From NCBI GenBank assembly GCA_013112545.1, contig JABFGJ010000013.1, forward strand, positions 1 through 64,000: a stretch of 64,000 nucleotides of DNA. The letters are read 5' to 3'. Made by a program: the position numbers and the translations under genes. This document shows positions 1 to 64,000 of this stretch, piece by piece (position 1 is the first letter of the stretch; every line of letters begins with the position of its first letter). The DNA is from Bacteroidota bacterium (GTDB lineage: Bacteria > Bacteroidota > Bacteroidia > Flavobacteriales_E > Vicingaceae). The notes beneath the pieces are model-generated. The model searched no databases. It was not told where the DNA came from and was given only the letters and a program-made list of their open reading frames with translations.

Positions 1-66
1 CAGGATGTCCGCTAAAATTTTTACTTTTATTCATATATCGAGTTTTGTGGTAAAAACAAGATATAA

Positions 67-103
67 AAAAAGCGGGAAATTATTTTTAAGAAGTCCCGCT
101 TTT
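67..103 (-). terminator. Intrinsic terminator ending the polysaccharide operon
   Basis: The arms AAAAGCGGGA (67-76) and TCCCGCTTTT (94-103) are a perfect 10-bp inverted repeat around a 17-nt loop. The left arm is preceded by more A on the plus strand, which is a U-tract in minus-strand RNA. The right arm overlaps the stop codon of the minus-strand gene at 102, so the operon ends right at its last stop codon. Confidence 0.75.
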
Positions 104-443
104 AATTTCTTTTATCGGACACTAGTGATTTATAATATCCATCCCATACTTCATCACCTACATATCTTTTAATTTCTGTTGCAGGCATATGATGGTAAAA
201 AATAATTCTTTTTCTATATCTAAAAAAACGATACCAATCTAATTTTGTATAACGTTTAAAAGGGACTTTAAAATTTTGAGGTCCTAAAAAGCCAAGCTCT
301 TGTCTATACAGTTCATCTTTGTGGCTAATTGGAGAAATTACATCTTGATCGCCGCAAATCTTACTTAATGCAATTTCGATAGAAGTCCCAGCTGTCTTCC
401 TCGTTTTTATAAAAATGAATTTATGTTTATGTGAAATGATCAT
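102..443 (-). pseudogene. Truncated sulfotransferase-family protein (N-terminal remnant)
   Basis: The 113 residues begin like a PAPS-dependent sulfotransferase of the Sulfotransfer_2 type: a beta-strand followed by the 5'-phosphosulfate loop KTRKTAGTS (residues 13-21). Such enzymes usually run to 200-300 residues and carry a second motif near 'RNPWD' that binds the 3'-phosphate. Here the protein stops shortly after a 'GYYK' segment, and the TAA lies inside the operon terminator. I found no continuation of the missing half in the remaining 100 bases on any frame, so this looks like a deletion rather than a simple frameshift. It starts 7 bp after the stop of hisH, as the last member of the operon. 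The family assignment rests on the N-terminal motif only. It could still make a short protein, but catalytic activity is unlikely. Confidence 0.6.
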
Positions 444-450
444 CTTACTT

Positions 451-1071
451 TTAATTTAATTCTATAAAATTTTTTAACATTTGCATTCCAAAATAATGAC
501 TCTTTTCGGGATGAAACTGAACGCCAAAGATATTATCTTGTTGAACAGCCGAAACAAATTCATAACCGTAATAAGTGCTTGTTAACACACTTTCTTTTAG
601 TTTAGGAAGCATGTGAAAGCTATGTACGAAATAAAAACGAGTGTCTTCTGACTCTAGCCCTTTCATTAAGGTTCCATTTTTCATTATTTGTATTCTATTC
701 CAGCCCATATGGGGAATCTTTTGCTGGCCTAACATTTTACTTTTGTCAAACTTTACAATATCCATATCAATCCAAGCCAAGCCTTCTTCTATTCCTTCCT
801 CACTTTTATTTCCCAACAATTGCGCTCCTAAACAAATACCCAAAAATGGTGTTTTTTCAAACTTCACCTTTTGACTTAGGATATCAATTAAACCGCTATT
901 TTTTAAATTTTTCATTCCATGGTCAAAATGCCCAACACCTGGTAAAATTATTTTCTTTGCGTTTTTAACTACTGATGCATCTTTCGTTATTTCAGACATA
1001 ACACCAATCTTTTTGAGCATATTTTGTATGGACTTAATATTTCCAGCACCGTAATCAATTATTGTTATCAT
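451..1071 (-). CDS. hisH: HisH-type glutamine amidotransferase subunit (orphan, in glycan operon)
   Basis: This is a class I glutamine amidotransferase of 206 residues, the usual HisH length. The nucleophile elbow GICLGAQ has Cys80, and the GVQFHPEKSH motif supplies His187 and Glu189 of the triad. HisH releases ammonia from glutamine and channels it to a partner synthase, HisF in histidine biosynthesis. No histidine genes are nearby; the gene abuts a glycosyltransferase stop (0-bp gap) inside a polysaccharide operon. HisH paralogues in such operons normally sit with a HisF-like protein and a WbpG/PseA-type sugar amidotransferase that makes acetamidino sugars. Neither partner is present in this window, so this copy is either served by partners elsewhere or is a relic of a lost pathway. 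Confidence 0.85.
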   Translation of the reverse strand: MITIIDYGAGNIKSIQNMLKKIGVMSEITKDASVVKNAKKIILPGVGHFDHGMKNLKNSGLIDILSQKVKFEKTPFLGICLGAQLLGNKSEEGIEEGLAWIDMDIVKFDKSKMLGQQKIPHMGWNRIQIMKNGTLMKGLESEDTRFYFVHSFHMLPKLKESVLTSTYYGYEFVSAVQQDNIFGVQFHPEKSHYFGMQMLKNFIELN

Positions 1072-2292
1072 TTATATGCTTTTCATTTTTCTTATTAATT
1101 GATCGACCCATTTCTCTAGATCAAACTCTTCAACATATCTTTGGTATGCATTTTCAGAAAGTTTTTGCCACTCGTTTGGCTGTAAATCTAATAACTTTTT
1201 TATCTCTTTAGCTAAATTATCTGGACTGATATCAATTGGGACTAGTTTTCCAACCTTTTGATCAACTATTTCCTTAGTTCCACCTGCATCAGTTGCAAGA
1301 GCTGGAATTCCTAAAGCAAATGCTTCCATAATTGAAACTGGTACCCCTTCGCTTTCACTAACATTGACAAATAATCCAAATTGTCCTATTCTGAGCTCAT
1401 CAATTATTTTTGAACTATCTATATGTCCTCTCAAGTTAACTTTAATATTCGATGGAAGGCTTTTACATTTTTCTTCTATTTCTTTACGTAAAAGGCCATC
1501 ACCAAAATGAGTCCATTCTATATCTGTTGTACATAAAGCTAATGCCTTTATTAATAAATCTAAACGCTTCACCTTAACCATATTAGAAACAGAAACAATA
1601 CTATTTGCTTTGTAGGTATCGTTCTTTTTTATTTCCAACTTCTTAACTCCAACTCGTTGTAAATGAAATTTATCTGCATATTCTGGATAGTTTGACTTCA
1701 TATACTCAACACCTACATTACTACAAGGAAGAGCTAGTGTTATATGTTCTAATAAGTTTAATCTAAATGGAATATAACCATCATTAATTTCATTATATAA
1801 ATCAAATCCATGTAAACGAACAATCACTTTCTTATGTTTGTTATTATTTAAAAATGGGATTATATCAGCTAAACCAATGCCCCAATAAAAATAATACAAA
1901 GCTTCTTCATTATTCTCCCTCACTATTTTTTTAAAGTCTTTGTTCTTTAGAATAGTTTGAATACGCTTAACCGTCATTATCCATTTAACAAACTTCTTTT
2001 GACTTAAAAAAACTTTATTTCTAAAAAAGTCTTTTAAATAATAATATAGATGTTTGCTTAGTAAATATTTTATTTCTTTAAAACCCTGAAAGCGAAGTGG
2101 CGTTGTAAAAACAGGTTTAAAAGCAAAAACATTTTTAGGTAACTCTTTCTTTTTTTCTAGATTCCCTCTTCCGTTCAACGGCAAAATATTAATCTCATCA
2201 AACTCTCTTGATAAAATTTCTAATTCATTCATTTTCCAATTCTCTCCAATTCCATATGGGTAGGCAGCAGTAAAAAAATACAACCTCTTCAT
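1072..2292 (-). CDS. Glycosyltransferase family 4 protein
   Basis: The 406-residue protein has the GT-B fold signature of GT4 retaining enzymes. The second Rossmann half begins near 'VSNMVKVKRLDLLIKAL' and carries the E-x7-E motif (Glu315 and Glu323) in 'SESEGVPVSIMEAF', followed by 'ATDAGGTKEIV', the usual nucleotide-sugar contact region. It should act at the cytoplasmic face and transfer a sugar from an NDP donor to the lipid-linked repeat unit made by this operon. Its stop codon touches the hisH start, which implies translational coupling. The donor and acceptor cannot be read from sequence. Length and motif order are normal for the family. Confidence 0.9.
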   Translation of the reverse strand: MKRLYFFTAAYPYGIGENWKMNELEILSREFDEINILPLNGRGNLEKKKELPKNVFAFKPVFTTPLRFQGFKEIKYLLSKHLYYYLKDFFRNKVFLSQKKFVKWIMTVKRIQTILKNKDFKKIVRENNEEALYYFYWGIGLADIIPFLNNNKHKKVIVRLHGFDLYNEINDGYIPFRLNLLEHITLALPCSNVGVEYMKSNYPEYADKFHLQRVGVKKLEIKKNDTYKANSIVSVSNMVKVKRLDLLIKALALCTTDIEWTHFGDGLLRKEIEEKCKSLPSNIKVNLRGHIDSSKIIDELRIGQFGLFVNVSESEGVPVSIMEAFALGIPALATDAGGTKEIVDQKVGKLVPIDISPDNLAKEIKKLLDLQPNEWQKLSENAYQRYVEEFDLEKWVDQLIRKMKSI

Positions 2293-2372
2293 TTAATTTC
2301 TTTTTTAATATAACAGATCAGGAACATATTAAATTAGTCTATAGTAGGATTCTAATAACATGCTTGTTTTAC

Positions 2373-3278
2373 TTATCTGTTTATTTTTAAATTCTTAACC
2401 CGACTATTAATTCTAAGTATCGATTTTAGTTTAACAAAGTATTCAGTTAATGGGGTTTTACCTGAAAAAAATGCTGAAAAAGTAAATTGATACAATTTCC
2501 GGTTTAATATTTTTAACTGTCTATTTATAAGTTGGTCAGTTTCTTGATGCAACCCTAAATACTTTGAAAGTATTATAACTATATCTTTGCTTTTTCTAGT
2601 GCTATCTTTTAAAGTATTTGACATTGAAGTGGATAAAATTCTATATTTGACTAAAGCTTCTTCCATTATATAAAAGTCATATTTAAGAGCCAATTTCAAC
2701 CATAAATCCCAATCTTCAAAGATTAGATTTTCATTGTAAACTTTTCCATTTGGAATACAATCTTTTTTAATTAAAGCCGTTGGAGCTTCAATGATGTTTT
2801 TTTCGAGAAGTGTTTTAAAAAGATTACTAGACTTTCTTATACCAGACGCATAATTAGAATTGTGCTTACTTTCGTCTAATATATTTCCATCAGGATCAAT
2901 CTTTATCACATTTGAACTAACTACTGCTATATCAGGCTGCTTTTCAAAAACAAGCATTTGTTTGGTAATTTTATCCAACATTAAAATATCATCACAAGAA
3001 ATAACTTGATAATATTCCCCATCAACATAAGTCAATGCTTCATTAAGCGTTTTGCATAAGCCCCAATTTTTTTGATGTGGAATAAAAACACATTCAACAT
3101 TTTTTATTTTTATCCAATCTTTAATTACCTGAACAGAATTATCAGAAGAACAATCATCCATGATAATGAGCTGAATATTAGCATAAGTTTGATCTAGAAT
3201 ACTATCTAAGGTTTCAACAACAAATTTCTCATGATTATAGCAGACAGCAATAATTGAAACTAAAGGAGAATTACTCAT
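2373..3278 (-). CDS. Glycosyltransferase family 2 protein
   Basis: This is a GT-A fold inverting transferase. The N-terminal '[14 protein letters not shown]' strand-loop is followed by '[11 protein letters not shown]', the nucleotide-binding region, and 'VISCDDIL', which corresponds to the metal-binding DxD. A '[12 protein letters not shown]' helix later matches the usual ED-x motif region of the acceptor site. I chose the ATG at 3278, which overlaps the upstream aminotransferase stop by 8 bp; an in-frame GTG at 3305 would add nine residues and extend the overlap to 35 bp, though it has AAGGAAG ahead of it. The enzyme probably adds one sugar of the repeat unit. The 80-bp gap to the next gene is the largest spacing in this part of the operon. 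Confidence 0.88.
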
Positions 3279-4374
3279 AGCAATTAAGGTTCTTAATAAT
3301 TTCACTTACTTCCTTTTCGGAAAGTACAGGACTTATAGGCAAACTAATAACCTCCTGATGTATTTGCTCCGAAATTGGTAAAGAAAAATCTTGATACTCT
3401 TTATAAGCTTCTTGATGATGGGGAGGAATAGGGTAGTGAATTAAAGTTTGTATTTCATTTTTAGTTAGATAATCTTGCAGACGTCTTCTGTTTTTTGTTC
3501 GAATGACATATAAATGCCAAACATGCTCTAATTCATGAATTGGGTAATTAGGTAATATTATTAATGGATTTTTAATTTCTGTACAATATCGTTTAGCTAT
3601 CTTTCTTCGCCTTTCATTTTCTGCATCAATGTATTTTAGTTTAACCTGTAGTATTGCTGCTTGAATTTCGTCTAGCCTACTATTTAATCCTTTATATTGG
3701 TTAATATATTTTTCGCTTGAGCCATAATTTGCTATGGCTCTAATTGTTTTTGCAAGTGTTTCATCCTTACAAGTGACTGCACCTCCATCACCCAAAGCAC
3801 CTAAGTTTTTTCCAGGATAAAAACTAAAGCCTGCAGCATCTCCTAAAGTTCCAGACCTCTTCCCTTTCCATTCAGCTCCAATGGCTTGAGCATTGTCTTC
3901 AATAATTTTTAAATTGAATTTTTCTGCAAGATTTATTAAATTTTCATCAAATACGATTTGTCCATATAAATGAACAAGCATAATCCCTTTGGTTTTAGAA
4001 GATATTTTTTCTTTAATTTTCGTAATGTCTATATTAAAGTTATTAATATTGGGCTCAACCATTATAGGAATAAGGTTATTATCAGTAATCGCCAACAAAG
4101 AGGCAATGTAAGTATTTGCAGGTACGATTATTTCATCCCCTTCTTGCATAAAGCCTAATTCAATATAGGCACGTAAAATCAAACGAAGTGCATCCAATCC
4201 ATTTCCAACCCCTATTGCATTTGGCACATTTAAAAAGGTTGATAAACTTTTTTCAAAGATTTTATTTTCTTCACCTTGCAAGTACCAGCCACTTCTATAG
4301 ACACGTATCAGTGCTTCCTCAATTTCAGCTTGGTATTGAAGATTAATTTTTTGAATATCTAAAAATTTAATCAT
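3271..4374 (-). CDS. fdtB: DegT/DnrJ/EryC1/StrS sugar aminotransferase, FdtB-like
   Basis: This is a 367-residue PLP aminotransferase of the sugar-aminotransferase (DegT) family. The N-terminal '[14 protein letters not shown]' and '[11 protein letters not shown]' motifs, the '[13 protein letters not shown]' strand with the cofactor-binding Asp, and the '[16 protein letters not shown]' segment with the Schiff-base lysine are all present. It overlaps by 8 bp the start of an FdtC/QdtC-like acetyltransferase and lies three genes from FdtA-like isomerases. By context it would aminate C3 of dTDP-3-keto-6-deoxyhexose, giving dTDP-Fuc3N or dTDP-Qui3N. Sequence alone does not separate FdtB from QdtB, so the symbol is a best guess. 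The product should be N-acetylated by the next enzyme and built into the exported polysaccharide. Confidence 0.85.
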
Positions 4375-4912
4375 TAGGTATTATTTCATTTTTAATCAGG
4401 GAAAATTGTTTTCCTTGTATGTTTCTCATAGTTAAATCTAAGACTTCACCATCTTTAGTAATATAACCTCTTTTGGTTGCTGGATTGCCATAATAAACAC
4501 TAAAATCTTCTATGCTTTTTGTTACAACACTACCTGCACCTACAAAACTATGTTTGCCTAAAGTAATTCCTCCAATTATTGTTGCATTAGCCCCTATGGA
4601 GCAACCAGTTTTAATTTTAGTTTGAAGAAATTTGTTAGGAAATTTTTTAGATCTGGGTACTAAATCATTAGTAAAAGTAACGTTTGGGCCAATAAATACG
4701 TCATCATCTATTATAATCCCATCCCAAATTTGCACACCATTCTTAATAGTTACATTATTCCCAATACTAACAACGTTTTCAATAAAAACATGAGAGCATA
4801 TATTACAATTAATGCCAATTTTTGCTTTAGGTAAAATTATTACGAATTGCCATATTGAAGTGCTCTCTCCAATATTTTTTGATTGTACATCTGCAAGTTG
4901 ATGAATAAACAT
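4367..4912 (-). CDS. fdtC: Left-handed beta-helix N-acetyltransferase, FdtC/QdtC-like
   Basis: The 181-residue protein consists mostly of hexapeptide repeats of the (I/V)GxxxxI type from about residue 15 to 145, the LbH trimer fold of sugar N-acetyltransferases. The segment '[14 protein letters not shown]' and '[13 protein letters not shown]' match the 3-amino-3,6-dideoxyhexose acetyltransferase subgroup. It should use acetyl-CoA to acetylate the 3-amino group made by the neighbouring aminotransferase. It overlaps that gene's start by 8 bp and shares one base with the upstream isomerase stop/start (TAATG), so the three are translationally coupled. The Fuc3NAc versus Qui3NAc product cannot be decided here. 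Confidence 0.85.
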
Positions 4913-5325
4913 TATTTTAATAGTTTTATATATTCATTATAATCTCTGATATAATCAGCTTCATCGTATTTGTGTGAAGCCAAGACTAAACAGATGCTGC
5001 CTGAAGAAAAATTTATTTCTGAAGCCCAAATGCCAGGTGGAATATGTAAGCCCATATAAGGTCGATTTAACTGAATTACTCGTTTCACATTCCCATCATC
5101 CAACAAAACTTCAAAAGCACCACTTGCAGCAACGATAAATTGATGACACTTTTTATGCGCATGAGCTCCTCTGGATTCACCACCTGGCACATCATATAAA
5201 TAAAATACACGCTTTACTTCAAAGGGAATTTCTTTACTATTCTCAACAGAAGTTAGATTTCCTTCTTTGTTATGGATTTTTGGTAATTCTATTAAATTAC
5301 AATTGTAAATATTGTTTTTATCCAT
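4912..5325 (-). CDS. fdtA: dTDP-4-keto-6-deoxyhexose 3,4-ketoisomerase, FdtA/QdtA-like (WxcM cupin)
   Basis: This is a 137-residue small cupin of the FdtA/WxcM C-terminal type. The diagnostic strand 'YDVPGGESRGAHAHKK' holds His55 and His57, and the preceding 'FYLYDV' supplies Tyr44. As I recall, structural work on FdtA places two such histidines and a tyrosine in the active site. The enzyme shifts the keto group of dTDP-4-keto-6-deoxyglucose from C4 to C3, the step before FdtB. It lies directly upstream of fdtC, and a close paralogue sits 2 bp upstream. The rmlA/rmlB genes needed to make the substrate are not in this window, so they must lie elsewhere. Confidence 0.82.
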   Translation of the reverse strand: MDKNNIYNCNLIELPKIHNKEGNLTSVENSKEIPFEVKRVFYLYDVPGGESRGAHAHKKCHQFIVAASGAFEVLLDDGNVKRVIQLNRPYMGLHIPPGIWASEINFSSGSICLVLASHKYDEADYIRDYNEYIKLLK

Positions 5326-5327
5326 AA

Positions 5328-5717
5328 TTATTTGTTTAAATTAATAAACTCTTGAAAATCTCTGATGTAATCCATCGAATCAAAATTAGTGCTGGAGGCT
5401 ACTAAAGCCAATGAATTAGTCGAAAAATTTTTCATTTGACGCCACATTTTATTGGGAATATATAAACCGTGATAGGATCTGTTCAAAAAAAAAGTTTGTT
5501 CTTGTTTGCCATCATTTACCACCACTTCAAAACTCCCAGATAATGCTACAATAAATTCATGTTGTTCTTTAAATGCATGTCCTCCTCTTGTGTCTCCACC
5601 TGGCACATCATAAATCCAATAGGTCCTTTTTATTTCAAAAGGAATTTGCTGGTTATTCTCAAAAAAAGATAAATTTCCTCTAGGGTCTTCTATCTTGGGT
5701 AATTGAATTAGTTTCAT
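5328..5717 (-). CDS. Second FdtA/WxcM-like cupin protein, His-to-Phe variant
   Basis: The 129 residues align along their whole length with the adjacent FdtA-like protein, including 'YDVPGGDTRG', 'LSGSFEVVVNDG', 'LNRSYHGLYIPNKMWR' and a C-terminal 'DYIRDFQEF'. The key strand reads GGHAFKEQH: His47 is kept, but the second active-site histidine of FdtA is Phe49. It is therefore a tandem duplicate that has diverged at a catalytic position. It may have a different regiochemistry, bind a dTDP-sugar without isomerising it, or partner the first copy. It starts 4 bp inside the upstream acyltransferase stop (ATGA overlap). Tandem WxcM-like pairs are, to my recollection, not rare in Bacteroidota glycan operons. 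Confidence 0.78.
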   Translation of the reverse strand: MKLIQLPKIEDPRGNLSFFENNQQIPFEIKRTYWIYDVPGGDTRGGHAFKEQHEFIVALSGSFEVVVNDGKQEQTFFLNRSYHGLYIPNKMWRQMKNFSTNSLALVASSTNFDSMDYIRDFQEFINLNK

Positions 5718-6292
5718 AAATTTCTAATTATTTTTGCAGGTGTGCCTACTGCTATGCAATTATTCGGTATATTTTTGGTTACAACAGAACAAATTCCTAT
5801 TACAGAATTTTCACCGATTGATACACCTTTGGTAATAGTAACGTTTGATCCTATAAAAACGTTATTGCCGATACTAATATTTGCTGACAAAGGTATCCCA
5901 GTTGTTCTTTCATTAGGATTCAATGAATGAAAATCTGAGTTAATGATTCTTACATGATCCCCAATTAAGGTATTATCACCAATACTAATAGTTCCATTTT
6001 CTGAAATTATAGTCACTGTATTATTAATAAAAACATCAGTGCCAAAAATTATTGTATCTTCACTATTCCTTGCTTCTATATAAGCTACCTCTGAATAAAA
6101 GCTTGGGGAAGGATTATAACCTAGTTGTACATTCTCTCTAAAAATAAGTTTACCCTTACCTTTAAAAACTATGGGTTGTTTAATAATTGGTAAGCCAGAA
6201 ACAGTTATGGAACTATCAGACAAAAAAGAATAGATAAAGATTCTAATTCTTTGAAAATATTTTCTGAATAGCCCTTTAAATATTTTTTGCAT
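5714..6292 (-). CDS. Hexapeptide-repeat acyltransferase (LbH, CysE/maltose acetyltransferase-like)
   Basis: This is a 192-residue protein with a basic N-terminal helix (residues 1-25) followed by left-handed beta-helix repeats. Examples are 'IGDNTLIGDHVRIINSDFHSL', where the His lies at the expected catalytic position of the xylose/maltose acetyltransferase group, and 'IGNNVFIGSNVTI', ending in 'CIAVGTPAKIIRNL'. The VGxPAKxI ending is typical of O-acetyltransferases acting on sugars. It likely decorates the polysaccharide repeat unit with an acyl group. It overlaps the upstream sulfotransferase by 17 bp and the downstream cupin by 4 bp. The exact acceptor is unknown. Confidence 0.85.
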   Translation of the reverse strand: MQKIFKGLFRKYFQRIRIFIYSFLSDSSITVSGLPIIKQPIVFKGKGKLIFRENVQLGYNPSPSFYSEVAYIEARNSEDTIIFGTDVFINNTVTIISENGTISIGDNTLIGDHVRIINSDFHSLNPNERTTGIPLSANISIGNNVFIGSNVTITKGVSIGENSVIGICSVVTKNIPNNCIAVGTPAKIIRNL

Positions 6293-7079
6293 AAAGCGGA
6301 AATAAATTAAAGATTAATTCTTCTTTTTCTAATACTATATCGAAAAGTTCATTATTGTAAAATTCTTTCCATTGATCTGATTCTTTAGCTCTTCCTCTAT
6401 TATGTGGTAAAATTTTATTTGAATTAAGAATATAATCAATATCCTTATAACCCTCTCCTTTTAAAAAAAGATATAAATCTGAGTTCAAATTTTCCTGTGT
6501 TAGAAACTTTACCGGATGCATATGTTCCTTCAAGTCATTTTTATCATAAGTACTTTCTGATACTAATACCTTGAACATTTCATTTGGATTAGAAAAATAA
6601 AAATGGATAAAGTGAAATGTATAGTAGCCAATAGTAGATAAATCTAAATCTATAGTTTTACCATATTCAATTACTGCTTGTTGATAAAAATCAAACATTT
6701 CAATAAAAGAAATGCTTGGATACGTTTTTATATTCTTAAATGATAAATTATTTGTCAATGCTGGATTTGTTTCCCACCACTTAAATCCATATAATGAAGC
6801 GTACCAATCAAATGGGTTTCGAATAATAGTTACATTTTTATTTTTTTTAAATTTTTCAGGTATCTGGTTGATGCCTCCATGTTGACCCCAAATAGAATTA
6901 AAATTCAACATGCGTGTTGTATTGTTGTATTTGTAACAATATTCAATTTTAAGTTTTTGCTTAATTAAACCTAATAAAGATTTTCTTCTATTTTGATAAT
7001 AATCAGAAATTATTTTTTGAGTAAAAGTACCTCCTGTTTTTGGTAAGTGTATAAAATTAAATTTATCTGTAGCAATCAT
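6276..7079 (-). CDS. Sulfotransferase-family protein
   Basis: This 267-residue protein has both PAPS-binding elements: the 5'-phosphosulfate loop 'HLPKTGGTF' near residues 11-19 and a 3'-phosphate motif 'VTIIRNPFDWYASLYGF' near residue 85. The rest is helical, as in carbohydrate sulfotransferases. It should transfer sulfate from PAPS to a sugar hydroxyl, so the exported polysaccharide may be sulfated, which is common in marine bacteria. It lies 3 bp after the Wzt-like ATPase gene. In contrast to the truncated sulfotransferase at the end of this operon, this copy is full length. The acceptor sugar and position cannot be inferred. Confidence 0.78.
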   Translation of the reverse strand: MIATDKFNFIHLPKTGGTFTQKIISDYYQNRRKSLLGLIKQKLKIEYCYKYNNTTRMLNFNSIWGQHGGINQIPEKFKKNKNVTIIRNPFDWYASLYGFKWWETNPALTNNLSFKNIKTYPSISFIEMFDFYQQAVIEYGKTIDLDLSTIGYYTFHFIHFYFSNPNEMFKVLVSESTYDKNDLKEHMHPVKFLTQENLNSDLYLFLKGEGYKDIDYILNSNKILPHNRGRAKESDQWKEFYNNELFDIVLEKEELIFNLFPLYAKNI

Positions 7080-7082
7080 ATT

Positions 7083-8339
7083 TTAGTCGTTATATCTCCA
7101 TGAGGATTTAATTAAAACACTCCCAGAATGTTTATCAACCTTTCCAATGCCAAAGTAATCAGCCGTATTTACACTAAAAGATAAGATGTTATCTTTATTT
7201 ACTAAGAAGGTATTTCCATGTTTAACTCTTAGCGACAAAAAGTAAGTTCCTTCATTTAGAGGCAAATGAGGAATTGTACATGAAACATATATTTTTCCGT
7301 TTTCTTGGATACTTAAAACATCTGTATCATTTTGATTGATAAGCCTAAACAGATGAATACCCTTTTCATTAAGGATATCGTAAACAACTCTGATGTTTTT
7401 GTAATCTAATAGGGTAGTATTTTTTAATTCAAAATGAAAAGTACAATCTCCACCAGAAGAAATAATGTTATTTTTGCCAGCAATGACACTTAAATTAGCG
7501 ATTTCAATCCCATTTGCAACAATTTTTTCAACTGTTGAAGTATTTTTAGAAAAAGACAAATAGTGAGCAATACTTTCGTTTATTTCACCTTCAAAATCCA
7601 CCATTCCGTTATTCAAAACCAAACCTCTATTGCAAAGAGATTTTATACTGCTCATATTGTGGCTAACAAATAGCACTGTTCTTCCGGATTTAGAAACATC
7701 TTGCATTTTACCGATAGCTTTTTTTTGGAAGTCGGCATCACCTACAGCTAACACTTCATCTACTACTAAAATTTCTGGCTCAAGATGCGCAGCAACTGCA
7801 AAACCTAGTCTTACCATCATACCTGAAGAATAGCGTTTAACGGGAGTGTCTAAATAGCGTTCAATACCTGCAAAATCAACAATTTCATCCAATTTCGATT
7901 TAATTTCAAATTTAGTCATACCTAATATGGCACCATTTAAAAAAACATTTTCCCTACCAGTCAATTCTGGATGAAATCCTGTCCCGACTTCTAATAAGGA
8001 GGCGATCCTACCTTTTGCCTTAATGCTACCTGTGGTTGGCCCTGTAACTTTTGAGAGTATTTTTAATAAAGTAGATTTCCCAGCACCGTTCTTTCCAATT
8101 ATCCCTAAAATTTCACCCTCTTGAATTTCAAAGCTAATGTCTTTTAATGCCCAAACAAAATCTGAATTTCCTTTTTTAGTTCTGTCATTGGTTTCTCCTA
8201 TTTTTAAAAAAGGATCTGCTTTACCTCTAATTTTAGCAAAAAACCGGTTAATATCATGGCTAATAGTGCCTGTGCCAATATTACCTAATCGATATTGCTT
8301 CGATAAGTTATCTACTTTTATTACTGTTTTTTTGTCCAT
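7083..8339 (-). CDS. wzt: Polysaccharide ABC transporter ATP-binding protein with Wzt C-terminal domain
   Basis: The 418-residue protein has an ABC ATPase domain (residues 1-255) with Walker A GKNGAGKS (82-89), signature 'YSSGMMVRLGF' (170-180), Walker B 'ILVVDE' (190-195) and H-loop His227. A C-terminal beta-rich extension (about 270-418) corresponds to the Wzt carbohydrate-binding domain that recognises the non-reducing end of O-antigen-type chains. With the permease encoded just upstream it would export a finished lipid-linked polysaccharide across the inner membrane, so this is an ABC-dependent rather than a Wzx/Wzy pathway. No flippase or polymerase is seen in the window. An 88-bp gap separates it from the permease gene. 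Confidence 0.9.
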   Translation of the reverse strand: MDKKTVIKVDNLSKQYRLGNIGTGTISHDINRFFAKIRGKADPFLKIGETNDRTKKGNSDFVWALKDISFEIQEGEILGIIGKNGAGKSTLLKILSKVTGPTTGSIKAKGRIASLLEVGTGFHPELTGRENVFLNGAILGMTKFEIKSKLDEIVDFAGIERYLDTPVKRYSSGMMVRLGFAVAAHLEPEILVVDEVLAVGDADFQKKAIGKMQDVSKSGRTVLFVSHNMSSIKSLCNRGLVLNNGMVDFEGEINESIAHYLSFSKNTSTVEKIVANGIEIANLSVIAGKNNIISSGGDCTFHFELKNTTLLDYKNIRVVYDILNEKGIHLFRLINQNDTDVLSIQENGKIYVSCTIPHLPLNEGTYFLSLRVKHGNTFLVNKDNILSFSVNTADYFGIGKVDKHSGSVLIKSSWRYND

Positions 8340-8427
8340 TGTATAGTTTGAAAAGAAAGCTAGATTATCTAAAATTTAGCAATTCTCATAATAATTAAAT
8401 GTTATGCTAGAATATTAATTGAATTAC

Positions 8428-9291
8428 TTATACTGTGTCCATAAAAGTTTTTTCAGTTTTGTTAAAAATTACGATTCCAATCAATAACATAACTAATAAA
8501 AAAACTGTAGAATAAATTACTCCCTGCCACTCAATTGGATGATTAGCTAATAAAATAGCTCTAAACAATTCTACTACATTAGCAATAGGGTTCCATTGTA
8601 AAATACTTTTAAATTTTTCTGGAGTATTGTTTAAAGAAATAATAACAGCACTTCCGTACATTAACAGCTGAACTCCAAAAGTGAGTGCAAACTTTAAATC
8701 TCTGTATTTGGTTGTTAAAGAAGTTACAATTAATCCTAAACCTAAGGATAACCCGGCCATTAAAATAATAGGAATGGGTAAAAATATTAATTGCCAATGC
8801 CAATTAAAACTATAATTATTGTTTTGAAAATGGAAATAAGCAATAAAAAAAATTAGCAAGCCAAATTGTAGTGCTAATTTTATTAAATTAGAAGTAATTA
8901 CAGATAAAGGGACAATCAATCGTGAGAAATATACTTTACCAAAAGTTGGAGCGTTGGCCAAAAAAGTGTCCGATGTTTTGGTCAAACTAGTAGAAAAATA
9001 GTTCCAGACAGTTAATCCCGACATATAAAACAACATGGGGGGAATTCCATCGGTAGGTATTCCACCCATTTTATTTAAAATAAAAAAATAGGTGAATGCA
9101 GTAAATATTGGTTGAATCAAATACCATATTGGACCCAAAATGGTTTGTTTGTATTCAGCAACAAAATCCCTACGCACAAAAAGTAACAACAGATCTCTGT
9201 ACCGCCATACTTCTTTAAGATTTAGTGTAAGAAGATTGCTTTTGGGTTCGATAACAATGTCCCAAGCATCATCCTTTTCCATTTCTTTCAT
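8428..9291 (-). CDS. wzm: ABC-2 type polysaccharide export permease (Wzm-like)
   Basis: This 287-residue inner-membrane protein has about six predicted hydrophobic helices and the conserved cytoplasmic amphipathic start 'WRYRDLLLLFVRRDFVAEY' followed by 'LGPIWYLIQPI'. That arrangement is diagnostic of Wzm/TagG/KpsM-type ABC-2 permeases. It pairs with the Wzt-like ATPase downstream. Its start codon immediately follows the stop of the small degraded ORF at 9292, so the exporter genes are still cotranscribed with the chain-length regulator upstream. Length is standard for the family. Confidence 0.9.
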   Translation of the reverse strand: MKEMEKDDAWDIVIEPKSNLLTLNLKEVWRYRDLLLLFVRRDFVAEYKQTILGPIWYLIQPIFTAFTYFFILNKMGGIPTDGIPPMLFYMSGLTVWNYFSTSLTKTSDTFLANAPTFGKVYFSRLIVPLSVITSNLIKLALQFGLLIFFIAYFHFQNNNYSFNWHWQLIFLPIPIILMAGLSLGLGLIVTSLTTKYRDLKFALTFGVQLLMYGSAVIISLNNTPEKFKSILQWNPIANVVELFRAILLANHPIEWQGVIYSTVFLLVMLLIGIVIFNKTEKTFMDTV

Positions 9292-9690
9292 TTAAATCGG
9301 TTTTATTATGTAAGCTCCATTTCCATTAGAAATAGCATATTTAGTTCTTGTTAGTTTGCACATAATATCCTCAAATCGATCAACATAAACACCAAGTAAC
9401 GAAATAAAGATTGAGTCAAAGCTAGCTTTTAAATACTTACTTTTCATTTCAAATAGTCTTTGGTTTTTGCAAAGAAATAAGACCAATAACTGCTTTAAAT
9501 TTAAAAGACTTCTGCTTTGCAATTGGACAATTTTTATTGATAAAGTCTCTATACAACTCCATGTATTAAAAGAATTTGTAGATACAAAAGCTATTGTTTT
9601 ACACCCATTACTTATAAGTAAATCAACCAAATAGCTCCAAACATAACCACCAACTCCTAATATTAATATTGATTTACATTTTAAATTCAT
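9292..9690 (-). pseudogene. Fused remnant of LegB-like epimerase and LegC-like aminotransferase
   Basis: The 132-residue frame resembles two different proteins. Residues 1-50 follow the N-terminus of LegB-type NAD-dependent dehydratases: a beta-strand, a glycine loop 'GVGGYVWSYLVDLL' in place of GADGFIGSHLVE, and 'SFNTWSCIETL' in place of the characteristic SFNSWGWLDTL. Residues about 100-127 resemble the start of LegC-type DegT aminotransferases: 'GVYVDRFEDIMCKLTRTKYA' then 'NGNGA' in place of the VNGTAAL motif. The middle is not recognisable. legB and legC are neighbours in legionaminic-acid operons, so a deletion that joined the two 5' portions explains this ORF. The glycine loop is damaged, so activity is unlikely. 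The assignment is from memory of the families and needs a profile search. Confidence 0.6.
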
Positions 9691-9698
9691 CTTTGATA

Positions 9699-12053
9699 TT
9701 ATTTAAAAAATGTTTCCTTCTTTTTAACATCTTCTGAGTAATAACCGTATCCATAACCGTAGCCATAGCCGTATCCATAGCCATAGCCATAGCCATAACT
9801 ATTAGTCTTCTGCTGAACTGCATTGACCACTAGCCCCATATTGGTTAAAACTCGATCTTGATACAATTGATTGACACTTTTTAAGTGTGCCTTTTTAGTA
9901 TAATTATGGCGTACAATATAAACACCAGCATCAGCGTACTTTTTTAACAGTAATGCATCCGTTACTAATCCTAATGGCGGACTATCAATAATGATGGCAT
10001 CATAAATTTTCTCTAAATCAGCAAAAAGCAAATCCATTCTTTTAGACTCTATTAATTCAGCAGGGTTTGGTGGTATCGGTCCTGCTGATATTAAATCTAA
10101 ATTTTCGATTTTAGTTTGCTGTATTACTTCTCCTAAATTTGCTTTTTTAATCAAGTATGTACTTAAACCAATAGAGTTTTTAAGTCCAAAATCGTCAAAA
10201 ATTTTAGGTTTTCTCAAATCTGCTCCTATAATAATGGTTTTCTTACCCGAAGCCGCATAAATGGATGCTAAATTTATGGAGGTAAATGTTTTACCTTCGC
10301 CGCTAATGGAGGAAGTAACCAAAACTTTAATTTTTTCTTTACCTTCAGTCATAAAATTCAAATTCGTCCGAATACTCCGATAAGATTCTGCTACGATTGA
10401 TTTTAAATTTCCAGATACAACGATATTGCTATTCAACCCTTTCTTAAAGGCAACTGAACCCAATAATGGAATTTGAGTTACTTTTTCAATATCAGTTGCA
10501 TCAACAATTTTTGTATTCGAAAAATATAAAATTAAAATTACAAGCACAGGAATAGTCAAACCTATAAATACTGAACCTAAATATATACTTGTTTTCTTTG
10601 GGCCAACATAGGCTACTCGATATTCATTAGCATAATCTAATATATGTGCTTTAGGTATATTAGAAGCCTGAGCAATGCTTGCCTCGGAACGCTTATTTAA
10701 TAAAAAAGTATATAAGTCACTCAATATTTTATTCTCTCTTCTTAAATTAAAATACTCCCGTTGCTCTCTCGGTATTCTAAGCACTTTTTCCTCTTCCAGT
10801 TTTATAACTCCTTTTAGTGAGTCAATCAATTCTTCAACTTTAACTTTATTTATTCGAGCTACCTCAACTAATTCTTCTTTTTGTGCGTTAAGCTCTGCTT
10901 GCTTGCGTTCTAAGATTTCACTCCCTTTCATATATCGGTATGACTCTTGGTTCAACTCTTCAACCATTACATGAATTCTGCTAATTAATTGATCGGTATT
11001 GTTATCGTTAAATCCAAAAACCACTGATGATGGGAATGCTGTATAGCTATTCGACTTTAATGTTTTAATTAATGCTCTATAAAATTCTTTTTGTATACTC
11101 CTTTGTGTTAATTGATCTTCCAATCGCATTACTTCTTGTATGTTACTCCCTTCTTCTTCTGATATAAATATTCGCTCTGAAAAATTCTTTTTATGAAACT
11201 GCTCTAAACTGAACTCTGTCTTTACAAGTGAATCTGCAATTCCTCTTAATTGTTCATCAACAAAGGCAATCGTGTTTGAAGCTATTTGATTATTCTGATC
11301 TCGAGACCATTGAATATATGTATTCATTAGGGCATTAAGAAAGTCTATAGACTTGTTTGGAGTTTGGTTTGTTTCGCTTAATACTAAGATAGAAGATTCT
11401 TGATTTTCTACATTAATCGTCAATGAAGATTGAAAAAAACGAGCCCAAGCATCAGCGCTTTGAAAACTAAAAGAATAATCATCATCAAGACTTATTTTTG
11501 AGTTGACCTGATTGATGATTAAAGACAAATCTTTTATCGAAAATGGTTGATCAATATGGTGTAACACACTATGACTTAAACTATCACGTGTGCTAGAAAT
11601 GTAAAAACGTTCTGAATCTACGAATTTTAAAAAAAAAATTCCTTTAGGATTCCCATTTATCACATTCACTTTAAATTCTGAAGAGGGATATTGTTCAGTC
11701 ACTTTTATATTCCCAATTTTAAAATAAGATATATCCCATTTTAATGAATTGGCCACCTGACTCATCAATGGAAAAGACTTAATTATTCCAATTTCATTAA
11801 TCAGGCGATTTCTTCCACTTACCAATTCCATTCCTGGTAAAAAATACTCTTGTCCCCAAGAAGAGTATTCATCTTTTACCAACATTCTTGAATTTGTAGA
11901 GTATAATGAAGGGCTGTATCTAACTTGATAATATGCATATAGTAAACTCCCAACTAATCCTATTAATATAAGATACCAGTAGCGTAAAATATATCTGAGG
12001 AAAACACGTGGATCAACTTGTAAGTTTGAATTTATAGACAAATTGTCCTTCAT
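9699..12053 (-). CDS. Wzc-like polysaccharide co-polymerase / BY-kinase
   Basis: This 784-residue inner-membrane protein has two halves. The N-terminal Wzz-type part has membrane helices near residues 22-46 and 485-510 and a large coiled-coil-rich periplasmic region between them. The C-terminal cytoplasmic tyrosine autokinase has Walker A 'SGEGKTFTS' (about 583-592), Walker A' 'IIGADLRKP' and Walker B 'IIIDSPPLG' (about 685-693). The tail (753-772) is a tyrosine cluster, Y-(GY)9-Y, with 11 tyrosines, the usual autophosphorylation tail of BY-kinases. It would control chain length and export of the polysaccharide made downstream. It is the first gene of the operon. Pairing a Wzc protein with an ABC exporter is less usual than with Wzx/Wzy but does occur. 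Confidence 0.92.
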   Translation of the reverse strand: MKDNLSINSNLQVDPRVFLRYILRYWYLILIGLVGSLLYAYYQVRYSPSLYSTNSRMLVKDEYSSWGQEYFLPGMELVSGRNRLINEIGIIKSFPLMSQVANSLKWDISYFKIGNIKVTEQYPSSEFKVNVINGNPKGIFFLKFVDSERFYISSTRDSLSHSVLHHIDQPFSIKDLSLIINQVNSKISLDDDYSFSFQSADAWARFFQSSLTINVENQESSILVLSETNQTPNKSIDFLNALMNTYIQWSRDQNNQIASNTIAFVDEQLRGIADSLVKTEFSLEQFHKKNFSERIFISEEEGSNIQEVMRLEDQLTQRSIQKEFYRALIKTLKSNSYTAFPSSVVFGFNDNNTDQLISRIHVMVEELNQESYRYMKGSEILERKQAELNAQKEELVEVARINKVKVEELIDSLKGVIKLEEEKVLRIPREQREYFNLRRENKILSDLYTFLLNKRSEASIAQASNIPKAHILDYANEYRVAYVGPKKTSIYLGSVFIGLTIPVLVILILYFSNTKIVDATDIEKVTQIPLLGSVAFKKGLNSNIVVSGNLKSIVAESYRSIRTNLNFMTEGKEKIKVLVTSSISGEGKTFTSINLASIYAASGKKTIIIGADLRKPKIFDDFGLKNSIGLSTYLIKKANLGEVIQQTKIENLDLISAGPIPPNPAELIESKRMDLLFADLEKIYDAIIIDSPPLGLVTDALLLKKYADAGVYIVRHNYTKKAHLKSVNQLYQDRVLTNMGLVVNAVQQKTNSYGYGYGYGYGYGYGYGYGYYSEDVKKKETFFK
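9738..9797 (-). repeat. In-frame GGNTAY hexanucleotide tract encoding the (GY)n tyrosine tail
   Basis: On the minus strand nine consecutive Gly-Tyr codon pairs (GGC/GGA/GGT followed by TAT/TAC) are flanked by one extra Tyr codon on each side. The unit is six bases, so gain or loss by slippage would keep the frame and change the number of phosphorylatable tyrosines. The third bases vary, so the tract is an imperfect DNA repeat. Confidence 0.85.
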
Positions 12054-12508
12054 ATAATTAGTTGCTTAAAATGAAATTGGCTGCAAATAAACGAAAATTT
12101 CGCTTCAGATTTTACCTAAAACGACCTAAAGTCGTTTATAGTTTTTATGAAATAACATCGTTCGTAAAAAAATAAATTAGACTTATACTTCATGCCCAAA
12201 AAAACTTTATAATCAAATTTGAAGAGCTGAACTAAGATTCTAATAACGCAATATATTTGGTGTAAAATTGAACCTCCTACTATTAATTATTAAGAGTATG
12301 GCTTTTTACTATACAATTTTAAGGTGTCCCAGGAACAATTAATTTACAATTACTATTCAGGATCCTTAATTCTTAATTCTCAATTCTTTTAAAAAAATCG
12401 CAAACATATTAATGATTTGACATCTCTTATTATCAACTAATTCCAATAGTATAAAAAAGCTAACTATTTTTTTCCTTGGTTTACTCTTTATTATATCATA
12501 AATTTATT
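12054..12508 (-). promoter_or_regulatory. 455-bp non-coding leader/promoter region of the polysaccharide operon
   Basis: No credible gene is seen. The stretch is very AT-rich. A perfect 7-bp hairpin, AAACGAC (12119-12125) and GTCGTTT (12131-12137), lies about 70 bp ahead of the wzc start without a U-tract. A possible -7 element on the minus strand, TATGTTTG (12401-12408), fits TAnnTTTG, but no TTG stands at the right distance, so the promoter is uncertain. The unusually long leader leaves room for anti-termination or post-transcriptional control, which I cannot demonstrate. Confidence 0.4.
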
Positions 12509-13528
12509 CTAAGTCTTGTGCTTTTTTTTTTCCCAAGCCCAAGTGCTACTTAGCATATCTTGTAAATTTTTTTGAGGTTTCCATCCTAAAATCTCTAATG
12601 CTTTTTTATTATCAGCAAATATTTCAACAATGTCACCATTTCTCCTTTTGGTAAAACTATAATTCAAATTTATTCCCATTGTTTTTTCAAATTCAGCTAT
12701 AACTTCTAAAATGGAATAACCGATTCCACTTCCTAAATTAAAAACTTCAAATGCTTTATTATTATTTCCTTTATAAAGGTATTGCATTGCTAAAACATGA
12801 GCATTTGCAATATCGCTAACATGTATAAAATCTCTTATACATGTACCATCTTTAGTCTCATAATCAGAGCCATAAATTTTCAACTCCTTATCAAAACCAT
12901 GTGCTACACGCATAATTATTGGGAACAAATTAAGTGAAGGGCTAGTAGCGTCTTCTCCTATTAATCCTGAACTATGTGCTCCAACTGGATTAAAATATCG
13001 AAGTGCAATTGCATTTCCTTGATATGCACTTATAAATGACTGTTTCAAAATATCTTCCCCCATTTTTTTTGTAGAACCATATGGAGATTCTGCTTCACTC
13101 AAAGGAGTATCTTCACGAACTGGCAGATCATTCGTGTTTCCATATACTGTACATGAAGATGAGAATATAAAATAAGGCACTTTAAAATTCTTTTGACACA
13201 AAAGTATATTCATTAAGCTATTAAGGTTATTGTGAAAATAGTTTAATGGATTTTTTACAGACTCAGGTGCTGATTTTAGAGCTGCGAAATGAATAATCCC
13301 ATCTATTTTATGATTTCTAAATATCGTTTGTGTTAATTTCAAATTAGTTAAATCTCCTTCATAAACTTCAAAATCACGATTCGTTATACTCCTAATTCTG
13401 TCGTACGTTTCAGGATTTGAATTACTATAGTTATCAACAGATACAACCTCAAAATGGGTATTGTTTAATAATTCAATTATTGTATGGGAACCAATATATC
13501 CAGCCCCACCGGTAACAAGTATTTTCAT
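12509..13528 (-). CDS. galE: UDP-glucose 4-epimerase
   Basis: This 339-residue extended short-chain dehydrogenase has the NAD-binding loop TGGAGYIGSH (6-15), a 'FSSSCTVYG' strand with the catalytic serine region at 123-125, and the Tyr150-x3-Lys154 pair in 'YGSTK'. Motifs such as 'HFAALKSAPES' and 'NPVGAH' are typical of GalE. It interconverts UDP-glucose and UDP-galactose (possibly the N-acetyl forms) and would supply donor sugars for the adjacent polysaccharide locus. It is transcribed in the same direction as that operon but separated from it by 455 bp. Length matches the family (about 338-340). Confidence 0.95.
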   Translation of the reverse strand: MKILVTGGAGYIGSHTIIELLNNTHFEVVSVDNYSNSNPETYDRIRSITNRDFEVYEGDLTNLKLTQTIFRNHKIDGIIHFAALKSAPESVKNPLNYFHNNLNSLMNILLCQKNFKVPYFIFSSSCTVYGNTNDLPVREDTPLSEAESPYGSTKKMGEDILKQSFISAYQGNAIALRYFNPVGAHSSGLIGEDATSPSLNLFPIIMRVAHGFDKELKIYGSDYETKDGTCIRDFIHVSDIANAHVLAMQYLYKGNNNKAFEVFNLGSGIGYSILEVIAEFEKTMGINLNYSFTKRRNGDIVEIFADNKKALEILGWKPQKNLQDMLSSTWAWEKKKHKT

Positions 13529-13542
13529 TTAAAAAATTTTCT

Positions 13543-13550
13543 CAAAAATA
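13543..13550 (-). promoter_or_regulatory. Possible -7 promoter element for galE
   Basis: The plus-strand CAAAAATA reads TATTTTTG on the minus strand, matching the Bacteroidota TAnnTTTG element, about 15 bp before the galE ATG. No good -33 element was found at the expected distance. Confidence 0.3.
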
Positions 13551-13761
13551 GTCTTTATCCAAGATTGTATTTAATCATAAACGAGTTATTTATAATTTAT
13601 AATTTACATTTAATAAACAGAACTTCATTATGTTTTTAATAACCCTGCGAATTGATTTATTCTATTTAATAATCTCTAAAACCTTATTAAAGGTTTCTTC
13701 GTATTAATAGCCACATTAATTAAACGCTTTTTTATTGTATTTTTAAACTAATAGATTAAAT

Positions 13762-16700
13762 ATGATTAATTTTACAACTTATAGAATTAAAGTTATGGAT
13801 AGATTTTTACGCCCCTCATTATTTTTCTTTTTAGTTACCTTGTTCCATGCTAGTGCTTTCGCTCAAACAGGCCCTGGTGGTGTTGGAAACTCAAGCGATA
13901 ATGCTTTATGGTTAGATGCTTCCACATTAATCCTAAATGATGGTGATGCATTAAATTCTTGGACAGATTTGTCAGGTAATTCTAACCACGCAACACAAGC
14001 AAGTTCAGCTAGACAACCAAAATACAAAACAGGAATAATTAATAGCAAACCTGTTATTCGCTTCGATGGTAGCAATGATCTTTTCAACTTAAGCACCCAT
14101 ATCACAAGTCAAGCTTTAACTTTTTTCTCCGTTTTCAGTTCTAATACTTCTGGTGCTAAAGTCATATTTGAATCCGAGAATCATTTAGTTTTAGGGAGAA
14201 ACATTGATGCTTATGTTGAATACAATAGTAGAAAATCCATTCGTAAAACTTGGACGACACCATCCATTTTTAGTTTAACAAGTGATAACATAGCCAATTC
14301 TACCTACTTTATGACTTGTGATAATAACAGTTCAACAAAAAGTAGAACTAGTTTTTACTCTACCACCAACTCTACAATTGGTGGTTATGGTAATTTATCT
14401 GGTGGTGCATTTAATGGGGACATCCCTGAGTTAATTGTTTACAATACTGCCCTAAATTCAGCTCAAAGAAACATCATCACTAATTACCTTTCTACTAAAT
14501 ATAACTTAACTGCCATTCAAGATTTGTATAGTTATGATGCTAGTTATGGTAATCAATTAATTGGCATAGGCCAAGAGGCAGATGGTAGTAATTTATCTGC
14601 CAGAGGGATGGACTCAATTCTTATAAGTAACCCCTCCACACTAAATGATGGTGATTATTTATTCGTTGGTAATGACAATGCAGGTTTTGGAACCAATACA
14701 AATGTTGAATTTGGATTATCTGAACGTTGGGATCAAACATGGAGAGCAGGAGTCACTGGTACACCTGGCAATGTAGATATCGAATTCTTTTTAGGCGCAA
14801 ATGGTTTTGCAGCTGCTACCAATTATGTTTTGTTAATTGAAAATGGAGATGGAGACTTCACGAATGGAGGAACCACTATCCATGAAACCGGTCGTACTTT
14901 TTCTGCCCTTCCCTCTCCATCTATTAAATTCACCAATGTAAATTTATCAAATGGTGCATATTTCACTTTAGCAGAAAAAGATTCTGGGATAGAATCTGTA
15001 AAATCAGGTGAATGGGAAGATACTGATACTTGGTCATGCAATTGCATTCCAACAGATGTAGATGTTGTTACAATTATATCCCCACACTTAGTTGAAGTAA
15101 ATTCTAATGCTGAAGTTTTAAACTTAACCTTAAATTCAGGTGCTTCAATGACTTTTGACGGCTTTGATACTTTAAAAATATATGGAAATTTTGTAATTAA
15201 TGGAACTTTTAATGCTGCAAATGGAGTTGTCTCTGTTTTAGGAAGTTCTTCTACGAATGAATTTTACAATAACTCAGCTAGCCGTGTCGATTTTAATAAT
15301 TTATACGTCAATAGTACTAATGGCTTAACCTTGGCTAATGGTGGCTGGGCTATTTCAAATAATTTACAAGTTAAAGCTGGGGGCATGGACGTTAGTGCTG
15401 CCGATAGTATTGTGTTATTATCTACAGCCACTAAAACATCACAGATATTAGCTTCCATGTCCAATGCTTTTACAGGCAATTTTATTGTTCAACGCTACAT
15501 TAGCTCTCGAACATCAAATTTTTCAGACATTTCTACTCCAATTTCTAATGGTACTTTTAATGACTTAGATGATGACTTACCTATAAGCGGTGCTAATGGT
15601 GCAGATGGAAATGCAACCGCAAGTGGTGGTGGAATATTTTATAGCCTATATAAATATAATTCTAAAAAGGATAAGCATGATACAATTACTAATATCAATT
15701 CAACCATGATACCTAACATGGGTTATGAGGTTTATTTAATGTCCACTCTGAGCACTTTTAATGCTAAAACTATTGATTTTATTGGAATACCAAATTCAGG
15801 GGATCAACAAATGTCATCACCTAATGTATTTAATCAAGGCTGGAATCTTTTAGGGAATCCATTTCACAGTTTTATAGATTGGTCATTTGTGACTACATAT
15901 TCTAGCATACCAAATTTAGGTCCAATCTATTATATATACAATACAAATAATGGGTCTTATGATTTATTAAATGCTAGTGTTCCAATAGCACCTGAACAAG
16001 CATTTTGGGTTTATCAACCAAATACTGGTGGTTATTACCCAACATTTTCAGAAAGTGCTAAAGTAAACTCAAATTCAGCTACTTTCTACCGTCAAAAGTA
16101 TAAAAACCCTCATTTTAAATTAAAGATTAATAGCTTAGACAATTCTTTCGCAAATGAACTTAACTTTAATTTTAACGCCATAGCAACTAGTGACATGGAC
16201 ATTATGGATATCCCTAATTTACCGTCACCAATTCAAGAAGCTCCTTCTATTACAGCAAAAGCTAGGAATTCAACTGAAGGTTTGATTTTAAATAGCTTAA
16301 ATCCTCTGGATGAACATCAATTAATTCCCATTTCTGTTAAAGCAGGTATTACAGGTTCTTATGAAATCAATGCTGAAAATTTAGACGCCTTATTTAACAA
16401 TTACAGTTGTGCTTTCTTAAAGGACAAAGCAACCAATCAATCCATTGATTTAATCGTTGAACCGAGCTATCACTTTGAAGCAGAAAAAGGGGAATCTGAT
16501 CGCTTTGAATTGATTTTAAGTAATAATTATGACCAATGTCATAATTTATTGGAAGACAATTCTTTTATTCAAAAACTAGATTCTAAATTAGAGTTGAGAT
16601 CTGCAAGCAATCAGTGGTTTTTAGATTATACGCTAAGTCAAGAGAATACTCAACTTAGTATTTCGGTTTACAATTTAGCTGGTCAAGAAGTAATAGCTCC

Positions 16701-16824
16701 TATCGAATTTTCAGCAAATGGAGCTGGAAGTTATGCTATTCGTGAAATTCAAAATCTAGAAGGTATATATCTGATTCGAGTTATTAGTAAAGATGGAATT
16801 ATTAATAAAACCGTTAAACTTTAA
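13762..16824 (+). CDS. Large secreted T9SS protein with LamG-like N-terminal domain
   Basis: The 1020-residue protein begins with a signal peptide ending '...HASAFAQ'; an in-frame ATG at 13795 would give a more compact signal and is a possible true start. Residues about 45-250 resemble a LamG-like jelly-roll ('LWLDASTL...WTDLSGN...RFDGSND'), common in Bacteroidota surface proteins. The next part ('YDASYGNQLIGIGQE...') is a domain often found after it. The last ~75 residues ('LSISVYNLAGQEV' to 'NKTVKL') form a type A T9SS sorting domain, so the protein is exported across the outer membrane and probably anchored or released at the surface. It stands 38 bp upstream of a PID-CTERM-like gene, which links two sorting systems. 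The ligand is unknown. Confidence 0.88.
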   Translation: MINFTTYRIKVMDRFLRPSLFFFLVTLFHASAFAQTGPGGVGNSSDNALWLDASTLILNDGDALNSWTDLSGNSNHATQASSARQPKYKTGIINSKPVIRFDGSNDLFNLSTHITSQALTFFSVFSSNTSGAKVIFESENHLVLGRNIDAYVEYNSRKSIRKTWTTPSIFSLTSDNIANSTYFMTCDNNSSTKSRTSFYSTTNSTIGGYGNLSGGAFNGDIPELIVYNTALNSAQRNIITNYLSTKYNLTAIQDLYSYDASYGNQLIGIGQEADGSNLSARGMDSILISNPSTLNDGDYLFVGNDNAGFGTNTNVEFGLSERWDQTWRAGVTGTPGNVDIEFFLGANGFAAATNYVLLIENGDGDFTNGGTTIHETGRTFSALPSPSIKFTNVNLSNGAYFTLAEKDSGIESVKSGEWEDTDTWSCNCIPTDVDVVTIISPHLVEVNSNAEVLNLTLNSGASMTFDGFDTLKIYGNFVINGTFNAANGVVSVLGSSSTNEFYNNSASRVDFNNLYVNSTNGLTLANGGWAISNNLQVKAGGMDVSAADSIVLLSTATKTSQILASMSNAFTGNFIVQRYISSRTSNFSDISTPISNGTFNDLDDDLPISGANGADGNATASGGGIFYSLYKYNSKKDKHDTITNINSTMIPNMGYEVYLMSTLSTFNAKTIDFIGIPNSGDQQMSSPNVFNQGWNLLGNPFHSFIDWSFVTTYSSIPNLGPIYYIYNTNNGSYDLLNASVPIAPEQAFWVYQPNTGGYYPTFSESAKVNSNSATFYRQKYKNPHFKLKINSLDNSFANELNFNFNAIATSDMDIMDIPNLPSPIQEAPSITAKARNSTEGLILNSLNPLDEHQLIPISVKAGITGSYEINAENLDALFNNYSCAFLKDKATNQSIDLIVEPSYHFEAEKGESDRFELILSNNYDQCHNLLEDNSFIQKLDSKLELRSASNQWFLDYTLSQENTQLSISVYNLAGQEVIAPIEFSANGAGSYAIREIQNLEGIYLIRVISKDGIINKTVKL

Positions 16825-16835
16825 TTTTTTTACGA

Positions 16836-16843
16836 TAAATTTG
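16836..16843 (+). promoter_or_regulatory. Possible -7 element for the PID-CTERM gene
   Basis: TAAATTTG fits TAnnTTTG and ends 19 bp before the ATG at 16863. It lies after the stop of the large T9SS gene. With the terminator after the small gene it could make that gene its own transcription unit. No clear -33 partner is seen. Confidence 0.35.
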
Positions 16844-16862
16844 TCAACTGAATAATTCAAAC

Positions 16863-17102
16863 ATGAAAAAATACTTATATCCCTTCATTTTAATTTTTGC
16901 ATTCACTTTTAGTGTTGATTTAAAAGCTCAAGGACCTCCAGGTCCTGGGGGAGGTACAGATCCAAAACCTAATTGTGCAAACCCTCCTTGCGTTCCAATC
17001 GATGGAGGCTTAAGCTTTCTTTTAATTGCTGGTGCAGCATTGGGTAGTAAGAAAATTTACGATCATAAAAAGTCGAAGGAAGAGGATCAATTAATAGACT
17101 AA
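16863..17102 (+). CDS. Small PID-CTERM-like protein, probable exosortase substrate
   Basis: This 79-residue protein has three parts. A signal peptide (1-22) ends in 'DLKAQ'. A Gly/Pro-rich mature segment (23-44) contains Cys38 and Cys43 within 'NCANPPC'. A C-terminal sorting signal has Pro45-Ile46-Asp47, a hydrophobic stretch 'GGLSFLLIAGAALG' (48-61), then basic residues Lys63-Lys64 and a charged tail. This is the plan of exosortase-processed CTERM proteins, and the PID motif matches what I recall as the Bacteroidota PID-CTERM family. An exosortase and a matching membrane protein lie within 4 kb. If cleaved at PID, only about 22 residues would remain after both signals are removed, so the mature product is a peptide. 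A perfect terminator follows. Confidence 0.75.
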   Translation: MKKYLYPFILIFAFTFSVDLKAQGPPGPGGGTDPKPNCANPPCVPIDGGLSFLLIAGAALGSKKIYDHKKSKEEDQLID

Positions 17103-17108
17103 AAATAT

Positions 17109-17137
17109 AAAGGGTTAATTTGATTAACCCTTTTTTT
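17109..17137 (+). terminator. Intrinsic terminator after the PID-CTERM gene
   Basis: AAAGGGTTAA (17109-17118) and TTAACCCTTT (17124-17133) form a perfect 10-bp stem with a 5-nt loop, followed by a run of T. It lies 7 bp after the stop codon. Confidence 0.88.
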
Positions 17138-17165
17138 ATGCGCTAATTTTCAGTTTTGCTTTCTT

Positions 17166-17624
17166 ATGAAAAAAATAAATTGGTTTGTTTTTTTATTTCT
17201 ACTGTTCCTTTTAAGTTATTTTAGAGAAACTGTATTTCTTGGTATCAATGAAATTATCGAAGGAAATTTTGAAAGCCACCCTTACACCTTTAAACCTGAA
17301 ATATTGTTTCAATATACAACCGCCGCACTTTCAAATTTCAAATACATCCTTACAGGTTTTTTCAGTATTCTTTTTGCTTCCACAACCTTATTCAGCCTTC
17401 GTTTTGCCTTTCACGATAAATTGGCTTTTAAAATAGGTTTTCTCACTTATTCTATTGCTTTAGCTTCAATACTGCTTGCTGCGATATCAAGTCTTTTACT
17501 TTTTGACTTTGCTCAAGTTTATCCTTTTATTCGTAGTATCATTGGATATATCCACAGCCCTCTTATCTATATTTTAATAAGTGCTACGGTTTTGGTAAAT
17601 GAGTTTTATCGAAAGGAGAACTGA
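17166..17624 (+). CDS. Exosortase-associated membrane protein (XrtX-associated-like)
   Basis: This 152-residue integral membrane protein has hydrophobic segments near residues 6-20, 57-79, 88-112 and 120-145. After the first helix is 'FRETVFLGINEIIEGN', and a soluble loop 'FESHPYTFKPEILFQYT' follows. The size, topology and position between a PID-CTERM-like gene and an exosortase match the small membrane proteins that accompany Bacteroidota exosortases. The FRE...IN motif reminds me of the XrtX-associated family, but I cannot confirm this without a profile. It probably works with the exosortase in the inner membrane. It is separated from the exosortase by the repeat array and glyA. No enzyme motif is visible. 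Confidence 0.6.
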   Translation: MKKINWFVFLFLLFLLSYFRETVFLGINEIIEGNFESHPYTFKPEILFQYTTAALSNFKYILTGFFSILFASTTLFSLRFAFHDKLAFKIGFLTYSIALASILLAAISSLLLFDFAQVYPFIRSIIGYIHSPLIYILISATVLVNEFYRKEN

Positions 17625-17693
17625 GTAAAGTTCCTTATTGGAAACCGATTTTTTAATATTGATATTATGTTAGCCAATGCAAAGCGTTTTTAA
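17625..17693. other. Short unique spacer before the repeat array
   Basis: Nothing recognisable is seen between the stop of the membrane protein gene and the first repeat copy. Confidence 0.5.
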
Positions 17694-18281
17694 TCAAAGC
17701 CCTAGTTTGCTTTGCTACCTTGCATTCCGCTCATAAAGTCAGGGCTTTTACGATAGCATCCTTTTTTATACTTAAATTTCGTTCAGTGGTATTCTCTTTT
17801 GTTCGTCATTGCGAGGAGATACGACGAAGCAATCTGAACAAAAGATTTCTGGTTTAAACTCCATTCAATTTCACACAGAATAAACAAATAAAATCATCAT
17901 TTGAGAATCAAAGCCCTAGATTGCTTTGCTACATTCCATTCCATTCACAAAGCCAGGGCTTTTACGATAGCATCCTTTTTTATACTTAAATTTCGTTCAG
18001 TGGTATTCTCTTTTGTTCGTCATTGCGAGGAGATACGACGAAGCAATCTGAACAAAAGGTTTCTGGTTTAAACTCTATTCAATTTCACACAGAACAAACA
18101 AATAAAATCATCTTTAAGAATCAAAGCCCTAGATTGCTTCGCTACATTACATTCCATTCACAAAGCCAGGGCTTTTACGATAGCATACTTTTTTATACTT
18201 AAATTACGTTCAGTGGTATTCTCTTTTGTTCGTCATTGCGAGGAGGTACGACGAAGCAATCTGAACAAAAGGTTTCTGGTT
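17694..18281. repeat. Left part of a 214-bp tandem REP-like repeat array
   Basis: Three copies start at 17694, 17908 and 18121 (periods 214 and 213 bp). Each copy has two hairpins. The first runs from AAAGCCCT to AGGGCTTT with an ATTGCTT-type core. The second (17796-17844 in copy 1) has 9-bp outer arms CTTTTGTTC and GAACAAAAG around GTCATTGCGAG...CGAAGCAATCT. The inner cores of the two hairpins are reverse complements of each other. The core matches a dispersed repeat common in Bacteroidota genomes. The third copy stops abruptly after GGTTTCTGGTT at 18281, where the sequence leading to the GIY-YIG gene begins. Confidence 0.9.
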
Positions 18282-18311
18282 AGAATATTTAACTTTATAT
18301 ATTTTAGTAAC

Positions 18312-18599
18312 ATGAAAAGAATGTATGTCTATATGATGACAAATAAGAACAACAATGTATTATATACAGGGGTTACAAACAATTTAGAAAGACGAATTAA
18401 AGAACATAGATCCACTGACAATATGGGGTTTACTGGCAGGTATAAGTGCCATAAATTAGTGTATTTTGAGATTTATGATTCTCCAATGAAAGCAATCAAT
18501 AGAGAAAAACAGATAAAAGCTGGTTCAAGAAAAAAGAAAAATGAATTGATTGAAAAGGAAAATATAGAATGGAAAGATTTATCCGCTGATTGGGATTGA
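18312..18599 (+). CDS. GIY-YIG nuclease-family protein embedded in the repeat array
   Basis: This 95-residue single-domain protein belongs to the UvrC-N/GIY-YIG superfamily. The first motif is 'YVYMMTN' (4-10) in place of GIY, the second is 'LYTG' (17-20) in place of YIG, then Arg27 in 'NLERRIKEH' and Glu65 in 'NREKQIK', the expected catalytic arginine and metal-binding glutamate. The reading frame is open back to 18213, but that extension is a translation of the repeat itself ('RHCEEVRRSNLNK'), so I start at the ATG at 18312. Standalone proteins of this type are common and mostly uncharacterised. The gene interrupts an array of hairpin repeats, which suggests it either mobilises or lives in such elements. 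Composition is similar to its neighbours. Confidence 0.85.
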   Translation: MKRMYVYMMTNKNNNVLYTGVTNNLERRIKEHRSTDNMGFTGRYKCHKLVYFEIYDSPMKAINREKQIKAGSRKKKNELIEKENIEWKDLSADWD

Positions 18600-18628
18600 T
18601 TACTGTATGTTCGATATTTGGTTTTAAG

Positions 18629-19112
18629 TAAAAGCCCTAGATTGCTTCGCTACATTACATTCAACTAGCAATGACAGGGCTTTTACGATAGCATCCTTTT
18701 TTATACTTAAATTTCGTTCAGTGGTATTCTCTTTTGTTCGTCATTGCGAGGAGGTACGACGAAGCAATCTGAACAAAAGGTTTCTGGTTTAAACTCTATT
18801 CAATTTCACACAGAACAAACAAATAAAATCATCATTTGAGAATCAAAGCCCTAGTTAGCCCCACTACCTTGCATTCCGCTCACAAAGTCAGGGCTTTTAC
18901 GATAGCATACTTTTTTATACTTAAATTGCGTTCAGTGGTATTCTCTTTTGTTCGTCATTGCGAGGAGGTACGACGAAGCAATCTGAACAAAAGGTTTCTG
19001 GTTTAAACTCTATTCAATTTCACACAGAACAAACAAATAAAATCATCATTTGAGAATCAAAGCCCTAGATTGCTTCGCTACATTACATTCCACTCGCAAT
19101 GACAGGGCTTTT
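18629..19112. repeat. Right part of the 214-bp REP-like repeat array
   Basis: Copies start at 18629 and 18843 (214 bp apart), and a final partial copy runs 19057-19112. The last and the first of these have the intact first hairpin with the GCAATGACAGGGCTTTT right arm. The other copies have a changed arm (CAAAG[T/C]CAGGGCTTTT). The array thus ends exactly at a hairpin boundary, and the copy right after the GIY-YIG gene also begins at one. Confidence 0.9.
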
Positions 19113-19216
19113 CTCAATTAAATAGTTTTATCAGCATATTAACATTTAACTAATCTTGTATTGGCACAACAAAAACATTCGTATTTCTTTATACAAAATA
19201 ACATTGAAAACATGGG

Positions 19217-19224
19217 TATTTTTG
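19217..19224 (+). promoter_or_regulatory. Possible -7 element for glyA-exosortase
   Basis: TATTTTTG fits TAnnTTTG and lies 21 bp before the glyA ATG. The region 19113-19245 is outside the repeat array. No TTG stands about 20 bp upstream, so the match is partial. Confidence 0.35.
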
Positions 19225-19245
19225 AAACAATAAAATTTTAGCAAA

Positions 19246-20517
19246 ATGATTAAAGATAAAGTAATAGCAGACCTTATAAAAGCCGAGGAACAAAGACAAA
19301 AAAGAGGCATAGAATTAATTGCCTCGGAAAATTATGTTAGTGATTCAGTATTAAAAGCTATGGGTTCTGTTTTAACTAACAAATACGCCGAGGGCCTTCC
19401 TGAGAAAAGATATTATGGCGGCTGTGAGATAGTAGATCAAGTAGAGCAATTGGCTATAGATCGCTTAAAGGAGTTGTTTAATGCTGAATGGGCGAATGTA
19501 CAGCCACATTCAGGGGCTCAAGCAAATGCAGCGGTAATGTTAGCTTGCCTAAATCCAGGTGATAAAATCCTAGGCTTTGACTTATCACATGGTGGTCATT
19601 TAACCCACGGTTCACCTGTTAATTTCTCAGGTAAATTATACCAACCTTCATTTTATGGTGTTGAAAAAGAAACCGGCATCGTAGATTATGATAAATTAGC
19701 TGATAAGGCTCGGGAAGTAAAACCAAAAATGATAATTTGTGGTGCTTCTTCTTATTCTAGAGATTGGGATTATGAGCGTTTAAGGTCTGTTGCCGATGAA
19801 GTGGGTGCGTTATTATTAGCAGACATCTCGCATCCTGCTGGTTTGATTGCCAAAGGCATTTTAAATGACCCACTTCCCCACTGTCACATTGTAACTTCTA
19901 CCACGCATAAGACATTAAGAGGTCCAAGAGGTGGTGTAATTATGATGGGTAAAGATTTTGAAAACCCATTTGGTTTAAAAACACCTAAAGGAGAAACCAG
20001 AATGATGTCATCCTTATTGGATTCAGGAGTATTCCCTGGTACACAAGGAGGGCCATTAGAACATGTTATAGCAGCTAAGGCTGTGGCATTTGGTGAAGCT
20101 TTAACAGATGAATATATGGAATACATGCTTCAAGTGGTGAAAAATTCCAAAGTAATGGCAGAAGAGTTGGTCAAGCTGGATTATAACATCATTTCAGGTG
20201 GAACCGATAATCATTGCATGTTAATTGATTTGAGAAATAAAGATATCAGTGGAAAAAAAGCAGAACGTATTCTGGGATTGGTTGATATTACAGTAAATAA
20301 AAACATGGTTCCATTTGATGATAAATCGCCATTTATAACCTCTGGTATTCGAATTGGAACTCCGGCAATTACTACACGTGGTTTGACTGAAAAACACATC
20401 CCTCAAATAGTCCAATTGTTGGATAAGGCTTTACGTTATGATGAAACTTCTGAAGAGTTTTTAGCGCTTAAATCTGAAGTAAATCAATTGATGGGAGAGT
20501 TTCCACTTTACAAATAA
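19246..20517 (+). CDS. glyA: Serine hydroxymethyltransferase
   Basis: This 423-residue PLP enzyme converts serine and tetrahydrofolate to glycine and 5,10-methylene-THF in the cytoplasm. The N-terminal '[11 protein letters not shown]' and '[15 protein letters not shown]' motifs, '[12 protein letters not shown]', and the Schiff-base lysine Lys222 in '[13 protein letters not shown]' are all present. Length is normal for bacterial GlyA. It is the first gene after the repeat array and ends 7 bp before an exosortase gene, so the two are probably cotranscribed. The coupling of a core one-carbon gene to a sorting enzyme may be only positional, giving the exosortase steady expression. Confidence 0.97.
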
Positions 20518-20524
20518 ACACACT

Positions 20525-21064
20525 ATGTTCAGCGACTTTTTAGATTCAATCAAGCAATATAAAAAGCCCATATTTTTTATTTTAAAAATGTTTGGGGTTT
20601 ATTTGACCCTTCAAGCTTTTTACGACTATGTGTTAAGTCCCTACACCAATATTGACAAGTATTTAATTTCCTTAATTATTAGTCAAACGGAATGGGTTTT
20701 GAGCTTTTTAGGTTATGCTTTATTGGAGCCCAACTCTATGTATGAGCACCATGTAGGAGTTTTAGATTCATCTGGAGTGGTGATTGGCAACCCTTGCGAT
20801 GGAATAAGTTTGTTTATACTTTATGCATCTTTTCTATTTGTTTTTAAAGGGAAGTGGTGGTTTAAGCTATCAACTATTGGTTTTGGAATTTTAGTCATTC
20901 ATTTTTTAAATGTTTTTAGAATTATCGCTTTAGCGATAATCGTAGTATATTATCCAGAAAGTCTAGATTTTCATCATAAATACAGCTTTACTTTATTTGT
21001 GTACTTATGCATTTTCTTGATGTGGTACAAACGAATTGATATCTATAAAAAGAGAGAATGGTAA
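20525..21064 (+). CDS. Exosortase/archaeosortase-family transpeptidase
   Basis: This 179-residue multi-pass inner-membrane protein has the three hallmark active-site positions of exosortases. The nucleophile is Cys91 in 'NPCDGISLF', the arginine is Arg132 in 'LNVFRIIAL', and a histidine is at 150/151 in 'FHHKYSF'. It should cleave proteins at a C-terminal CTERM signal and may attach the new C-terminus to an acceptor. The likely substrate is the PID-CTERM-like protein 3.6 kb upstream, and the likely partner is the membrane protein at 17166. It is shorter than proteobacterial XrtA and resembles the small Bacteroidota exosortases (XrtX/XrtF group); I cannot fix the subfamily. Its stop codon lies in the loop of the terminator. 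Confidence 0.88.
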   Translation: MFSDFLDSIKQYKKPIFFILKMFGVYLTLQAFYDYVLSPYTNIDKYLISLIISQTEWVLSFLGYALLEPNSMYEHHVGVLDSSGVVIGNPCDGISLFILYASFLFVFKGKWWFKLSTIGFGILVIHFLNVFRIIALAIIVVYYPESLDFHHKYSFTLFVYLCIFLMWYKRIDIYKKREW

Positions 21065-21080
21065 GCCATTCTCTCTTTTT
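21047..21080 (+). terminator. Intrinsic terminator after the exosortase gene
   Basis: A perfect 15-bp stem, 21047-21061 (AAAAAGAGAGAATGG) with 21066-21080, surrounds the loop TAAG. The stem ends in T5. The last codons of the exosortase form the left arm and its TAA is in the loop. Confidence 0.9.
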
Positions 21081-21201
21081 CCTTTAAAAACTAATAAAGT
21101 ACACTGTTCTGTCTTGAGTTTAATTGAACCCTGAAATTTTATCTTAGTATCTTCAAAACTCACATAGGATATTATTTTATGTTCTTCGATAAAACGAATC
21201 T

Positions 21202-23814
21202 CTATTTAATAACAATTTTCTTTGTTGTCCAACTATCATCAATTCTATATTTCAAGAAATATATTCCTTGAGTAAGCTCATTTAAATTCAAAAGTTTTGT
21301 CTTAAAGTTTTGGTTTAAATTCCATACTAAACGACCCGATAAGTCATACACAGCAATTTGTTGTATTTGTTTATCACTATTGATAGTAAAACGGCCATCC
21401 GAAGGGTTAGGAAATAAGCTAAATGTATGTTCTTTAGTATGATTTACATCAATACCTATTGGTTGTGCATCACGAATACTAACATCATCAATAGCGATAT
21501 CACTTCTATAATTACCACCAACTATTCCTCTAAATACTATTTTCACTATCCCTTTAAACTGGCTTAAGTCAACAACATTAACATTCCAATTATTACCTTG
21601 ATCTCCTGAAATAGGTGTCATAATATCTTGAATTAAAAATCCATTAATATAAATATCAAGGTGTAAGGTTCCCATGTCTATACCTCTCATGTGCGTATAG
21701 AATGTTAGTTCTGGTTTGTTTAACTGCGAAATATCATAGCATTTAGAAAAGAGATTAGCTTCTAAATTAGAAAAATTCGTCGCTTCTATATAAATATAAT
21801 TCCCTGTCCCAGTTCCAAATTCTGTAGTGTGATCAGTTGTTGGTCCTGTTTGATTTGAAGGAGTTGTACCAGAATTCACATACCAATCATGAGCATCTGC
21901 TTGGTCGTTTCCCCAACTTTCTAAAAACACCCCCGGAGTTCCTGCTGTGAAATTATCAAAGTTAGTTGTGTCTGGAAAGCTTGTTTCTATAAATGAAGTC
22001 GTTACAATAAAGTTTAAAATACTGTCATTAGTGAGAATAGCATCATTAGGCAAGGCTGTCCAAAAACTAAAAATATAAGAGCCAGGTGCTGACATGTTAA
22101 TTGGGTTCTGAAAGGTAAAATTGGCACTTGCTCCTGGTGGAATATTAAATTTCGCAGTATCTGTTACTACAGTTCCACTGTTTAGTTGATAAAATACTGG
22201 TACATTACTCTGTTGTAGAGAACCTGAATTAGTTAATTCAACAGTTAAATATTCATTAGCTGTACCATTACAATTTCCAATTCCGGAAGAAGGTGAAACT
22301 ATACTTGATAAAGATATATCTGTAGATACTGGTTCAACAATTTCAATATCATCAATGGCTATATCGCTTGTAAAACTACTGCCTACTTTGGCTCTGAATC
22401 GAAGTTTGACAATGCTTCCTGCATAAGCTGCCAAGCTTATTTCTTGAAAATTCCATTGATCTCCTTGATTTCCAATAACAGCTGGCATTATGTCCATAAT
22501 CCAAACTCCTCCATGAAAAATATCTACATGTAATTCTCCCATAGTTGCACCATACATATGGTAGTAGAAACTAAATTTAGGCGCTAATAAATTAGTGAAA
22601 TCGTAACATGGCGTATTTAAAATTGCTGTTTCATTGGCAAATCCAGAAGCTTCGACATATAGAAAATTATTAGGAGGATTAGAATGATCTGCTGATGGGC
22701 CTGTGTTTGCTGATCTTGTTGCTTGGTTATATACCCACCAATCATGTGAATCGCCAGTATCATTTATCCAATTATTCGATAAAGTACCTGCATTTGCTTG
22801 CCCATTCCCAGGAGTAAAACTTCCAAAAGTTTCAGTATATGGATAGTTAAAAATCGGTAAGCCAACGCAAGAAGGCGGAGGATTAGATTTTACTATGAAT
22901 TGCACACAATTTGTACTCGGATAAATCGCCGTATTGGCACATGTAGTAGCATCTACAGCCTGAATGGAATAACAAATGGTATCATTCACCAATGCATTCG
23001 GAATAATGCCTCTATACGTATTTGCAGAAACAATATTCATAGTGATAGGACTTGCAGCTACACCATTTTTAGTATAGTTTAAAACAGCAGAAGCTATACC
23101 ACTTGGATCTTGTATATTCGCTTCTATAGTATAAGGTCCCGTTGAATAAACCGTTCCTTGCAGTATAGTCCCAGTTAATGTAATGGTTGGAGGAACTAAT
23201 TCACAAGAAGCACCAAGCAACTCAATATCGTCAATTAACCATCCATAATTATTGCTTGCCCCATTGTTGTTTGCATCAATTAGTGCAAACCTAATTTTAA
23301 CTTGTGAACTATTAGATGCATGGCTTGACAAATCAAAGCTTTCAGATTTCCACCAACTATTTGCTGGCATAGAACTACCATTTGCGGCGTCCCAAACCGT
23401 GTAGCTAATAGCAGAAAATGCATTGGCATTTAAAAACCCACTTCCATTATAATCAGCACTAGTCAGCGTTGTCCATGATGTTCCATTGTCGTTTGAAACT
23501 TGAATCATGCCTTTATCGAAAAAATCGATTTTGCAAATTTGTTTAAATTCTAATGTTAAAAATGTAGCCGTACTTGCATTTATGGTATTTGTTTCTAAAA
23601 ACAAGGTGTCAGACAATACCACTTTTCCAGAGTCAGACTTAACTCCACTGAAACTATATGAAGTAGTTGTAGCCCAACGTTCTGTGCCACCATTAGCAGT
23701 ATATGATGTTACTGTTGGGTTTGCTCCTTCAAAATCTTCTAAGTAAATGCTAGTTTGTGCTTGGATTGAAAACAAACTGCAAAACAGAATTGCAAAAGAT
23801 AAAAGCTTTCTCAT
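21202..23814 (-). CDS. Secreted T9SS protein with two MAM-like domains
   Basis: The 870-residue protein has a signal peptide ending 'FSIQAQ'. Residues ~25-205 form a beta-sandwich module ('YLEDFEG...WLIDDIELLGASC'). Two MAM/jelly-roll-like modules (about 335-490 and 625-785) share 'DWxV', 'TGPxxDHT' and 'FRxxVGxxxxSDIAIDDI'. A type A T9SS sorting tail ('FSLFPNPSDGRFTI...GIYFLKYRI') occupies the last ~75. It is expected at the cell surface or released. The next gene, 63 bp upstream of its start, is a longer relative with the same module types, separated by a hairpin. Adhesion or extracellular binding is plausible; no catalytic motif is seen. Confidence 0.88.
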   Translation of the reverse strand: MRKLLSFAILFCSLFSIQAQTSIYLEDFEGANPTVTSYTANGGTERWATTTSYSFSGVKSDSGKVVLSDTLFLETNTINASTATFLTLEFKQICKIDFFDKGMIQVSNDNGTSWTTLTSADYNGSGFLNANAFSAISYTVWDAANGSSMPANSWWKSESFDLSSHASNSSQVKIRFALIDANNNGASNNYGWLIDDIELLGASCELVPPTITLTGTILQGTVYSTGPYTIEANIQDPSGIASAVLNYTKNGVAASPITMNIVSANTYRGIIPNALVNDTICYSIQAVDATTCANTAIYPSTNCVQFIVKSNPPPSCVGLPIFNYPYTETFGSFTPGNGQANAGTLSNNWINDTGDSHDWWVYNQATRSANTGPSADHSNPPNNFLYVEASGFANETAILNTPCYDFTNLLAPKFSFYYHMYGATMGELHVDIFHGGVWIMDIMPAVIGNQGDQWNFQEISLAAYAGSIVKLRFRAKVGSSFTSDIAIDDIEIVEPVSTDISLSSIVSPSSGIGNCNGTANEYLTVELTNSGSLQQSNVPVFYQLNSGTVVTDTAKFNIPPGASANFTFQNPINMSAPGSYIFSFWTALPNDAILTNDSILNFIVTTSFIETSFPDTTNFDNFTAGTPGVFLESWGNDQADAHDWYVNSGTTPSNQTGPTTDHTTEFGTGTGNYIYIEATNFSNLEANLFSKCYDISQLNKPELTFYTHMRGIDMGTLHLDIYINGFLIQDIMTPISGDQGNNWNVNVVDLSQFKGIVKIVFRGIVGGNYRSDIAIDDVSIRDAQPIGIDVNHTKEHTFSLFPNPSDGRFTINSDKQIQQIAVYDLSGRLVWNLNQNFKTKLLNLNELTQGIYFLKYRIDDSWTTKKIVIK

Positions 23815-23829
23815 TTTTTTTATTGTTAA

Positions 23830-23864
23830 GCTAAAAAAAGTTGACCAAGGTCAACTTTTTTAGC
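23830..23864 (-). terminator. Hairpin terminator between two T9SS genes
   Basis: GCTAAAAAAAGTTGACC (23830-23846) and GGTCAACTTTTTTAGC (23849-23864) pair with one bulged A and a 2-nt loop. On the minus strand the second half is T-rich, which fits termination after the 1477-aa gene. Confidence 0.7.
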
Positions 23865-23877
23865 GTTTTAAATATAA

Positions 23878-26800
23878 TTATTTTGTGACTACCATTTTAC
23901 TGGTAATCTTTTCACCATCACTAATTAACCAATAGTAATACACCCCTTCGGCTAAATTTGTCAAGTCTAGATGTATCAAATGGTCGCCTTGTGAACGATT
24001 CCCTTTTTCTTGATAAACAGGTTGACCTAGCATATTTACAACAGTAAAGTCTATATTACTTGCATTTGGTAAATAATAAGGGATAATAGTATTATTAGAA
24101 GCAGGATTAGGAATGTTTTGACCTAAATACAATTTATCTATTCCCATTTGGTATTCATCAAGTCCTACTGTAAAGCAATTTGACACATTTGTTGCTTGCA
24201 CACAAAAATCATCTATTGCCCAGCCTTCACCTCTACCAGAACCATCAGACTCAAATCTCCATCTTAATATTGCATACGTATCTTTATTAAAGCCAATAAT
24301 ATTTTCTGATTTTACATATCCATTAGAAATACCAGTCCATCCTTGATTTTGTCTGTTATTCGGAATTGCAACAATGTTTGGCGAATTATACCAATTCTTA
24401 GAATATGGCAGACTAAAGTCTCTTTTACCAATTGTATTCCATGAACTTCCTTCATCTACTGAGTATTGAACATGACCTCCATCGTGATACGTATCATCAA
24501 AAGAATAATTATTTTCAAACGATATCGTATAACAAGAATCCTTTTGGAATAACATGAATGGAGAATACAATGAAGATGAATCAAAATTAGAATAATTTGA
24601 ATCAATTAAAGTTACCCAAGCATTCATCCCGCTCTTTGCACCTTGAAGATTTGTTTTATTGGGGGTTCCAATTTCAAAGGAGTTTTTCGTAGAATAGGTG
24701 TAAGGATTCAATGATAGCCATTTAGGATTACTAGCTGCTTCGAAGTCTGTACAATAACCCGTTGTAGCTAAGTTAGCTTTTACAGTATCAATTACAGTAA
24801 AGTAGAAATCTAAAGTATCATCCTCAGGCTGTAAATCAGGCTGACCATTAGGTAATAAGGTTAAAGCCCTAAAATGATGTATCCCTGGACTCAATTTAAA
24901 GTCACCAATATCAACTTTTTTCTTTCTTCTAAACCTAAACCCATTTAAATAAGTAGGAGGGTCAAACGCAAAGGTGGTGTCATAAACCTTATTTCCATCT
25001 AAGTGAACAGTTAAATCCAAATTATCTAAGCTATCTAATCCATTGTTTTGGAAAATAAGATCTAGTGAATAAGACTTAGAAAATGGGAATGATATAACAT
25101 TGTCATCAAAGATAAAGTTTAGAGGTTTTGCACTTCTTTGAGGTGGGCAAATCCAATCAAAATTAGCATCAACCGCATCAGGACCACCATCGCCTTCATC
25201 TACATATAAAGTATCATAACCCCTAATGGTAAATTTCGCAATTGAGGTATCAATATCACCAAGTTTAAATCTCACTTTAGCTCCGTTTTTAACACAAACT
25301 GATGCTGTATTAAACGTATTTGGAGCCCAACCAGCATAAGGTTCGCTGTAAATATATTCTCTACCTGAATGAGTTGCCTCTAACCTCCATCTACTGGAAT
25401 CAGTCACTTCTTGGTTAGTGCCAAATTCGAAGAAAATATTACAACCTTCAAAATGCTCAACCATCTTAATCATCGTATCATTTTTAGGTCTTGCATCACC
25501 AGGTAGTTTTGTAATTATTTTAATTTCATAATCACCATATTCGCTAAAATCGAATGCTGTATTGGTAGTAAAATGATATCTATCTCTTGAAAAAATTGTT
25601 GTATTTAATACTTCTGAAGCAGTTTGAACTGCTGGTGAATTTGGCCCGTTAATTCGAGTAACCGTAATATCTATAGGAACATTAGACATGGTTCTGTTAC
25701 CTACATTCTTAATGACCGCTCTAATTTTTCTAGGTAAATCTCCCACCTCACAACTGGTAGTAGGATAGAGAATTTTTACACTTTGAGCATTTTGATTAAT
25801 TGGGTCAACAATTCTAAAATCGTCGATACTCATCCCTTCTCCTCCAGTTTCGTCTTTCAATGCAAAAAACTTAAATCGAAACAAGACATATTTTTCATTA
25901 TTAAAAAGGTCTTCTAATAATACTTCAGATTCTACCCAGCCTTTATCGCTTCCAAAAAATTTACTTGTCGTATCAGAAAAAACTGGAAATCCACCTACAG
26001 TACTTCCTGACAAATTCTCATTGTACCAAAACTTTCGTTTTGGATCATTTTGCCCCTTCACTGTGTCCCAAGTAAGTCCTTCATCTAAAGAATATTCTAA
26101 ACCAACTCCATCTTCAACTAAATTCATGCTTCTATTGTTGTAGAAATATAAAATCATAGAATCTGCAGCTGTGAAATCAAAAAATGGGGTATAAAGCGAT
26201 ACAAATTCATTATTTCCACTATAACTTCCATTGGGGTTTAAATCCCAGCATAAATCACCTGAAAAAGTTGTATTGGTATATTTTCCTTTAGGTTTTCCTA
26301 ATCCCCATTGATTGCCAAATTGAGTTGGTTTAGGAATTTGTTGAAAAATGGTATCTCCTTCAAAATCATCAAAGAAATCTAGTCCTCTGTATGGCAGCCC
26401 TATAGATTTTATAATGTTTGAGGTATCATTAATTGCACGTTCATCATTTGGAGCTTTAATCCATGCACGAACTGCATAATCTCCTAATGGAACTGTATAT
26501 TTTTGAGGAATAGGAATGGTTAAATATTGATTAGGAGTAATTAAACCTGTCCACAATACAGGAGAAGCAGGAAATATAACACCACCTGTATCATTTAATA
26601 TTTCATAATAGATATAAGCAGTATCGACATCTAAAACACCGAGATTAGAAAATGAAATTTTAATTTCATCTAGTTCATTTTCAGGATTAAGCGGCGATAT
26701 TTCGATAGATTCCATTCTTATATCAACTAATGGAGCATACACAATCTTAAATGAATCTAAAGCGATATCAGATAAGGCATTTGTTGGATTAGTTTTACCT

Positions 26801-28311
26801 CTAAAACGCAATTGCGTTATGGTGTTTCTGTATTGGTAAGCATTAAACTCCACATCAAACCAATCGTCAACTTGACCACCATTAATTACTGGAATAATAT
26901 CATTTAAATATGATTGAGTACTGGCATCATATAAATCAACATGAAATTCATTTCCACCTGCACCACGCATGTTTAAATAGAATTTAATATTGGCATTAGG
27001 AATCTGATATAAATCTATGCAAGGAGAAAATAATTGCGCGATTTGGCCTAAATGCCCATCGGCTTCCATGTATAAATACTTTCCTGTTCCAGTTCCAACA
27101 TCACCTATTTTTGGCCCAGTACCTGCTGTAGGGGTTTGTCCTTGTCCTACCCACCAGTCATGAAAATCTCCAGTTCCGTTAACCCAATCTTCAGCTAAAA
27201 CTATAGTTTGTCCAACCTGAAAATCTGTAGCATTAAAGGTTTGATAATATGGGAAATCAAAAATTGGTTTTGTTTGACAACCAGGTGGTAAATTATCACG
27301 AACTAAAAAGCAAACTTCGCCGGTCAGCGGATATGTAGTTCTATTTTTACATGCACTCATATCGGTTATAATGATACGATAACAAACCGTATCTCCGGGT
27401 GACTGAGCAGGAATCTCTGCAAAATAATTTGAACCAGCAGTAACGACAAAATTAATTGTATCAGTAAAAGAGCCTCCAGCTGCATACTTAACAGTGTAAA
27501 TCAAAATAGAAGTATCGATTAATGATGCATCTCTAAATTGAGTTGAAAAATCATAAGGCCCAGTAAAGTAAACCACATCATCATAAACATCAATGTATCT
27601 ATATGGGTCGAATAAAGTCAATGTAGGTGGAATTAATTCACATGTTGCACCCGTTACTATAATGTTATCTAAATACCAAGTATGTTTTCCAACTCTTCCA
27701 GGTGCAGAACCAGGATCATCAACTAAAACAAATCTAAATTTCATGCTATTTGAAGTAGGAATATTGGGATCGGCAATCATCGTAGAGATATCAAAGTTTT
27801 CAGTTACCCATGCAGTAGTAGTTGAAAGCGGCACCCACTGATCATCAGAAAAGTGCCAATCTAAAGGGCGACTAAATTTAGAAAATGTACTATCTGCCTT
27901 AAGATAAGAGCCTCCTTTATAATTAGATGGTCCAGTTTGAATCCAAGAGGCACCATTATTAAAACTAACCTCTAAATAGGCATCATCAAACTGTTCGATA
28001 TAGCAAATATGATCAAAGGCAATGTTCACACTAACAAAACCTGTAATGTCAACATTTGGAGAAACTAAATAACTAGTATCTCTAAAGCCAGTAAAATTGG
28101 TATCACAGTACATACCAGTACTTGCTAGTCTTTTAGTTGTATCCCACAAATTTTGTGCAAGTGGCTTTGAGATTCCTATCATTTTAATAGGAGTACCGGC
28201 TTCAAAATCTTCAGTAAATAATGTTTGAACAGGGCTTGCCTGTGCAAATAATTTTGAATAGGAACCCAGCATTAATGCGGTAAAGGTGAGAGTAAGTAGA
28301 TACTTTTTCAT
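23878..28311 (-). CDS. Very large secreted T9SS multidomain protein
   Basis: This 1477-residue protein has a signal peptide ending 'SKLFAQ'. Its N-terminal module ('LFTEDFEAG...TWYLDNIIVTGATC') matches that of the adjacent 870-aa protein. A MAM-like module follows ('DFHDWWVGQGQTPTAGTGPKIG'), then several beta-sandwich modules with 'SIDDFRIV' or 'AIDDFCV' endings and CARDB-like linkers ('MESIEISPLNPENELDEI'). The type A T9SS tail ('LYLGQNIPNPASNNT...GVYYYWLISDGEKI') is clear. The modular repetition suggests surface adhesion or gliding-related matrix. It shares ancestry with the downstream gene, so the pair is a tandem duplication with divergence. Substrate unknown. Confidence 0.88.
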   Translation of the reverse strand: MKKYLLTLTFTALMLGSYSKLFAQASPVQTLFTEDFEAGTPIKMIGISKPLAQNLWDTTKRLASTGMYCDTNFTGFRDTSYLVSPNVDITGFVSVNIAFDHICYIEQFDDAYLEVSFNNGASWIQTGPSNYKGGSYLKADSTFSKFSRPLDWHFSDDQWVPLSTTTAWVTENFDISTMIADPNIPTSNSMKFRFVLVDDPGSAPGRVGKHTWYLDNIIVTGATCELIPPTLTLFDPYRYIDVYDDVVYFTGPYDFSTQFRDASLIDTSILIYTVKYAAGGSFTDTINFVVTAGSNYFAEIPAQSPGDTVCYRIIITDMSACKNRTTYPLTGEVCFLVRDNLPPGCQTKPIFDFPYYQTFNATDFQVGQTIVLAEDWVNGTGDFHDWWVGQGQTPTAGTGPKIGDVGTGTGKYLYMEADGHLGQIAQLFSPCIDLYQIPNANIKFYLNMRGAGGNEFHVDLYDASTQSYLNDIIPVINGGQVDDWFDVEFNAYQYRNTITQLRFRGKTNPTNALSDIALDSFKIVYAPLVDIRMESIEISPLNPENELDEIKISFSNLGVLDVDTAYIYYEILNDTGGVIFPASPVLWTGLITPNQYLTIPIPQKYTVPLGDYAVRAWIKAPNDERAINDTSNIIKSIGLPYRGLDFFDDFEGDTIFQQIPKPTQFGNQWGLGKPKGKYTNTTFSGDLCWDLNPNGSYSGNNEFVSLYTPFFDFTAADSMILYFYNNRSMNLVEDGVGLEYSLDEGLTWDTVKGQNDPKRKFWYNENLSGSTVGGFPVFSDTTSKFFGSDKGWVESEVLLEDLFNNEKYVLFRFKFFALKDETGGEGMSIDDFRIVDPINQNAQSVKILYPTTSCEVGDLPRKIRAVIKNVGNRTMSNVPIDITVTRINGPNSPAVQTASEVLNTTIFSRDRYHFTTNTAFDFSEYGDYEIKIITKLPGDARPKNDTMIKMVEHFEGCNIFFEFGTNQEVTDSSRWRLEATHSGREYIYSEPYAGWAPNTFNTASVCVKNGAKVRFKLGDIDTSIAKFTIRGYDTLYVDEGDGGPDAVDANFDWICPPQRSAKPLNFIFDDNVISFPFSKSYSLDLIFQNNGLDSLDNLDLTVHLDGNKVYDTTFAFDPPTYLNGFRFRRKKKVDIGDFKLSPGIHHFRALTLLPNGQPDLQPEDDTLDFYFTVIDTVKANLATTGYCTDFEAASNPKWLSLNPYTYSTKNSFEIGTPNKTNLQGAKSGMNAWVTLIDSNYSNFDSSSLYSPFMLFQKDSCYTISFENNYSFDDTYHDGGHVQYSVDEGSSWNTIGKRDFSLPYSKNWYNSPNIVAIPNNRQNQGWTGISNGYVKSENIIGFNKDTYAILRWRFESDGSGRGEGWAIDDFCVQATNVSNCFTVGLDEYQMGIDKLYLGQNIPNPASNNTIIPYYLPNASNIDFTVVNMLGQPVYQEKGNRSQGDHLIHLDLTNLAEGVYYYWLISDGEKITSKMVVTK

Positions 28312-28468
28312 ATAAAGAGATTGTTTATTTTAAGTTGCGCTAATATAACTATACTTCAACTATATTGCAACACATAAATTTATTTAAGAAAATACGATAT
28401 ACGTTGTGTTCTTTTGACGAATAATTGAATTTAATAGTTGCATGTTTTAAGTAACAATTTTTAACTCC

Positions 28469-28476
28469 TATTTTTG
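28469..28476 (+). promoter_or_regulatory. Possible -7 element for fahA
   Basis: TATTTTTG fits TAnnTTTG and ends 23 bp before the ATG at 28500. A TTG at 28438 is too far (28 bp) to be the usual -33 element. Confidence 0.35.
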
Positions 28477-28499
28477 CTCAGCACAAAAAAAATGAATAC

Positions 28500-29774
28500 A
28501 TGAAAATTTTCGCAAACAACAAACATTTAAAATCATGGATAGAAGTTGAGAAAGACTCAGATTTCCCCATTCAAAATATTCCATTTGGTATAATTTTCAA
28601 TAAAGAATTAAGCCCGAGAGTTGCATCAAGAATTGGCGATTTTGCCATCGATATTTTACAGCTATTTAAATTAGGTTATTTAGATGATTTAGCTTTCACG
28701 GCTAAAGATTTTGATACTAGTTATTTAAATAATATGATGCGGTTTGGCAAAATAGGAACTCGTAAACTTCGGGATAGGATTGCTGTTTTATTTGATGAAT
28801 CGAATCTCGTTTTACAAAGCAATAAGAGTCATTTAAATCAAATTTTAATACCTATTCCAGATGTTGAAAATTTATTGCCTGTTGAAATTGGCGATTATAC
28901 TGATTTTTACTCAAGTATAGAACATGCAACTAATGTTGGAACCATGTTTAGAGACCCGAATAATGCTTTATTGCCAAACTGGAAACACATCCCTGTAGGA
29001 TATCACGGTCGCTCATCATCTATAGTTGTTTCTGGAACACCTTTACATCGCCCAAAAGGCCAACAAAAACCAAAAGCTGATGAAGGCCCAGTATTTGGCC
29101 CTTGTAAAATGTTGGATTTTGAGCTAGAAATGGCCTTCATTACTTACGAAGGAAAGCCTTTGGGAGACAGCATATCAACGAAAGAAGCTGATGATTATAT
29201 TTTTGGAATGGTACTTTTTAACGACTGGTCTGCACGAGATATTCAAAGTTGGGAGTATGTTCCATTAGGTCCATTTTTAGCTAAGAACTTTGGTTCATCG
29301 GTCTCAGCCTGGGTAGTAACACTTGACGCACTTGAAAACTACCGTATATCTGGACCAAATCAAGAGCCAAAAGTATTTTCCTATTTAGAATATGAAGGTG
29401 ATAAAAACATTGATATCAAACTAGAAGTATTAATTCAACCAGAAAACAAAGAAGCAAGTACCATTTGTAAGTCCAATTACAAATACATGTACTGGAATCA
29501 AAATCAACAACTTGCACACCACACCATCAATGGCTGCAATATACATGCTGGAGATATGTATGCTTCGGGTACTATCAGTGGACCAACAGAAGATTCTTAT
29601 GGCTCGATGTTAGAATTGTCATGGAAAGGAACAAAAACTTTAAAGTTAAAAAGTGGAGATGAACGTAAATTCATTGAGGATAATGACACTGTTATTATGA
29701 AAGGCTATTGTGAAAACAATGGAATTAGAATAGGGTTTGGAGAAGTTTCAGGTAAAATATTACCGGCAAAATAA
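28500..29774 (+). CDS. fahA: Fumarylacetoacetase
   Basis: This 424-residue enzyme hydrolyses 4-fumarylacetoacetate to fumarate and acetoacetate, the last step of tyrosine and homogentisate breakdown. The N-terminal SH3-like domain precedes the FAH fold. Diagnostic motifs are 'DFYSSIEHATNVGTMFRDP', 'VGYHGRSSSIVVSGTP', the metal-binding acidic pair in 'DFELEMAF', and 'FNDWSARDIQSWEYVPLGPF'. Length agrees with full-length FAH enzymes (about 420) and not with the short FAH-fold family represented at 60170. The other genes of the pathway are not in the window. A hairpin terminator follows shared with the convergent division gene. Confidence 0.95.
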   Translation: MKIFANNKHLKSWIEVEKDSDFPIQNIPFGIIFNKELSPRVASRIGDFAIDILQLFKLGYLDDLAFTAKDFDTSYLNNMMRFGKIGTRKLRDRIAVLFDESNLVLQSNKSHLNQILIPIPDVENLLPVEIGDYTDFYSSIEHATNVGTMFRDPNNALLPNWKHIPVGYHGRSSSIVVSGTPLHRPKGQQKPKADEGPVFGPCKMLDFELEMAFITYEGKPLGDSISTKEADDYIFGMVLFNDWSARDIQSWEYVPLGPFLAKNFGSSVSAWVVTLDALENYRISGPNQEPKVFSYLEYEGDKNIDIKLEVLIQPENKEASTICKSNYKYMYWNQNQQLAHHTINGCNIHAGDMYASGTISGPTEDSYGSMLELSWKGTKTLKLKSGDERKFIEDNDTVIMKGYCENNGIRIGFGEVSGKILPAK

Positions 29775-29793
29775 TTGTGTTTATATAAAGAGA

Positions 29794-29828
29794 AGGTCGT
29801 TTTTGAAAAGCAGAAACGACCTTTTTTA
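29794..29828. terminator. Bidirectional hairpin between convergent fahA and divIC-like gene
   Basis: AAGGTCGTTT (29794-29803) pairs with a downstream AAACGACC/T arm near 29815-29823. A T-run follows on the plus strand, so it fits fahA best. It partly overlaps the stop of the convergent gene. Coordinates are good to about one base. Confidence 0.75.
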
Positions 29829-30122
29829 TTCTTCAACAATTACAAAAAGTTCTTCATTGTCTTTTTTCATTAAGTATTTTTCGCGTGCGAATTTCTCTAA
29901 AGACTTTGGATTTGACTTTAAGTCTTCTAAATCTGTAATGGTCTTCTTAATTTCTTCCTCATAAAAAGCTTTCTCCTCCTCTAGTTTATTCAATTCCATT
30001 CTATATTGAATTTGAGTTAGAACTTTATTTTGATCTAAAAACAAAATCCAGACAATAAAAACAAAACCAGTAAATGCATATTTATTGGCTAAATACTTTG
30101 GGATTTTAAATGGAATTTTCAC
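29826..30122 (-). CDS. FtsB/DivIC-type septum formation initiator
   Basis: The 98-residue protein has one membrane helix near the N-terminus ('YAFTGFVFIVWILFLDQ', about 15-31), then a coiled coil rich in Glu, Lys and Leu ('LNKLEEEKAFYEEEIKKTI'), and the conserved end 'LEKFAREKYLMKKDNEELFVI'. The 'AREKYxMKxxxEExFV' ending is the hallmark of the FtsB/DivIC family. It is a bitopic inner-membrane protein of the divisome, binding FtsL and FtsQ/DivIB. No other division gene is nearby. Confidence is high despite the small size. Confidence 0.88.
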   Translation of the reverse strand: MKIPFKIPKYLANKYAFTGFVFIVWILFLDQNKVLTQIQYRMELNKLEEEKAFYEEEIKKTITDLEDLKSNPKSLEKFAREKYLMKKDNEELFVIVEE

Positions 30123-30219
30123 AATTCAAATATCTACAGGAAACTGCAAAGTTATAACTTAAATGCTTCAATCATTTAACAAACTTTTGTTAGTTAAAAG
30201 ATCCAAGTTCAAAAAACAA

Positions 30220-30252
30220 AAAACACCTTAAATCAAAGATCTAAGGTGTTTT
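30220..30252 (-). terminator. Intrinsic terminator after pruA
   Basis: AAAACACCTTA (30220-30230) and TAAGGTGTTTT (30242-30252) are a perfect 11-bp stem with an 11-nt loop. The A-rich left flank is a U-tract in minus-strand RNA. It lies 20 bp after the pruA stop. Confidence 0.85.
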
Positions 30253-30271
30253 CAGTCTATTTAAATGCTAA

Positions 30272-31897
30272 TTATTCGCCTAAAAAAGGGTAACGATAGT
30301 CTTTTGCCGGAACAAAAGTTTCTTTCATTGTTCTAGAAGAAACCCATCTCATTAGGTTTTGCATCGCACCAGCTTTGTCATTTGTTCCTGATTTTCTAGC
30401 ACCACCAAAAGGTTGCTGACCAACTACTGCGCCTGTCGGTTTATCATTGATGTAGAAGTTTCCAGCCGCATTTTCCAATACCTTACACATGTGATTTACT
30501 ACATGTCTGTCTTTAGCAAAGATAGCTCCGGTCAATGCATAGCTATTATCATCTACTAATTGCAATGTTGCTTCAAAATCTGCTTCATCATAAACGAATA
30601 TAGAAATCACAGGGCCAAATATTTCTTCACACATGGTAGTGTATTTCGGGTCTTTTACTAAAATTACTGTAGGCTCAATAAAATAACCAACAGATTTATC
30701 ATATCCGCCACCTGCGATAATTTCAGCGTTTGGAGCTGCCTTAGCATCGTCTATATAAGCAGTTATACTATTAAATGCTTTTTCGTCTATAACCGCATTT
30801 ACAAAGTTTGAAAAATCTTCTGGGCTTCCCATTTTTATGCTTTTCAAGTCAGCTAAAACATACCCTTTCACTTCTTCCCACATTGTTGAAGGAATGTAAG
30901 CTCTACTAGCAGCTGAACATTTTTGCCCTTGAAATTCAAAAGAGCCTCTGATAATAGCTGTTGCAACTTCTTTTGCATTAGCAGATTCATGAGCTACAAT
31001 AAAATCCTTCCCTCCTGTTTCGCCAACAATTCTTGGATAAGATTTATAAGTTTCTATGTTATTTCCTATGGTTTTCCACATGTTTTGGAAAATTGCTGTT
31101 GAGCCAGTGAAGTGCAAGCCTGCAAAATCAGGATGATTAAATACAACTTCTCCAGCATCTGGACCTGCCGTATAAACCAAGTTAATAACTCCTGCAGGCA
31201 AACCTGCTTCTCTCAAAATTTCCATGATCACCCAAGCAGAATATACTTGAGTATTGGCTGGTTTCCAAACAACAGTATTTCCCATCATAGCAGGGCTAGC
31301 TGTAAGATTACCAGCTATTGCAGTAAAGTTAAAAGGAGTAATGGCAAAAATAAATCCTTCTAAAGGTCTATATTCTAGTCTATTCCAAACACCTTCTGAA
31401 GATTCAGGTTGTTCTGCATAAATTTGTCGCATAAACTCTACATTATACCTTAAAAAGTCAATGTATTCACATGCAGAATCAATTTCAGCTTGAAAAGCAT
31501 TTTTAGATTGCGCTAACATAGTAGCAGCATTTAACTTTTGACGATAAGGCCCAGCTGCTAATTCAGCTGCTTTTAAAAAAACAGATGCACGTTGTTCCCA
31601 TGGCAAATCAGCCCATGATTGTCTTGCAGCCAATGCAGCATTTATAGCCTCTTGTACATGTGATTTATCGCCCTTATGGTATGAACCTAAATTATGCTTG
31701 TGGTCATATGGTGGGTGCATGCTAACTTTATTGCCTGTTCTAACTTCTTTTCCATTGATAAACATTGGAATATCTTTCTGTTGTGATCTAAATTCAGCAA
31801 CTGTTTTTTGAAGTTCTTCTCTTTCTGGACTACCAGGTGCATAGCTTAAAATTGGCTCATTCATTGCAACCGGTGGATTAAATACTGCGTTTGACAT
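30272..31897 (-). CDS. pruA: L-glutamate gamma-semialdehyde dehydrogenase
   Basis: This 541-residue NAD-dependent aldehyde dehydrogenase oxidises glutamate-5-semialdehyde (from proline or arginine) to glutamate. It is of the stand-alone PruA type found in Bacteroidota and eukaryotes, not the PutA fusion. The catalytic Cys327 lies in 'FEFQGQKCSAASRAYIP'. 'GETGGKDFIVAHESA' carries the general-base glutamate, and 'PFNFTAIAGNLTASPAMMGN' is the usual coenzyme-site region. Length is typical (about 540). It stands alone, with a good promoter upstream and a terminator downstream. Proline dehydrogenase is not in the window. Confidence 0.95.
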   Translation of the reverse strand: MSNAVFNPPVAMNEPILSYAPGSPEREELQKTVAEFRSQQKDIPMFINGKEVRTGNKVSMHPPYDHKHNLGSYHKGDKSHVQEAINAALAARQSWADLPWEQRASVFLKAAELAAGPYRQKLNAATMLAQSKNAFQAEIDSACEYIDFLRYNVEFMRQIYAEQPESSEGVWNRLEYRPLEGFIFAITPFNFTAIAGNLTASPAMMGNTVVWKPANTQVYSAWVIMEILREAGLPAGVINLVYTAGPDAGEVVFNHPDFAGLHFTGSTAIFQNMWKTIGNNIETYKSYPRIVGETGGKDFIVAHESANAKEVATAIIRGSFEFQGQKCSAASRAYIPSTMWEEVKGYVLADLKSIKMGSPEDFSNFVNAVIDEKAFNSITAYIDDAKAAPNAEIIAGGGYDKSVGYFIEPTVILVKDPKYTTMCEEIFGPVISIFVYDEADFEATLQLVDDNSYALTGAIFAKDRHVVNHMCKVLENAAGNFYINDKPTGAVVGQQPFGGARKSGTNDKAGAMQNLMRWVSSRTMKETFVPAKDYRYPFLGE

Positions 31898-31944
31898 AAT
31901 TTATTCTTTCTTTTAATTAAAGCCTATTGGCCATTATTCAGCTG

Positions 31945-31976
31945 CAAAATTAGGCCTTCAAATTGCCATTTCCAAA
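31945..31976 (-). promoter_or_regulatory. Bacteroidota-type promoter of pruA
   Basis: On the minus strand the sequence reads TTTG (31973-31976), a 20-bp spacer, then TAATTTTG (31945-31952). This is a full match to the TTTG / TAnnTTTG consensus with ideal spacing. The -7 element is about 47 bp before the pruA ATG. Confidence 0.65.
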
Positions 31977-31996
31977 CGCAGAAGATCCTTTATGTT

Positions 31997-33379
31997 TTAT
32001 AGCTTAGTGATTTGTTTATAAACTACTTCGTCATTATTAGATATTCTTACATAATAAGAACCAGAAGGTAGGCTTTGAAGGTCAATGTTTATTTTTTGGT
32101 CTCCTTTATTGATATCATAATTATAGTAAGTTCTTCCTATTTGATCTATTATTTGAACAGTAGCAACTTGTGAATGATTTACAAACTCAAGTTTTATGTA
32201 TTCATTAGAAGGATTAGGATAAAGGCTTATTTCTTGAAACAAATTTGATTCCTTATCGATATTCGTCAAAATAGATTTCAAAACGAGGTGATCTATGAAT
32301 AAAGTTGAGCCAATAAAACCATCGTTTATTGATGATGTAATATCAATTCTTAACGTATCAGGAATTTGAGGTAATACAAAAGGAATTTGAAATTGTTGAT
32401 AGGTCGAGCTAGGACTAAAAAAGTAATATCTCCCACCAACCACATTCCTGTTTTTAGAAAAAGTCAATACCATAGCAGCTGAGTCTAAACCAACAGGCGA
32501 ATACTTATATTGTCCAACTAAGGTATCAAAAACTATATTAAATGGTTGCCCACCCATTACTGAATCTCTTCCAAAGACACCATTAGTTATATAACCCATA
32601 GTATCATCAAATATCTTTACCGTTTCTAATCTTAATGCAAAATTACCATGTGTTTTATCAGTGGTTTTTGTAGAAGAAAATTGACCCAATTGAGAGCCTC
32701 TGATGTTAGTTGAGCTCCAATTAGTAGGATTTTCATAGGTGTGAATAGTCCAGTTTTCAAAATCTCCATTTAGAATTGGTTGCGTGATTCCTGTACCTAC
32801 AAAACTAAAGTTATCGAACATAATCCAGCTACCAGGCTGTACTCCAACTTCATTAATGGCATTGCTAGATGCTGCGGCTATAAACATTGAATCTGGAGTG
32901 ATTGCTAAGTTTAAAGGAAAAGCAAACCTTGTCCAAGCATTTTGAACTCCAACAAAAGTTTTAAGATTAAAACTAAATATGTTTCCTAGCTTAGAAAATC
33001 TTACAATGATCAAAGCTGTGTCACCAGCTAATACATTCGACTTATAATAACCTACCAAAGAGTCTGGCTTTTGAGAATATGGAAACCCATTGCTTCGATC
33101 AAAATCGCCTGAAGTAAAAAAACCAAACAAAGTATCTTGCCCAGTAGTTTTTGTTTCTAGCTTTACTGAGCTATTTCCATTTTGTGCATCTGACGATTTT
33201 ATTGTTGTAGTAGAACCTAATAAAAATTGTGCCCTTCCCGATTCGGTGACATAATTATCAAGATTATTGTATGAAATTGTTGTCCATTGCTCGAAACTTC
33301 CATTTGGAATCGTGCTTTGAGCGTTTGCATTTATAGCTAGTATTGCAAAGACTGATAGTAGTATATTTCTCATTTTCAA
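31997..33379 (-). CDS. Secreted T9SS protein with two carbohydrate-binding-like modules
   Basis: The 460-residue protein has a signal peptide ending 'AINANAQ'. Two similar modules follow, starting 'IPNGSFEQWTTISYNNLDNY' (about 22-195) and 'ILNGDFENWTIHTYENPTNW' (about 203-365). The 'NGxFExW' opening is typical of carbohydrate-binding-like jelly rolls in Bacteroidota secreted proteins. The last ~80 residues ('ISLYPNPSNEYIKLEF...GSYYVRISNNDEVV') are a type A T9SS tail. It is probably exported and surface-exposed; the ligand is not identifiable. It ends 19 bp before the methyltransferase/glycosyltransferase pair's stop and could be in the same transcript. Confidence 0.85.
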   Translation of the reverse strand: MKMRNILLSVFAILAINANAQSTIPNGSFEQWTTISYNNLDNYVTESGRAQFLLGSTTTIKSSDAQNGNSSVKLETKTTGQDTLFGFFTSGDFDRSNGFPYSQKPDSLVGYYKSNVLAGDTALIIVRFSKLGNIFSFNLKTFVGVQNAWTRFAFPLNLAITPDSMFIAAASSNAINEVGVQPGSWIMFDNFSFVGTGITQPILNGDFENWTIHTYENPTNWSSTNIRGSQLGQFSSTKTTDKTHGNFALRLETVKIFDDTMGYITNGVFGRDSVMGGQPFNIVFDTLVGQYKYSPVGLDSAAMVLTFSKNRNVVGGRYYFFSPSSTYQQFQIPFVLPQIPDTLRIDITSSINDGFIGSTLFIDHLVLKSILTNIDKESNLFQEISLYPNPSNEYIKLEFVNHSQVATVQIIDQIGRTYYNYDINKGDQKINIDLQSLPSGSYYVRISNNDEVVYKQITKL

Positions 33380-33397
33380 TAGATTTTAACTATAAAT

Positions 33398-34351
33398 CTA
33401 ATCATTTTTTTTGAAAATAAACCGAATAGTTCCACCTCGCTTAAAAAAAGAAGCAATCATATCTGTTGCTATAAAAAAAGGAAAGCTGAGCCAATGAAAA
33501 ATAACTTGTAGCTGAATATTCAGACGAGAGTATGGTTTTGTGTATGCTTTATTTCCCTTCAAGTATTCATACAATACATCTCTTTTAGCTAAAAACGTAT
33601 TTAAAATACTTTGCTGCACTCCGAAAGGGCTAAACTGTGGGCTAAAGTATTTTTCTTGAATTAACACAAAACCAACTTGATTTAAAATCCTTTTAAATTG
33701 TTCTGGTTTAAAAAAATTAAGATGTCTTGGCGGATCTAAGTGTAACCAGTTTTGCTTAAAAAATTTTGCTTGCCAACTAGCTAAATTTGGAAATTCAACA
33801 ATTAATATCCCATTTTTCTTGATGATAGACTCAATGATTTCTATAATATCTTTAGGGTTCTCTAGGTGCTCAAACACATGAATTAAAGTGATCAAATCAA
33901 AGCTATTGGGCAAGTAAGTTTCAGGCTTTAAAGCTCCTATATGTAGTTCTATTTCTTTTATTTTGCTAGCTCTCTCGGCAGATTTACTTGGCAATTCTAA
34001 TCCGTGTAGCTCAAAATTTCCACAAGTTCCTATGTTTTGTAATAACTTTCCATTCCCGCAACCGATATCCAATACTCTACCTTTAAAGTTTACAATTTTT
34101 GCAATTTTCTTTGCATTCCGTTTTCTAAAAAAGTCAATAACACGTTCAACCAAAGGATTAAATTTTGTTTCTCCTTCTCCGTAATAATCATCGCGATAAG
34201 CTCTTGTTAATTGATCAGAGTTTGGCTTTGGATGCAAAAAAGAAGTTTCGCAATTCTCACACTCCCTTAATTGATATTTATCTAAAAAAATATCACGAAG
34301 CTCAAAAAGCAATTTTGACCTTTCAGAACCGCAATAAATACACCCTTCCAC
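33398..34351 (-). CDS. Class I SAM-dependent methyltransferase with N-terminal zinc ribbon
   Basis: This 317-residue protein starts with two CxxC pairs ('CIYCG' and 'CENC', about 4-40), a small zinc ribbon. A Rossmann methyltransferase domain of the Methyltransf_23 type follows: motif I 'VLDIGCGNGKLL' (about 92-103) and 'LIHVFEHLENPKDII'. Such ribbon-fused methyltransferases usually act on sugars or glycolipids in envelope pathways. It begins 1 bp after the stop of the upstream glycosyltransferase, so the two form an operon and likely act on the same product. The C-terminal segment has a hydrophobic stretch ('WLSFPFFIATDMIASFF') that may associate with the membrane. The substrate is unknown. 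Confidence 0.83.
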   Translation of the reverse strand: MEGCIYCGSERSKLLFELRDIFLDKYQLRECENCETSFLHPKPNSDQLTRAYRDDYYGEGETKFNPLVERVIDFFRKRNAKKIAKIVNFKGRVLDIGCGNGKLLQNIGTCGNFELHGLELPSKSAERASKIKEIELHIGALKPETYLPNSFDLITLIHVFEHLENPKDIIEIIESIIKKNGILIVEFPNLASWQAKFFKQNWLHLDPPRHLNFFKPEQFKRILNQVGFVLIQEKYFSPQFSPFGVQQSILNTFLAKRDVLYEYLKGNKAYTKPYSRLNIQLQVIFHWLSFPFFIATDMIASFFKRGGTIRFIFKKND

Positions 34352-34352
34352 C

Positions 34353-35099
34353 CTATTTCGGAATATTATAAAGTGATGACTTAAAGCCCCACAATTGCAA
34401 TCGATGACGTAATGAGGTTCTTAGTACTCCTAATCCGTAAACGACACTATTGTTAAAATTAATAGAAGAGCCTTCGTCAAAGTATTTTGTTGGGCAAGTA
34501 ACCTCAGCTATTTCAAAACCACGATAAATTAATTGAGATAGCATTTGATTGTCAAATACGAAATTGTTAGAATTTTCATTATAATTTATTGATTTTAAGG
34601 CTTCTTTCGAAAAAGCTCGATAACCAGTGTGGTATTCTGAAAGTTTAGCTCCAACCATAATGTTTTGAAAAAGGGTCAGAAATCGATTTGCAATGTATTT
34701 ATAAAGTGGCATTCCACCTTTGCGTGCGCCGCTTCCTAAAATTCTTGACCCCAATACAACATGAAATAAATCATTGGCTATCAAATAGCACATGGAGGGA
34801 ATTAACTTGGGTGTATATTGATAATCAGGGTGGACCATTATTACTATATCGGCTCCTAATTCTAATGCTTTGCGATAACAGGTTTTTTGATTTCCCCCAT
34901 ATCCAGTATTTTGTTCGTGACGAATAATGTGTTTTATTCCTAATTCTTTAGCCTTTTCAGATGTACTATCTGTGCTACAGTCATCAACAATTATTACCTC
35001 GTCAACCAATTCTAAATCAATTTCATTGTAGGTTCGTTCTAATGTTTTTGAAGCATTATAAGCTGGCATTACAACTACAACTTTTTTGTTCTTAATCAT
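34353..35099 (-). CDS. Glycosyltransferase family 2 (polyprenyl-phosphate glycosyltransferase-like)
   Basis: The 248-residue GT-A enzyme has 'VVVVMPAYNASKTLERTY', 'VIIVDDCSTDST' and 'VIMVHPDYQYTPK', in which the DxD-like metal site is HPDYQY. The 'GSRILGSGARKGGMPLYKYIANRFLT' segment matches the dolichyl-phosphate mannosyltransferase-like subgroup. It lacks C-terminal membrane helices, so it is the soluble short form. It probably transfers a hexose from an NDP donor to a polyprenyl phosphate or an envelope glycan. It is coupled to the ribbon-methyltransferase gene. The exact donor cannot be stated. Confidence 0.85.
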   Translation of the reverse strand: MIKNKKVVVVMPAYNASKTLERTYNEIDLELVDEVIIVDDCSTDSTSEKAKELGIKHIIRHEQNTGYGGNQKTCYRKALELGADIVIMVHPDYQYTPKLIPSMCYLIANDLFHVVLGSRILGSGARKGGMPLYKYIANRFLTLFQNIMVGAKLSEYHTGYRAFSKEALKSINYNENSNNFVFDNQMLSQLIYRGFEIAEVTCPTKYFDEGSSINFNNSVVYGLGVLRTSLRHRLQLWGFKSSLYNIPK

Positions 35100-35389
35100 G
35101 TTTATGACCGATGAGATTAATATAAATCAGCAGCGATTTTTCGTCGTTGCTAAAATAAAGAATTAGTCAGAAATACCGAGATAATTATCTATTATCACTC
35201 ATTTCATACCTAATGTTCTATATTAATTTCTTAGCTTCTGTTAAACTCTTATATGCCCGATAGCTAATATATTAATGAATCAAACAGCTTAATCATAAAT
35301 ACCTTTATAGAATTTTTAAGATAATACAAGCATAGTTTGTAAATTAACAGCCTTTAATTAAGTATTTCATCAACATAAATCAATCAATT
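35100..35389. other. Intergenic region between divergent genes, 290 bp
   Basis: AT-rich sequence between the divergent glycosyltransferase and methyltransferase genes. I see no gene, strong hairpin or clear promoter pair. It probably holds both promoters. Confidence 0.4.
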
Positions 35390-36010
35390 TTGGTAAATGA
35401 TTACAATGCTATTGCTCCAATTTATACCTTTTTAAGCAAATTGGTTTTTTTCGGTTGTATTCAAAAATCGCAGGAAGAATTTTTATCACTTTTGCCAGTA
35501 AAAGGAAAAGTACTTTTTATGGGAGGAGGTGGCGGCAACACCTTAAAAATAATCACTCAGAAGTATCCACTTTTACATATAGATTATATTGATCAATCTG
35601 AAAAAATGATTTCTCTTAGTAGAAAAAGGTTAATCAATGAACCTAATCATCATGTGAATTTTATTGTAGGAAATGAAAATAATATTCCCGACACAAACTA
35701 TGATGTGATTATGACATTTTTTTATTTGGATTTATTTTCTCCAAAAAATCTAGACCTCATTCACAAGACCCTAAACAACACGTTATCTGTTAACGGATTA
35801 TGGCTTATTTCAGATTTTAATCAAGCAAAAAAATGGTGGCAAAAAGCAATAGAGTTAATGATGTTTTCATTTTTAAAAATCACAACAGGTATTGAATCCA
35901 ATTCCATTTCAGCAATAAGAGAATCTTATTTTGAGCCTGGTTTTCGGAAAAAGGGTCTTACCTATTTTTATGGAAAATACATTTTTGCTGCAGCTTATCA
36001 AAAAGTATGA
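35390..36010 (+). CDS. Class I SAM-dependent methyltransferase
   Basis: This 206-residue protein has a recognisable methyltransferase core. Motif I is an unusual all-glycine form 'VLFMGGGGGNTLKI' (about 41-54) in place of the normal DxGxGxG, followed by the acidic strand 'IDYIDQSEKMIS' and 'YDVIMTFFYLDLF'. It resembles the UbiE/MenG-like group in general layout ('YNAIAPIYTFLSKLVF'). The start is a TTG; no in-frame ATG or GTG lies between the upstream stop and the conserved sequence. The loss of the acidic first residue of motif I is unusual but known in some families. The substrate is unknown. It is a single gene. Confidence 0.75.
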   Translation: MVNDYNAIAPIYTFLSKLVFFGCIQKSQEEFLSLLPVKGKVLFMGGGGGNTLKIITQKYPLLHIDYIDQSEKMISLSRKRLINEPNHHVNFIVGNENNIPDTNYDVIMTFFYLDLFSPKNLDLIHKTLNNTLSVNGLWLISDFNQAKKWWQKAIELMMFSFLKITTGIESNSISAIRESYFEPGFRKKGLTYFYGKYIFAAAYQKV

Positions 36011-36141
36011 TCATATTAAAAATGACTTTAGGGAAAAACAATGGATTTAAGTGAGAAGACAGTGAAAATCGAAGCATTTCATACTGGAATAATTATTGGT
36101 ATGAAAAGAAATTAATTCTTACATTTCAAAAAAAATAAATT

Positions 36142-36705
36142 ATGAAAAAGATTTGCATTATAGTGTTGTCATTTTTGATGACAACGGGGGCTTTTGCTCA
36201 AAAAGAGATTTCTGGAGTTACTCCTGCAAAATCAATAAAAGTAGGTGAACAAAACCTCAGTTTTAACGGTGCTGGATTAAGAGAGAAAATGTTTTTAGAC
36301 CTTTATGTTGGAGCATTGTATCTTGAGACAAAAACAAAAGATGCCAATAAAATCATGAACAATGATGAATCAATGGCCATCACTTTAGACATTGTTTCTA
36401 GCTTAATTACTAGCGACAAAATGATTACAGCAATTAATGAAGGTTTTGAAAATGCTACCAAAGGAAAAACAGCTCCTTTAAAAGAAAAGATACAGCAATT
36501 TAAAGATGCATTTAAAGATGAAATTGTCAAAGGCGACCGCTTTGTAATTGCCTATACTAAAGCTGGTGGAACAAGTGTTTCTAAAAATGGTAAAACCGTT
36601 AAAACAATACCAGGTTATGATTTCAAAAAAGCTCTTTTTGGCATCTGGTTTTGTGACGAACCTGCTGATGAAGATTTAAAAGAAGGAATGTTAGGCTTAG
36701 ACTAA
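36142..36705 (+). CDS. Chalcone isomerase-like periplasmic protein
   Basis: The 187-residue protein has a signal peptide (1-19, '...TTGAFAQ') followed by a domain of the chalcone-isomerase-like fold (Chalcone_3 type). The conserved strand 'LNFNGAGLREKMFLDLYVGALYL'-type region is present here from about residue 32, with 'DIVSSLITSDKMITAINEGF' and the closing 'FKKALFGIWFCDEPADEDLKEGMLG'. Bacterial members are secreted and not known to make flavonoids; they are thought to bind fatty acids or other lipids. It is a single gene. Its terminator lies inside the convergent lipoprotein gene. Confidence 0.85.
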   Translation: MKKICIIVLSFLMTTGAFAQKEISGVTPAKSIKVGEQNLSFNGAGLREKMFLDLYVGALYLETKTKDANKIMNNDESMAITLDIVSSLITSDKMITAINEGFENATKGKTAPLKEKIQQFKDAFKDEIVKGDRFVIAYTKAGGTSVSKNGKTVKTIPGYDFKKALFGIWFCDEPADEDLKEGMLGLD

Positions 36706-37487
36706 TTGTTCGAAATCAATGTTAAATCAGAGGAAGGCTTGAATAAGCTTTCCTCTTTTTTTATGAATCGAATGTTACTTATAACAGCCGAGCCCAATAG
36801 TTTATTTAATTCTCCCTCTTCGTTCCATGTCCAAAAATTCCATTGGGTTGCAAAAGGAATTCCATCTAGTTCTACATAAGCTTCATAAGTAATTGCATGT
36901 GGATCTTTCTCGGCTTCCTCCAAGGATTTAGAACTTGTAACAATATAAGCCATAGCAGCCAACAAATCAGATTTTTGATCTTTATATACAACATACCAGT
37001 CCTCAGGACTGTCTCCTATTCCATCTTCAAACGTTAATTTTAAAGCATCGAATGATTCCTCATTTAAAAGTTTTTGTCCTAAAATAGTATGAATCGTTCC
37101 TTTGTCATTTAACTTGTAAGGTGCTGCAAAAAAGTAGGACCAAGTTAGCAAGTCAAATCTTGCTTTAGAATAGGACGAATCACTTGTGTATGCATTTTGT
37201 CCATCCCAAATCATGGTTTTATTACTGTCCTTCATGTTTACCATTCCTGCATTAGGAGTCATTTGGATGCTTCCATCGAATCTAATTTTACCTCCAAAAA
37301 CCAAATTCAAGTCAAATTGAATAATCTCTTTTGAGTTATAAACTTCAGAATTATGCTCGTTTTCAATTGATTGAACAAACAATTCAGCAGGGGATAATAA
37401 ACTTTCATTCTTATCTGCCTCTGTTTTAGGGCCGCAAGAAATCAAACCAAACACGATAATACTTATAAGGATAGTTGCTTTAGTCAT
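36702..37487 (-). CDS. DUF6503-type lipoprotein
   Basis: This 261-residue protein has a lipoprotein signal with lipobox 'LISC' (Cys18), so it should be anchored in the outer membrane or periplasmic leaflet. The mature part has the 'YAMVNMK...MIWDGQNAYTS'-like region I associate with DUF6503/LolA-like beta folds, here reading 'NAGMVNMKDSNKTMIWDG' (about 81-98). It begins 2 bp after icmF's stop on the same strand and is likely cotranscribed with it, although a functional link is not obvious. Its 3' end overlaps the convergent chalcone-isomerase-like gene by 4 bp. Function unknown. Confidence 0.7.
   Translation of the reverse strand: MTKATILISIIVFGLISCGPKTEADKNESLLSPAELFVQSIENEHNSEVYNSKEIIQFDLNLVFGGKIRFDGSIQMTPNAGMVNMKDSNKTMIWDGQNAYTSDSSYSKARFDLLTWSYFFAAPYKLNDKGTIHTILGQKLLNEESFDALKLTFEDGIGDSPEDWYVVYKDQKSDLLAAMAYIVTSSKSLEEAEKDPHAITYEAYVELDGIPFATQWNFWTWNEEGELNKLLGSAVISNIRFIKKEESLFKPSSDLTLISNN
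36729..36763 (+). terminator. Terminator of the chalcone-isomerase-like gene, inside a convergent CDS
   Basis: AGAGGAAGGCTT (36729-36740) and AAGCTTTCCTCT (36745-36756) form a 12-bp stem with one G-U pair and a 4-nt loop, followed by seven T. It is 23 bp after the plus-strand stop and encodes residues near the C-terminus of the opposing lipoprotein. Confidence 0.85.
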
Positions 37488-37489
37488 AA

Positions 37490-40400
37490 TTACATATTTC
37501 TTCTATATTGTCCGCCTACTTCAAACAATGCTGAAGTAATTTGACCTAAAGAGCAATACTTTGAAGCTTCCATTAATGATTCAAAAATATTCCCATTTTG
37601 AATGGCCACTTGTTGTATTTTCCTCAAATATTCACTTGATTGTTTTTCATTTCCTTTTTGAAGGTGACCTAACATTTCAATTTGATATTCTTTTTCTTCT
37701 TTCGTTGCTCTAATCACTTCACCGGGAGTTACTGTTGGCGAACCTTTAGAACTCAAAAATGTATTCACTCCAATTATTGGGAATTCTCCACTGTGCTTCA
37801 AACCTTCATAATATAAGCTCTCTTCTTGAATTTTACTTCTCTGATACATGGTTTCCATAGCACCCAATACACCGCCTCTTTCGGTAATGCGATCAAATTC
37901 TGTTAAAACAGCTTCTTCAACTAAATCAGTAAGTTCTTCAATAATAAATGAACCTTGAATTGGATTCTCATTTTTCGCTAAGCCTAATTCTCGATTGATA
38001 ATTAACTGAATAGCCATAGCTCTTCTTACAGACTCTTCCGTAGGTGTCGTAATTGCTTCATCATAAGCATTGGTATGTAAAGAATTACAGTTGTCATAAA
38101 TGGCGTATAACGCTTGTAAGGTTGTACGAATATCGTTGAAGTCAATTTCTTGAGCATGCAGTGAACGCCCAGAAGTTTGAATGTGATACTTCAACATTTG
38201 CGCTCTTGGATTTGCTCCATATTTATTCTTTAAGGCTTTAGCCCATATTCTTCTGGCAACTCTTCCAATCACCGCGTATTCTGGGTCTATTCCGTTTGAG
38301 AAAAAGAATGATAGATTAGGACCAAAAGCATTAATATCCATTCCTCTACTTAAATAGTATTCTATATAAGTAAATCCATTAGCTAAGGTAAAAGCCAATT
38401 GAGTGATGGGATTTGCTCCTGCTTCTGCAATGTGATAACCTGAAATGGATACAGAATAAAAATTTCTTACACCATTATTTATAAAATATTCTTGAACATC
38501 ACCCATTAATCGAAGGGCAAATTCAGTTGAAAAAATACAGGTATTTTGCGCCTGATCTTCTTTTAAGATATCTGCTTGTACAGTTCCTCGGACAACCGAA
38601 ATAGTTTCCTTTTTTATTTTAGCATAAACATCAGCGTTCAAAACTTGATCGCCAGTAACTCCCAACAACATTAAGCCCAAACCATCATTTCCTTCTGGAA
38701 GTGGACCCTGATATTTTGGTCTAGCTACTCCTTTTTCTTGATAAATTGCTGCAATCTTTGCTTCTACTTGCTTTTCAAGTCCATTTTCTTTAATGTAAAG
38801 TTCACACTGTTGGTCAATGGCAGCGTTCATAAAATAACCCAACAACATTGGTGCTGGACCATTGATGGTCATAGAAACAGAAGTCATTGGATCTGCTAAA
38901 TTGAATCCAGAATATAATTTTTTAGCATCATCTAAACAGCAAATCGAAACGCCAGCATTTCCAATCTTACCATAAATATCTGGTCTATAATCTGGGTCGT
39001 TTCCATACAGTGTAACCGAATCAAATGCCGTTGACAATCGTTTTGCAGGCAAGCCAATTGATACGTAATGGAAGCGTCTATTTGTTCTTTCGGGTCCACC
39101 TTCACCAGCAAACATTCTAGTTGGATCTTCTCCCTTTCGTTTAAACGGAAATAAACCAGCTGTATAGGGAAATTCACCAGGTACATTTTCTTGTAAATTC
39201 CATTTTAACAAATCTCCCCAAGCTTCGTATTTTGGTAGCGCAACTTTAGGTATTTGAGAATGAGATAAAGATTCAGAATGGGTTTCCATTTTAATCTCCT
39301 TATCTCGAACTTTAAAAGAATAGATGGGGTTTTTATATTTTTCTACTGTATTTGGCCATTCTTCAATTAACTTATAATTTTTAGGGTCTAATTCCAGCTT
39401 CAAGGTCTCAAAAGTGCCTTGCAAGCTTTTAATCAATCTATCTTTATCATCTACATCCATCCCTTGAATGGTTTCAATAGACTTTTGAATGCCGTATAAT
39501 TTTTGTGCAATCTCTGCTTGAGTATTTGACCATAAATCATAAGCTCTATTGTTCTCAGAAATTTCAGAAAGATAACGAGTTCGACTTGCTGGAATTACAA
39601 ATATCTTTTCAGACATTTCATCTGTAATTTGAAAGGTTGACTTTAAATCGGTATTTGTTCTTTCAACCAACACAGTCATAATCTTTTTATAAAGCTGGTT
39701 CATTCCAGGGTCATTAAACTGAGAAGCAATGGTGCCATAAACGGGCATTTCATCTGGTTTTTTATCCCACAATTGATGGTTACGTTGATACTGTTTTTTT
39801 ACATCTCGTATAGCATCTAAAGCACCTCTTTTGTCGAATTTATTAATGGCAATTACATCGGCAAAGTCCAACATATCAATTTTTTCCAATTGAGTAGCTG
39901 CCCCAAATTCAGGGGTCATCACGTATAAACTTACATCAGAATGTTCTGTAATTTCTGTGTCAGATTGCCCAATACCCGAAGTTTCTAGAATGATTAAATC
40001 ATACTTTGCTGCTTTTAAAATAGAAACTGCTTCTTTTACATGCTTCGATAAAGCCAAGTTACTCTGACGGGTTGCTAATGAACGCATATAAACTCGTTCG
40101 TTTTTTATCGAATTCATTCTTATTCTGTCGCCCAATAATGCACCACCAGTTTTTCTTTTTGAAGGATCAACTGAAATAATGCCTATTGTTTTGTCTTTAA
40201 AATCAATTAAAAAACGACGAACTAATTCATCAACTAAAGAAGATTTTCCCGCACCTCCAGTTCCTGTAATTCCCAAAACTGGTGTATTTACTTTATTAGC
40301 CATTTCATGAACTTGGTCGAGTATGGCTGCTGATTCTTTTGGAAAATTCTCAGCTCCTGAAATCAATCTTGCAATAGACCTCGTATTTTTTTCTTCTAAA

Positions 40401-40873
40401 TGGTTAATTTCTCCTTTCAAATTTGCACCGGTAGCATAATCACTTCTTTCAACTAGATCGTTGATCATTCCTTGCAAACCTAATGCTCGACCATCATCGG
40501 GAGAATAAATTTTTTCAATTCCATAATTATGCAATTCTTCAATCTCTTCAGGAAGAATCACTCCTCCTCCACCGCCAAATATTTTAATGTGCTCCGAGCC
40601 GTTTTCTTTCAACAAATCATACATGTATTTAAAGTACTCATTGTGGCCTCCTTGGTAAGATGTCATGGCGATTGCATTGGCATCTTCTTGAATGGCAGTA
40701 TCTACAACTTCTTGCACACTTCTGTCGTGGCCCAAATGGATAACCTCAACTCCAGTAGATTGTATAATTCTGCGCATCACATTAATTGCAGCATCATGCC
40801 CGTCGAAAAGAGAAGCAGCAGTTACAATTCTAATTTTATTTTTGGGTGTATAAGGTGCAATTTTTTCCATCAA
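37490..40873 (-). CDS. icmF: Fused isobutyryl-CoA mutase (IcmF)
   Basis: The 1127-residue protein has the three-part IcmF architecture. A B12-binding domain (about 10-145) has the DGHD cobalt-ligand motif with His26. A MeaI-like G-protein chaperone (about 190-410) has Walker A 'GTGGAGKSS' (204-212). The large mutase domain (about 545-1127) follows. IcmF interconverts isobutyryl-CoA and n-butyryl-CoA using adenosylcobalamin. Two specificity positions favour this over methylmalonyl-CoA mutase: a Phe in 'LFPFKR' (about 575-577), and Gln776 in 'QAQNTCIF' where methylmalonyl mutases have Arg in 'RNTYIF'. It fits branched-chain amino-acid catabolism. A good promoter precedes it. Confidence 0.93.
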
Positions 40874-40893
40874 TCTTCATTTTTTAAGGTGGG

Positions 40894-40924
40894 CAAAGTT
40901 AATGATTAGCTCTTTGTAAATCAA
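40894..40924 (-). promoter_or_regulatory. Bacteroidota-type promoter of icmF
   Basis: On the minus strand TTGA lies at 40922-40925, then about 20 bp, then TAACTTTG (40894-40901). Both elements match the consensus and spacing. The -7 element is 21 bp before the ATG at 40873. Confidence 0.6.
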
Positions 40925-40985
40925 CAAGCCATAACAGTGCAAAATCAATAACACTAAGATTTGCTCTAGCCTTTATTTAAACCGA

Positions 40986-42068
40986 TTAATAGAAAGAAAT
41001 ATAGCCATTTTTAGAAACTATATTAACCAATGGACTTGCTTCTTTATCTTTAACATAACCCTCAATATAGGTCACATTTCCATCTTTTGTTTCATTTACT
41101 ATAGTTGCCTCTTTCATAAAATCAATACTCTTATTCCCAGAAGTTTCAATACTAAATTGAAAAGGAGCTAAATGAGTAAATTCCAAATCGATGTCCGTGT
41201 TATTTCCATTTAAGCGAATACTATAAAATTTTGAATAGATCTGTTTAATATTCACATCACCATAACTAGTATTTAAATCAGCAATATAATCTAGCTTTTT
41301 TATTCTCAGTTGACTATAAGTTAAATTACCTCGAATCTGATATACTTCATCTGATCGAATATCATCATTTCTACTTTCTAAATTTAATTCTTTGACTTTG
41401 AAAAATTCTATATTTGATGACTTAGATTCTAGACTTACTTTTTGTGCATTATCAACAATTAAATCGCCATAACTCAGATAAATTAGTCCTTGGTCTAAAT
41501 CTTTTATTAATATTTTACCATACTTCACATCTATTCTACGGGCATCTTTAATGTTTCTTGCTCTTAAATCACCATGAGCAATTTCAACCCTCAGGGATCC
41601 TAAATAATTAGGCAAGAACACATCCCCAAATCTATTTTTAATTGCCAGTCTGCAAGTTACAGGCATATAAACTTTATAATTTATCACTAAGTTTTTTTCC
41701 GAACCGTACCTTTTTTTTAGATCCATTGCGCCTCTTTTCCATACATTAGATACTTCTGTCCATTCTGAATTAACAACAACATTTGTCCTATTTCCACGAC
41801 AATTCACTTCTACTAATTCAAAAAGTTCATTTGCTTGAGCCAAATTATCAGTGCTAACTTTGATGGTCGCAATTACTAATATACTATCCTTTTCCCAAGC
41901 ATTAACCTCAATTTCTCCATACTGATTATTTAATTCAACCGATGCTGTTTTATCAATTTGATATGCATATTTAATTTGCTTTGAATCTTCAAAAGCTGCA
42001 GCATAAAGTTGAATTGAAATCAAAAGTGAAAGTGCCGATAAACAATTTCTATATTTTAACATTCCCAT
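40986..42068 (-). CDS. Secreted adhesin-like (DUF4097-type) beta-helix protein
   Basis: About 360 residues, beginning with a signal peptide ('MLKYRNCLSALSLLISIQLY...') and then regular beta-strand repeats such as 'VELNNQYGEIEVN', 'LAIKNRFGDVFLPN', 'VEIAHGDLRARNI' and 'LNTSYGDVNIKQ'. These xGDxxI turns are typical of DUF4097-like putative adhesins that form right-handed beta-helices. Candidate starts are at 42095, 42068 and 42062; I prefer 42068, which keeps a compact signal peptide and a short overlap. It is the third gene of an ECF sigma/anti-sigma operon, so it is probably expressed or controlled with the stress regulon. Exact role unknown. Confidence 0.75.
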   Translation of the reverse strand: MGMLKYRNCLSALSLLISIQLYAAAFEDSKQIKYAYQIDKTASVELNNQYGEIEVNAWEKDSILVIATIKVSTDNLAQANELFELVEVNCRGNRTNVVVNSEWTEVSNVWKRGAMDLKKRYGSEKNLVINYKVYMPVTCRLAIKNRFGDVFLPNYLGSLRVEIAHGDLRARNIKDARRIDVKYGKILIKDLDQGLIYLSYGDLIVDNAQKVSLESKSSNIEFFKVKELNLESRNDDIRSDEVYQIRGNLTYSQLRIKKLDYIADLNTSYGDVNIKQIYSKFYSIRLNGNNTDIDLEFTHLAPFQFSIETSGNKSIDFMKEATIVNETKDGNVTYIEGYVKDKEASPLVNIVSKNGYISFY

Positions 42069-42645
42069 AATTTCTATCTTTTTGATTTGAAGCATCTGAA
42101 TTCAATTCAATCAATATCTCTTTCAATAACTCTAAGCGTAATCTATAGTTTTGTATCATAGCACGAACTATGCGCTCGTCATTTATATGATCGCCCATTT
42201 CACTTTTCAACTCATCGAACTCAGCCTGTAGCAAGTTTAATTCTTCAATAACTTCTTTATTATCACCAAACCCCTTTAATTCGACTAATTTAACCTCTAT
42301 CTCATTTGAATAGTAATTTTCCACCTCATTGAGTTCAGCTAAATATTCAGGTTGTTCAGTCTTATCTATTAACTGCAATACTTCAGTTGGGACGACCTTA
42401 CTTGTAGAATCAGCATTTGTAAAATGTAGGTACATGACTAAATATCCAAAGCCTAAAGCAAAAATGAATAAAGCCGCGTATTTGTATATATTCCACAATT
42501 GATATAATTTAGGCTTAGTTTTCTTCTTCCTTTTAGGTAGTTCATTTTCAATTTTCCCCCATAAGTTATCAGGTGTCTTAGTATCAAAGTCCGATCTGTT
42601 TTTGGCGAAAAAATTTTCCCAAGATTTATGCTCAGTTCTTTTCAT
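42049..42645 (-). CDS. Probable anti-sigma factor (single-pass membrane protein)
   Basis: This 198-residue protein has a cytoplasmic N-terminal ~50 residues with 'SWENFFAKNRSDFDTKTPDNLWGKIENEL', one transmembrane helix (about 52-70) and a periplasmic helical, coiled-coil-rich C-terminal domain with many Glu/Leu. Its position directly after an ECF sigma gene with a 14-bp overlap is the classic anti-sigma arrangement. It lacks the zinc-binding HxxxCxxC motif of many anti-sigmas. It is not FecR-like, so regulation by the neighbouring TonB-dependent receptor is not implied. The role is inferred from context and topology. Confidence 0.72.
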   Translation of the reverse strand: MKRTEHKSWENFFAKNRSDFDTKTPDNLWGKIENELPKRKKKTKPKLYQLWNIYKYAALFIFALGFGYLVMYLHFTNADSTSKVVPTEVLQLIDKTEQPEYLAELNEVENYYSNEIEVKLVELKGFGDNKEVIEELNLLQAEFDELKSEMGDHINDERIVRAMIQNYRLRLELLKEILIELNSDASNQKDRNYGNVKI

Positions 42646-43201
42646 AACTCTTCCTATTTATTAAAATTTCTTTCATTTTCTTTTTAGCTCTGTTCAATTG
42701 AGATTTTGAAGTTGATTCAGTAATACCTAATTCTTCTGCAATTTCACGATGTGAATAATCTTCAAACAAATACAAGGTAAAAACTAATCGATAGCCTTCT
42801 GGTAACAACTCCATAGCATTTTGTATCTCTACAATGGAAGTTTCAGGTACACCTTCATTTTCCATTTCATAATAACTATCATCAGTATCAGCTTTTAGTA
42901 ATTCGTATTGTAGCTCTTCTTTATTCCTCTTCTTGATATGATTCAATGAGCTATTTACTACAATTCTTTTAAACCAAGCGCCAAAACTTGACTCTTCTCG
43001 ATAGCTATCGATTTGATTAAACATTTTTATAAACGACTCTTGCAATACATCTTGTGCTTCATCATGTTGATTCACAATTCGATAACACACATTAAACATA
43101 GACTTTGCATACAATTTGTAAATCTTATGTTGAGATTGCCTATCGTTTTCCTTGCAACGATTAATTAAATCTATATGTGGATATATTCTCGATTCTACCA
43201 A
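42632..43201 (-). CDS. ECF-type RNA polymerase sigma factor
   Basis: The 189-residue protein has the two ECF sigma domains. Region 2 (about 15-90) has 'YKLYAKSMFNVCYRIVNQHDEAQDVLQESFIKMF'; region 4 (about 120-180) has the helix-turn-helix 'LPEGYRLVFTLYLFEDYSHREIAEELGITESTSKSQLNRAKKKM'. The linker between them is unusually acidic. It would direct RNA polymerase to an extracytoplasmic regulon and is held by the anti-sigma factor encoded downstream. The operon continues with a secreted adhesin-like protein. The gene starts 58 bp from the TonB-dependent receptor gene, same strand. Confidence 0.92.
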   Translation of the reverse strand: MVESRIYPHIDLINRCKENDRQSQHKIYKLYAKSMFNVCYRIVNQHDEAQDVLQESFIKMFNQIDSYREESSFGAWFKRIVVNSSLNHIKKRNKEELQYELLKADTDDSYYEMENEGVPETSIVEIQNAMELLPEGYRLVFTLYLFEDYSHREIAEELGITESTSKSQLNRAKKKMKEILINRKSYEKN

Positions 43202-43259
43202 GTGAGCAATTTGTTACAAATGTGCTAAAAGCTAATATCTCTATTCACCAAATTATCAA

Positions 43260-45611
43260 TTAAAATTCTAACCTGTATTTTAAAATGGGTAGAATACCAA
43301 ATTGATATTCCTCTTCTATTGTTTTTGTGTAGTTATTATAATTAAACCCAAATACGTTTTCTCTGTTGGTTACATTTTGTACTTGTAGTGATAGAATATG
43401 CGCTACTTTAACTCGATTAACTCGGTAACTAGCTGTTATATCTATTCTCCAGTAATTAGGAACCTTATACTGATACTGCCTATCTTCAAATTTCACTTCT
43501 TGTCCAGAAAGCTTTGAGGATTCTAGATCTATGGGTGTGTATCTATTTCCTCCAGCCCAAATTCCTTTAAAATTCATTGAAAATAGATTCTTATCGTCTT
43601 TGCCAACTGCGTATTCTTTGCCTCCTAAAAGCGAAAATCTATAATTGGCATTAAACCTTGTATTATATGTTTTTCCATTGTTGGCTTTATATTTAGAATC
43701 AAAAATAGAGCCCGTAAACATGTAATAATATCCCTTAGCAAAAAATCGTTCTAAAGTAATTTCTGTTCCAATATTATAAGCTGTACCATGATTAACAAAT
43801 TTATCAGTCGTGAAGCCTGCATTAGCATTAATTGCAGAAATTGGACTAGAGGGATCTTCTTCAACTGGAACATTAAAAAGTGATTGGAAATAAACTTCTG
43901 TTTTTAAATGCACAAATTCATTCAACATTCTATCATAGCCAACAACATAATGCCATGCTTTGGTTAGACCTAATTTTTTATTGGGCTGAATATACGATCC
44001 GTCAGCTTGTTGCTGCTTGGCCATATAAATACTCATAGCTTCTAATCTACTGTGTAAACCGGTCCCTAAACTTAATGCTTGCCCTTCTGCAAATTTCCAT
44101 TTTAGTCCTAACCGGGGTTCCACACTATAACTTTGATTCAATGCAAAGTACATGTTATGTACTCCAGCATTTAAAACCCATTTTTCATTAAAACTATGTT
44201 TCCATTGACCAAACAATTGATAAGTTTCTGTATTGTCTTTAGACTTTAAAAATGTTTTAAATTGATTATCCTCATTATCCTTTCCTTGAGCGTTTAAGTT
44301 ATAATATAATCGACTTGCAATAAGTCCTCCGCGAAAGTTGTTTTTTACATTAAACTTCTTGTTGATATAAGTTGAAAAACGCGCAGAGGTATTTTGTATT
44401 TCTTCAGAATATAAACGAGTGGTACTCAGGTCTTTTTTAGAAATTGAATCATTCCAGTACGCTATTCTTTGAGTGCTTACAGAAATCACTGATTTTATAT
44501 ATGTGTTTTGGTTCAGAAAATATTTATGATCTAATCCAATTACCCCCATGTCAGAATTAAATTTCCCATCTGAGTATTCTTCACCAGGTTCAAACTCTGT
44601 TGTATCTTTAATAGGAAATTCTTCTGACAAGCTTAGTCCCCCTATACCGAATAAACTAAAATTTCCATATTTCATAGAAGGTATAAAAAAATTAAATGCA
44701 AGGTCTTGGAATAAATTATTGTCATCTATTTTTAAAAATCCGAGCTCAGTTAACATGCTTAAAGTTGAATAACGATAATTTATCAAATATGAACCTTGAT
44801 TTTCACCCCTTAATGGCCCTTCAGCAGATATATCAGTGCCTAATAAACCCAATTGAAAGGCTTGTTCTCGTTTATGCTGATTTCCTTTTCTCAAATTAAT
44901 ATCAAAGACACCAGACATTGCATTTCCATATTCTGCAGGGAATGCAGCGGTAAAGAAATCAGAATTATCTAGCATATTATTACTCAACACACTAATTCCT
45001 CCACCTGATGCTCCAACATCTGAAAAGTGGTTTGGACTTGGAATTTCAATACCATTTAACCTCCATAGTAGTCCTCTAGGTGAATTTCCACGAACTATGA
45101 TTTCATTAGATACATCATCAGTTGTACTAACACCTGCAAACGCTTGTGCCATTCTAGCTGGATCATCTACACTTGCTGCATATCGACTAGTCTCTTCAAC
45201 CGAAAATGACCTAGCACTAACTGTTGCCATCTCATTATTAGCATCTTCTTTATTAGCTGAACCTGATACTACTACTTCATCCAATTTAATCAATGATTCA
45301 GTTAGTGCTATCTTAAGGATTAACTCTTTAGCAGAACCAACTAACACATTAGCTACGGTTACCGTTTCGTATCCCATAAATGAGACCTGTAATGTATGCC
45401 TTCCTACAGGTATATTTTTAAATTCAAAGTTTCCGCTTGCATCAGTACTAACCCCAACAAATGGATCTAGACTGGTTATCAACACTGAAGCTCCAGGCAA
45501 AGTAAATTCTGACTCTTTATCTAAAATTGTCCCTCGGATAGTTTGTGTTAAGTGTTGACTGAATGTTTGGTTGAAAAATAGAATACAAGCTATTAGTAAT
45601 AATTTCCGCAT
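43260..45611 (-). CDS. TonB-dependent receptor with carboxypeptidase-like N-terminal domain
   Basis: This 783-residue outer-membrane protein has a signal peptide ending 'NQTFSQ'. A CarboxypepD_reg-like beta-sandwich (about 25-110, 'IRGTILDKESEFTLPGASV...GNFEFKNIPVGRHTLQVSFMGYE') and a plug domain ('DEVVVSGSANKED...SNEIIVRGNSPRGLLWRLNGIEI') follow. A long beta-barrel ends in the 'YQFGILPILKYRLEF' signature with a terminal Phe. It takes up an unknown ligand using TonB energy. No SusD partner is near, and the N-terminus lacks an STN signalling domain. It is smaller than SusC-type receptors. It lies beside an ECF sigma/anti-sigma pair, but a direct link is uncertain. Confidence 0.9.
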   Translation of the reverse strand: MRKLLLIACILFFNQTFSQHLTQTIRGTILDKESEFTLPGASVLITSLDPFVGVSTDASGNFEFKNIPVGRHTLQVSFMGYETVTVANVLVGSAKELILKIALTESLIKLDEVVVSGSANKEDANNEMATVSARSFSVEETSRYAASVDDPARMAQAFAGVSTTDDVSNEIIVRGNSPRGLLWRLNGIEIPSPNHFSDVGASGGGISVLSNNMLDNSDFFTAAFPAEYGNAMSGVFDINLRKGNQHKREQAFQLGLLGTDISAEGPLRGENQGSYLINYRYSTLSMLTELGFLKIDDNNLFQDLAFNFFIPSMKYGNFSLFGIGGLSLSEEFPIKDTTEFEPGEEYSDGKFNSDMGVIGLDHKYFLNQNTYIKSVISVSTQRIAYWNDSISKKDLSTTRLYSEEIQNTSARFSTYINKKFNVKNNFRGGLIASRLYYNLNAQGKDNEDNQFKTFLKSKDNTETYQLFGQWKHSFNEKWVLNAGVHNMYFALNQSYSVEPRLGLKWKFAEGQALSLGTGLHSRLEAMSIYMAKQQQADGSYIQPNKKLGLTKAWHYVVGYDRMLNEFVHLKTEVYFQSLFNVPVEEDPSSPISAINANAGFTTDKFVNHGTAYNIGTEITLERFFAKGYYYMFTGSIFDSKYKANNGKTYNTRFNANYRFSLLGGKEYAVGKDDKNLFSMNFKGIWAGGNRYTPIDLESSKLSGQEVKFEDRQYQYKVPNYWRIDITASYRVNRVKVAHILSLQVQNVTNRENVFGFNYNNYTKTIEEEYQFGILPILKYRLEF

Positions 45612-45801
45612 TTTTTATTATTGTTTGCCCTAATGACAATCAATTTATAAAAAGTTGCATGAAGATTTAAAAAATTTCTAATAATATTAGTTTAATCAAG
45701 ATTATGATTTAAAAATAAATGATTCACAATTCTCAGGAAAGTTGATTTAAGTAAACTTATTTAATGCATAAGTTTAATTAGGAATAATACATACTTAACC
45801 C

Positions 45802-47031
45802 CTAAAACTCCACCTTTTCTTTTATCTCTTTCTTACCTCTTTTGACGATTACCGTTGTTTTATCTCCTTTTTTAAATTCACTTAGAGCTTTCATATAGCT
45901 CATCATATCGCTAACTTCAATTTCACCCATTTTGATAACAATGTCGCCAGTTTTAAATCCGGCTTTATCAGCGGGTTTTCCTTCGGTTACGCCATCTATT
46001 CTCATACCATCACCCTGAAACATATAGTCTGGCATAACTCCTAAAGTAACAGTGAACCTAGGCGTTTCTGCTGATTCATCTTTTGTTTTAACAAACTCTA
46101 ATTTCTCTTTATTATCTAAGTGCTCTATGATGTCTAATATGTAAGTCCCGATTAAATACATTCCTTTAAAATTAATCTTTTCAATATCGTCCGTCGGCTT
46201 GTGATAGTCTTCGTGTTGACCTGTAAAAAAATGTAAAACTGGTATCTCTTTTAAGTAAAAAGAAGTGTGATCTGAAGGTCCAACACCAGACTTACTCAAA
46301 ATTAGTTCCTGTTCTTTAACTTTGGTTTCAGTAAGCACTTCTTCCCATAAAGGACTTGTTCCAACTCCATTTATAGCCAGACCTTTTGTTTCATCCAATC
46401 GGCCAACCATGTCCATATTTATCATATAATTTGCTTGTTCAAGCTCTATTGTTGGATTTTTGCAATAATAGTTCGAACCCCACAAGCCTTTCTCTTCGCC
46501 AGAAAAAGCAATAAACAAATAATTATTAGATGCAGTATTTTCGTTTCCAATTAGGTCAGAAGCGAGTTGTAATAAGATTGCTACTCCACTTGCATTGTCG
46601 TCTGCTCCATTGTGAATTTCTTTATCCCCAACATATAATGAGCCTTCTCCACCCATTCCCAAATGGTCGTAATGTGCTCCTATAATTACGGTATGCTCAG
46701 CTCTATTATCAATATAACCGATCACATTTTTAACTAAAATCGGCTCTCCATTAGCTTGACTTTCTGACATATGCGGATTAGCCTTAGGAGTAATTTCAAA
46801 TTCTTGCAAGAAAGAATCATCTGTTCCTTTTGGAGTCAAACCTATTTCTGTCATCTTTTCTATAATATATTCAGCTGCTTTATCCTGACCTTCCGTTCCT
46901 GTTTCTCTTCCAGCAAATTCGTCTGAACTTAATTGTTTAACGAGGTTTGTTAAATTTTCTATTTGTTCTTCTTGCGAAAAAAGTCCAACTGCAAACACGA
47001 AGAACAAAAAACTAAATACAATCTTTTTCAT
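45802..47031 (-). CDS. M28-family metallopeptidase with C-terminal PDZ domain
   Basis: This 409-residue exported enzyme has a signal peptide ending 'GLFSQ'. The M28 aminopeptidase core shows the zinc ligands in order: His in 'GAHYDHLG', Asp in 'NGADDNASG', Glu in 'SGEEKGLWGS', Asp in 'NMDMVGR', and His in 'HEDYHKPTDD'. A PDZ domain (about 320-405, 'GVTEGKPADKAGFKTGDIVIKMG') follows. It should remove N-terminal residues from peptides in the periplasm. It is a single gene and divergent from the neighbouring propeller lipoprotein. M28-PDZ fusions are common in Bacteroidota. Confidence 0.93.
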   Translation of the reverse strand: MKKIVFSFLFFVFAVGLFSQEEQIENLTNLVKQLSSDEFAGRETGTEGQDKAAEYIIEKMTEIGLTPKGTDDSFLQEFEITPKANPHMSESQANGEPILVKNVIGYIDNRAEHTVIIGAHYDHLGMGGEGSLYVGDKEIHNGADDNASGVAILLQLASDLIGNENTASNNYLFIAFSGEEKGLWGSNYYCKNPTIELEQANYMINMDMVGRLDETKGLAINGVGTSPLWEEVLTETKVKEQELILSKSGVGPSDHTSFYLKEIPVLHFFTGQHEDYHKPTDDIEKINFKGMYLIGTYILDIIEHLDNKEKLEFVKTKDESAETPRFTVTLGVMPDYMFQGDGMRIDGVTEGKPADKAGFKTGDIVIKMGEIEVSDMMSYMKALSEFKKGDKTTVIVKRGKKEIKEKVEF

Positions 47032-47083
47032 AATATGATTTTCAACAAAACTAATAAATTAGAATACTCAATAATGAAAAACT

Positions 47084-47091
47084 TAATTTTG
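47084..47091 (+). promoter_or_regulatory. Possible -7 element for the propeller lipoprotein
   Basis: TAATTTTG fits TAnnTTTG, 14 bp before the ATG at 47106. The -33 element is not evident. Confidence 0.35.
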
Positions 47092-47105
47092 GCAAAATTT
47101 TTATC

Positions 47106-48209
47106 ATGAGACACACATTATACACCCTAATATTTTTAACTCTTTTTGCTTGCCAAACATCTAACAGTAAAGAAACAAAAGAAGAAAAAACAGAGACAAC
47201 AACAACTTTAGATAGTTTAATTAAACCTGGAGAAAAACATTTCAAAAACTTAACGCAATTGAGTTTTGGTGGCGATAATGCTGAAGCATATTGGAGTTTT
47301 GATGATAGTAAATTAGTTTTTCAAGTAACCAACCCAGATTGGGATTTAAGTTGCGATCAAATTTATGTTTTTGATTGGATGAACGATGACTTAAAAGAGC
47401 AAATTCCTCAGATGGTTAGCACTGGATATGGTAGAACAACCTGCTCTTACTTTTTACCTGGTGACACAAGCATTATCTATGCTTCTACACATTTAGCAGA
47501 CTCAGCTTGTCCTCCAAGCCCTGAAAGAACAAATGGGAAATACGTATGGCCAATTTATGAAAGCTTTGACATTTTTACTGCCGATTTAAACGGTAACATT
47601 TTGACTCAAATAACCAAAGAGCCCGGTTATGATGCAGAAGCTACAGTTTCTCCAAAAGGAGATAAAATTGTATTTACATCTATGCGAACAGGAGACCTAG
47701 AATTGTTCACCTGCAATATTGACGGTAGTGATGTAAAACAAATTACCACGGAATTAGGCTATGATGGGGGTGCTTTCTTTTCGCCTGATGGTACGAAATT
47801 AATTTTCAGATCTTCTAGACCTAAAACAGAAGCAGAAATAAAAGAATACAAAGAATTATTAGCCGAAGGTTTAGTACAACCTACAAATATGGAGCTTTAT
47901 ATTTGCAATGTAGATGGTAGTGAACTTAGACAACTTACCAACTTGGGAAAGGCCAATTGGTGTCCATTCTTCCACCCTTCTGGTGAGAAAATTATATTTG
48001 CATCAAATCATGCTACAGAAAGAGGTTTTCCTTTCAATTTATACATGATAAACATTGACGGAACAGGTTTAACCCAAATAACTGAAGATGACACATTTGA
48101 TGCTTTTCCAGTTTTTTCTAACGATGGGAAATATTTGGTTTTCTCTTCAAACAGAAACAATGGAGGCACAAGAGAAACAAATTTATTTGTTGCAGAGTGG
48201 CAAGACTAA
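47106..48209 (+). CDS. TolB-like PD40 beta-propeller lipoprotein
   Basis: The 367-residue protein has a lipoprotein signal with lipobox 'LFAC' (Cys16). The remainder carries PD40/WD40-like blades with a repeated pattern: 'AEATVSPKGDKIVFTSMRTGDLELFTCNIDGSDVKQIT', 'GAFFSPDGTKLIFRSSR', 'NWCPFFHPSGEKIIFASN' and 'DAFPVFSNDGKYLVFSSNR'. These resemble TolB-like propellers, which usually bind periplasmic partners. It is expected on the periplasmic or outer-membrane face. No Tol-Pal genes are adjacent. Function unknown, but the fold is clear. Confidence 0.85.
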   Translation: MRHTLYTLIFLTLFACQTSNSKETKEEKTETTTTLDSLIKPGEKHFKNLTQLSFGGDNAEAYWSFDDSKLVFQVTNPDWDLSCDQIYVFDWMNDDLKEQIPQMVSTGYGRTTCSYFLPGDTSIIYASTHLADSACPPSPERTNGKYVWPIYESFDIFTADLNGNILTQITKEPGYDAEATVSPKGDKIVFTSMRTGDLELFTCNIDGSDVKQITTELGYDGGAFFSPDGTKLIFRSSRPKTEAEIKEYKELLAEGLVQPTNMELYICNVDGSELRQLTNLGKANWCPFFHPSGEKIIFASNHATERGFPFNLYMINIDGTGLTQITEDDTFDAFPVFSNDGKYLVFSSNRNNGGTRETNLFVAEWQD

Positions 48210-48859
48210 AACCCTGACTTCTTAGTTCGAGAGCGCTCAACAAGCACACCTACGCAACCCATCTCTCTTATTTTTAATTTTTTAGAGTCATTATCTCCTG
48301 GGATAGTGACTTCTATTATTAGGCTGTTGGTGCCATCAGAGGTAAACTCCAATACATTCGAATAAGAGTCTTCGGCATTGTCGTAAATCAATTCTTTTTC
48401 AATTCGAAACTTAGGTTCGTTATTGGGTACAGAGCTAGTTTCTTGAGAATATCGATCAGAGTATGAATTACTGCTGTAGGAATCCTCGCTATAAGAATCT
48501 TCAGAATACGTTTCATCTCCACGGTCGTAACTCCCAGATTGATTGCTGTTCTGATTATTATCTTCTTCACCTTCTTTAATTAATACACGGCTTTTCTGAA
48601 AGATTTTGTATTGAACCTCTGCACCTAACATTTCTTCAGCACACACAGAAATTCGATAATCTATTCCATTATATGAAATCATGTGAAATGAAGAAGTTTG
48701 ACCCTTAGCCATTGCTGCAGATTTTGATTGGCTATCATATTTCATAACGGCTCCTTCTTTATCGCCGCAACTTCTGCGATGAAAAGAGCTACACTCGGTT
48801 TGTGCATTAAGTCCTAAAATAGAACAAGAGATAATACTAATAGTGATAAGAAATTTCAT
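48206..48859 (-). CDS. Secreted protein of unknown function with Ser/Tyr/Asp-rich linker
   Basis: I do not recognise this 217-residue protein. It has a signal peptide ending 'GLNAQ'. A Cys-containing N-terminal part ('ECSSFHRRSCGDKEG') precedes a beta-rich region, then a low-complexity linker (about 100-145) with repeated 'YSEDSYSEDSYSS' units. The C-terminal half ('FRIEKELIYDN...LIIEVTIPGDND') ends with a Cys in 'MGCVGVLVERS'. The linker suggests a flexible, exported protein. The gene overlaps the convergent propeller gene by 4 bp and lies 3 bp from the next gene on its strand, so it is likely in an operon with it. Confidence 0.6.
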   Translation of the reverse strand: MKFLITISIISCSILGLNAQTECSSFHRRSCGDKEGAVMKYDSQSKSAAMAKGQTSSFHMISYNGIDYRISVCAEEMLGAEVQYKIFQKSRVLIKEGEEDNNQNSNQSGSYDRGDETYSEDSYSEDSYSSNSYSDRYSQETSSVPNNEPKFRIEKELIYDNAEDSYSNVLEFTSDGTNSLIIEVTIPGDNDSKKLKIREMGCVGVLVERSRTKKSGF

Positions 48860-48862
48860 ATT

Positions 48863-49759
48863 TTATTTATTTACTATGCGAGTTCGATAATCATTAATTG
48901 CTTTTTTCAATGCTGAAAATTGTTCTTGGTTCATTGTTATCCTTGTTCCTCCCCCCAAAATCATTTTTCCACCTTTTTTATCTTTTTTAGATTTAACTGG
49001 CTTGGACTCTTGCAAACCAGCAAATACAGAACGAATTGCTTGTATGTTTTCTAATTCTACCTTAATTCCATCAGATAAAGCATCGTTCTTTTTAAGGTAA
49101 GTATAAAGGTTCCCAAATGTTACTTTTTGATCGGCTATTCGTTGAATGGTGGCTGATTCTGCCTCATATTTTTCAATAGAGTTTATTGTAATATACATGC
49201 TTTCAACCCATCCACCTAATGACATTAAAGCCAATTTATCAGATTCATTATTGCGTTCTAAAAACTCAACAGCTTGATAATAAGATTGACCAGCTATTAC
49301 TGCTAATGAATCTTTGTTTTGAAGATTTTCCTGCATATTTGACATCATTTCTTCTGTCATCATTTCCTGAATATTTAGGTCAGCCCCCATCATTTTTACC
49401 ACTTTATAAAGTTCAATTGTACTTTCTATATCTTGATAAGCAGAACTATAGGCTAGGTCGGCGGTATAAACTCCAAAATTTAATGCCTTGGCACTTGGGG
49501 TCAAGTAAGATTCACGATTTGCAACATCATTTAATAACGATTTGGTATAAGAAATTCCATTATCATTTATAAATCCAAACATTTGTTCAGGTGAAGGAAT
49601 TGGATAATAGGCCTTTTCTCTTTGCTCCTGGATCGGCTCTTGCGCTTTTTGTTCAAGTTGTTCTTCTAAATCGTTTGGTTCGTCTTGAGTAGTCGTAGGC
49701 TCTGCGCAGGCCAAAACAAATATAGGGATTAGAAATATCGAGATTCTTTTTAAGTCCAT
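48863..49759 (-). CDS. Lipoprotein of unknown function
   Basis: About 298 residues from the ATG at 49759, which gives a compact lipoprotein signal 'MDLKRISIFLIPIFVLAC' with Cys at the lipobox; a longer frame from 49804 would add 15 residues with no clear benefit. The mature part starts with a Glu/Gln-rich linker ('LEEQLEQKAQEPIQEQ'), then a helical domain with 'MFGFINDNGISYTKSLL', 'LNFGVYTADLAYSSAY' and 'LMSLGGWVESMY'. A basic segment ('KSKKDKKGG') precedes the C-terminal helix. I do not recognise the family. It likely faces the periplasm and is cotranscribed with the following secreted protein. Confidence 0.65.
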   Translation of the reverse strand: MDLKRISIFLIPIFVLACAEPTTTQDEPNDLEEQLEQKAQEPIQEQREKAYYPIPSPEQMFGFINDNGISYTKSLLNDVANRESYLTPSAKALNFGVYTADLAYSSAYQDIESTIELYKVVKMMGADLNIQEMMTEEMMSNMQENLQNKDSLAVIAGQSYYQAVEFLERNNESDKLALMSLGGWVESMYITINSIEKYEAESATIQRIADQKVTFGNLYTYLKKNDALSDGIKVELENIQAIRSVFAGLQESKPVKSKKDKKGGKMILGGGTRITMNQEQFSALKKAINDYRTRIVNK

Positions 49760-49828
49760 TTTTTGAAAATTTAACATGCCGAAGATAAGAAAGTTAGAAT
49801 ACATCCCTAACGCTCAATTAATATTTTT

Positions 49829-51289
49829 TTAAAAAACTATAATTTTTTCCTTTTTAGAAATTAGTAATAAGCCCATGAAAGCAAGGAAACCATTCAATAA
49901 AATTATTTCAAAGCCAAACTTATAACCATTGAATAATTGGATCGAAAATTCATTTAGAATATATGTTACGAAAGGCGAAACAAAACAAATTAGCGGCACT
50001 AGTTTATCATTTACTTTTCTTTTAACATACAAACCAAAAGCAAACATTCCTAATAGTGGCCCATAAGTATATCCTGCTGCTTTAAATAAGCTAGAAATCA
50101 CCGAATCATTGTTAATGACATTAAAAATTAATATGGTGACAAACAACAATACAGACATGATAATGTGAACTTGTCTTCGAATTCTAGTTTGTATGGGTTC
50201 AGGCTTATTTTCTAAAGATAAAAAATCGATACATACCGATGTTGTTAAGGCAGTTAGGGCAGAATCGGCACTTGAGTATGCCGCAGCGATTAAACCCAAT
50301 ATAAAAAATATAGAAACCAAAGGTCCTAAGTAACCTTGTATGGCTAAAAGGGGATATAAATCATCTGTTTGGGAAGGAATTTCTATCCCATTTGCATTGG
50401 AATAAATAAAAAGCAAAGCCCCTAGGCAAAGAAAAAATAGATTGACAAAAACCAAAACTAAACTAAAGGAAAACATGTTTTTCTGAGCTTCTCTTATGTT
50501 TCTACAGCTCAAGTTTTTTTGCATCATATCTTGGTCTAAGCCAGTCATGACAATAGAGATGAAAACTCCACCCAAAAATTGCTTCCAGAAATAAGTGTCT
50601 GCTCTCCAATCATCAAAGAAAAAAACTTTTGAATATTCACTAGATTTAATTGAATCAACCATCGAATTAAAATCGAAATTTAGTTGACTATTTATGCTGT
50701 AAATTGTAATTCCAACGGCTAACAACATAAAAAAAGTTTGTAATGAATCTGTCCAGACAATGGTTTTAATTCCCCCTTTAAAAGTATAGACCCAGATTAA
50801 CAAAATGGTTATGGCAACTGTTAGCCAATAGGGAATATTCCAAGCGTCAAAAACAGCTAATTGCAACACATTTGCAACCAAATACAAGCGAAAAGAGGCA
50901 CCGACCAAGCGTGATAATAGAAAGTAAAAAGCTCCAGTTTTGTAGGACCAGAAACCAAGTCGTTTTTCTAAATATGTATAAATTGATGTAAGGTTTAGTT
51001 TGTAATAAAGCGGCAACAAAACAAGGGCAATTACGGAATATCCAAACAAATAACCCAAAACCATTTGCATGTATGAAAACTGACTGCTTTGCACCCATCC
51101 TGGCACTGATATGAAAGTAACTCCCGACAAGGAAGTTCCGATCATGCCAAAAGCAACTAAATACCAAGGCGAATTTTTATTGCCTATAAAAAAACTTTCG
51201 TTGTTGGCACCTTTTGAGGTTTTAAAGCTAATATAGACTAATAATGAAAAGTAAGCAGCAATAACTCCAACAACGCTAATGGGACTCAT
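49829..51289 (-). CDS. Sodium:solute symporter (SSS family)
   Basis: The 486-residue integral membrane protein has about 13 hydrophobic helices. Family motifs include 'VAFGMIGTSLSGVTFISVPGW' near residue 50, which holds the sodium-binding region, and 'GGIKTIVWTDSLQTFFML' near residue 170. 'AAYSSADSALTALTTSVCIDF' near residue 335 is the second conserved region. It carries a solute with sodium into the cell. The substrate (sugar, amino acid, carboxylate) cannot be deduced. Length is normal for the family (450-550). The gene is transcribed alone and is divergent from recR. Confidence 0.9.
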   Translation of the reverse strand: MSPISVVGVIAAYFSLLVYISFKTSKGANNESFFIGNKNSPWYLVAFGMIGTSLSGVTFISVPGWVQSSQFSYMQMVLGYLFGYSVIALVLLPLYYKLNLTSIYTYLEKRLGFWSYKTGAFYFLLSRLVGASFRLYLVANVLQLAVFDAWNIPYWLTVAITILLIWVYTFKGGIKTIVWTDSLQTFFMLLAVGITIYSINSQLNFDFNSMVDSIKSSEYSKVFFFDDWRADTYFWKQFLGGVFISIVMTGLDQDMMQKNLSCRNIREAQKNMFSFSLVLVFVNLFFLCLGALLFIYSNANGIEIPSQTDDLYPLLAIQGYLGPLVSIFFILGLIAAAYSSADSALTALTTSVCIDFLSLENKPEPIQTRIRRQVHIIMSVLLFVTILIFNVINNDSVISSLFKAAGYTYGPLLGMFAFGLYVKRKVNDKLVPLICFVSPFVTYILNEFSIQLFNGYKFGFEIILLNGFLAFMGLLLISKKEKIIVF

Positions 51290-51352
51290 GTGATAGTTTT
51301 TTGCGAAGAAAGTAAAAATTAGAGAATTGATTCCATTTCATGAAGAATATTA

Positions 51353-51386
51353 TTTGCAATCATCTTAAAAAAGGATAGTATTTTTG
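51353..51386 (+). promoter_or_regulatory. Promoter of recR
   Basis: TTTG (51353-51356), a 22-bp spacer, then TATTTTTG (51379-51386). The -7 element ends 20 bp before the TTG start at 51407. The spacing is slightly over the usual 19-21 bp. Confidence 0.5.
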
Positions 51387-51406
51387 AGATTCACAAAAAA
51401 CACAAA

Positions 51407-52027
51407 TTGGAAGAATTTTCATCAAAATTATTTACTAATGCTGTAGAGCAATTTTCTACTTTACCAGGTGTTGGCAAGCGCACTGCCATGCGACTTACAT
51501 TACATCTTTTAAAACAAAGCAAAGACGAAGTCAATCAATTTTCTGAAGCATTTATACGTTTAATTGAAGACATTCAATATTGCAATGTCTGTTATAATAT
51601 TTCTGAAACTCCACAATGTGAAATCTGTAGTAATAAAAACAGAGATGAGTCTTTAATATGTGTAGTTGAAGACATTAGAGATATTATAGCCATAGAAAGT
51701 ACTGGGCAATATCGTGGATTATATCATGTTTTAGGAGGTAAAATTTCTCCCATGGAGGGAATTGGTCCAGCCGATTTAAAAGTGGAAGAACTCGTTCTTC
51801 GAATTCAGAAGTACGAGCCAAAGGAAATAATTATGGCTTTAAGCCCAACTATGGAAGGCGATACGACAAATTTCTATTTATACAAGCGAATCAAGAGTTT
51901 TAACGTGCAGGTTTCTACAATAGCCAGGGGGGTTGCTATTGGTGACGAATTAGAATATGCTGACACCCTTACTTTAGGCAGGTCGTTACAAAATCGGGTA
52001 TTATATGAAAACACTTTTGCACAATAA
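51407..52027 (+). CDS. recR: Recombination mediator protein RecR
   Basis: This 206-residue protein has the full RecR layout. The N-terminal helix-hairpin-helix 'FSTLPGVGKRTAMRLTLHLL' (about 17-36) is followed by a C4 zinc finger from 'CNVC' and 'CEIC' (about 57-72) and a Toprim domain with 'CVVEDIRDIIAIE' and 'YHVLGGKISPMEGIGP', where acidic and glycine residues are kept. It works with RecO and RecF to load RecA at gaps. The start codon is TTG; the encoded N-terminus 'MEEFSSKLF' matches what I expect for RecR, so the start is well supported. A GT2 fusion gene follows after 6 bp. Confidence 0.95.
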   Translation: MEEFSSKLFTNAVEQFSTLPGVGKRTAMRLTLHLLKQSKDEVNQFSEAFIRLIEDIQYCNVCYNISETPQCEICSNKNRDESLICVVEDIRDIIAIESTGQYRGLYHVLGGKISPMEGIGPADLKVEELVLRIQKYEPKEIIMALSPTMEGDTTNFYLYKRIKSFNVQVSTIARGVAIGDELEYADTLTLGRSLQNRVLYENTFAQ

Positions 52028-52033
52028 AGGCTA

Positions 52034-54004
52034 ATGACGAAGATATCCATCATCGTAGTCAACTATAATGTTCAATTCTTTTTAGAGAATTGCCTAAATT
52101 CAGTTTTGAAAGCTTCTAAAAACATTGAAACTGAAGTTATTGTTGTTGACAATAATTCCGTTGATGGCTCTTTGGAAATGCTAAAAGAAAAATTTCCCCA
52201 GGTTCAACTCATTGCAAATAAAGAAAATCTAGGTTTTTCTAAAGCCAATAATCAAGCGATAAAAATAGCTAAAGGTGAGTACGTATTGCTGCTTAACCCT
52301 GACACTGTAGTAGAGGAAAATACATTTCAAGTGTGTTATAGCTTTTTTGAATCCCACCCCGATGCTGGAGGGGTTGGAGTAAAAATGCTGGATGGAAGGG
52401 GTAATTTTTTGCCCGAGTCAAAAAGGGGCTTACCTACGCCAAGTGTAGCTTTTTACAAAATTTTTGGGCTTTCTAATTTATTTCCAAAATCAGCGAGGTT
52501 TAGCCGCTATCACTTAGGGCATTTGTCAAACAATGAAAATCACGAAGTAGAGATATTAAGTGGTGCTTTTATGATGATTCGCAAATCGGTGTTAGACCAA
52601 ATTGGGCTTTTAGATGAGAGTTTTTTTATGTATGGCGAAGACATTGATCTTTCTTATCGTATTATAAAAGCGAATTATAAAAACTATTACTTAGCAGATA
52701 CTTCTATTATTCATTATAAAGGAGAAAGCACAAAAAAAAGCAGCATCAATTATGTGTTCGTCTTTTATCGTGCTATGGCGATTTTTGCTAAGAAGCATTT
52801 TTCAAATAAAAATGCCCAACTATTCTCTTGGCTTATCAATTTAGCTATCTATTTAAGAGCAAGTTTTGCGGTTTTAACCAGAACCATCAAGCATGTTTTA
52901 TTGCCAATAATGGATGCTCTTATAATTGTAGTTGGGACATCAACTTTTATTGATTATTACGAGTCTGAAATCAAATACAGCCAAGGAGGTTCTTATCCTG
53001 ATGAAGTTGAAATTCTGGGTATTCCTCTCATTACAGCTATTTATTTGATTACTTTATTCATCAATGGAGCCTATTCAATTCCAACAAAATTTTCAAATCT
53101 GATTAAAGGAGTATTTAGTGGCTCTTTAATTATTTTAATAACCTATTCCCTACTCGATGAAAGCTATCGTTTTTCTAGAGCAATCGTCTTATTTTCAATT
53201 CTTTGGTCTTTATTTGCAATACCTACCTATCGAATAATTTTGAACCTATTGCAAATTAGAAAATTTAAAAAGAGTACCGTACAGCGCGTTGCTATAATAG
53301 GAAAAAAAGAAGAACTTCAACGAATTACCTCTTTCTTAAAAAACACATTAATCCAACCAGAATTTATAACATACATCAATTCAGACAATGTAGATGATGG
53401 ATTTAATTATACTGGTAAGATTTATCAATTGAAAGACATTATTGAAATCTACCAGATAAACGAAGCAATTTTTTGCTCAAAAGACATTTCATCGGCTGAA
53501 ATCATAAATCAAATGTCGATTTTAAACAATAAGAAAGTTGATTTTAAAATTGCTCCCGCTGAAAGTTTATACATTATTGGCTCAAATAGCATTGAAAATT
53601 CTGGAGAGTATTATATTTTAGGTTCAAATACACTCTTAAAACCTATCAATAGACGCAATAAGCGATTACTCGATTTTTCATTATCCTTTATTTTGTTGTT
53701 GTTATTTCCAATTGTATTATTATTTAATCATTTAAAGATTATTAGTTTAAAAAACTTAGTCCTAATCTTAATCGGGCGATTGAGTTTTGTAGGATTTATT
53801 AACTCTTCAGCCATTGCCAAACAACAACTAAATGTAAAAAAGGGAGTTTTAAATGCAGGAGATTATTATCTAGAACAAGAATTAAACGTAAAATCAATTG
53901 AACAGCTCAATTTTGAATACAGTAGAGATTATTCCATTTTTAAAGATATAGAGATCATCTTTAAAAACTTTTCTAAATTAAATCGCGAAACGCATTCGAA
54001 TTAA
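52034..54004 (+). CDS. Large GT2 fused to a degenerate polyprenyl-phosphate sugar transferase-like region
   Basis: The 656-residue protein begins with a complete GT2 domain (about 1-240) with 'VSIIVVNYNV'-type start, 'IVVDNNSVDGS', 'LLLNPDTVVEE' and 'FFMYGEDIDLSYRI', like WbbL rhamnosyltransferases. Membrane helices follow (about 275-400). A Rossmann-like segment 'VQRVAIIGKKEELQRIT' (about 417) and an end resembling polyprenyl-phosphate sugar transferases ('RNKRLLDFSLSFILLLLFP', 'IGRLSFVGF', 'DYSIFKDIEIIFKN') complete it. The catalytic Lys/Asp-Glu core between those last landmarks is missing. It starts 6 bp after recR. The GT2 domain is probably active; the C-terminus may be a membrane scaffold. 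Confidence 0.78.
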   Translation: MTKISIIVVNYNVQFFLENCLNSVLKASKNIETEVIVVDNNSVDGSLEMLKEKFPQVQLIANKENLGFSKANNQAIKIAKGEYVLLLNPDTVVEENTFQVCYSFFESHPDAGGVGVKMLDGRGNFLPESKRGLPTPSVAFYKIFGLSNLFPKSARFSRYHLGHLSNNENHEVEILSGAFMMIRKSVLDQIGLLDESFFMYGEDIDLSYRIIKANYKNYYLADTSIIHYKGESTKKSSINYVFVFYRAMAIFAKKHFSNKNAQLFSWLINLAIYLRASFAVLTRTIKHVLLPIMDALIIVVGTSTFIDYYESEIKYSQGGSYPDEVEILGIPLITAIYLITLFINGAYSIPTKFSNLIKGVFSGSLIILITYSLLDESYRFSRAIVLFSILWSLFAIPTYRIILNLLQIRKFKKSTVQRVAIIGKKEELQRITSFLKNTLIQPEFITYINSDNVDDGFNYTGKIYQLKDIIEIYQINEAIFCSKDISSAEIINQMSILNNKKVDFKIAPAESLYIIGSNSIENSGEYYILGSNTLLKPINRRNKRLLDFSLSFILLLLFPIVLLFNHLKIISLKNLVLILIGRLSFVGFINSSAIAKQQLNVKKGVLNAGDYYLEQELNVKSIEQLNFEYSRDYSIFKDIEIIFKNFSKLNRETHSN

Positions 54005-54011
54005 TTTTTTT

Positions 54012-54620
54012 TTAAAGTACCATAAGCCTTCTGACTCCAAGCACCTGGCCATTTTCAAAACCAACTTTAAGCAAGTATATTCCTTTTGGCAACTCCTTTA
54101 TATCCATTTTCATTTGGTCTTGTTTGGGAAACAAAAAAGCTTTTTGCAATTTTCCTTGCAAATTGAATAGCTCAATTTTCACCGTATTAAATTCACTATT
54201 TATTAGCTTTATGCTGAATACAGAAGAAGCCGGATTTGGATTAAGTATAAAGCTATCTCCAGCTAAATCAGAATCTATATCTACCATTTTAACTAGCGTA
54301 AATTCTCCCTCTTCTAGCTTTATTCTGTAGTAATTTAATTCAAATTTTTTGGGATATTGATCTATCCAATTATAATTCACAGCTTCATTTATGCTACCAC
54401 AAACCCCAGGATAAGTATAAATTGTTTCAAAATCAGAACCATTATTACTTCGTTGAATACTTAAATCCAAACAAGTTGAGCCTGCATCCATTGTCCAATT
54501 CAAAAAAACTGAGTTAACCCCAATCCGTTGAACATCAAATTTAATAATTCGAGAACTTTGAGCTTCTGCCCTTTGACACATTAAAAAAAGCAATCCTAAA
54601 AGAAATAATCTCATTTTCAT
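54012..54620 (-). CDS. Small secreted T9SS protein
   Basis: The 202-residue protein has a signal peptide ending 'QRAEAQ', a short fibronectin-III-like domain (about 25-115, 'VQRIGVNSVFLNWTM...NYYRIKLEEG') and a type A T9SS tail ('FILNPNPASSVFSIKL...GIYLLKVGFENGQVLG'). It is almost only a sorting domain with one module, much smaller than the other T9SS proteins here. It should be exported to the surface. The cysteines in 'STCLDLSIQ' and 'PGVCGS' may form a disulfide. Function unknown. Confidence 0.82.
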   Translation of the reverse strand: MKMRLFLLGLLFLMCQRAEAQSSRIIKFDVQRIGVNSVFLNWTMDAGSTCLDLSIQRSNNGSDFETIYTYPGVCGSINEAVNYNWIDQYPKKFELNYYRIKLEEGEFTLVKMVDIDSDLAGDSFILNPNPASSVFSIKLINSEFNTVKIELFNLQGKLQKAFLFPKQDQMKMDIKELPKGIYLLKVGFENGQVLGVRRLMVL

Positions 54621-54711
54621 CTAACGTAAAAATAAACAAGGAAGTATCTATTTGATTTGTTTTTAGTTCTGAAATGCCACATTCACGTTATTTAGTCATG
54701 TAAAATTTACC

Positions 54712-54719
54712 TAATTTTG
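54712..54719 (+). promoter_or_regulatory. Possible -7 element for the E2 gene
   Basis: TAATTTTG fits TAnnTTTG and ends 22 bp before the ATG at 54742. No -33 element is evident. Confidence 0.35.
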
Positions 54720-54741
54720 CAAGCAAAACAGAATATAAACT

Positions 54742-56046
54742 ATGGCTGAAATTGAATTAATTATGCCCAAAATGGGTGAAAGTGTTGCAGAAGCTACAAT
54801 AACAAAATGGTTAAAATCGGAAGGAGATAGCGTTGAAGCAGAAGAACCTATAATTGAGATAGCTACAGATAAAGTTGACTCTGAAATACCCGCACCTGAA
54901 AGTGGTGTAATTAAAAAAATTCTTTTTCAAGAAGATGAAGTTGTACAAGTAGGTCAAGCAATAGCAATTATTGAAGTCCAGGGAGCAGGCAACTCTAGTC
55001 CAAGCCCAGTAAAAAAAGCTGAAGAAGTACTTGAAAACACCAACAATAATACAACTATTAGCCCTGCTCCAGTTGTCCAAACCACGAACGTTAAAAGTGT
55101 TGTTTCCAATAAGTTCTTTTCACCTTTAGTTAAAAGCATTGCAGAAAAAGAAGGTATCAGTATAGAAGAACTTGAAAGTATAAACGGCTCAGGGAACAAT
55201 GCTCGTGTAACAAAAGATGATTTGGTAAATTACCTGAGTAACCGTAAAAACACCCCAAATCCTGTTGCTGAGACTAAAGTAAGTCAAGCAAGTAACACAG
55301 AAAAAACACACAAACCAGCGGTGATCAGTTTAGACAATGGCGATGAAATCATTCAGATGGATCGAATGAGAAAGATGATTTCTGACCACATGACCATGTC
55401 GAAACATACTTCGGCTCATGTTACGTCTTTTGTGGAAGCTGATGTCACTAACATGGTTTTATGGAGAAATAAGGTGAAAGATTCTTTTCAAAAAAGAGAA
55501 GGTGAAAAAATCACATTTACTCCAATAATAATGGAGGCTGTTGCTAAAGCAATTAAAGAAATGCCCATGATTAATGTGTCAGTTGATGGCGATAAAATCA
55601 TTAAAAGAAAACACATTAACCTTGGAATGGCAACAGCTTTACCAAGTGGTAATTTAATTGTTCCTGTTATTAAAGATGCCGACCAAAAGAATTTAGTTGG
55701 TTTATCTAAAGCTGTAAATGATTTGGCAAATAGAGCTAGAATTAACAAACTAAGCCCTGATGAAGTGGCTGGAGGAACTTTCACAGTTACAAATGTTGGA
55801 ACATTTGGCAATGTGATGGGAACACCAATCATTAACCAACCACAAGTTGCTATTATGGCTGTTGGGGCAATTCGAAAAAAACCAGCCGTTATTGAAACTC
55901 CTTTTGGCGATACTATTGGAATTAGGCATCAAATGTTTTTATCTCTTTCTTATGACCATCGAGTTGTTGACGGCTCTTTGGGTGGAAGTTTTGTTCAGCG
56001 TGTTGCTAAAATATTAGAGGAATTTGACATCAACAGAGATATTTAA
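54742..56046 (+). CDS. Dihydrolipoamide acyltransferase (E2) of a 2-oxoacid dehydrogenase
   Basis: The 434-residue E2 has a lipoyl domain (1-80) with the lipoylated Lys44 in 'ATDKVDSEIP', a linker, an E1/E3-binding domain (about 125-165, 'FSPLVKSIAEKEGISIEELESINGSGNNARVTKDDL'), and a catalytic domain with the HxxxD pair His406 and Asp410 in 'YDHRVVDGS'. It forms the core of a branched-chain, 2-oxoglutarate or pyruvate dehydrogenase complex. The single lipoyl domain and the 'EADVTN' region favour the branched-chain type, but this is not decisive. No E1 or E3 gene is adjacent. Confidence 0.9.
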   Translation: MAEIELIMPKMGESVAEATITKWLKSEGDSVEAEEPIIEIATDKVDSEIPAPESGVIKKILFQEDEVVQVGQAIAIIEVQGAGNSSPSPVKKAEEVLENTNNNTTISPAPVVQTTNVKSVVSNKFFSPLVKSIAEKEGISIEELESINGSGNNARVTKDDLVNYLSNRKNTPNPVAETKVSQASNTEKTHKPAVISLDNGDEIIQMDRMRKMISDHMTMSKHTSAHVTSFVEADVTNMVLWRNKVKDSFQKREGEKITFTPIIMEAVAKAIKEMPMINVSVDGDKIIKRKHINLGMATALPSGNLIVPVIKDADQKNLVGLSKAVNDLANRARINKLSPDEVAGGTFTVTNVGTFGNVMGTPIINQPQVAIMAVGAIRKKPAVIETPFGDTIGIRHQMFLSLSYDHRVVDGSLGGSFVQRVAKILEEFDINRDI

Positions 56047-56110
56047 TCGATAAACAATATAATGTTAGCTATTAAATAAAAATTTATTCTTTTATTTAAA
56101 TACAATAAAA

Positions 56111-56118
56111 TATATTTG
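56111..56118 (+). promoter_or_regulatory. Possible -7 element for the PorE-like gene
   Basis: TATATTTG fits TAnnTTTG, 32 bp before the ATG at 56151. No -33 element is evident. Confidence 0.35.
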
Positions 56119-56150
56119 TTGCTGACCATATAACTTATAATATACCAAAA

Positions 56151-59100
56151 ATGAATAAGCGCTTTTTTCCCTTAGTCGTTATTTTAATAAATTTCTTTAC
56201 AACAGCTGTGTTTGCTCAAGAACTAAGCGACAGAGAGAAATTTACAGAAGCCATGTATTTAATGGATGAGCGCAGATTTAGCACTGCTTTACCAATCTTA
56301 TTAGAACTAGCTGAAAAAGAAAAAGACAATGCAAATTTAGATTACAACATTGGTTTAGCCTACTTATTTTCTTTTGAAGAAAAAGAAAAAGTAAAAGCCC
56401 TCCCTTACTTATTGTCAGCAGCTAAAAACACAAGCCCAAATTATAAAGCCTTTAATTCTAGAGAAAAAAGAGCTCCAGTTGATGCCACTTTTTACTTAGC
56501 AAAAGCACAGCACAACGACTATCAGTTTTTAGAGGCTAAAGAGAATCTATTGAAATTTCAAAAACAAATTACCGAAGAGCATTATTTATGGAAAGAAGTT
56601 GGAAAGGGATTAAAGATGGCCGATTACGCTCAAAAAGCCATTACTAACCCTGTTAACATCATTGTTACCAATTTAGGCGATTCTCTCAATGGTTATTATC
56701 CAGACTTTAGTCCAGTTGTTCGAATAGATGAAACAGCTATCTATTTCACCTCAAGAAGGCTAAGGAAAGATAGCTCGAATTTTGAAATATATGACCCGAT
56801 TGATGGTATGTTGTACGAAGACTTATATGTTTCTTTTAAAAATGAAGATACTGAAGTTTGGGGAGAGCCATACCCACTAAACATAAACACCGAAGGCCAC
56901 GAAGCCACAGTGAACTTATCAGTTGATGGACAAACCTTATACATTTATAAAGACATAAGAGGGAACGGTGAGTTATATAAAAGTAATCTAGTTTCTGATT
57001 CGGCTGGTTTTGAAACTTGGTCAGAACCAGAAAAACTAGGTTCTGATATAAATTCAAAAGCCTATGAAACACACGTAACGGTTACTCCTGATGGAAAATA
57101 TTTATATTTTGTAAGCGATAGAGATGGTGGTTTTGGTGGTAAAGATATTTATTATTGTAGATTATTGCCAACTGGTGAATGGGCCCTTTCTCAAAATGCT
57201 GGCCCTGTTTTAAATTCAGAATACAATGAAGATGGTGTGTTTATGCACCCTGATGGAAAAACCATGTATTTTAGTTCTGACGGACATGAAAGCATGGGTG
57301 GATATGATATTATGTATTCAGTACTAAGTGATTCCGGCTGGAGCACACCAACCAATATGGGCTACCCCATTAACTCGGTTGACGATGATGTTTTTTTTGT
57401 AACCACTCCTGATGGTAAAAGAGCTTATTTTTCTTCTTTCAAAGAAGAAGGTTATGGTGAAAAAGACATCTACATGCTAGAGTTGCTAGATGCTGAAGAA
57501 AAGCCAATCACTTTATATCGTGGTGAATTTACTTTTGTTGACCGCTATGTTCCACCAGCAGGAGCATTGGTAACCATAACCAATAACAATACCGGTGAGC
57601 TTGTAGGGTATTTCACTCCTCGACAAAGAGATGGTCAGTTTTCAGCTATTCTTGAAACAAACAACAGCTATCACTTTACTTATGAATCTGCAGGTTACGA
57701 AACTTATGAAGAAGACATTTATGTTCCTGCAAGTGCTAATTACCAAGAAATTTACAAAGATATTAAGTTAAGGCCTGTAAGGGTTGGAGACGGGATGAAT
57801 CCGATTCAAGCTGAGCCACTATATATGGCAAATGTCAGTGGATCTATTGCTAAAAATTCAGATCCGATAAAAGGATTAAAAATACTTTTACTTAATGAAG
57901 ACAAGGATTTGTTAGAACAAACCGAAACAGATAATGTTGGTGTATTTAATTTCTCAAAATTAGACCCCTCTAAAACATATCTTATTCAAGTAGTTACTGA
58001 AGATGAAAACCCTATTAAAGGTTATTCCATTGAAATTTTAAATGATAAAGGAGAAACGTTAACATTCGAAAAAATTGATGACAACACTTACATCTTTGTT
58101 CCAACGCTTTATCCTTATGAATATTACGGAATATCTGCTAGTGCAATATCTGGAAAAGTGAAAAGTAGCGAGGGTCCTCTATCAGGTTTAAATGTTAGAT
58201 TAGAAGATGAAACTAAAGATTTAATTCAGCAAGAAGAAACCGATGAATACGGTGAATTTAATTTCCAAAAACTTGATTTAGACAAAACATATCGTATTAT
58301 TTTCGAAGGTGATTTTCCTGACAATACAGACATCGTTCTCTTAAATGAAGCAGGTGATGAATTAACATTCATGAAAGTTAAAGAAGGTGTTTATGAATAT
58401 GTACCTGTTAAAAAATCTAGCCCAGAAGTTGTTTTATCAGACATACGCGGTTCCATTACCCATTTAGATATGCCTGTGAAAAACCTCAGTGTATTGTTGC
58501 TAGATAAAAATTTGACTCTGCTGAATAAAACAGCTACAGATTCAGTTGGTAAATTCAACTTTATGGACTTGGATTTAAAACAACAATATACCATTAAGTT
58601 TGAAGGAGACTTTCCTGAGGATTTAAAATTAGTTGTTGCAAACGAAGATTTCGATCTCTTGCTATTTAGAAAAATTGCAGCAGGAGTTTATCGATATGAC
58701 CCAATTTTTGTTAGACTTGAAAACAAACAAGCTGATGTTCTTGGACAAGAAATTACTGATGATGTTAGTGAGTTTAATTATAAAAAATTAAATACCGATG
58801 AGTATTATAAAATTATCTACGATGGTAATTACCCTGACGATAGTGAGCTCGTATTCTTTAATGACAAAGGAGAAAAACTAGCGTTTAAAAAGGTAAGTGA
58901 TGGAGTTTATGAATACATTCCTATTAAAAGTGCAGGCCCTCGTTCTTACACCATGGATGTTGAAGGCAGACCTGATTTAAAAGAAACTTATCCAAGACCT
59001 GAGGAGTTGAGAAATGTTATTGCATATTTCCAAAGGTATTTTATCTATAATGCGAAGGACATTAACAAACAAAACAAAGAGTTTGTTGATTTTATAAATG

Positions 59101-59390
59101 ATATTGCAGAGTTGGTTGAAATAAGAGGAAATGTGGAATTGATAATAACTTCTTCCGCTTCTAAAGTTCCTACAAAAACATGGAAAACAAACTCTATCTT
59201 AACAAAGAAAAGGGCTTATGATACCAAAGCTTTGCTGGTTAGCATTTTTGCTGAAAGAGGTATTAAGCCTGAACAATATAACTTTGTTGACATTAATACT
59301 TTAATTACAGGTCCAGAATATAAAGGAGATTTTGACACCAATATGCATGAATACGAAAAGTATCAATATGTGAGAATTTTCGTAAAATAG
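56151..59390 (+). CDS. PorE-like TPR/PD40/OmpA-type envelope protein with tandem domains
   Basis: The 1079-residue protein has a signal peptide ending 'AVFAQ' and N-terminal TPR-like helices (about 25-165). PD40 propeller blades follow (about 170-460, e.g. 'HVTVTPDGKYLYFVSDRDGG'), then a carboxypeptidase-regulatory-like domain (about 465-545). Four tandem ~90-residue repeats start near 559, 666, 766 and 852, sharing 'GxFNFxKLD', 'FEGDFPxD' and 'GVYEYVP'. A divergent OmpA-like end ('KKRAYDTKALLVSIFAERGI', about 940-1079) closes the protein. This order resembles the T9SS component PorE. The OmpA end lacks the usual TD pair of the peptidoglycan site, so cell-wall binding is uncertain. Confidence 0.8.
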   Translation: MNKRFFPLVVILINFFTTAVFAQELSDREKFTEAMYLMDERRFSTALPILLELAEKEKDNANLDYNIGLAYLFSFEEKEKVKALPYLLSAAKNTSPNYKAFNSREKRAPVDATFYLAKAQHNDYQFLEAKENLLKFQKQITEEHYLWKEVGKGLKMADYAQKAITNPVNIIVTNLGDSLNGYYPDFSPVVRIDETAIYFTSRRLRKDSSNFEIYDPIDGMLYEDLYVSFKNEDTEVWGEPYPLNINTEGHEATVNLSVDGQTLYIYKDIRGNGELYKSNLVSDSAGFETWSEPEKLGSDINSKAYETHVTVTPDGKYLYFVSDRDGGFGGKDIYYCRLLPTGEWALSQNAGPVLNSEYNEDGVFMHPDGKTMYFSSDGHESMGGYDIMYSVLSDSGWSTPTNMGYPINSVDDDVFFVTTPDGKRAYFSSFKEEGYGEKDIYMLELLDAEEKPITLYRGEFTFVDRYVPPAGALVTITNNNTGELVGYFTPRQRDGQFSAILETNNSYHFTYESAGYETYEEDIYVPASANYQEIYKDIKLRPVRVGDGMNPIQAEPLYMANVSGSIAKNSDPIKGLKILLLNEDKDLLEQTETDNVGVFNFSKLDPSKTYLIQVVTEDENPIKGYSIEILNDKGETLTFEKIDDNTYIFVPTLYPYEYYGISASAISGKVKSSEGPLSGLNVRLEDETKDLIQQEETDEYGEFNFQKLDLDKTYRIIFEGDFPDNTDIVLLNEAGDELTFMKVKEGVYEYVPVKKSSPEVVLSDIRGSITHLDMPVKNLSVLLLDKNLTLLNKTATDSVGKFNFMDLDLKQQYTIKFEGDFPEDLKLVVANEDFDLLLFRKIAAGVYRYDPIFVRLENKQADVLGQEITDDVSEFNYKKLNTDEYYKIIYDGNYPDDSELVFFNDKGEKLAFKKVSDGVYEYIPIKSAGPRSYTMDVEGRPDLKETYPRPEELRNVIAYFQRYFIYNAKDINKQNKEFVDFINDIAELVEIRGNVELIITSSASKVPTKTWKTNSILTKKRAYDTKALLVSIFAERGIKPEQYNFVDINTLITGPEYKGDFDTNMHEYEKYQYVRIFVK

Positions 59391-59394
59391 GCCT

Positions 59395-60162
59395 ATGAAG
59401 TTGCAATTAAAAAAACCAATCGTATTTTTTGATTTAGAAACCACTGGAGTAAATGTAGCTAGTGATCGAATTGTTGAAATCTCAATCATGAAGCTACACC
59501 CAGATGGGAAAAAGGAAATTAAAACTAGAAGGGTTAATCCTGAAATGAAAATACCCGCAGGTGCTTCTGAAGTTCATGGAATCTATGATGAGGATGTAAA
59601 AGATGAACCCACTTTTAAGGCTTTAGCAAAAAGCTTAGCCAACTTTATAGGCAACAGTGATTTAGCTGGCTATAATTCCAACAAATTTGATGTTCCTTTA
59701 TTGATGGAAGAATTTCTTAGGGTTGGTGTTGACTTTGATCTCAACAATAGAAAACTAGTTGATGTTCAGAATATTTTTCATAAAATGGAGCAGCGCACTC
59801 TAGTTGCTGCATATAAATTCTATTGCAATAAGGAATTGAAGAATGCTCATAGTGCCGAGGCTGACAATATTGCTACTTTCGAAATTCTTGAATCTCAGAT
59901 TGAAAAATACGAGGAGTTGGAAAACAATGTTGATTTCTTATCTGAATTTTCTACAAGAAATAAAACCGCTGATTTAATGGGCCGCATTATTTATGACCAA
60001 GATGGTGTAGAGGTTTTTAATTTCGGAAAACACAAAGGAAAATCCGTTGCAAAAGTATTTGAAGAAGAATCCTCTTACTATAACTGGATGATGAATGGAG
60101 ACTTCCCCTTATATACAAAAAAGATATTAACTGAAATAAAATTAAGGGGATTCAATAAATAA
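59395..60162 (+). CDS. DnaQ-like 3'-5' exonuclease
   Basis: This 255-residue protein has the RNase T/DnaQ fold with Asp13 and Glu15 in 'VFFDLETTG', the second acidic site in 'AGYNSNKFDVPLL', and the C-terminal 'HSAEADNIAT' with the DEDDh histidine and aspartate. A C-terminal extension ('FNFGKHKGKSVAKV...YNWMMNGDFPLYTKKI') is a small domain often fused to such nucleases. It starts 4 bp after the PorE-like gene and is likely cotranscribed. It may be the proofreading subunit of DNA polymerase III or an independent repair exonuclease. Confidence 0.9.
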   Translation: MKLQLKKPIVFFDLETTGVNVASDRIVEISIMKLHPDGKKEIKTRRVNPEMKIPAGASEVHGIYDEDVKDEPTFKALAKSLANFIGNSDLAGYNSNKFDVPLLMEEFLRVGVDFDLNNRKLVDVQNIFHKMEQRTLVAAYKFYCNKELKNAHSAEADNIATFEILESQIEKYEELENNVDFLSEFSTRNKTADLMGRIIYDQDGVEVFNFGKHKGKSVAKVFEEESSYYNWMMNGDFPLYTKKILTEIKLRGFNK

Positions 60163-60169
60163 TATTCTG

Positions 60170-60781
60170 ATGAAAATTATTTGTATCGGCAGAAATTATG
60201 CAGATCACGCTGCTGAATTAAACAATCCTGTTCCAAAAGAACCAGTAGTTTTCTTAAAACCTGAAACTGCATTAATTCCCAAAAATCAACCCTTCTTTTA
60301 TCCTGATTTTTCAAATGACATCCATTTTGAAGCCGAAATAGTTGTAAAAATAAATCGTTTAGGAAAAAACATTGCCACTCAATTCGCTCATAAATATTAT
60401 GAGGAAATCAGTTTAGGCATAGATTTTACAGCCAGAGATATTCAACAAAGACTTAAGGAGAAAGGATTGCCTTGGGAAAAAGCAAAAGCCTTTGACCACT
60501 CTGCTCCTACAGGCAAGTTTATTCCAAAAAGCAAACTAAAAAATCTTAACGATTTTAATTTCTCCTTATTGATTGATGGTGAAACCAAACAAAAGGGCAA
60601 TACCAAAAACATGCTATTCAGCATTGATGCCATAATCGCTGAAGTTTCTAAATACTTTACCCTAAAAATTGGCGATTTAATTTTCACTGGAACTCCTGCA
60701 GGAGTTGGTCCAATAGCTATTGGCAATCATTTAGAAGGATTTATTGAAGAAGAAAAAGTTTTTAACTTAAAAATTCGTTAA
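60170..60781 (+). CDS. Short FAH-family hydrolase/isomerase (YcgM-like)
   Basis: The 203-residue protein has the FAH fold without the N-terminal domain of fumarylacetoacetase. It contains 'ICIGRNYADHAAELNN', 'PVVFLKPETAL', the metal ligands in 'HFEAEIVVKI' and 'GIDFTARDIQ', and 'FTGTPAGVGPI'. Members act on acylpyruvates, 2-hydroxyhepta-2,4-dienedioate or oxaloacetate. It sits 7 bp after the exonuclease gene and ends 4 bp inside the convergent dehydrogenase gene. The likely activity is acylpyruvate hydrolase or oxaloacetate decarboxylase; the substrate is unresolved. Confidence 0.9.
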   Translation: MKIICIGRNYADHAAELNNPVPKEPVVFLKPETALIPKNQPFFYPDFSNDIHFEAEIVVKINRLGKNIATQFAHKYYEEISLGIDFTARDIQQRLKEKGLPWEKAKAFDHSAPTGKFIPKSKLKNLNDFNFSLLIDGETKQKGNTKNMLFSIDAIIAEVSKYFTLKIGDLIFTGTPAGVGPIAIGNHLEGFIEEEKVFNLKIR

Positions 60782-62118
60782 GAAATTTCTCGCTCAACAA
60801 ATTGAATTCCATTTTCTTCAAGCTCCTTTAAAATCAAGGTGTAAATATCTTTTTTAATGGGTATATGAACCCCAGGTTCGTTAATTTTTCCCTCTAAAAG
60901 TAATTTAGTTGAAATACCAACTGGAAGTCCAACTGTCATGGCCATAGCGGTTTCTAAAGTCGATTTGCCTTTTAAAACCATAGAAGAGTGAAGTTCTTTT
61001 TCTTTGCCTTCATTAGTAGTATATACAAACTTATGCCACATGACTATCATGTCTTTGTCCTGTTCGCTTAAGGACCATTTGCGCTCTAAAATCAATTGCA
61101 AAATTTGAGCTGGAGTTGCATTTTTCAATCCGATAGGAATCTCCTTAAAAATATCTAGCCATTCTAATTTCTCAAATAAAGAAATTTCGTCATGTGCTAA
61201 ATTCAAGTAATGTCTAAATTTTAATTCAACCGAATCCGTTGGGTTATACGGCAAGAATAAATTAATAAACCCTCGAAAAGTCAAGTTTTCAGAATTTGCT
61301 ATAGTATAAGAATCATCAGTTGCACCTAATTGCACAAAGGCATCCCAAGCTCTACAAAACCCAGGTTTTCTCAGCGTCCCTCTGAACATCGTTTTTATAT
61401 CATTTAACCCATAAATAGAGCGATACTTTAAGGAATCTCGATTGGCATAGCCTTCAAATTTACCATGTCCTTCAATATCAATAATCTCTGTTCTTCTGAA
61501 TAATTTATGGTAAGGAATGTACTTATAAGTTCCTTCTTGGATAAACTTAACCGCTCCCCCATGACCTGCTAGAACAACATTTCTTGGATTCCAAGTAAAT
61601 TTATAATTCCATGGATTGTCATCGCTTTCTGGAGCAACTAAGCCGCCTGTAAATGTTTCGAAACCGGTAATTTCTCCACCTGCGTCTCTAATTTCATCGA
61701 TTACTTTCATAGCTGATAAATGATCGATACCTGGGTCAACCCCTATTTCATTTATAATTGTAATTCCAGCATCAACAGCATCATCAAAAAGCGCTTTCAT
61801 TTCATCGGAAATGTAAGATGCAGTCACCATGTGTTTTTTAAATCGAATACAATCTTTTGCAACTCCTATGTGCATATGTGCAGGCAACATCGAGATTACA
61901 ATGTTAGATTTTTTAATACACGTTTCTCTTTGATTCTGATTATTAACATCAAACTCAATAATCTCTATCCGACTATCCGCATCAAATCTGCTTTTTAAAT
62001 CCGTAATAATTCGATCAGCAATCGTGATTTTCCAATCATGTTGTACTGCATTTTTACTTAAGTACTTGATTAGACTATAAGTTGATCTCCCCGCCCCAAT
62101 AAGCAATATCTCTTTCAT
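60778..62118 (-). CDS. Saccharopine dehydrogenase-family protein (Lys9-like)
   Basis: This 446-residue dehydrogenase begins with a Rossmann fold 'ILLIGAGRSTYSLIKYL' and has 'VISMLPAHMHIGVAKDCI' and 'TASYISDEM'. The middle contains 'NEIGVDPGIDHLSAMKVIDEI' and 'FTGGLVAPESDDNPWNYKFTWNPRNVV', typical of saccharopine reductase (Lys9). It would form or cleave saccharopine in lysine metabolism, using NAD(P). The partner lysine-ketoglutarate reductase (Lys1) is not nearby. It is a single gene, convergent with the FAH-family gene by 4 bp. The length agrees with Lys9-type enzymes (about 445). Confidence 0.9.
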   Translation of the reverse strand: MKEILLIGAGRSTYSLIKYLSKNAVQHDWKITIADRIITDLKSRFDADSRIEIIEFDVNNQNQRETCIKKSNIVISMLPAHMHIGVAKDCIRFKKHMVTASYISDEMKALFDDAVDAGITIINEIGVDPGIDHLSAMKVIDEIRDAGGEITGFETFTGGLVAPESDDNPWNYKFTWNPRNVVLAGHGGAVKFIQEGTYKYIPYHKLFRRTEIIDIEGHGKFEGYANRDSLKYRSIYGLNDIKTMFRGTLRKPGFCRAWDAFVQLGATDDSYTIANSENLTFRGFINLFLPYNPTDSVELKFRHYLNLAHDEISLFEKLEWLDIFKEIPIGLKNATPAQILQLILERKWSLSEQDKDMIVMWHKFVYTTNEGKEKELHSSMVLKGKSTLETAMAMTVGLPVGISTKLLLEGKINEPGVHIPIKKDIYTLILKELEENGIQFVEREIS

Positions 62119-62211
62119 AATTTCATTTTGAATGTGGCCAAGTTAATTTATTCTATCACTTAATCAAAAAAAGAAAGCAATATAAATCATAGCAATTATT
62201 ACCTTTGAAGG

Positions 62212-62598
62212 ATGACAAAAAAACTCATTTCGCTTGGTGCTGTCTTTGGTGCTTTAGCAGTAATTTTTGGTGCATTTGGCGCTCATGCATTAAAAGGTAT
62301 TTTAAGTTTTGATGCACTTCAGGCTTATGAAACTGGTGTTCGGTATCAAATAATTCACGCTCTACTGCTTGTGATTCTAGGCTTTCAATCTAAAATTGAT
62401 GTAAAACTAATTGGAAAGCTTATTGTATGGGGCATACTTTTTTTCTCATTCTCTATTTATCTACTTAGTTTTAAAGATATTTTGGGCTGGCCTGCCTTAA
62501 AATATTTAGGCCCTATAACTCCTATTGGAGGATTGTTACTTCTAACGAGTTGGGTGTTACTAATTTTCAAGTCAACCAAACTAAAACAGATAGACTAA
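62212..62598 (+). CDS. DUF423-family small membrane protein
   Basis: The 128-residue protein has four hydrophobic helices and the family signature 'GAVFGALAVIFGAFGAHALKG' at the start, then 'YETGVRYQIIHALLLVI' and 'GPITPIGGLLLLTSWVLL'. These match the YgdD/DUF423 family of inner-membrane proteins of unknown function. GAAGG stands directly ahead of the ATG. asnB begins 4 bp later, so the two genes are likely cotranscribed. Confidence 0.93.
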   Translation: MTKKLISLGAVFGALAVIFGAFGAHALKGILSFDALQAYETGVRYQIIHALLLVILGFQSKIDVKLIGKLIVWGILFFSFSIYLLSFKDILGWPALKYLGPITPIGGLLLLTSWVLLIFKSTKLKQID

Positions 62599-62602
62599 AC
62601 TT

Positions 62603-64000
62603 ATGTGTGGAATAACTGGCATTATTACAAAAGAAGTTTTATCAAATGATGATATTGATGAATTAAAAGCTGCAACTCAACAATTAGCAAAAAGAGGACC
62701 TGACGCTTCTGGGGTTGAAATATTCGAAAAAATTGGCCTTGGACATAGAAGACTTTCGATAATTGACACAAGCGAATCGGCTAATCAGCCGTTTAAAGAT
62801 GAAACAGGCAGATACACCATCGTATTTAACGGTGAAATTTTTAATTACAAACTAATTAAAAATGAACTCATTAACAAGGGAATCAAATTCAGAACATCTG
62901 GAGATACCGAAGTTTTATTAGCAGCCTATATACATTTTGGTACAGCTTTTCTTAATAAATTAAACGGTTTTTTTGCTTTAGCAATCTACGATTCAGAAAC
63001 CAAATCGACCCTTTTAGCTAGAGATCGTTTTGGAATAAAGCCACTCATTTATTATAGTTCAAGCACTAAAATTATTTTTGCCTCTGAGATGAAAGCTATT
63101 CTTGCTTATAACATCCCCAGAACCATAGACAACAGCTCTTTATATACTTATTTCCAATTAAACTATATCCCTGAACCTCACTCTATTCTTCAAGATGTCA
63201 AAAAATTAGAGCCAGGACATTACTTAAAAATTGATGTCGATAATAAAATCCAAAAAATACCTTTTTATCAACTAAACTACCCCATAGAAAAAGAGCAATA
63301 TCAAAAAATAAGTTATAACGATGCCCAAAAAGAGTTTTTAAAACTATTAGATGAATCAGTTGAAAGAAGACTTGTTTCCGATGTTCCTTTAGGCACTTTT
63401 CTCAGCGGAGGAATTGACTCCTCTTTAATCACCGCCTTAGCCGCAAAGAAAGTAGATCGACTTTCCACCTTTTCTATTGGCTTTAAAGATGAGCCATTAT
63501 TTGACGAAACAGAATACGCCCTAGCCGTTGCAAAAAAATACAATACCGATCATCATGTTTTTTCGCTTGGTAATAATGATTTGCTCAAAAGCCTTTATGA
63601 GACTTTAGATTATATAGATGAGCCATTTGCAGATTCATCGGCATTAGCAGTAAACGCACTATCAGGCAATACTTCAAAATTTGTAAAAGTTGCTCTTTCG
63701 GGCGATGGTGCTGATGAATTATTTGCTGGTTACCATAAGCACATGGGTGAATATATGGTGAGGCAAACAGGTGTAAAACAAAACCTAATTAAATCCCTTA
63801 AACCTGTATGGGGAATAATGCCCAAGTCTAGAAACTCAAAACTTGGAAATCTATTTCGGAAATTGAATAAGTTTTCTGAAGGTTCTTCTTTAACTGACAA
63901 AGAACGTTATTGGTTATGGGCCAGTTTGATGAATGAGGCAAATGCTGCGAATTTATTGATTAAAAAAGCAAAACCTGAAGTTTACCTAAAACGCAAAGAA
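62603..64000 (+). CDS. asnB: Asparagine synthase (glutamine-hydrolysing), 3' end beyond the window
   Basis: The frame is open from the ATG at 62603 to the last base, giving 466 codons with no stop. The protein starts 'MCGITGIITK', so Cys2 is the N-terminal nucleophile of the glutaminase domain. 'RGPDASGVE', 'RLSIIDTSESANQPF' and 'NGEIFNY' follow. The synthetase domain begins later with the PP-loop 'SGGIDSSLI' near residue 270 and 'LSGDGADELFAGYHKH' near 370. The enzyme makes asparagine, or in glycan loci amidates sugars. The C-terminus (about 150 residues) is missing because the window ends. It is cotranscribed with the DUF423 gene. Confidence 0.95.
   Translation, partial: MCGITGIITKEVLSNDDIDELKAATQQLAKRGPDASGVEIFEKIGLGHRRLSIIDTSESANQPFKDETGRYTIVFNGEIFNYKLIKNELINKGIKFRTSGDTEVLLAAYIHFGTAFLNKLNGFFALAIYDSETKSTLLARDRFGIKPLIYYSSSTKIIFASEMKAILAYNIPRTIDNSSLYTYFQLNYIPEPHSILQDVKKLEPGHYLKIDVDNKIQKIPFYQLNYPIEKEQYQKISYNDAQKEFLKLLDESVERRLVSDVPLGTFLSGGIDSSLITALAAKKVDRLSTFSIGFKDEPLFDETEYALAVAKKYNTDHHVFSLGNNDLLKSLYETLDYIDEPFADSSALAVNALSGNTSKFVKVALSGDGADELFAGYHKHMGEYMVRQTGVKQNLIKSLKPVWGIMPKSRNSKLGNLFRKLNKFSEGSSLTDKERYWLWASLMNEANAANLLIKKAKPEVYLKRKE

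Follow-up and report, generated by a model that had tools for sequence, protein, structure and literature searches.

The window, which is the whole stretch of 64,000 nucleotides analysed here, carries an array of hairpin repeats around a short gene for a GIY-YIG nuclease (Table 1). The five units start at positions 17686, 17900, 18113, 18621 and 18835, with a spacing of 214, 213, 508 and 214 bp, respectively, and the other four are 92-95% identical to unit 1, which bears out the arrangement of five units and a partial one that a first-pass annotation had drawn around the gene. Unit 3 breaks off at about 18281, as annotated, and the array restarts at about 18621-18629. The full unit was found at no second site in the 3.27-Mb genome to which the window belongs.

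Two hairpins, A and B, recur along the array. The outer arms of A differ from those of B, as had been claimed: AAAGCCCT/AGGGCTTT was found in six of six copies of hairpin A and CTTTTGTTC/GAACAAAAG in five of five copies of hairpin B. The inner cores of A and B, annotated as reverse-complementary throughout, are so for the hairpin A directly 3' of the gene and for the last one, the only two copies of A with an intact core; in units 1, 2, 3 and 5 the core has decayed and the outer arms are kept. The hairpin B directly 5' of the gene has its REP core (CGTC-ATTGC..GCAAT-CT) at 18231-18260 and the hairpin A directly 3' of it has the inverted core at 18641-18676, so that the order is B(+), gene, A(-). 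When folded as single-stranded DNA, two of the three hairpins tested were better than dinucleotide shuffles (z -3.2 and -3.7), and the third, which was truncated, gave z -1.9. A lone hairpin A was located on another contig (C11:15582; L019, 1506-1558) by a single blastn match (58 bp, 86%); it has the same outer arms, without hairpin B and without the gene, which suggests that the outer arms travel along with the core.

Table 1. Coordinates of the array, its hairpins and the nuclease gene in the window
Feature	Positions	Strand	Remarks
Whole array	17686..19112	+	five ~214-bp units and a partial sixth
Hairpin A, unit 1	17696..17748	-	outer arms kept, inner core decayed
Hairpin B, unit 1	17796..17844	+	
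Hairpin A, unit 2	17910..17962	-	outer arms kept, inner core decayed
Hairpin B, unit 2	18010..18058	+	
Hairpin A, unit 3	18123..18175	-	outer arms kept, inner core decayed
Hairpin B, unit 3, directly 5' of gene	18223..18271	+	arms CTTTTGTTC/GAACAAAAG; REP(+), tag outward
GIY-YIG nuclease gene, 95 aa, clade R2	18312..18599	+	PF01541, tree, invariant columns
Hairpin A, unit 4, directly 3' of gene	18631..18683	-	arms AAAGCCCT/AGGGCTTT; REP(-), tag outward
Hairpin B, unit 4	18731..18779	+	
Hairpin A, unit 5	18845..18897	-	outer arms kept, inner core decayed
Hairpin B, unit 5	18945..18993	+	
Partial sixth unit	19049-19112		
Hairpin A, partial unit	19059..19111	-	inner core intact, 19069-19104

The open reading frame between units 3 and 4 is intact and was matched to PF01541 with E 5.7e-18. 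Y7, Y18, R28, E65 and N84, which we take to be the catalytic Tyr, Tyr, Arg, Glu and Asn of the GIY-YIG fold, are all present and stand at invariant columns of the alignments; by the domain and these five residues the protein belongs to the GIY-YIG nuclease superfamily.

Read from the tag, the intact hairpins have the form (C/T)GTC-ATTGC…GCAAT-CT. CGTC-tagged REPs were described from five phyla including Bacteroidetes, mostly as dimers with the tags outside, as a class including the neisserial dRS3 and the rickettsial RPE-4 and RPE-6 that 'apparently lack a dedicated transposase' (Di Nocera et al. 2013, PMC3733652). The window repeats share the tag (hairpin B has CGTC, hairpin A has TGTC) and the tags-outside dimer, the gene being framed by B(+) and A(-). 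Their stem starts with AT and has 5-6 bp around a loop of at least 16 nt; because the inner stems are shorter and the loops longer than in the published form (8-9 bp and 4-5 nt), they are judged from sequence to be CGTC-like, not strict members of the CGTC REP superfamily. The annotated hairpin repeats stand, refined to CGTC-like REPs of the published type (PMC3733652). The window core including the loop GAGGTAC recurs in other Bacteroidota, at up to hundreds of copies per genome; by pattern searches, on which all genome-wide REP counts are based, 405 REP copies were counted in genome G081 and 128 in G155. Long complementary arms outside the tag were seen in the window and in none of the other REPs tested. 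Among the papers listed for the repeat's own sequence, none was relevant.

GIY-YIG clades and their neighbouring sequences

Matches to PF01541 were gathered in 80 relatives with their flanks ignored, and 100 loci, nearly all from that list, were studied. A tree of 117 domains, with weakly supported deep branches, gives three groups, T, R1 and R2, and the window nuclease falls into R2 (36 rows, support 98). In Bacteroidota, the density of the published CGTC pattern within 500 bp of R2 genes was 51 times that found beyond 2 kb; near R1 genes the pattern was absent, and near T genes it stood at background level. When intergenic DNA alone was used, the enrichment was 6.5-fold for R2 and none for R1 or T.

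Clade R1 adjoins palindromes with YGAGC..RTCGAR, a motif defined post hoc, whose density near the gene is 31 times that beyond 2 kb in the loci studied (for example, L173, L174, L187, L192 and L195) and which is enriched at R1 only. Clade T mostly adjoins tRNA genes: 28 of 28 tRNA-side GIY-YIG genes lay within 150 bp of a tRNA gene on the same strand, with the tRNA upstream in 23 (for example, L007 at G000:C9:72360, L010 at G000:C1:187735, L008/L009 at G000:C14:36971-37536, L012 and L013), and 33 of the 127 short GIY-YIG open reading frames of L103-L202 were tRNA-adjoining. A second copy of the tRNA 3' end with its terminator is often present beyond the other end of the gene, and the nuclease subclades tend to track the type of tRNA (Met-cat, Arg-tct, Val-tac, Leu and others); the clade looks like a case of insertion at tRNA genes with tRNA-specific targeting. 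Next to tRNA-Met, ten tandem GIY-YIG genes with a period of 457 bp were found at L183 (G009:C9, ~906-910 kb) and eight with a period of ~370-380 bp at L184 (G013:C2, ~183.6-186.4 kb). There is no tRNA within the window, so the tRNA association of these sister nucleases does not explain the array; no Rfam family scored above threshold in the entire window. Exact direct repeats of at least 20 bp flank the gene at 21 of 32 tRNA-type loci and at 42 of 85 other loci (a figure inflated by tandem copies in two arrays, which were counted singly), versus 4 of 575 control positions.

For an independent set, genome contigs were scanned with the R2 alignment, which gave 80 loci under many phylum labels, and the CGTC REP detector was left unchanged. 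A CGTC REP lay within 500 bp of the R2 gene at 65 of the 80 loci, on both sides at 46, and was not detected at 15. At least one REP-flanked R2 locus was found in 14 phylum labels, several of which rest on single metagenome bins and with at least one match (L237) that looks spurious; gene and REP are thus paired across phyla, and the pairing reaches beyond the Bacteroidota named in the annotation. REPs at many of these loci fit the published stem and loop form. In intergenic DNA alone, REPs were 6.7 times denser near the gene. The enrichment of this GIY-YIG clade near the repeats, as the annotation had anticipated, is therefore strong and specific (51-fold, 65/80, 6.7-fold; not R1 or T).

The bracketing orientation of the window, REP(+), gene, REP(-) with the tags outward, was found at 32 of the 47 two-sided loci, over which the median gaps from the matched stretch to the REP were 37 and 30 bp. 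On a Rhizobium plasmid, a gene-bearing dimer is followed by gene-less dimers, which is the window's layout in a different phylum. Nuclease and stem also covary: for between-phylum pairs, nuclease distance was correlated with REP-stem distance (r 0.36 versus 0.00 ± 0.05 permuted). The R2 protein is strongly constrained: 94 pairs had a usable dS and gave a median NG86 dN/dS of 0.11, most of the remaining pairs being saturated. In a Neisseria gonorrhoeae record (L317, 1125-2707), an unannotated R2 reading frame lies inside a dense cluster of dRS3-type REPs.

Association by genome was surveyed across 198 genomes of Bacteroidota that were 90% or more complete. The window REP core was present in 18 of 22 genomes with a close relative of the nuclease (E<=1e-34) versus 28 of 176 others (p 7e-10), and in 17 of 21 once the genome of the window is set aside; the cut-off was chosen after viewing the list and the statistics ignore kinship among the genomes. 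Independent movement of repeats and gene, which the annotation had named as the outcome speaking against it, is not what these counts show, in that the close nuclease predicts the REP type. Over the same 198 genomes, more distant R2 nucleases were not significantly associated with the window REP core (OR 1.5). What speaks most clearly against a simple one-to-one relation of nuclease and REP is the complete genome G081 of the same class, which has 405 copies of the GTCATTGCGAG..GAAGCAATC hairpin, no nuclease at E<=1e-20 and no Y1 transposase. In a reverse test that started from a few core loci of relatives, GIY-YIG genes were found at two sites only outside the window genome, hence most REP copies are without the gene.

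The same survey bears on the possibility that a RAYT or IS200-like transposase moves the REPs in trans and that the GIY-YIG gene is a passenger or bystander. REP/RAYT systems are a known precedent (PMC3733652, PMC8266576) and the window genome has a single Y1 transposase; in the 3.3-kb locus of that gene, however, neither a CGTC REP nor a core was found, Y1 transposases (the RAYT superfamily) did not predict the window REP core in the 198 genomes (OR 2.0, p 0.13), the 405 copies of G081 occur without one, and CGTC units flanking such transposase genes were not found in published work. With the Y1 transposase neither flanked by CGTC REPs in the window genome nor predictive of the REP, this explanation is unsupported and very unlikely.

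Filled and empty sites and a candidate mobile element

In the gap between fnrL and a response-regulator gene on Sphingobium plasmids, REP(+), gene, REP(-) was found in two aligned strains, a single double-tagged palindrome in two other strains and no REP in a third. These REPs start with GTCAC, not GTCAT, and are missed by the strict detector. When the 354 bp between two ACCCCGGG half-stems are taken out of TomMM15, CGTCACCCCGGGTCAAGCCCGGGGTGACG is left, which is the exact REP of TomTYG64; filled and empty sites thus differ by exactly 354 bp, equal to the gene and one REP, within a REP. Judged from the aligned strains, the difference would read equally as gain or loss. The junction, the sole exact one, is an 8-bp direct repeat of the half-stem, which recombination inside the palindrome fits equally. 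Inverted REPs bracket the R2 gene, as terminal inverted repeats of an insertion sequence or MITE might. Shinella also has both filled and empty strains. At the site equivalent to the array, the upstream gene, glyA and the downstream gene are all retained in two sister genomes from a single genus, with neither REP nor nuclease between them (the gap measures 253 bp in G021 versus 1622 bp in the window). The comparison with empty sites that the annotation had called for yielded filled and empty sites in Sphingobium, and flanking genes without the array in the sister genomes.

These sites weigh against a host function, in which the hairpins would act in transcription ends or mRNA stability and a cellular nuclease would trim or resolve them, the association being one of linkage and not of mobility. 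Gene-adjoining hairpins can work as terminators; the outer arms of hairpin A are better preserved than the inner cores, and purifying selection acts on the nuclease protein. A patchy distribution, more than one copy in a genome, filled and empty sites and exact flanking repeats point instead to mobility, and REPs stand on both sides with the tags outward, which makes a host function most improbable.

The locus is probably a set of tandem CGTC-like REP dimers that holds a resident, autonomous, minimal mobile element; as the partner enzyme of CGTC REPs, the GIY-YIG nuclease is a strong candidate. The element would consist of REP(+), the GIY-YIG gene and REP(-), tags outward. The nuclease would most likely recognise its cognate hairpin, in extruded or single-stranded form, and cut it; when the break is repaired on the template of a copy that bears the gene, the gene and a REP would be written into the site, as with a homing gene. 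Solitary REPs and dimers without the gene would represent excised or non-autonomous forms; recombination between palindromic half-stems could leave solo REPs or gene-less dimers, and the tandem units may have arisen by recombination, unequal exchange or repeated repair between REP copies. The specific pairing of gene and REP in many phyla, the bracketing, the covariation, the presence or absence of the gene with one REP exactly at a REP and the constraint on the protein are observed; the cutting of the hairpin, the direction of gain or loss and the making of gene-less copies by the enzyme are the parts we infer.

Several observations count against a mobile element. Most REP copies have no nearby gene, and the 405 copies of G081 exist without a close nuclease. 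The repeat of the window genome is nearly confined to the array locus, with no genome-wide spread seen, and a REP was undetected at 15 of 80 loci. From a GIY-YIG nuclease one would expect the cutting of DNA and not its joining, and no strand joining is known for GIY-YIG enzymes. Of the hairpin-amplifying pair of element and enzyme first proposed, the pairing and the filled and empty sites hold; amplification is at present a presumption, and gene-less copies, with G081 as the extreme, tell against it.

The main rival is a homing-type parasite, in which the gene moves from REP to REP and uses abundant, pre-existing intergenic REPs spread by something else. It would account for the empty Sphingobium sites that already carry a REP, for the many gene-less REPs (one genome with 405 and no close nuclease) and for the sister clade T, which adjoins tRNA genes as clearly pre-existing targets. 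On the other hand, no other mobiliser is known for the CGTC class (PMC3733652), Y1 transposases do not track the REP, the third Sphingobium strain lacks a REP in the fnrL gap, and the association at the level of cognate pairs, together with the covariation of nuclease and stem, would require a very narrow choice of target. We consider a homing-type parasite unlikely, and the autonomous element is kept as the preferred reading.

It is an evenly balanced matter whether the wider claim holds, namely that there is an unrecognised class of compact elements of ~350-400 bp, each of which has a lone GIY-YIG nuclease in place of a transposase to spread its hairpin ends, that this class accounts for the orphan CGTC REPs across bacteria, and that the sister clades play a like part with individual tRNA genes and with a second family of palindromes. 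Short repeats of the CGTC class are widespread and were without an enzyme as of 2013. If the GIY-YIG nuclease is what drives them, transposon-like elements would have been built repeatedly by a chemistry for which no strand joining is known; a large set of small nuclease genes, so far uncharacterised, would gain a role and a source of compact hairpin-specific cutters would be at hand. Each nuclease is packaged with its candidate substrate, which makes the question testable, and an enzyme shown to move the repeats would count as categorically new.

Comparison with known systems

The window repeats resemble the CGTC REPs (PMC3733652) in the (C/T)GTC tag, the stem starting with AT, the tag-outward dimers and the intergenic position, and at most cross-phylum R2 genes the adjoining REPs have the published form, with the gonococcal R2 gene sitting in a cluster of such REPs. 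They differ in the stem and loop lengths given above and in the extra outer arms inside which the stems sit; the published class, moreover, came without an enzyme, for which a candidate is proposed here. No report of a GIY-YIG nuclease paired with REPs was found in the open-access library searched. The nearest sequences with known structure, of similar length, are the UPF0213 GIY-YIG proteins (PDB 1zg2 and 1ywl), which are named as hypothetical proteins only and for which a repeat partner was not found in the literature searched.

Free-standing GIY-YIG homing endonucleases of the I-TevI type are likewise small enzymes with the gene in its apparent own target, and the Sphingobium sites, where the gene interrupts a REP that also exists empty, would fit a homing gene if the REP is its target. 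R2 differs from them in having no intron and no separate DNA-binding domain, and its presumed target is a repeated hairpin, not a conserved gene (tRNA genes in clade T).

With the RAYT (TnpA-REP) systems and REPINs of the GTAG class, the locus shares short inverted REP pairs that bracket the gene of the partner enzyme and gene-less pairs elsewhere. The first-pass annotation had recognised this RAYT-like layout around a different enzyme, and rightly so: the inverted REPs bracket a gene whose product is a GIY-YIG nuclease (PF01541), whereas RAYT is an HUH Y1 transposase, and the tag is CGTC or TGTC, whereas that of RAYT REPs is GTAG. REP/enzyme pairs are already known from RAYTs; what is new here is a REP partner enzyme of a different class.
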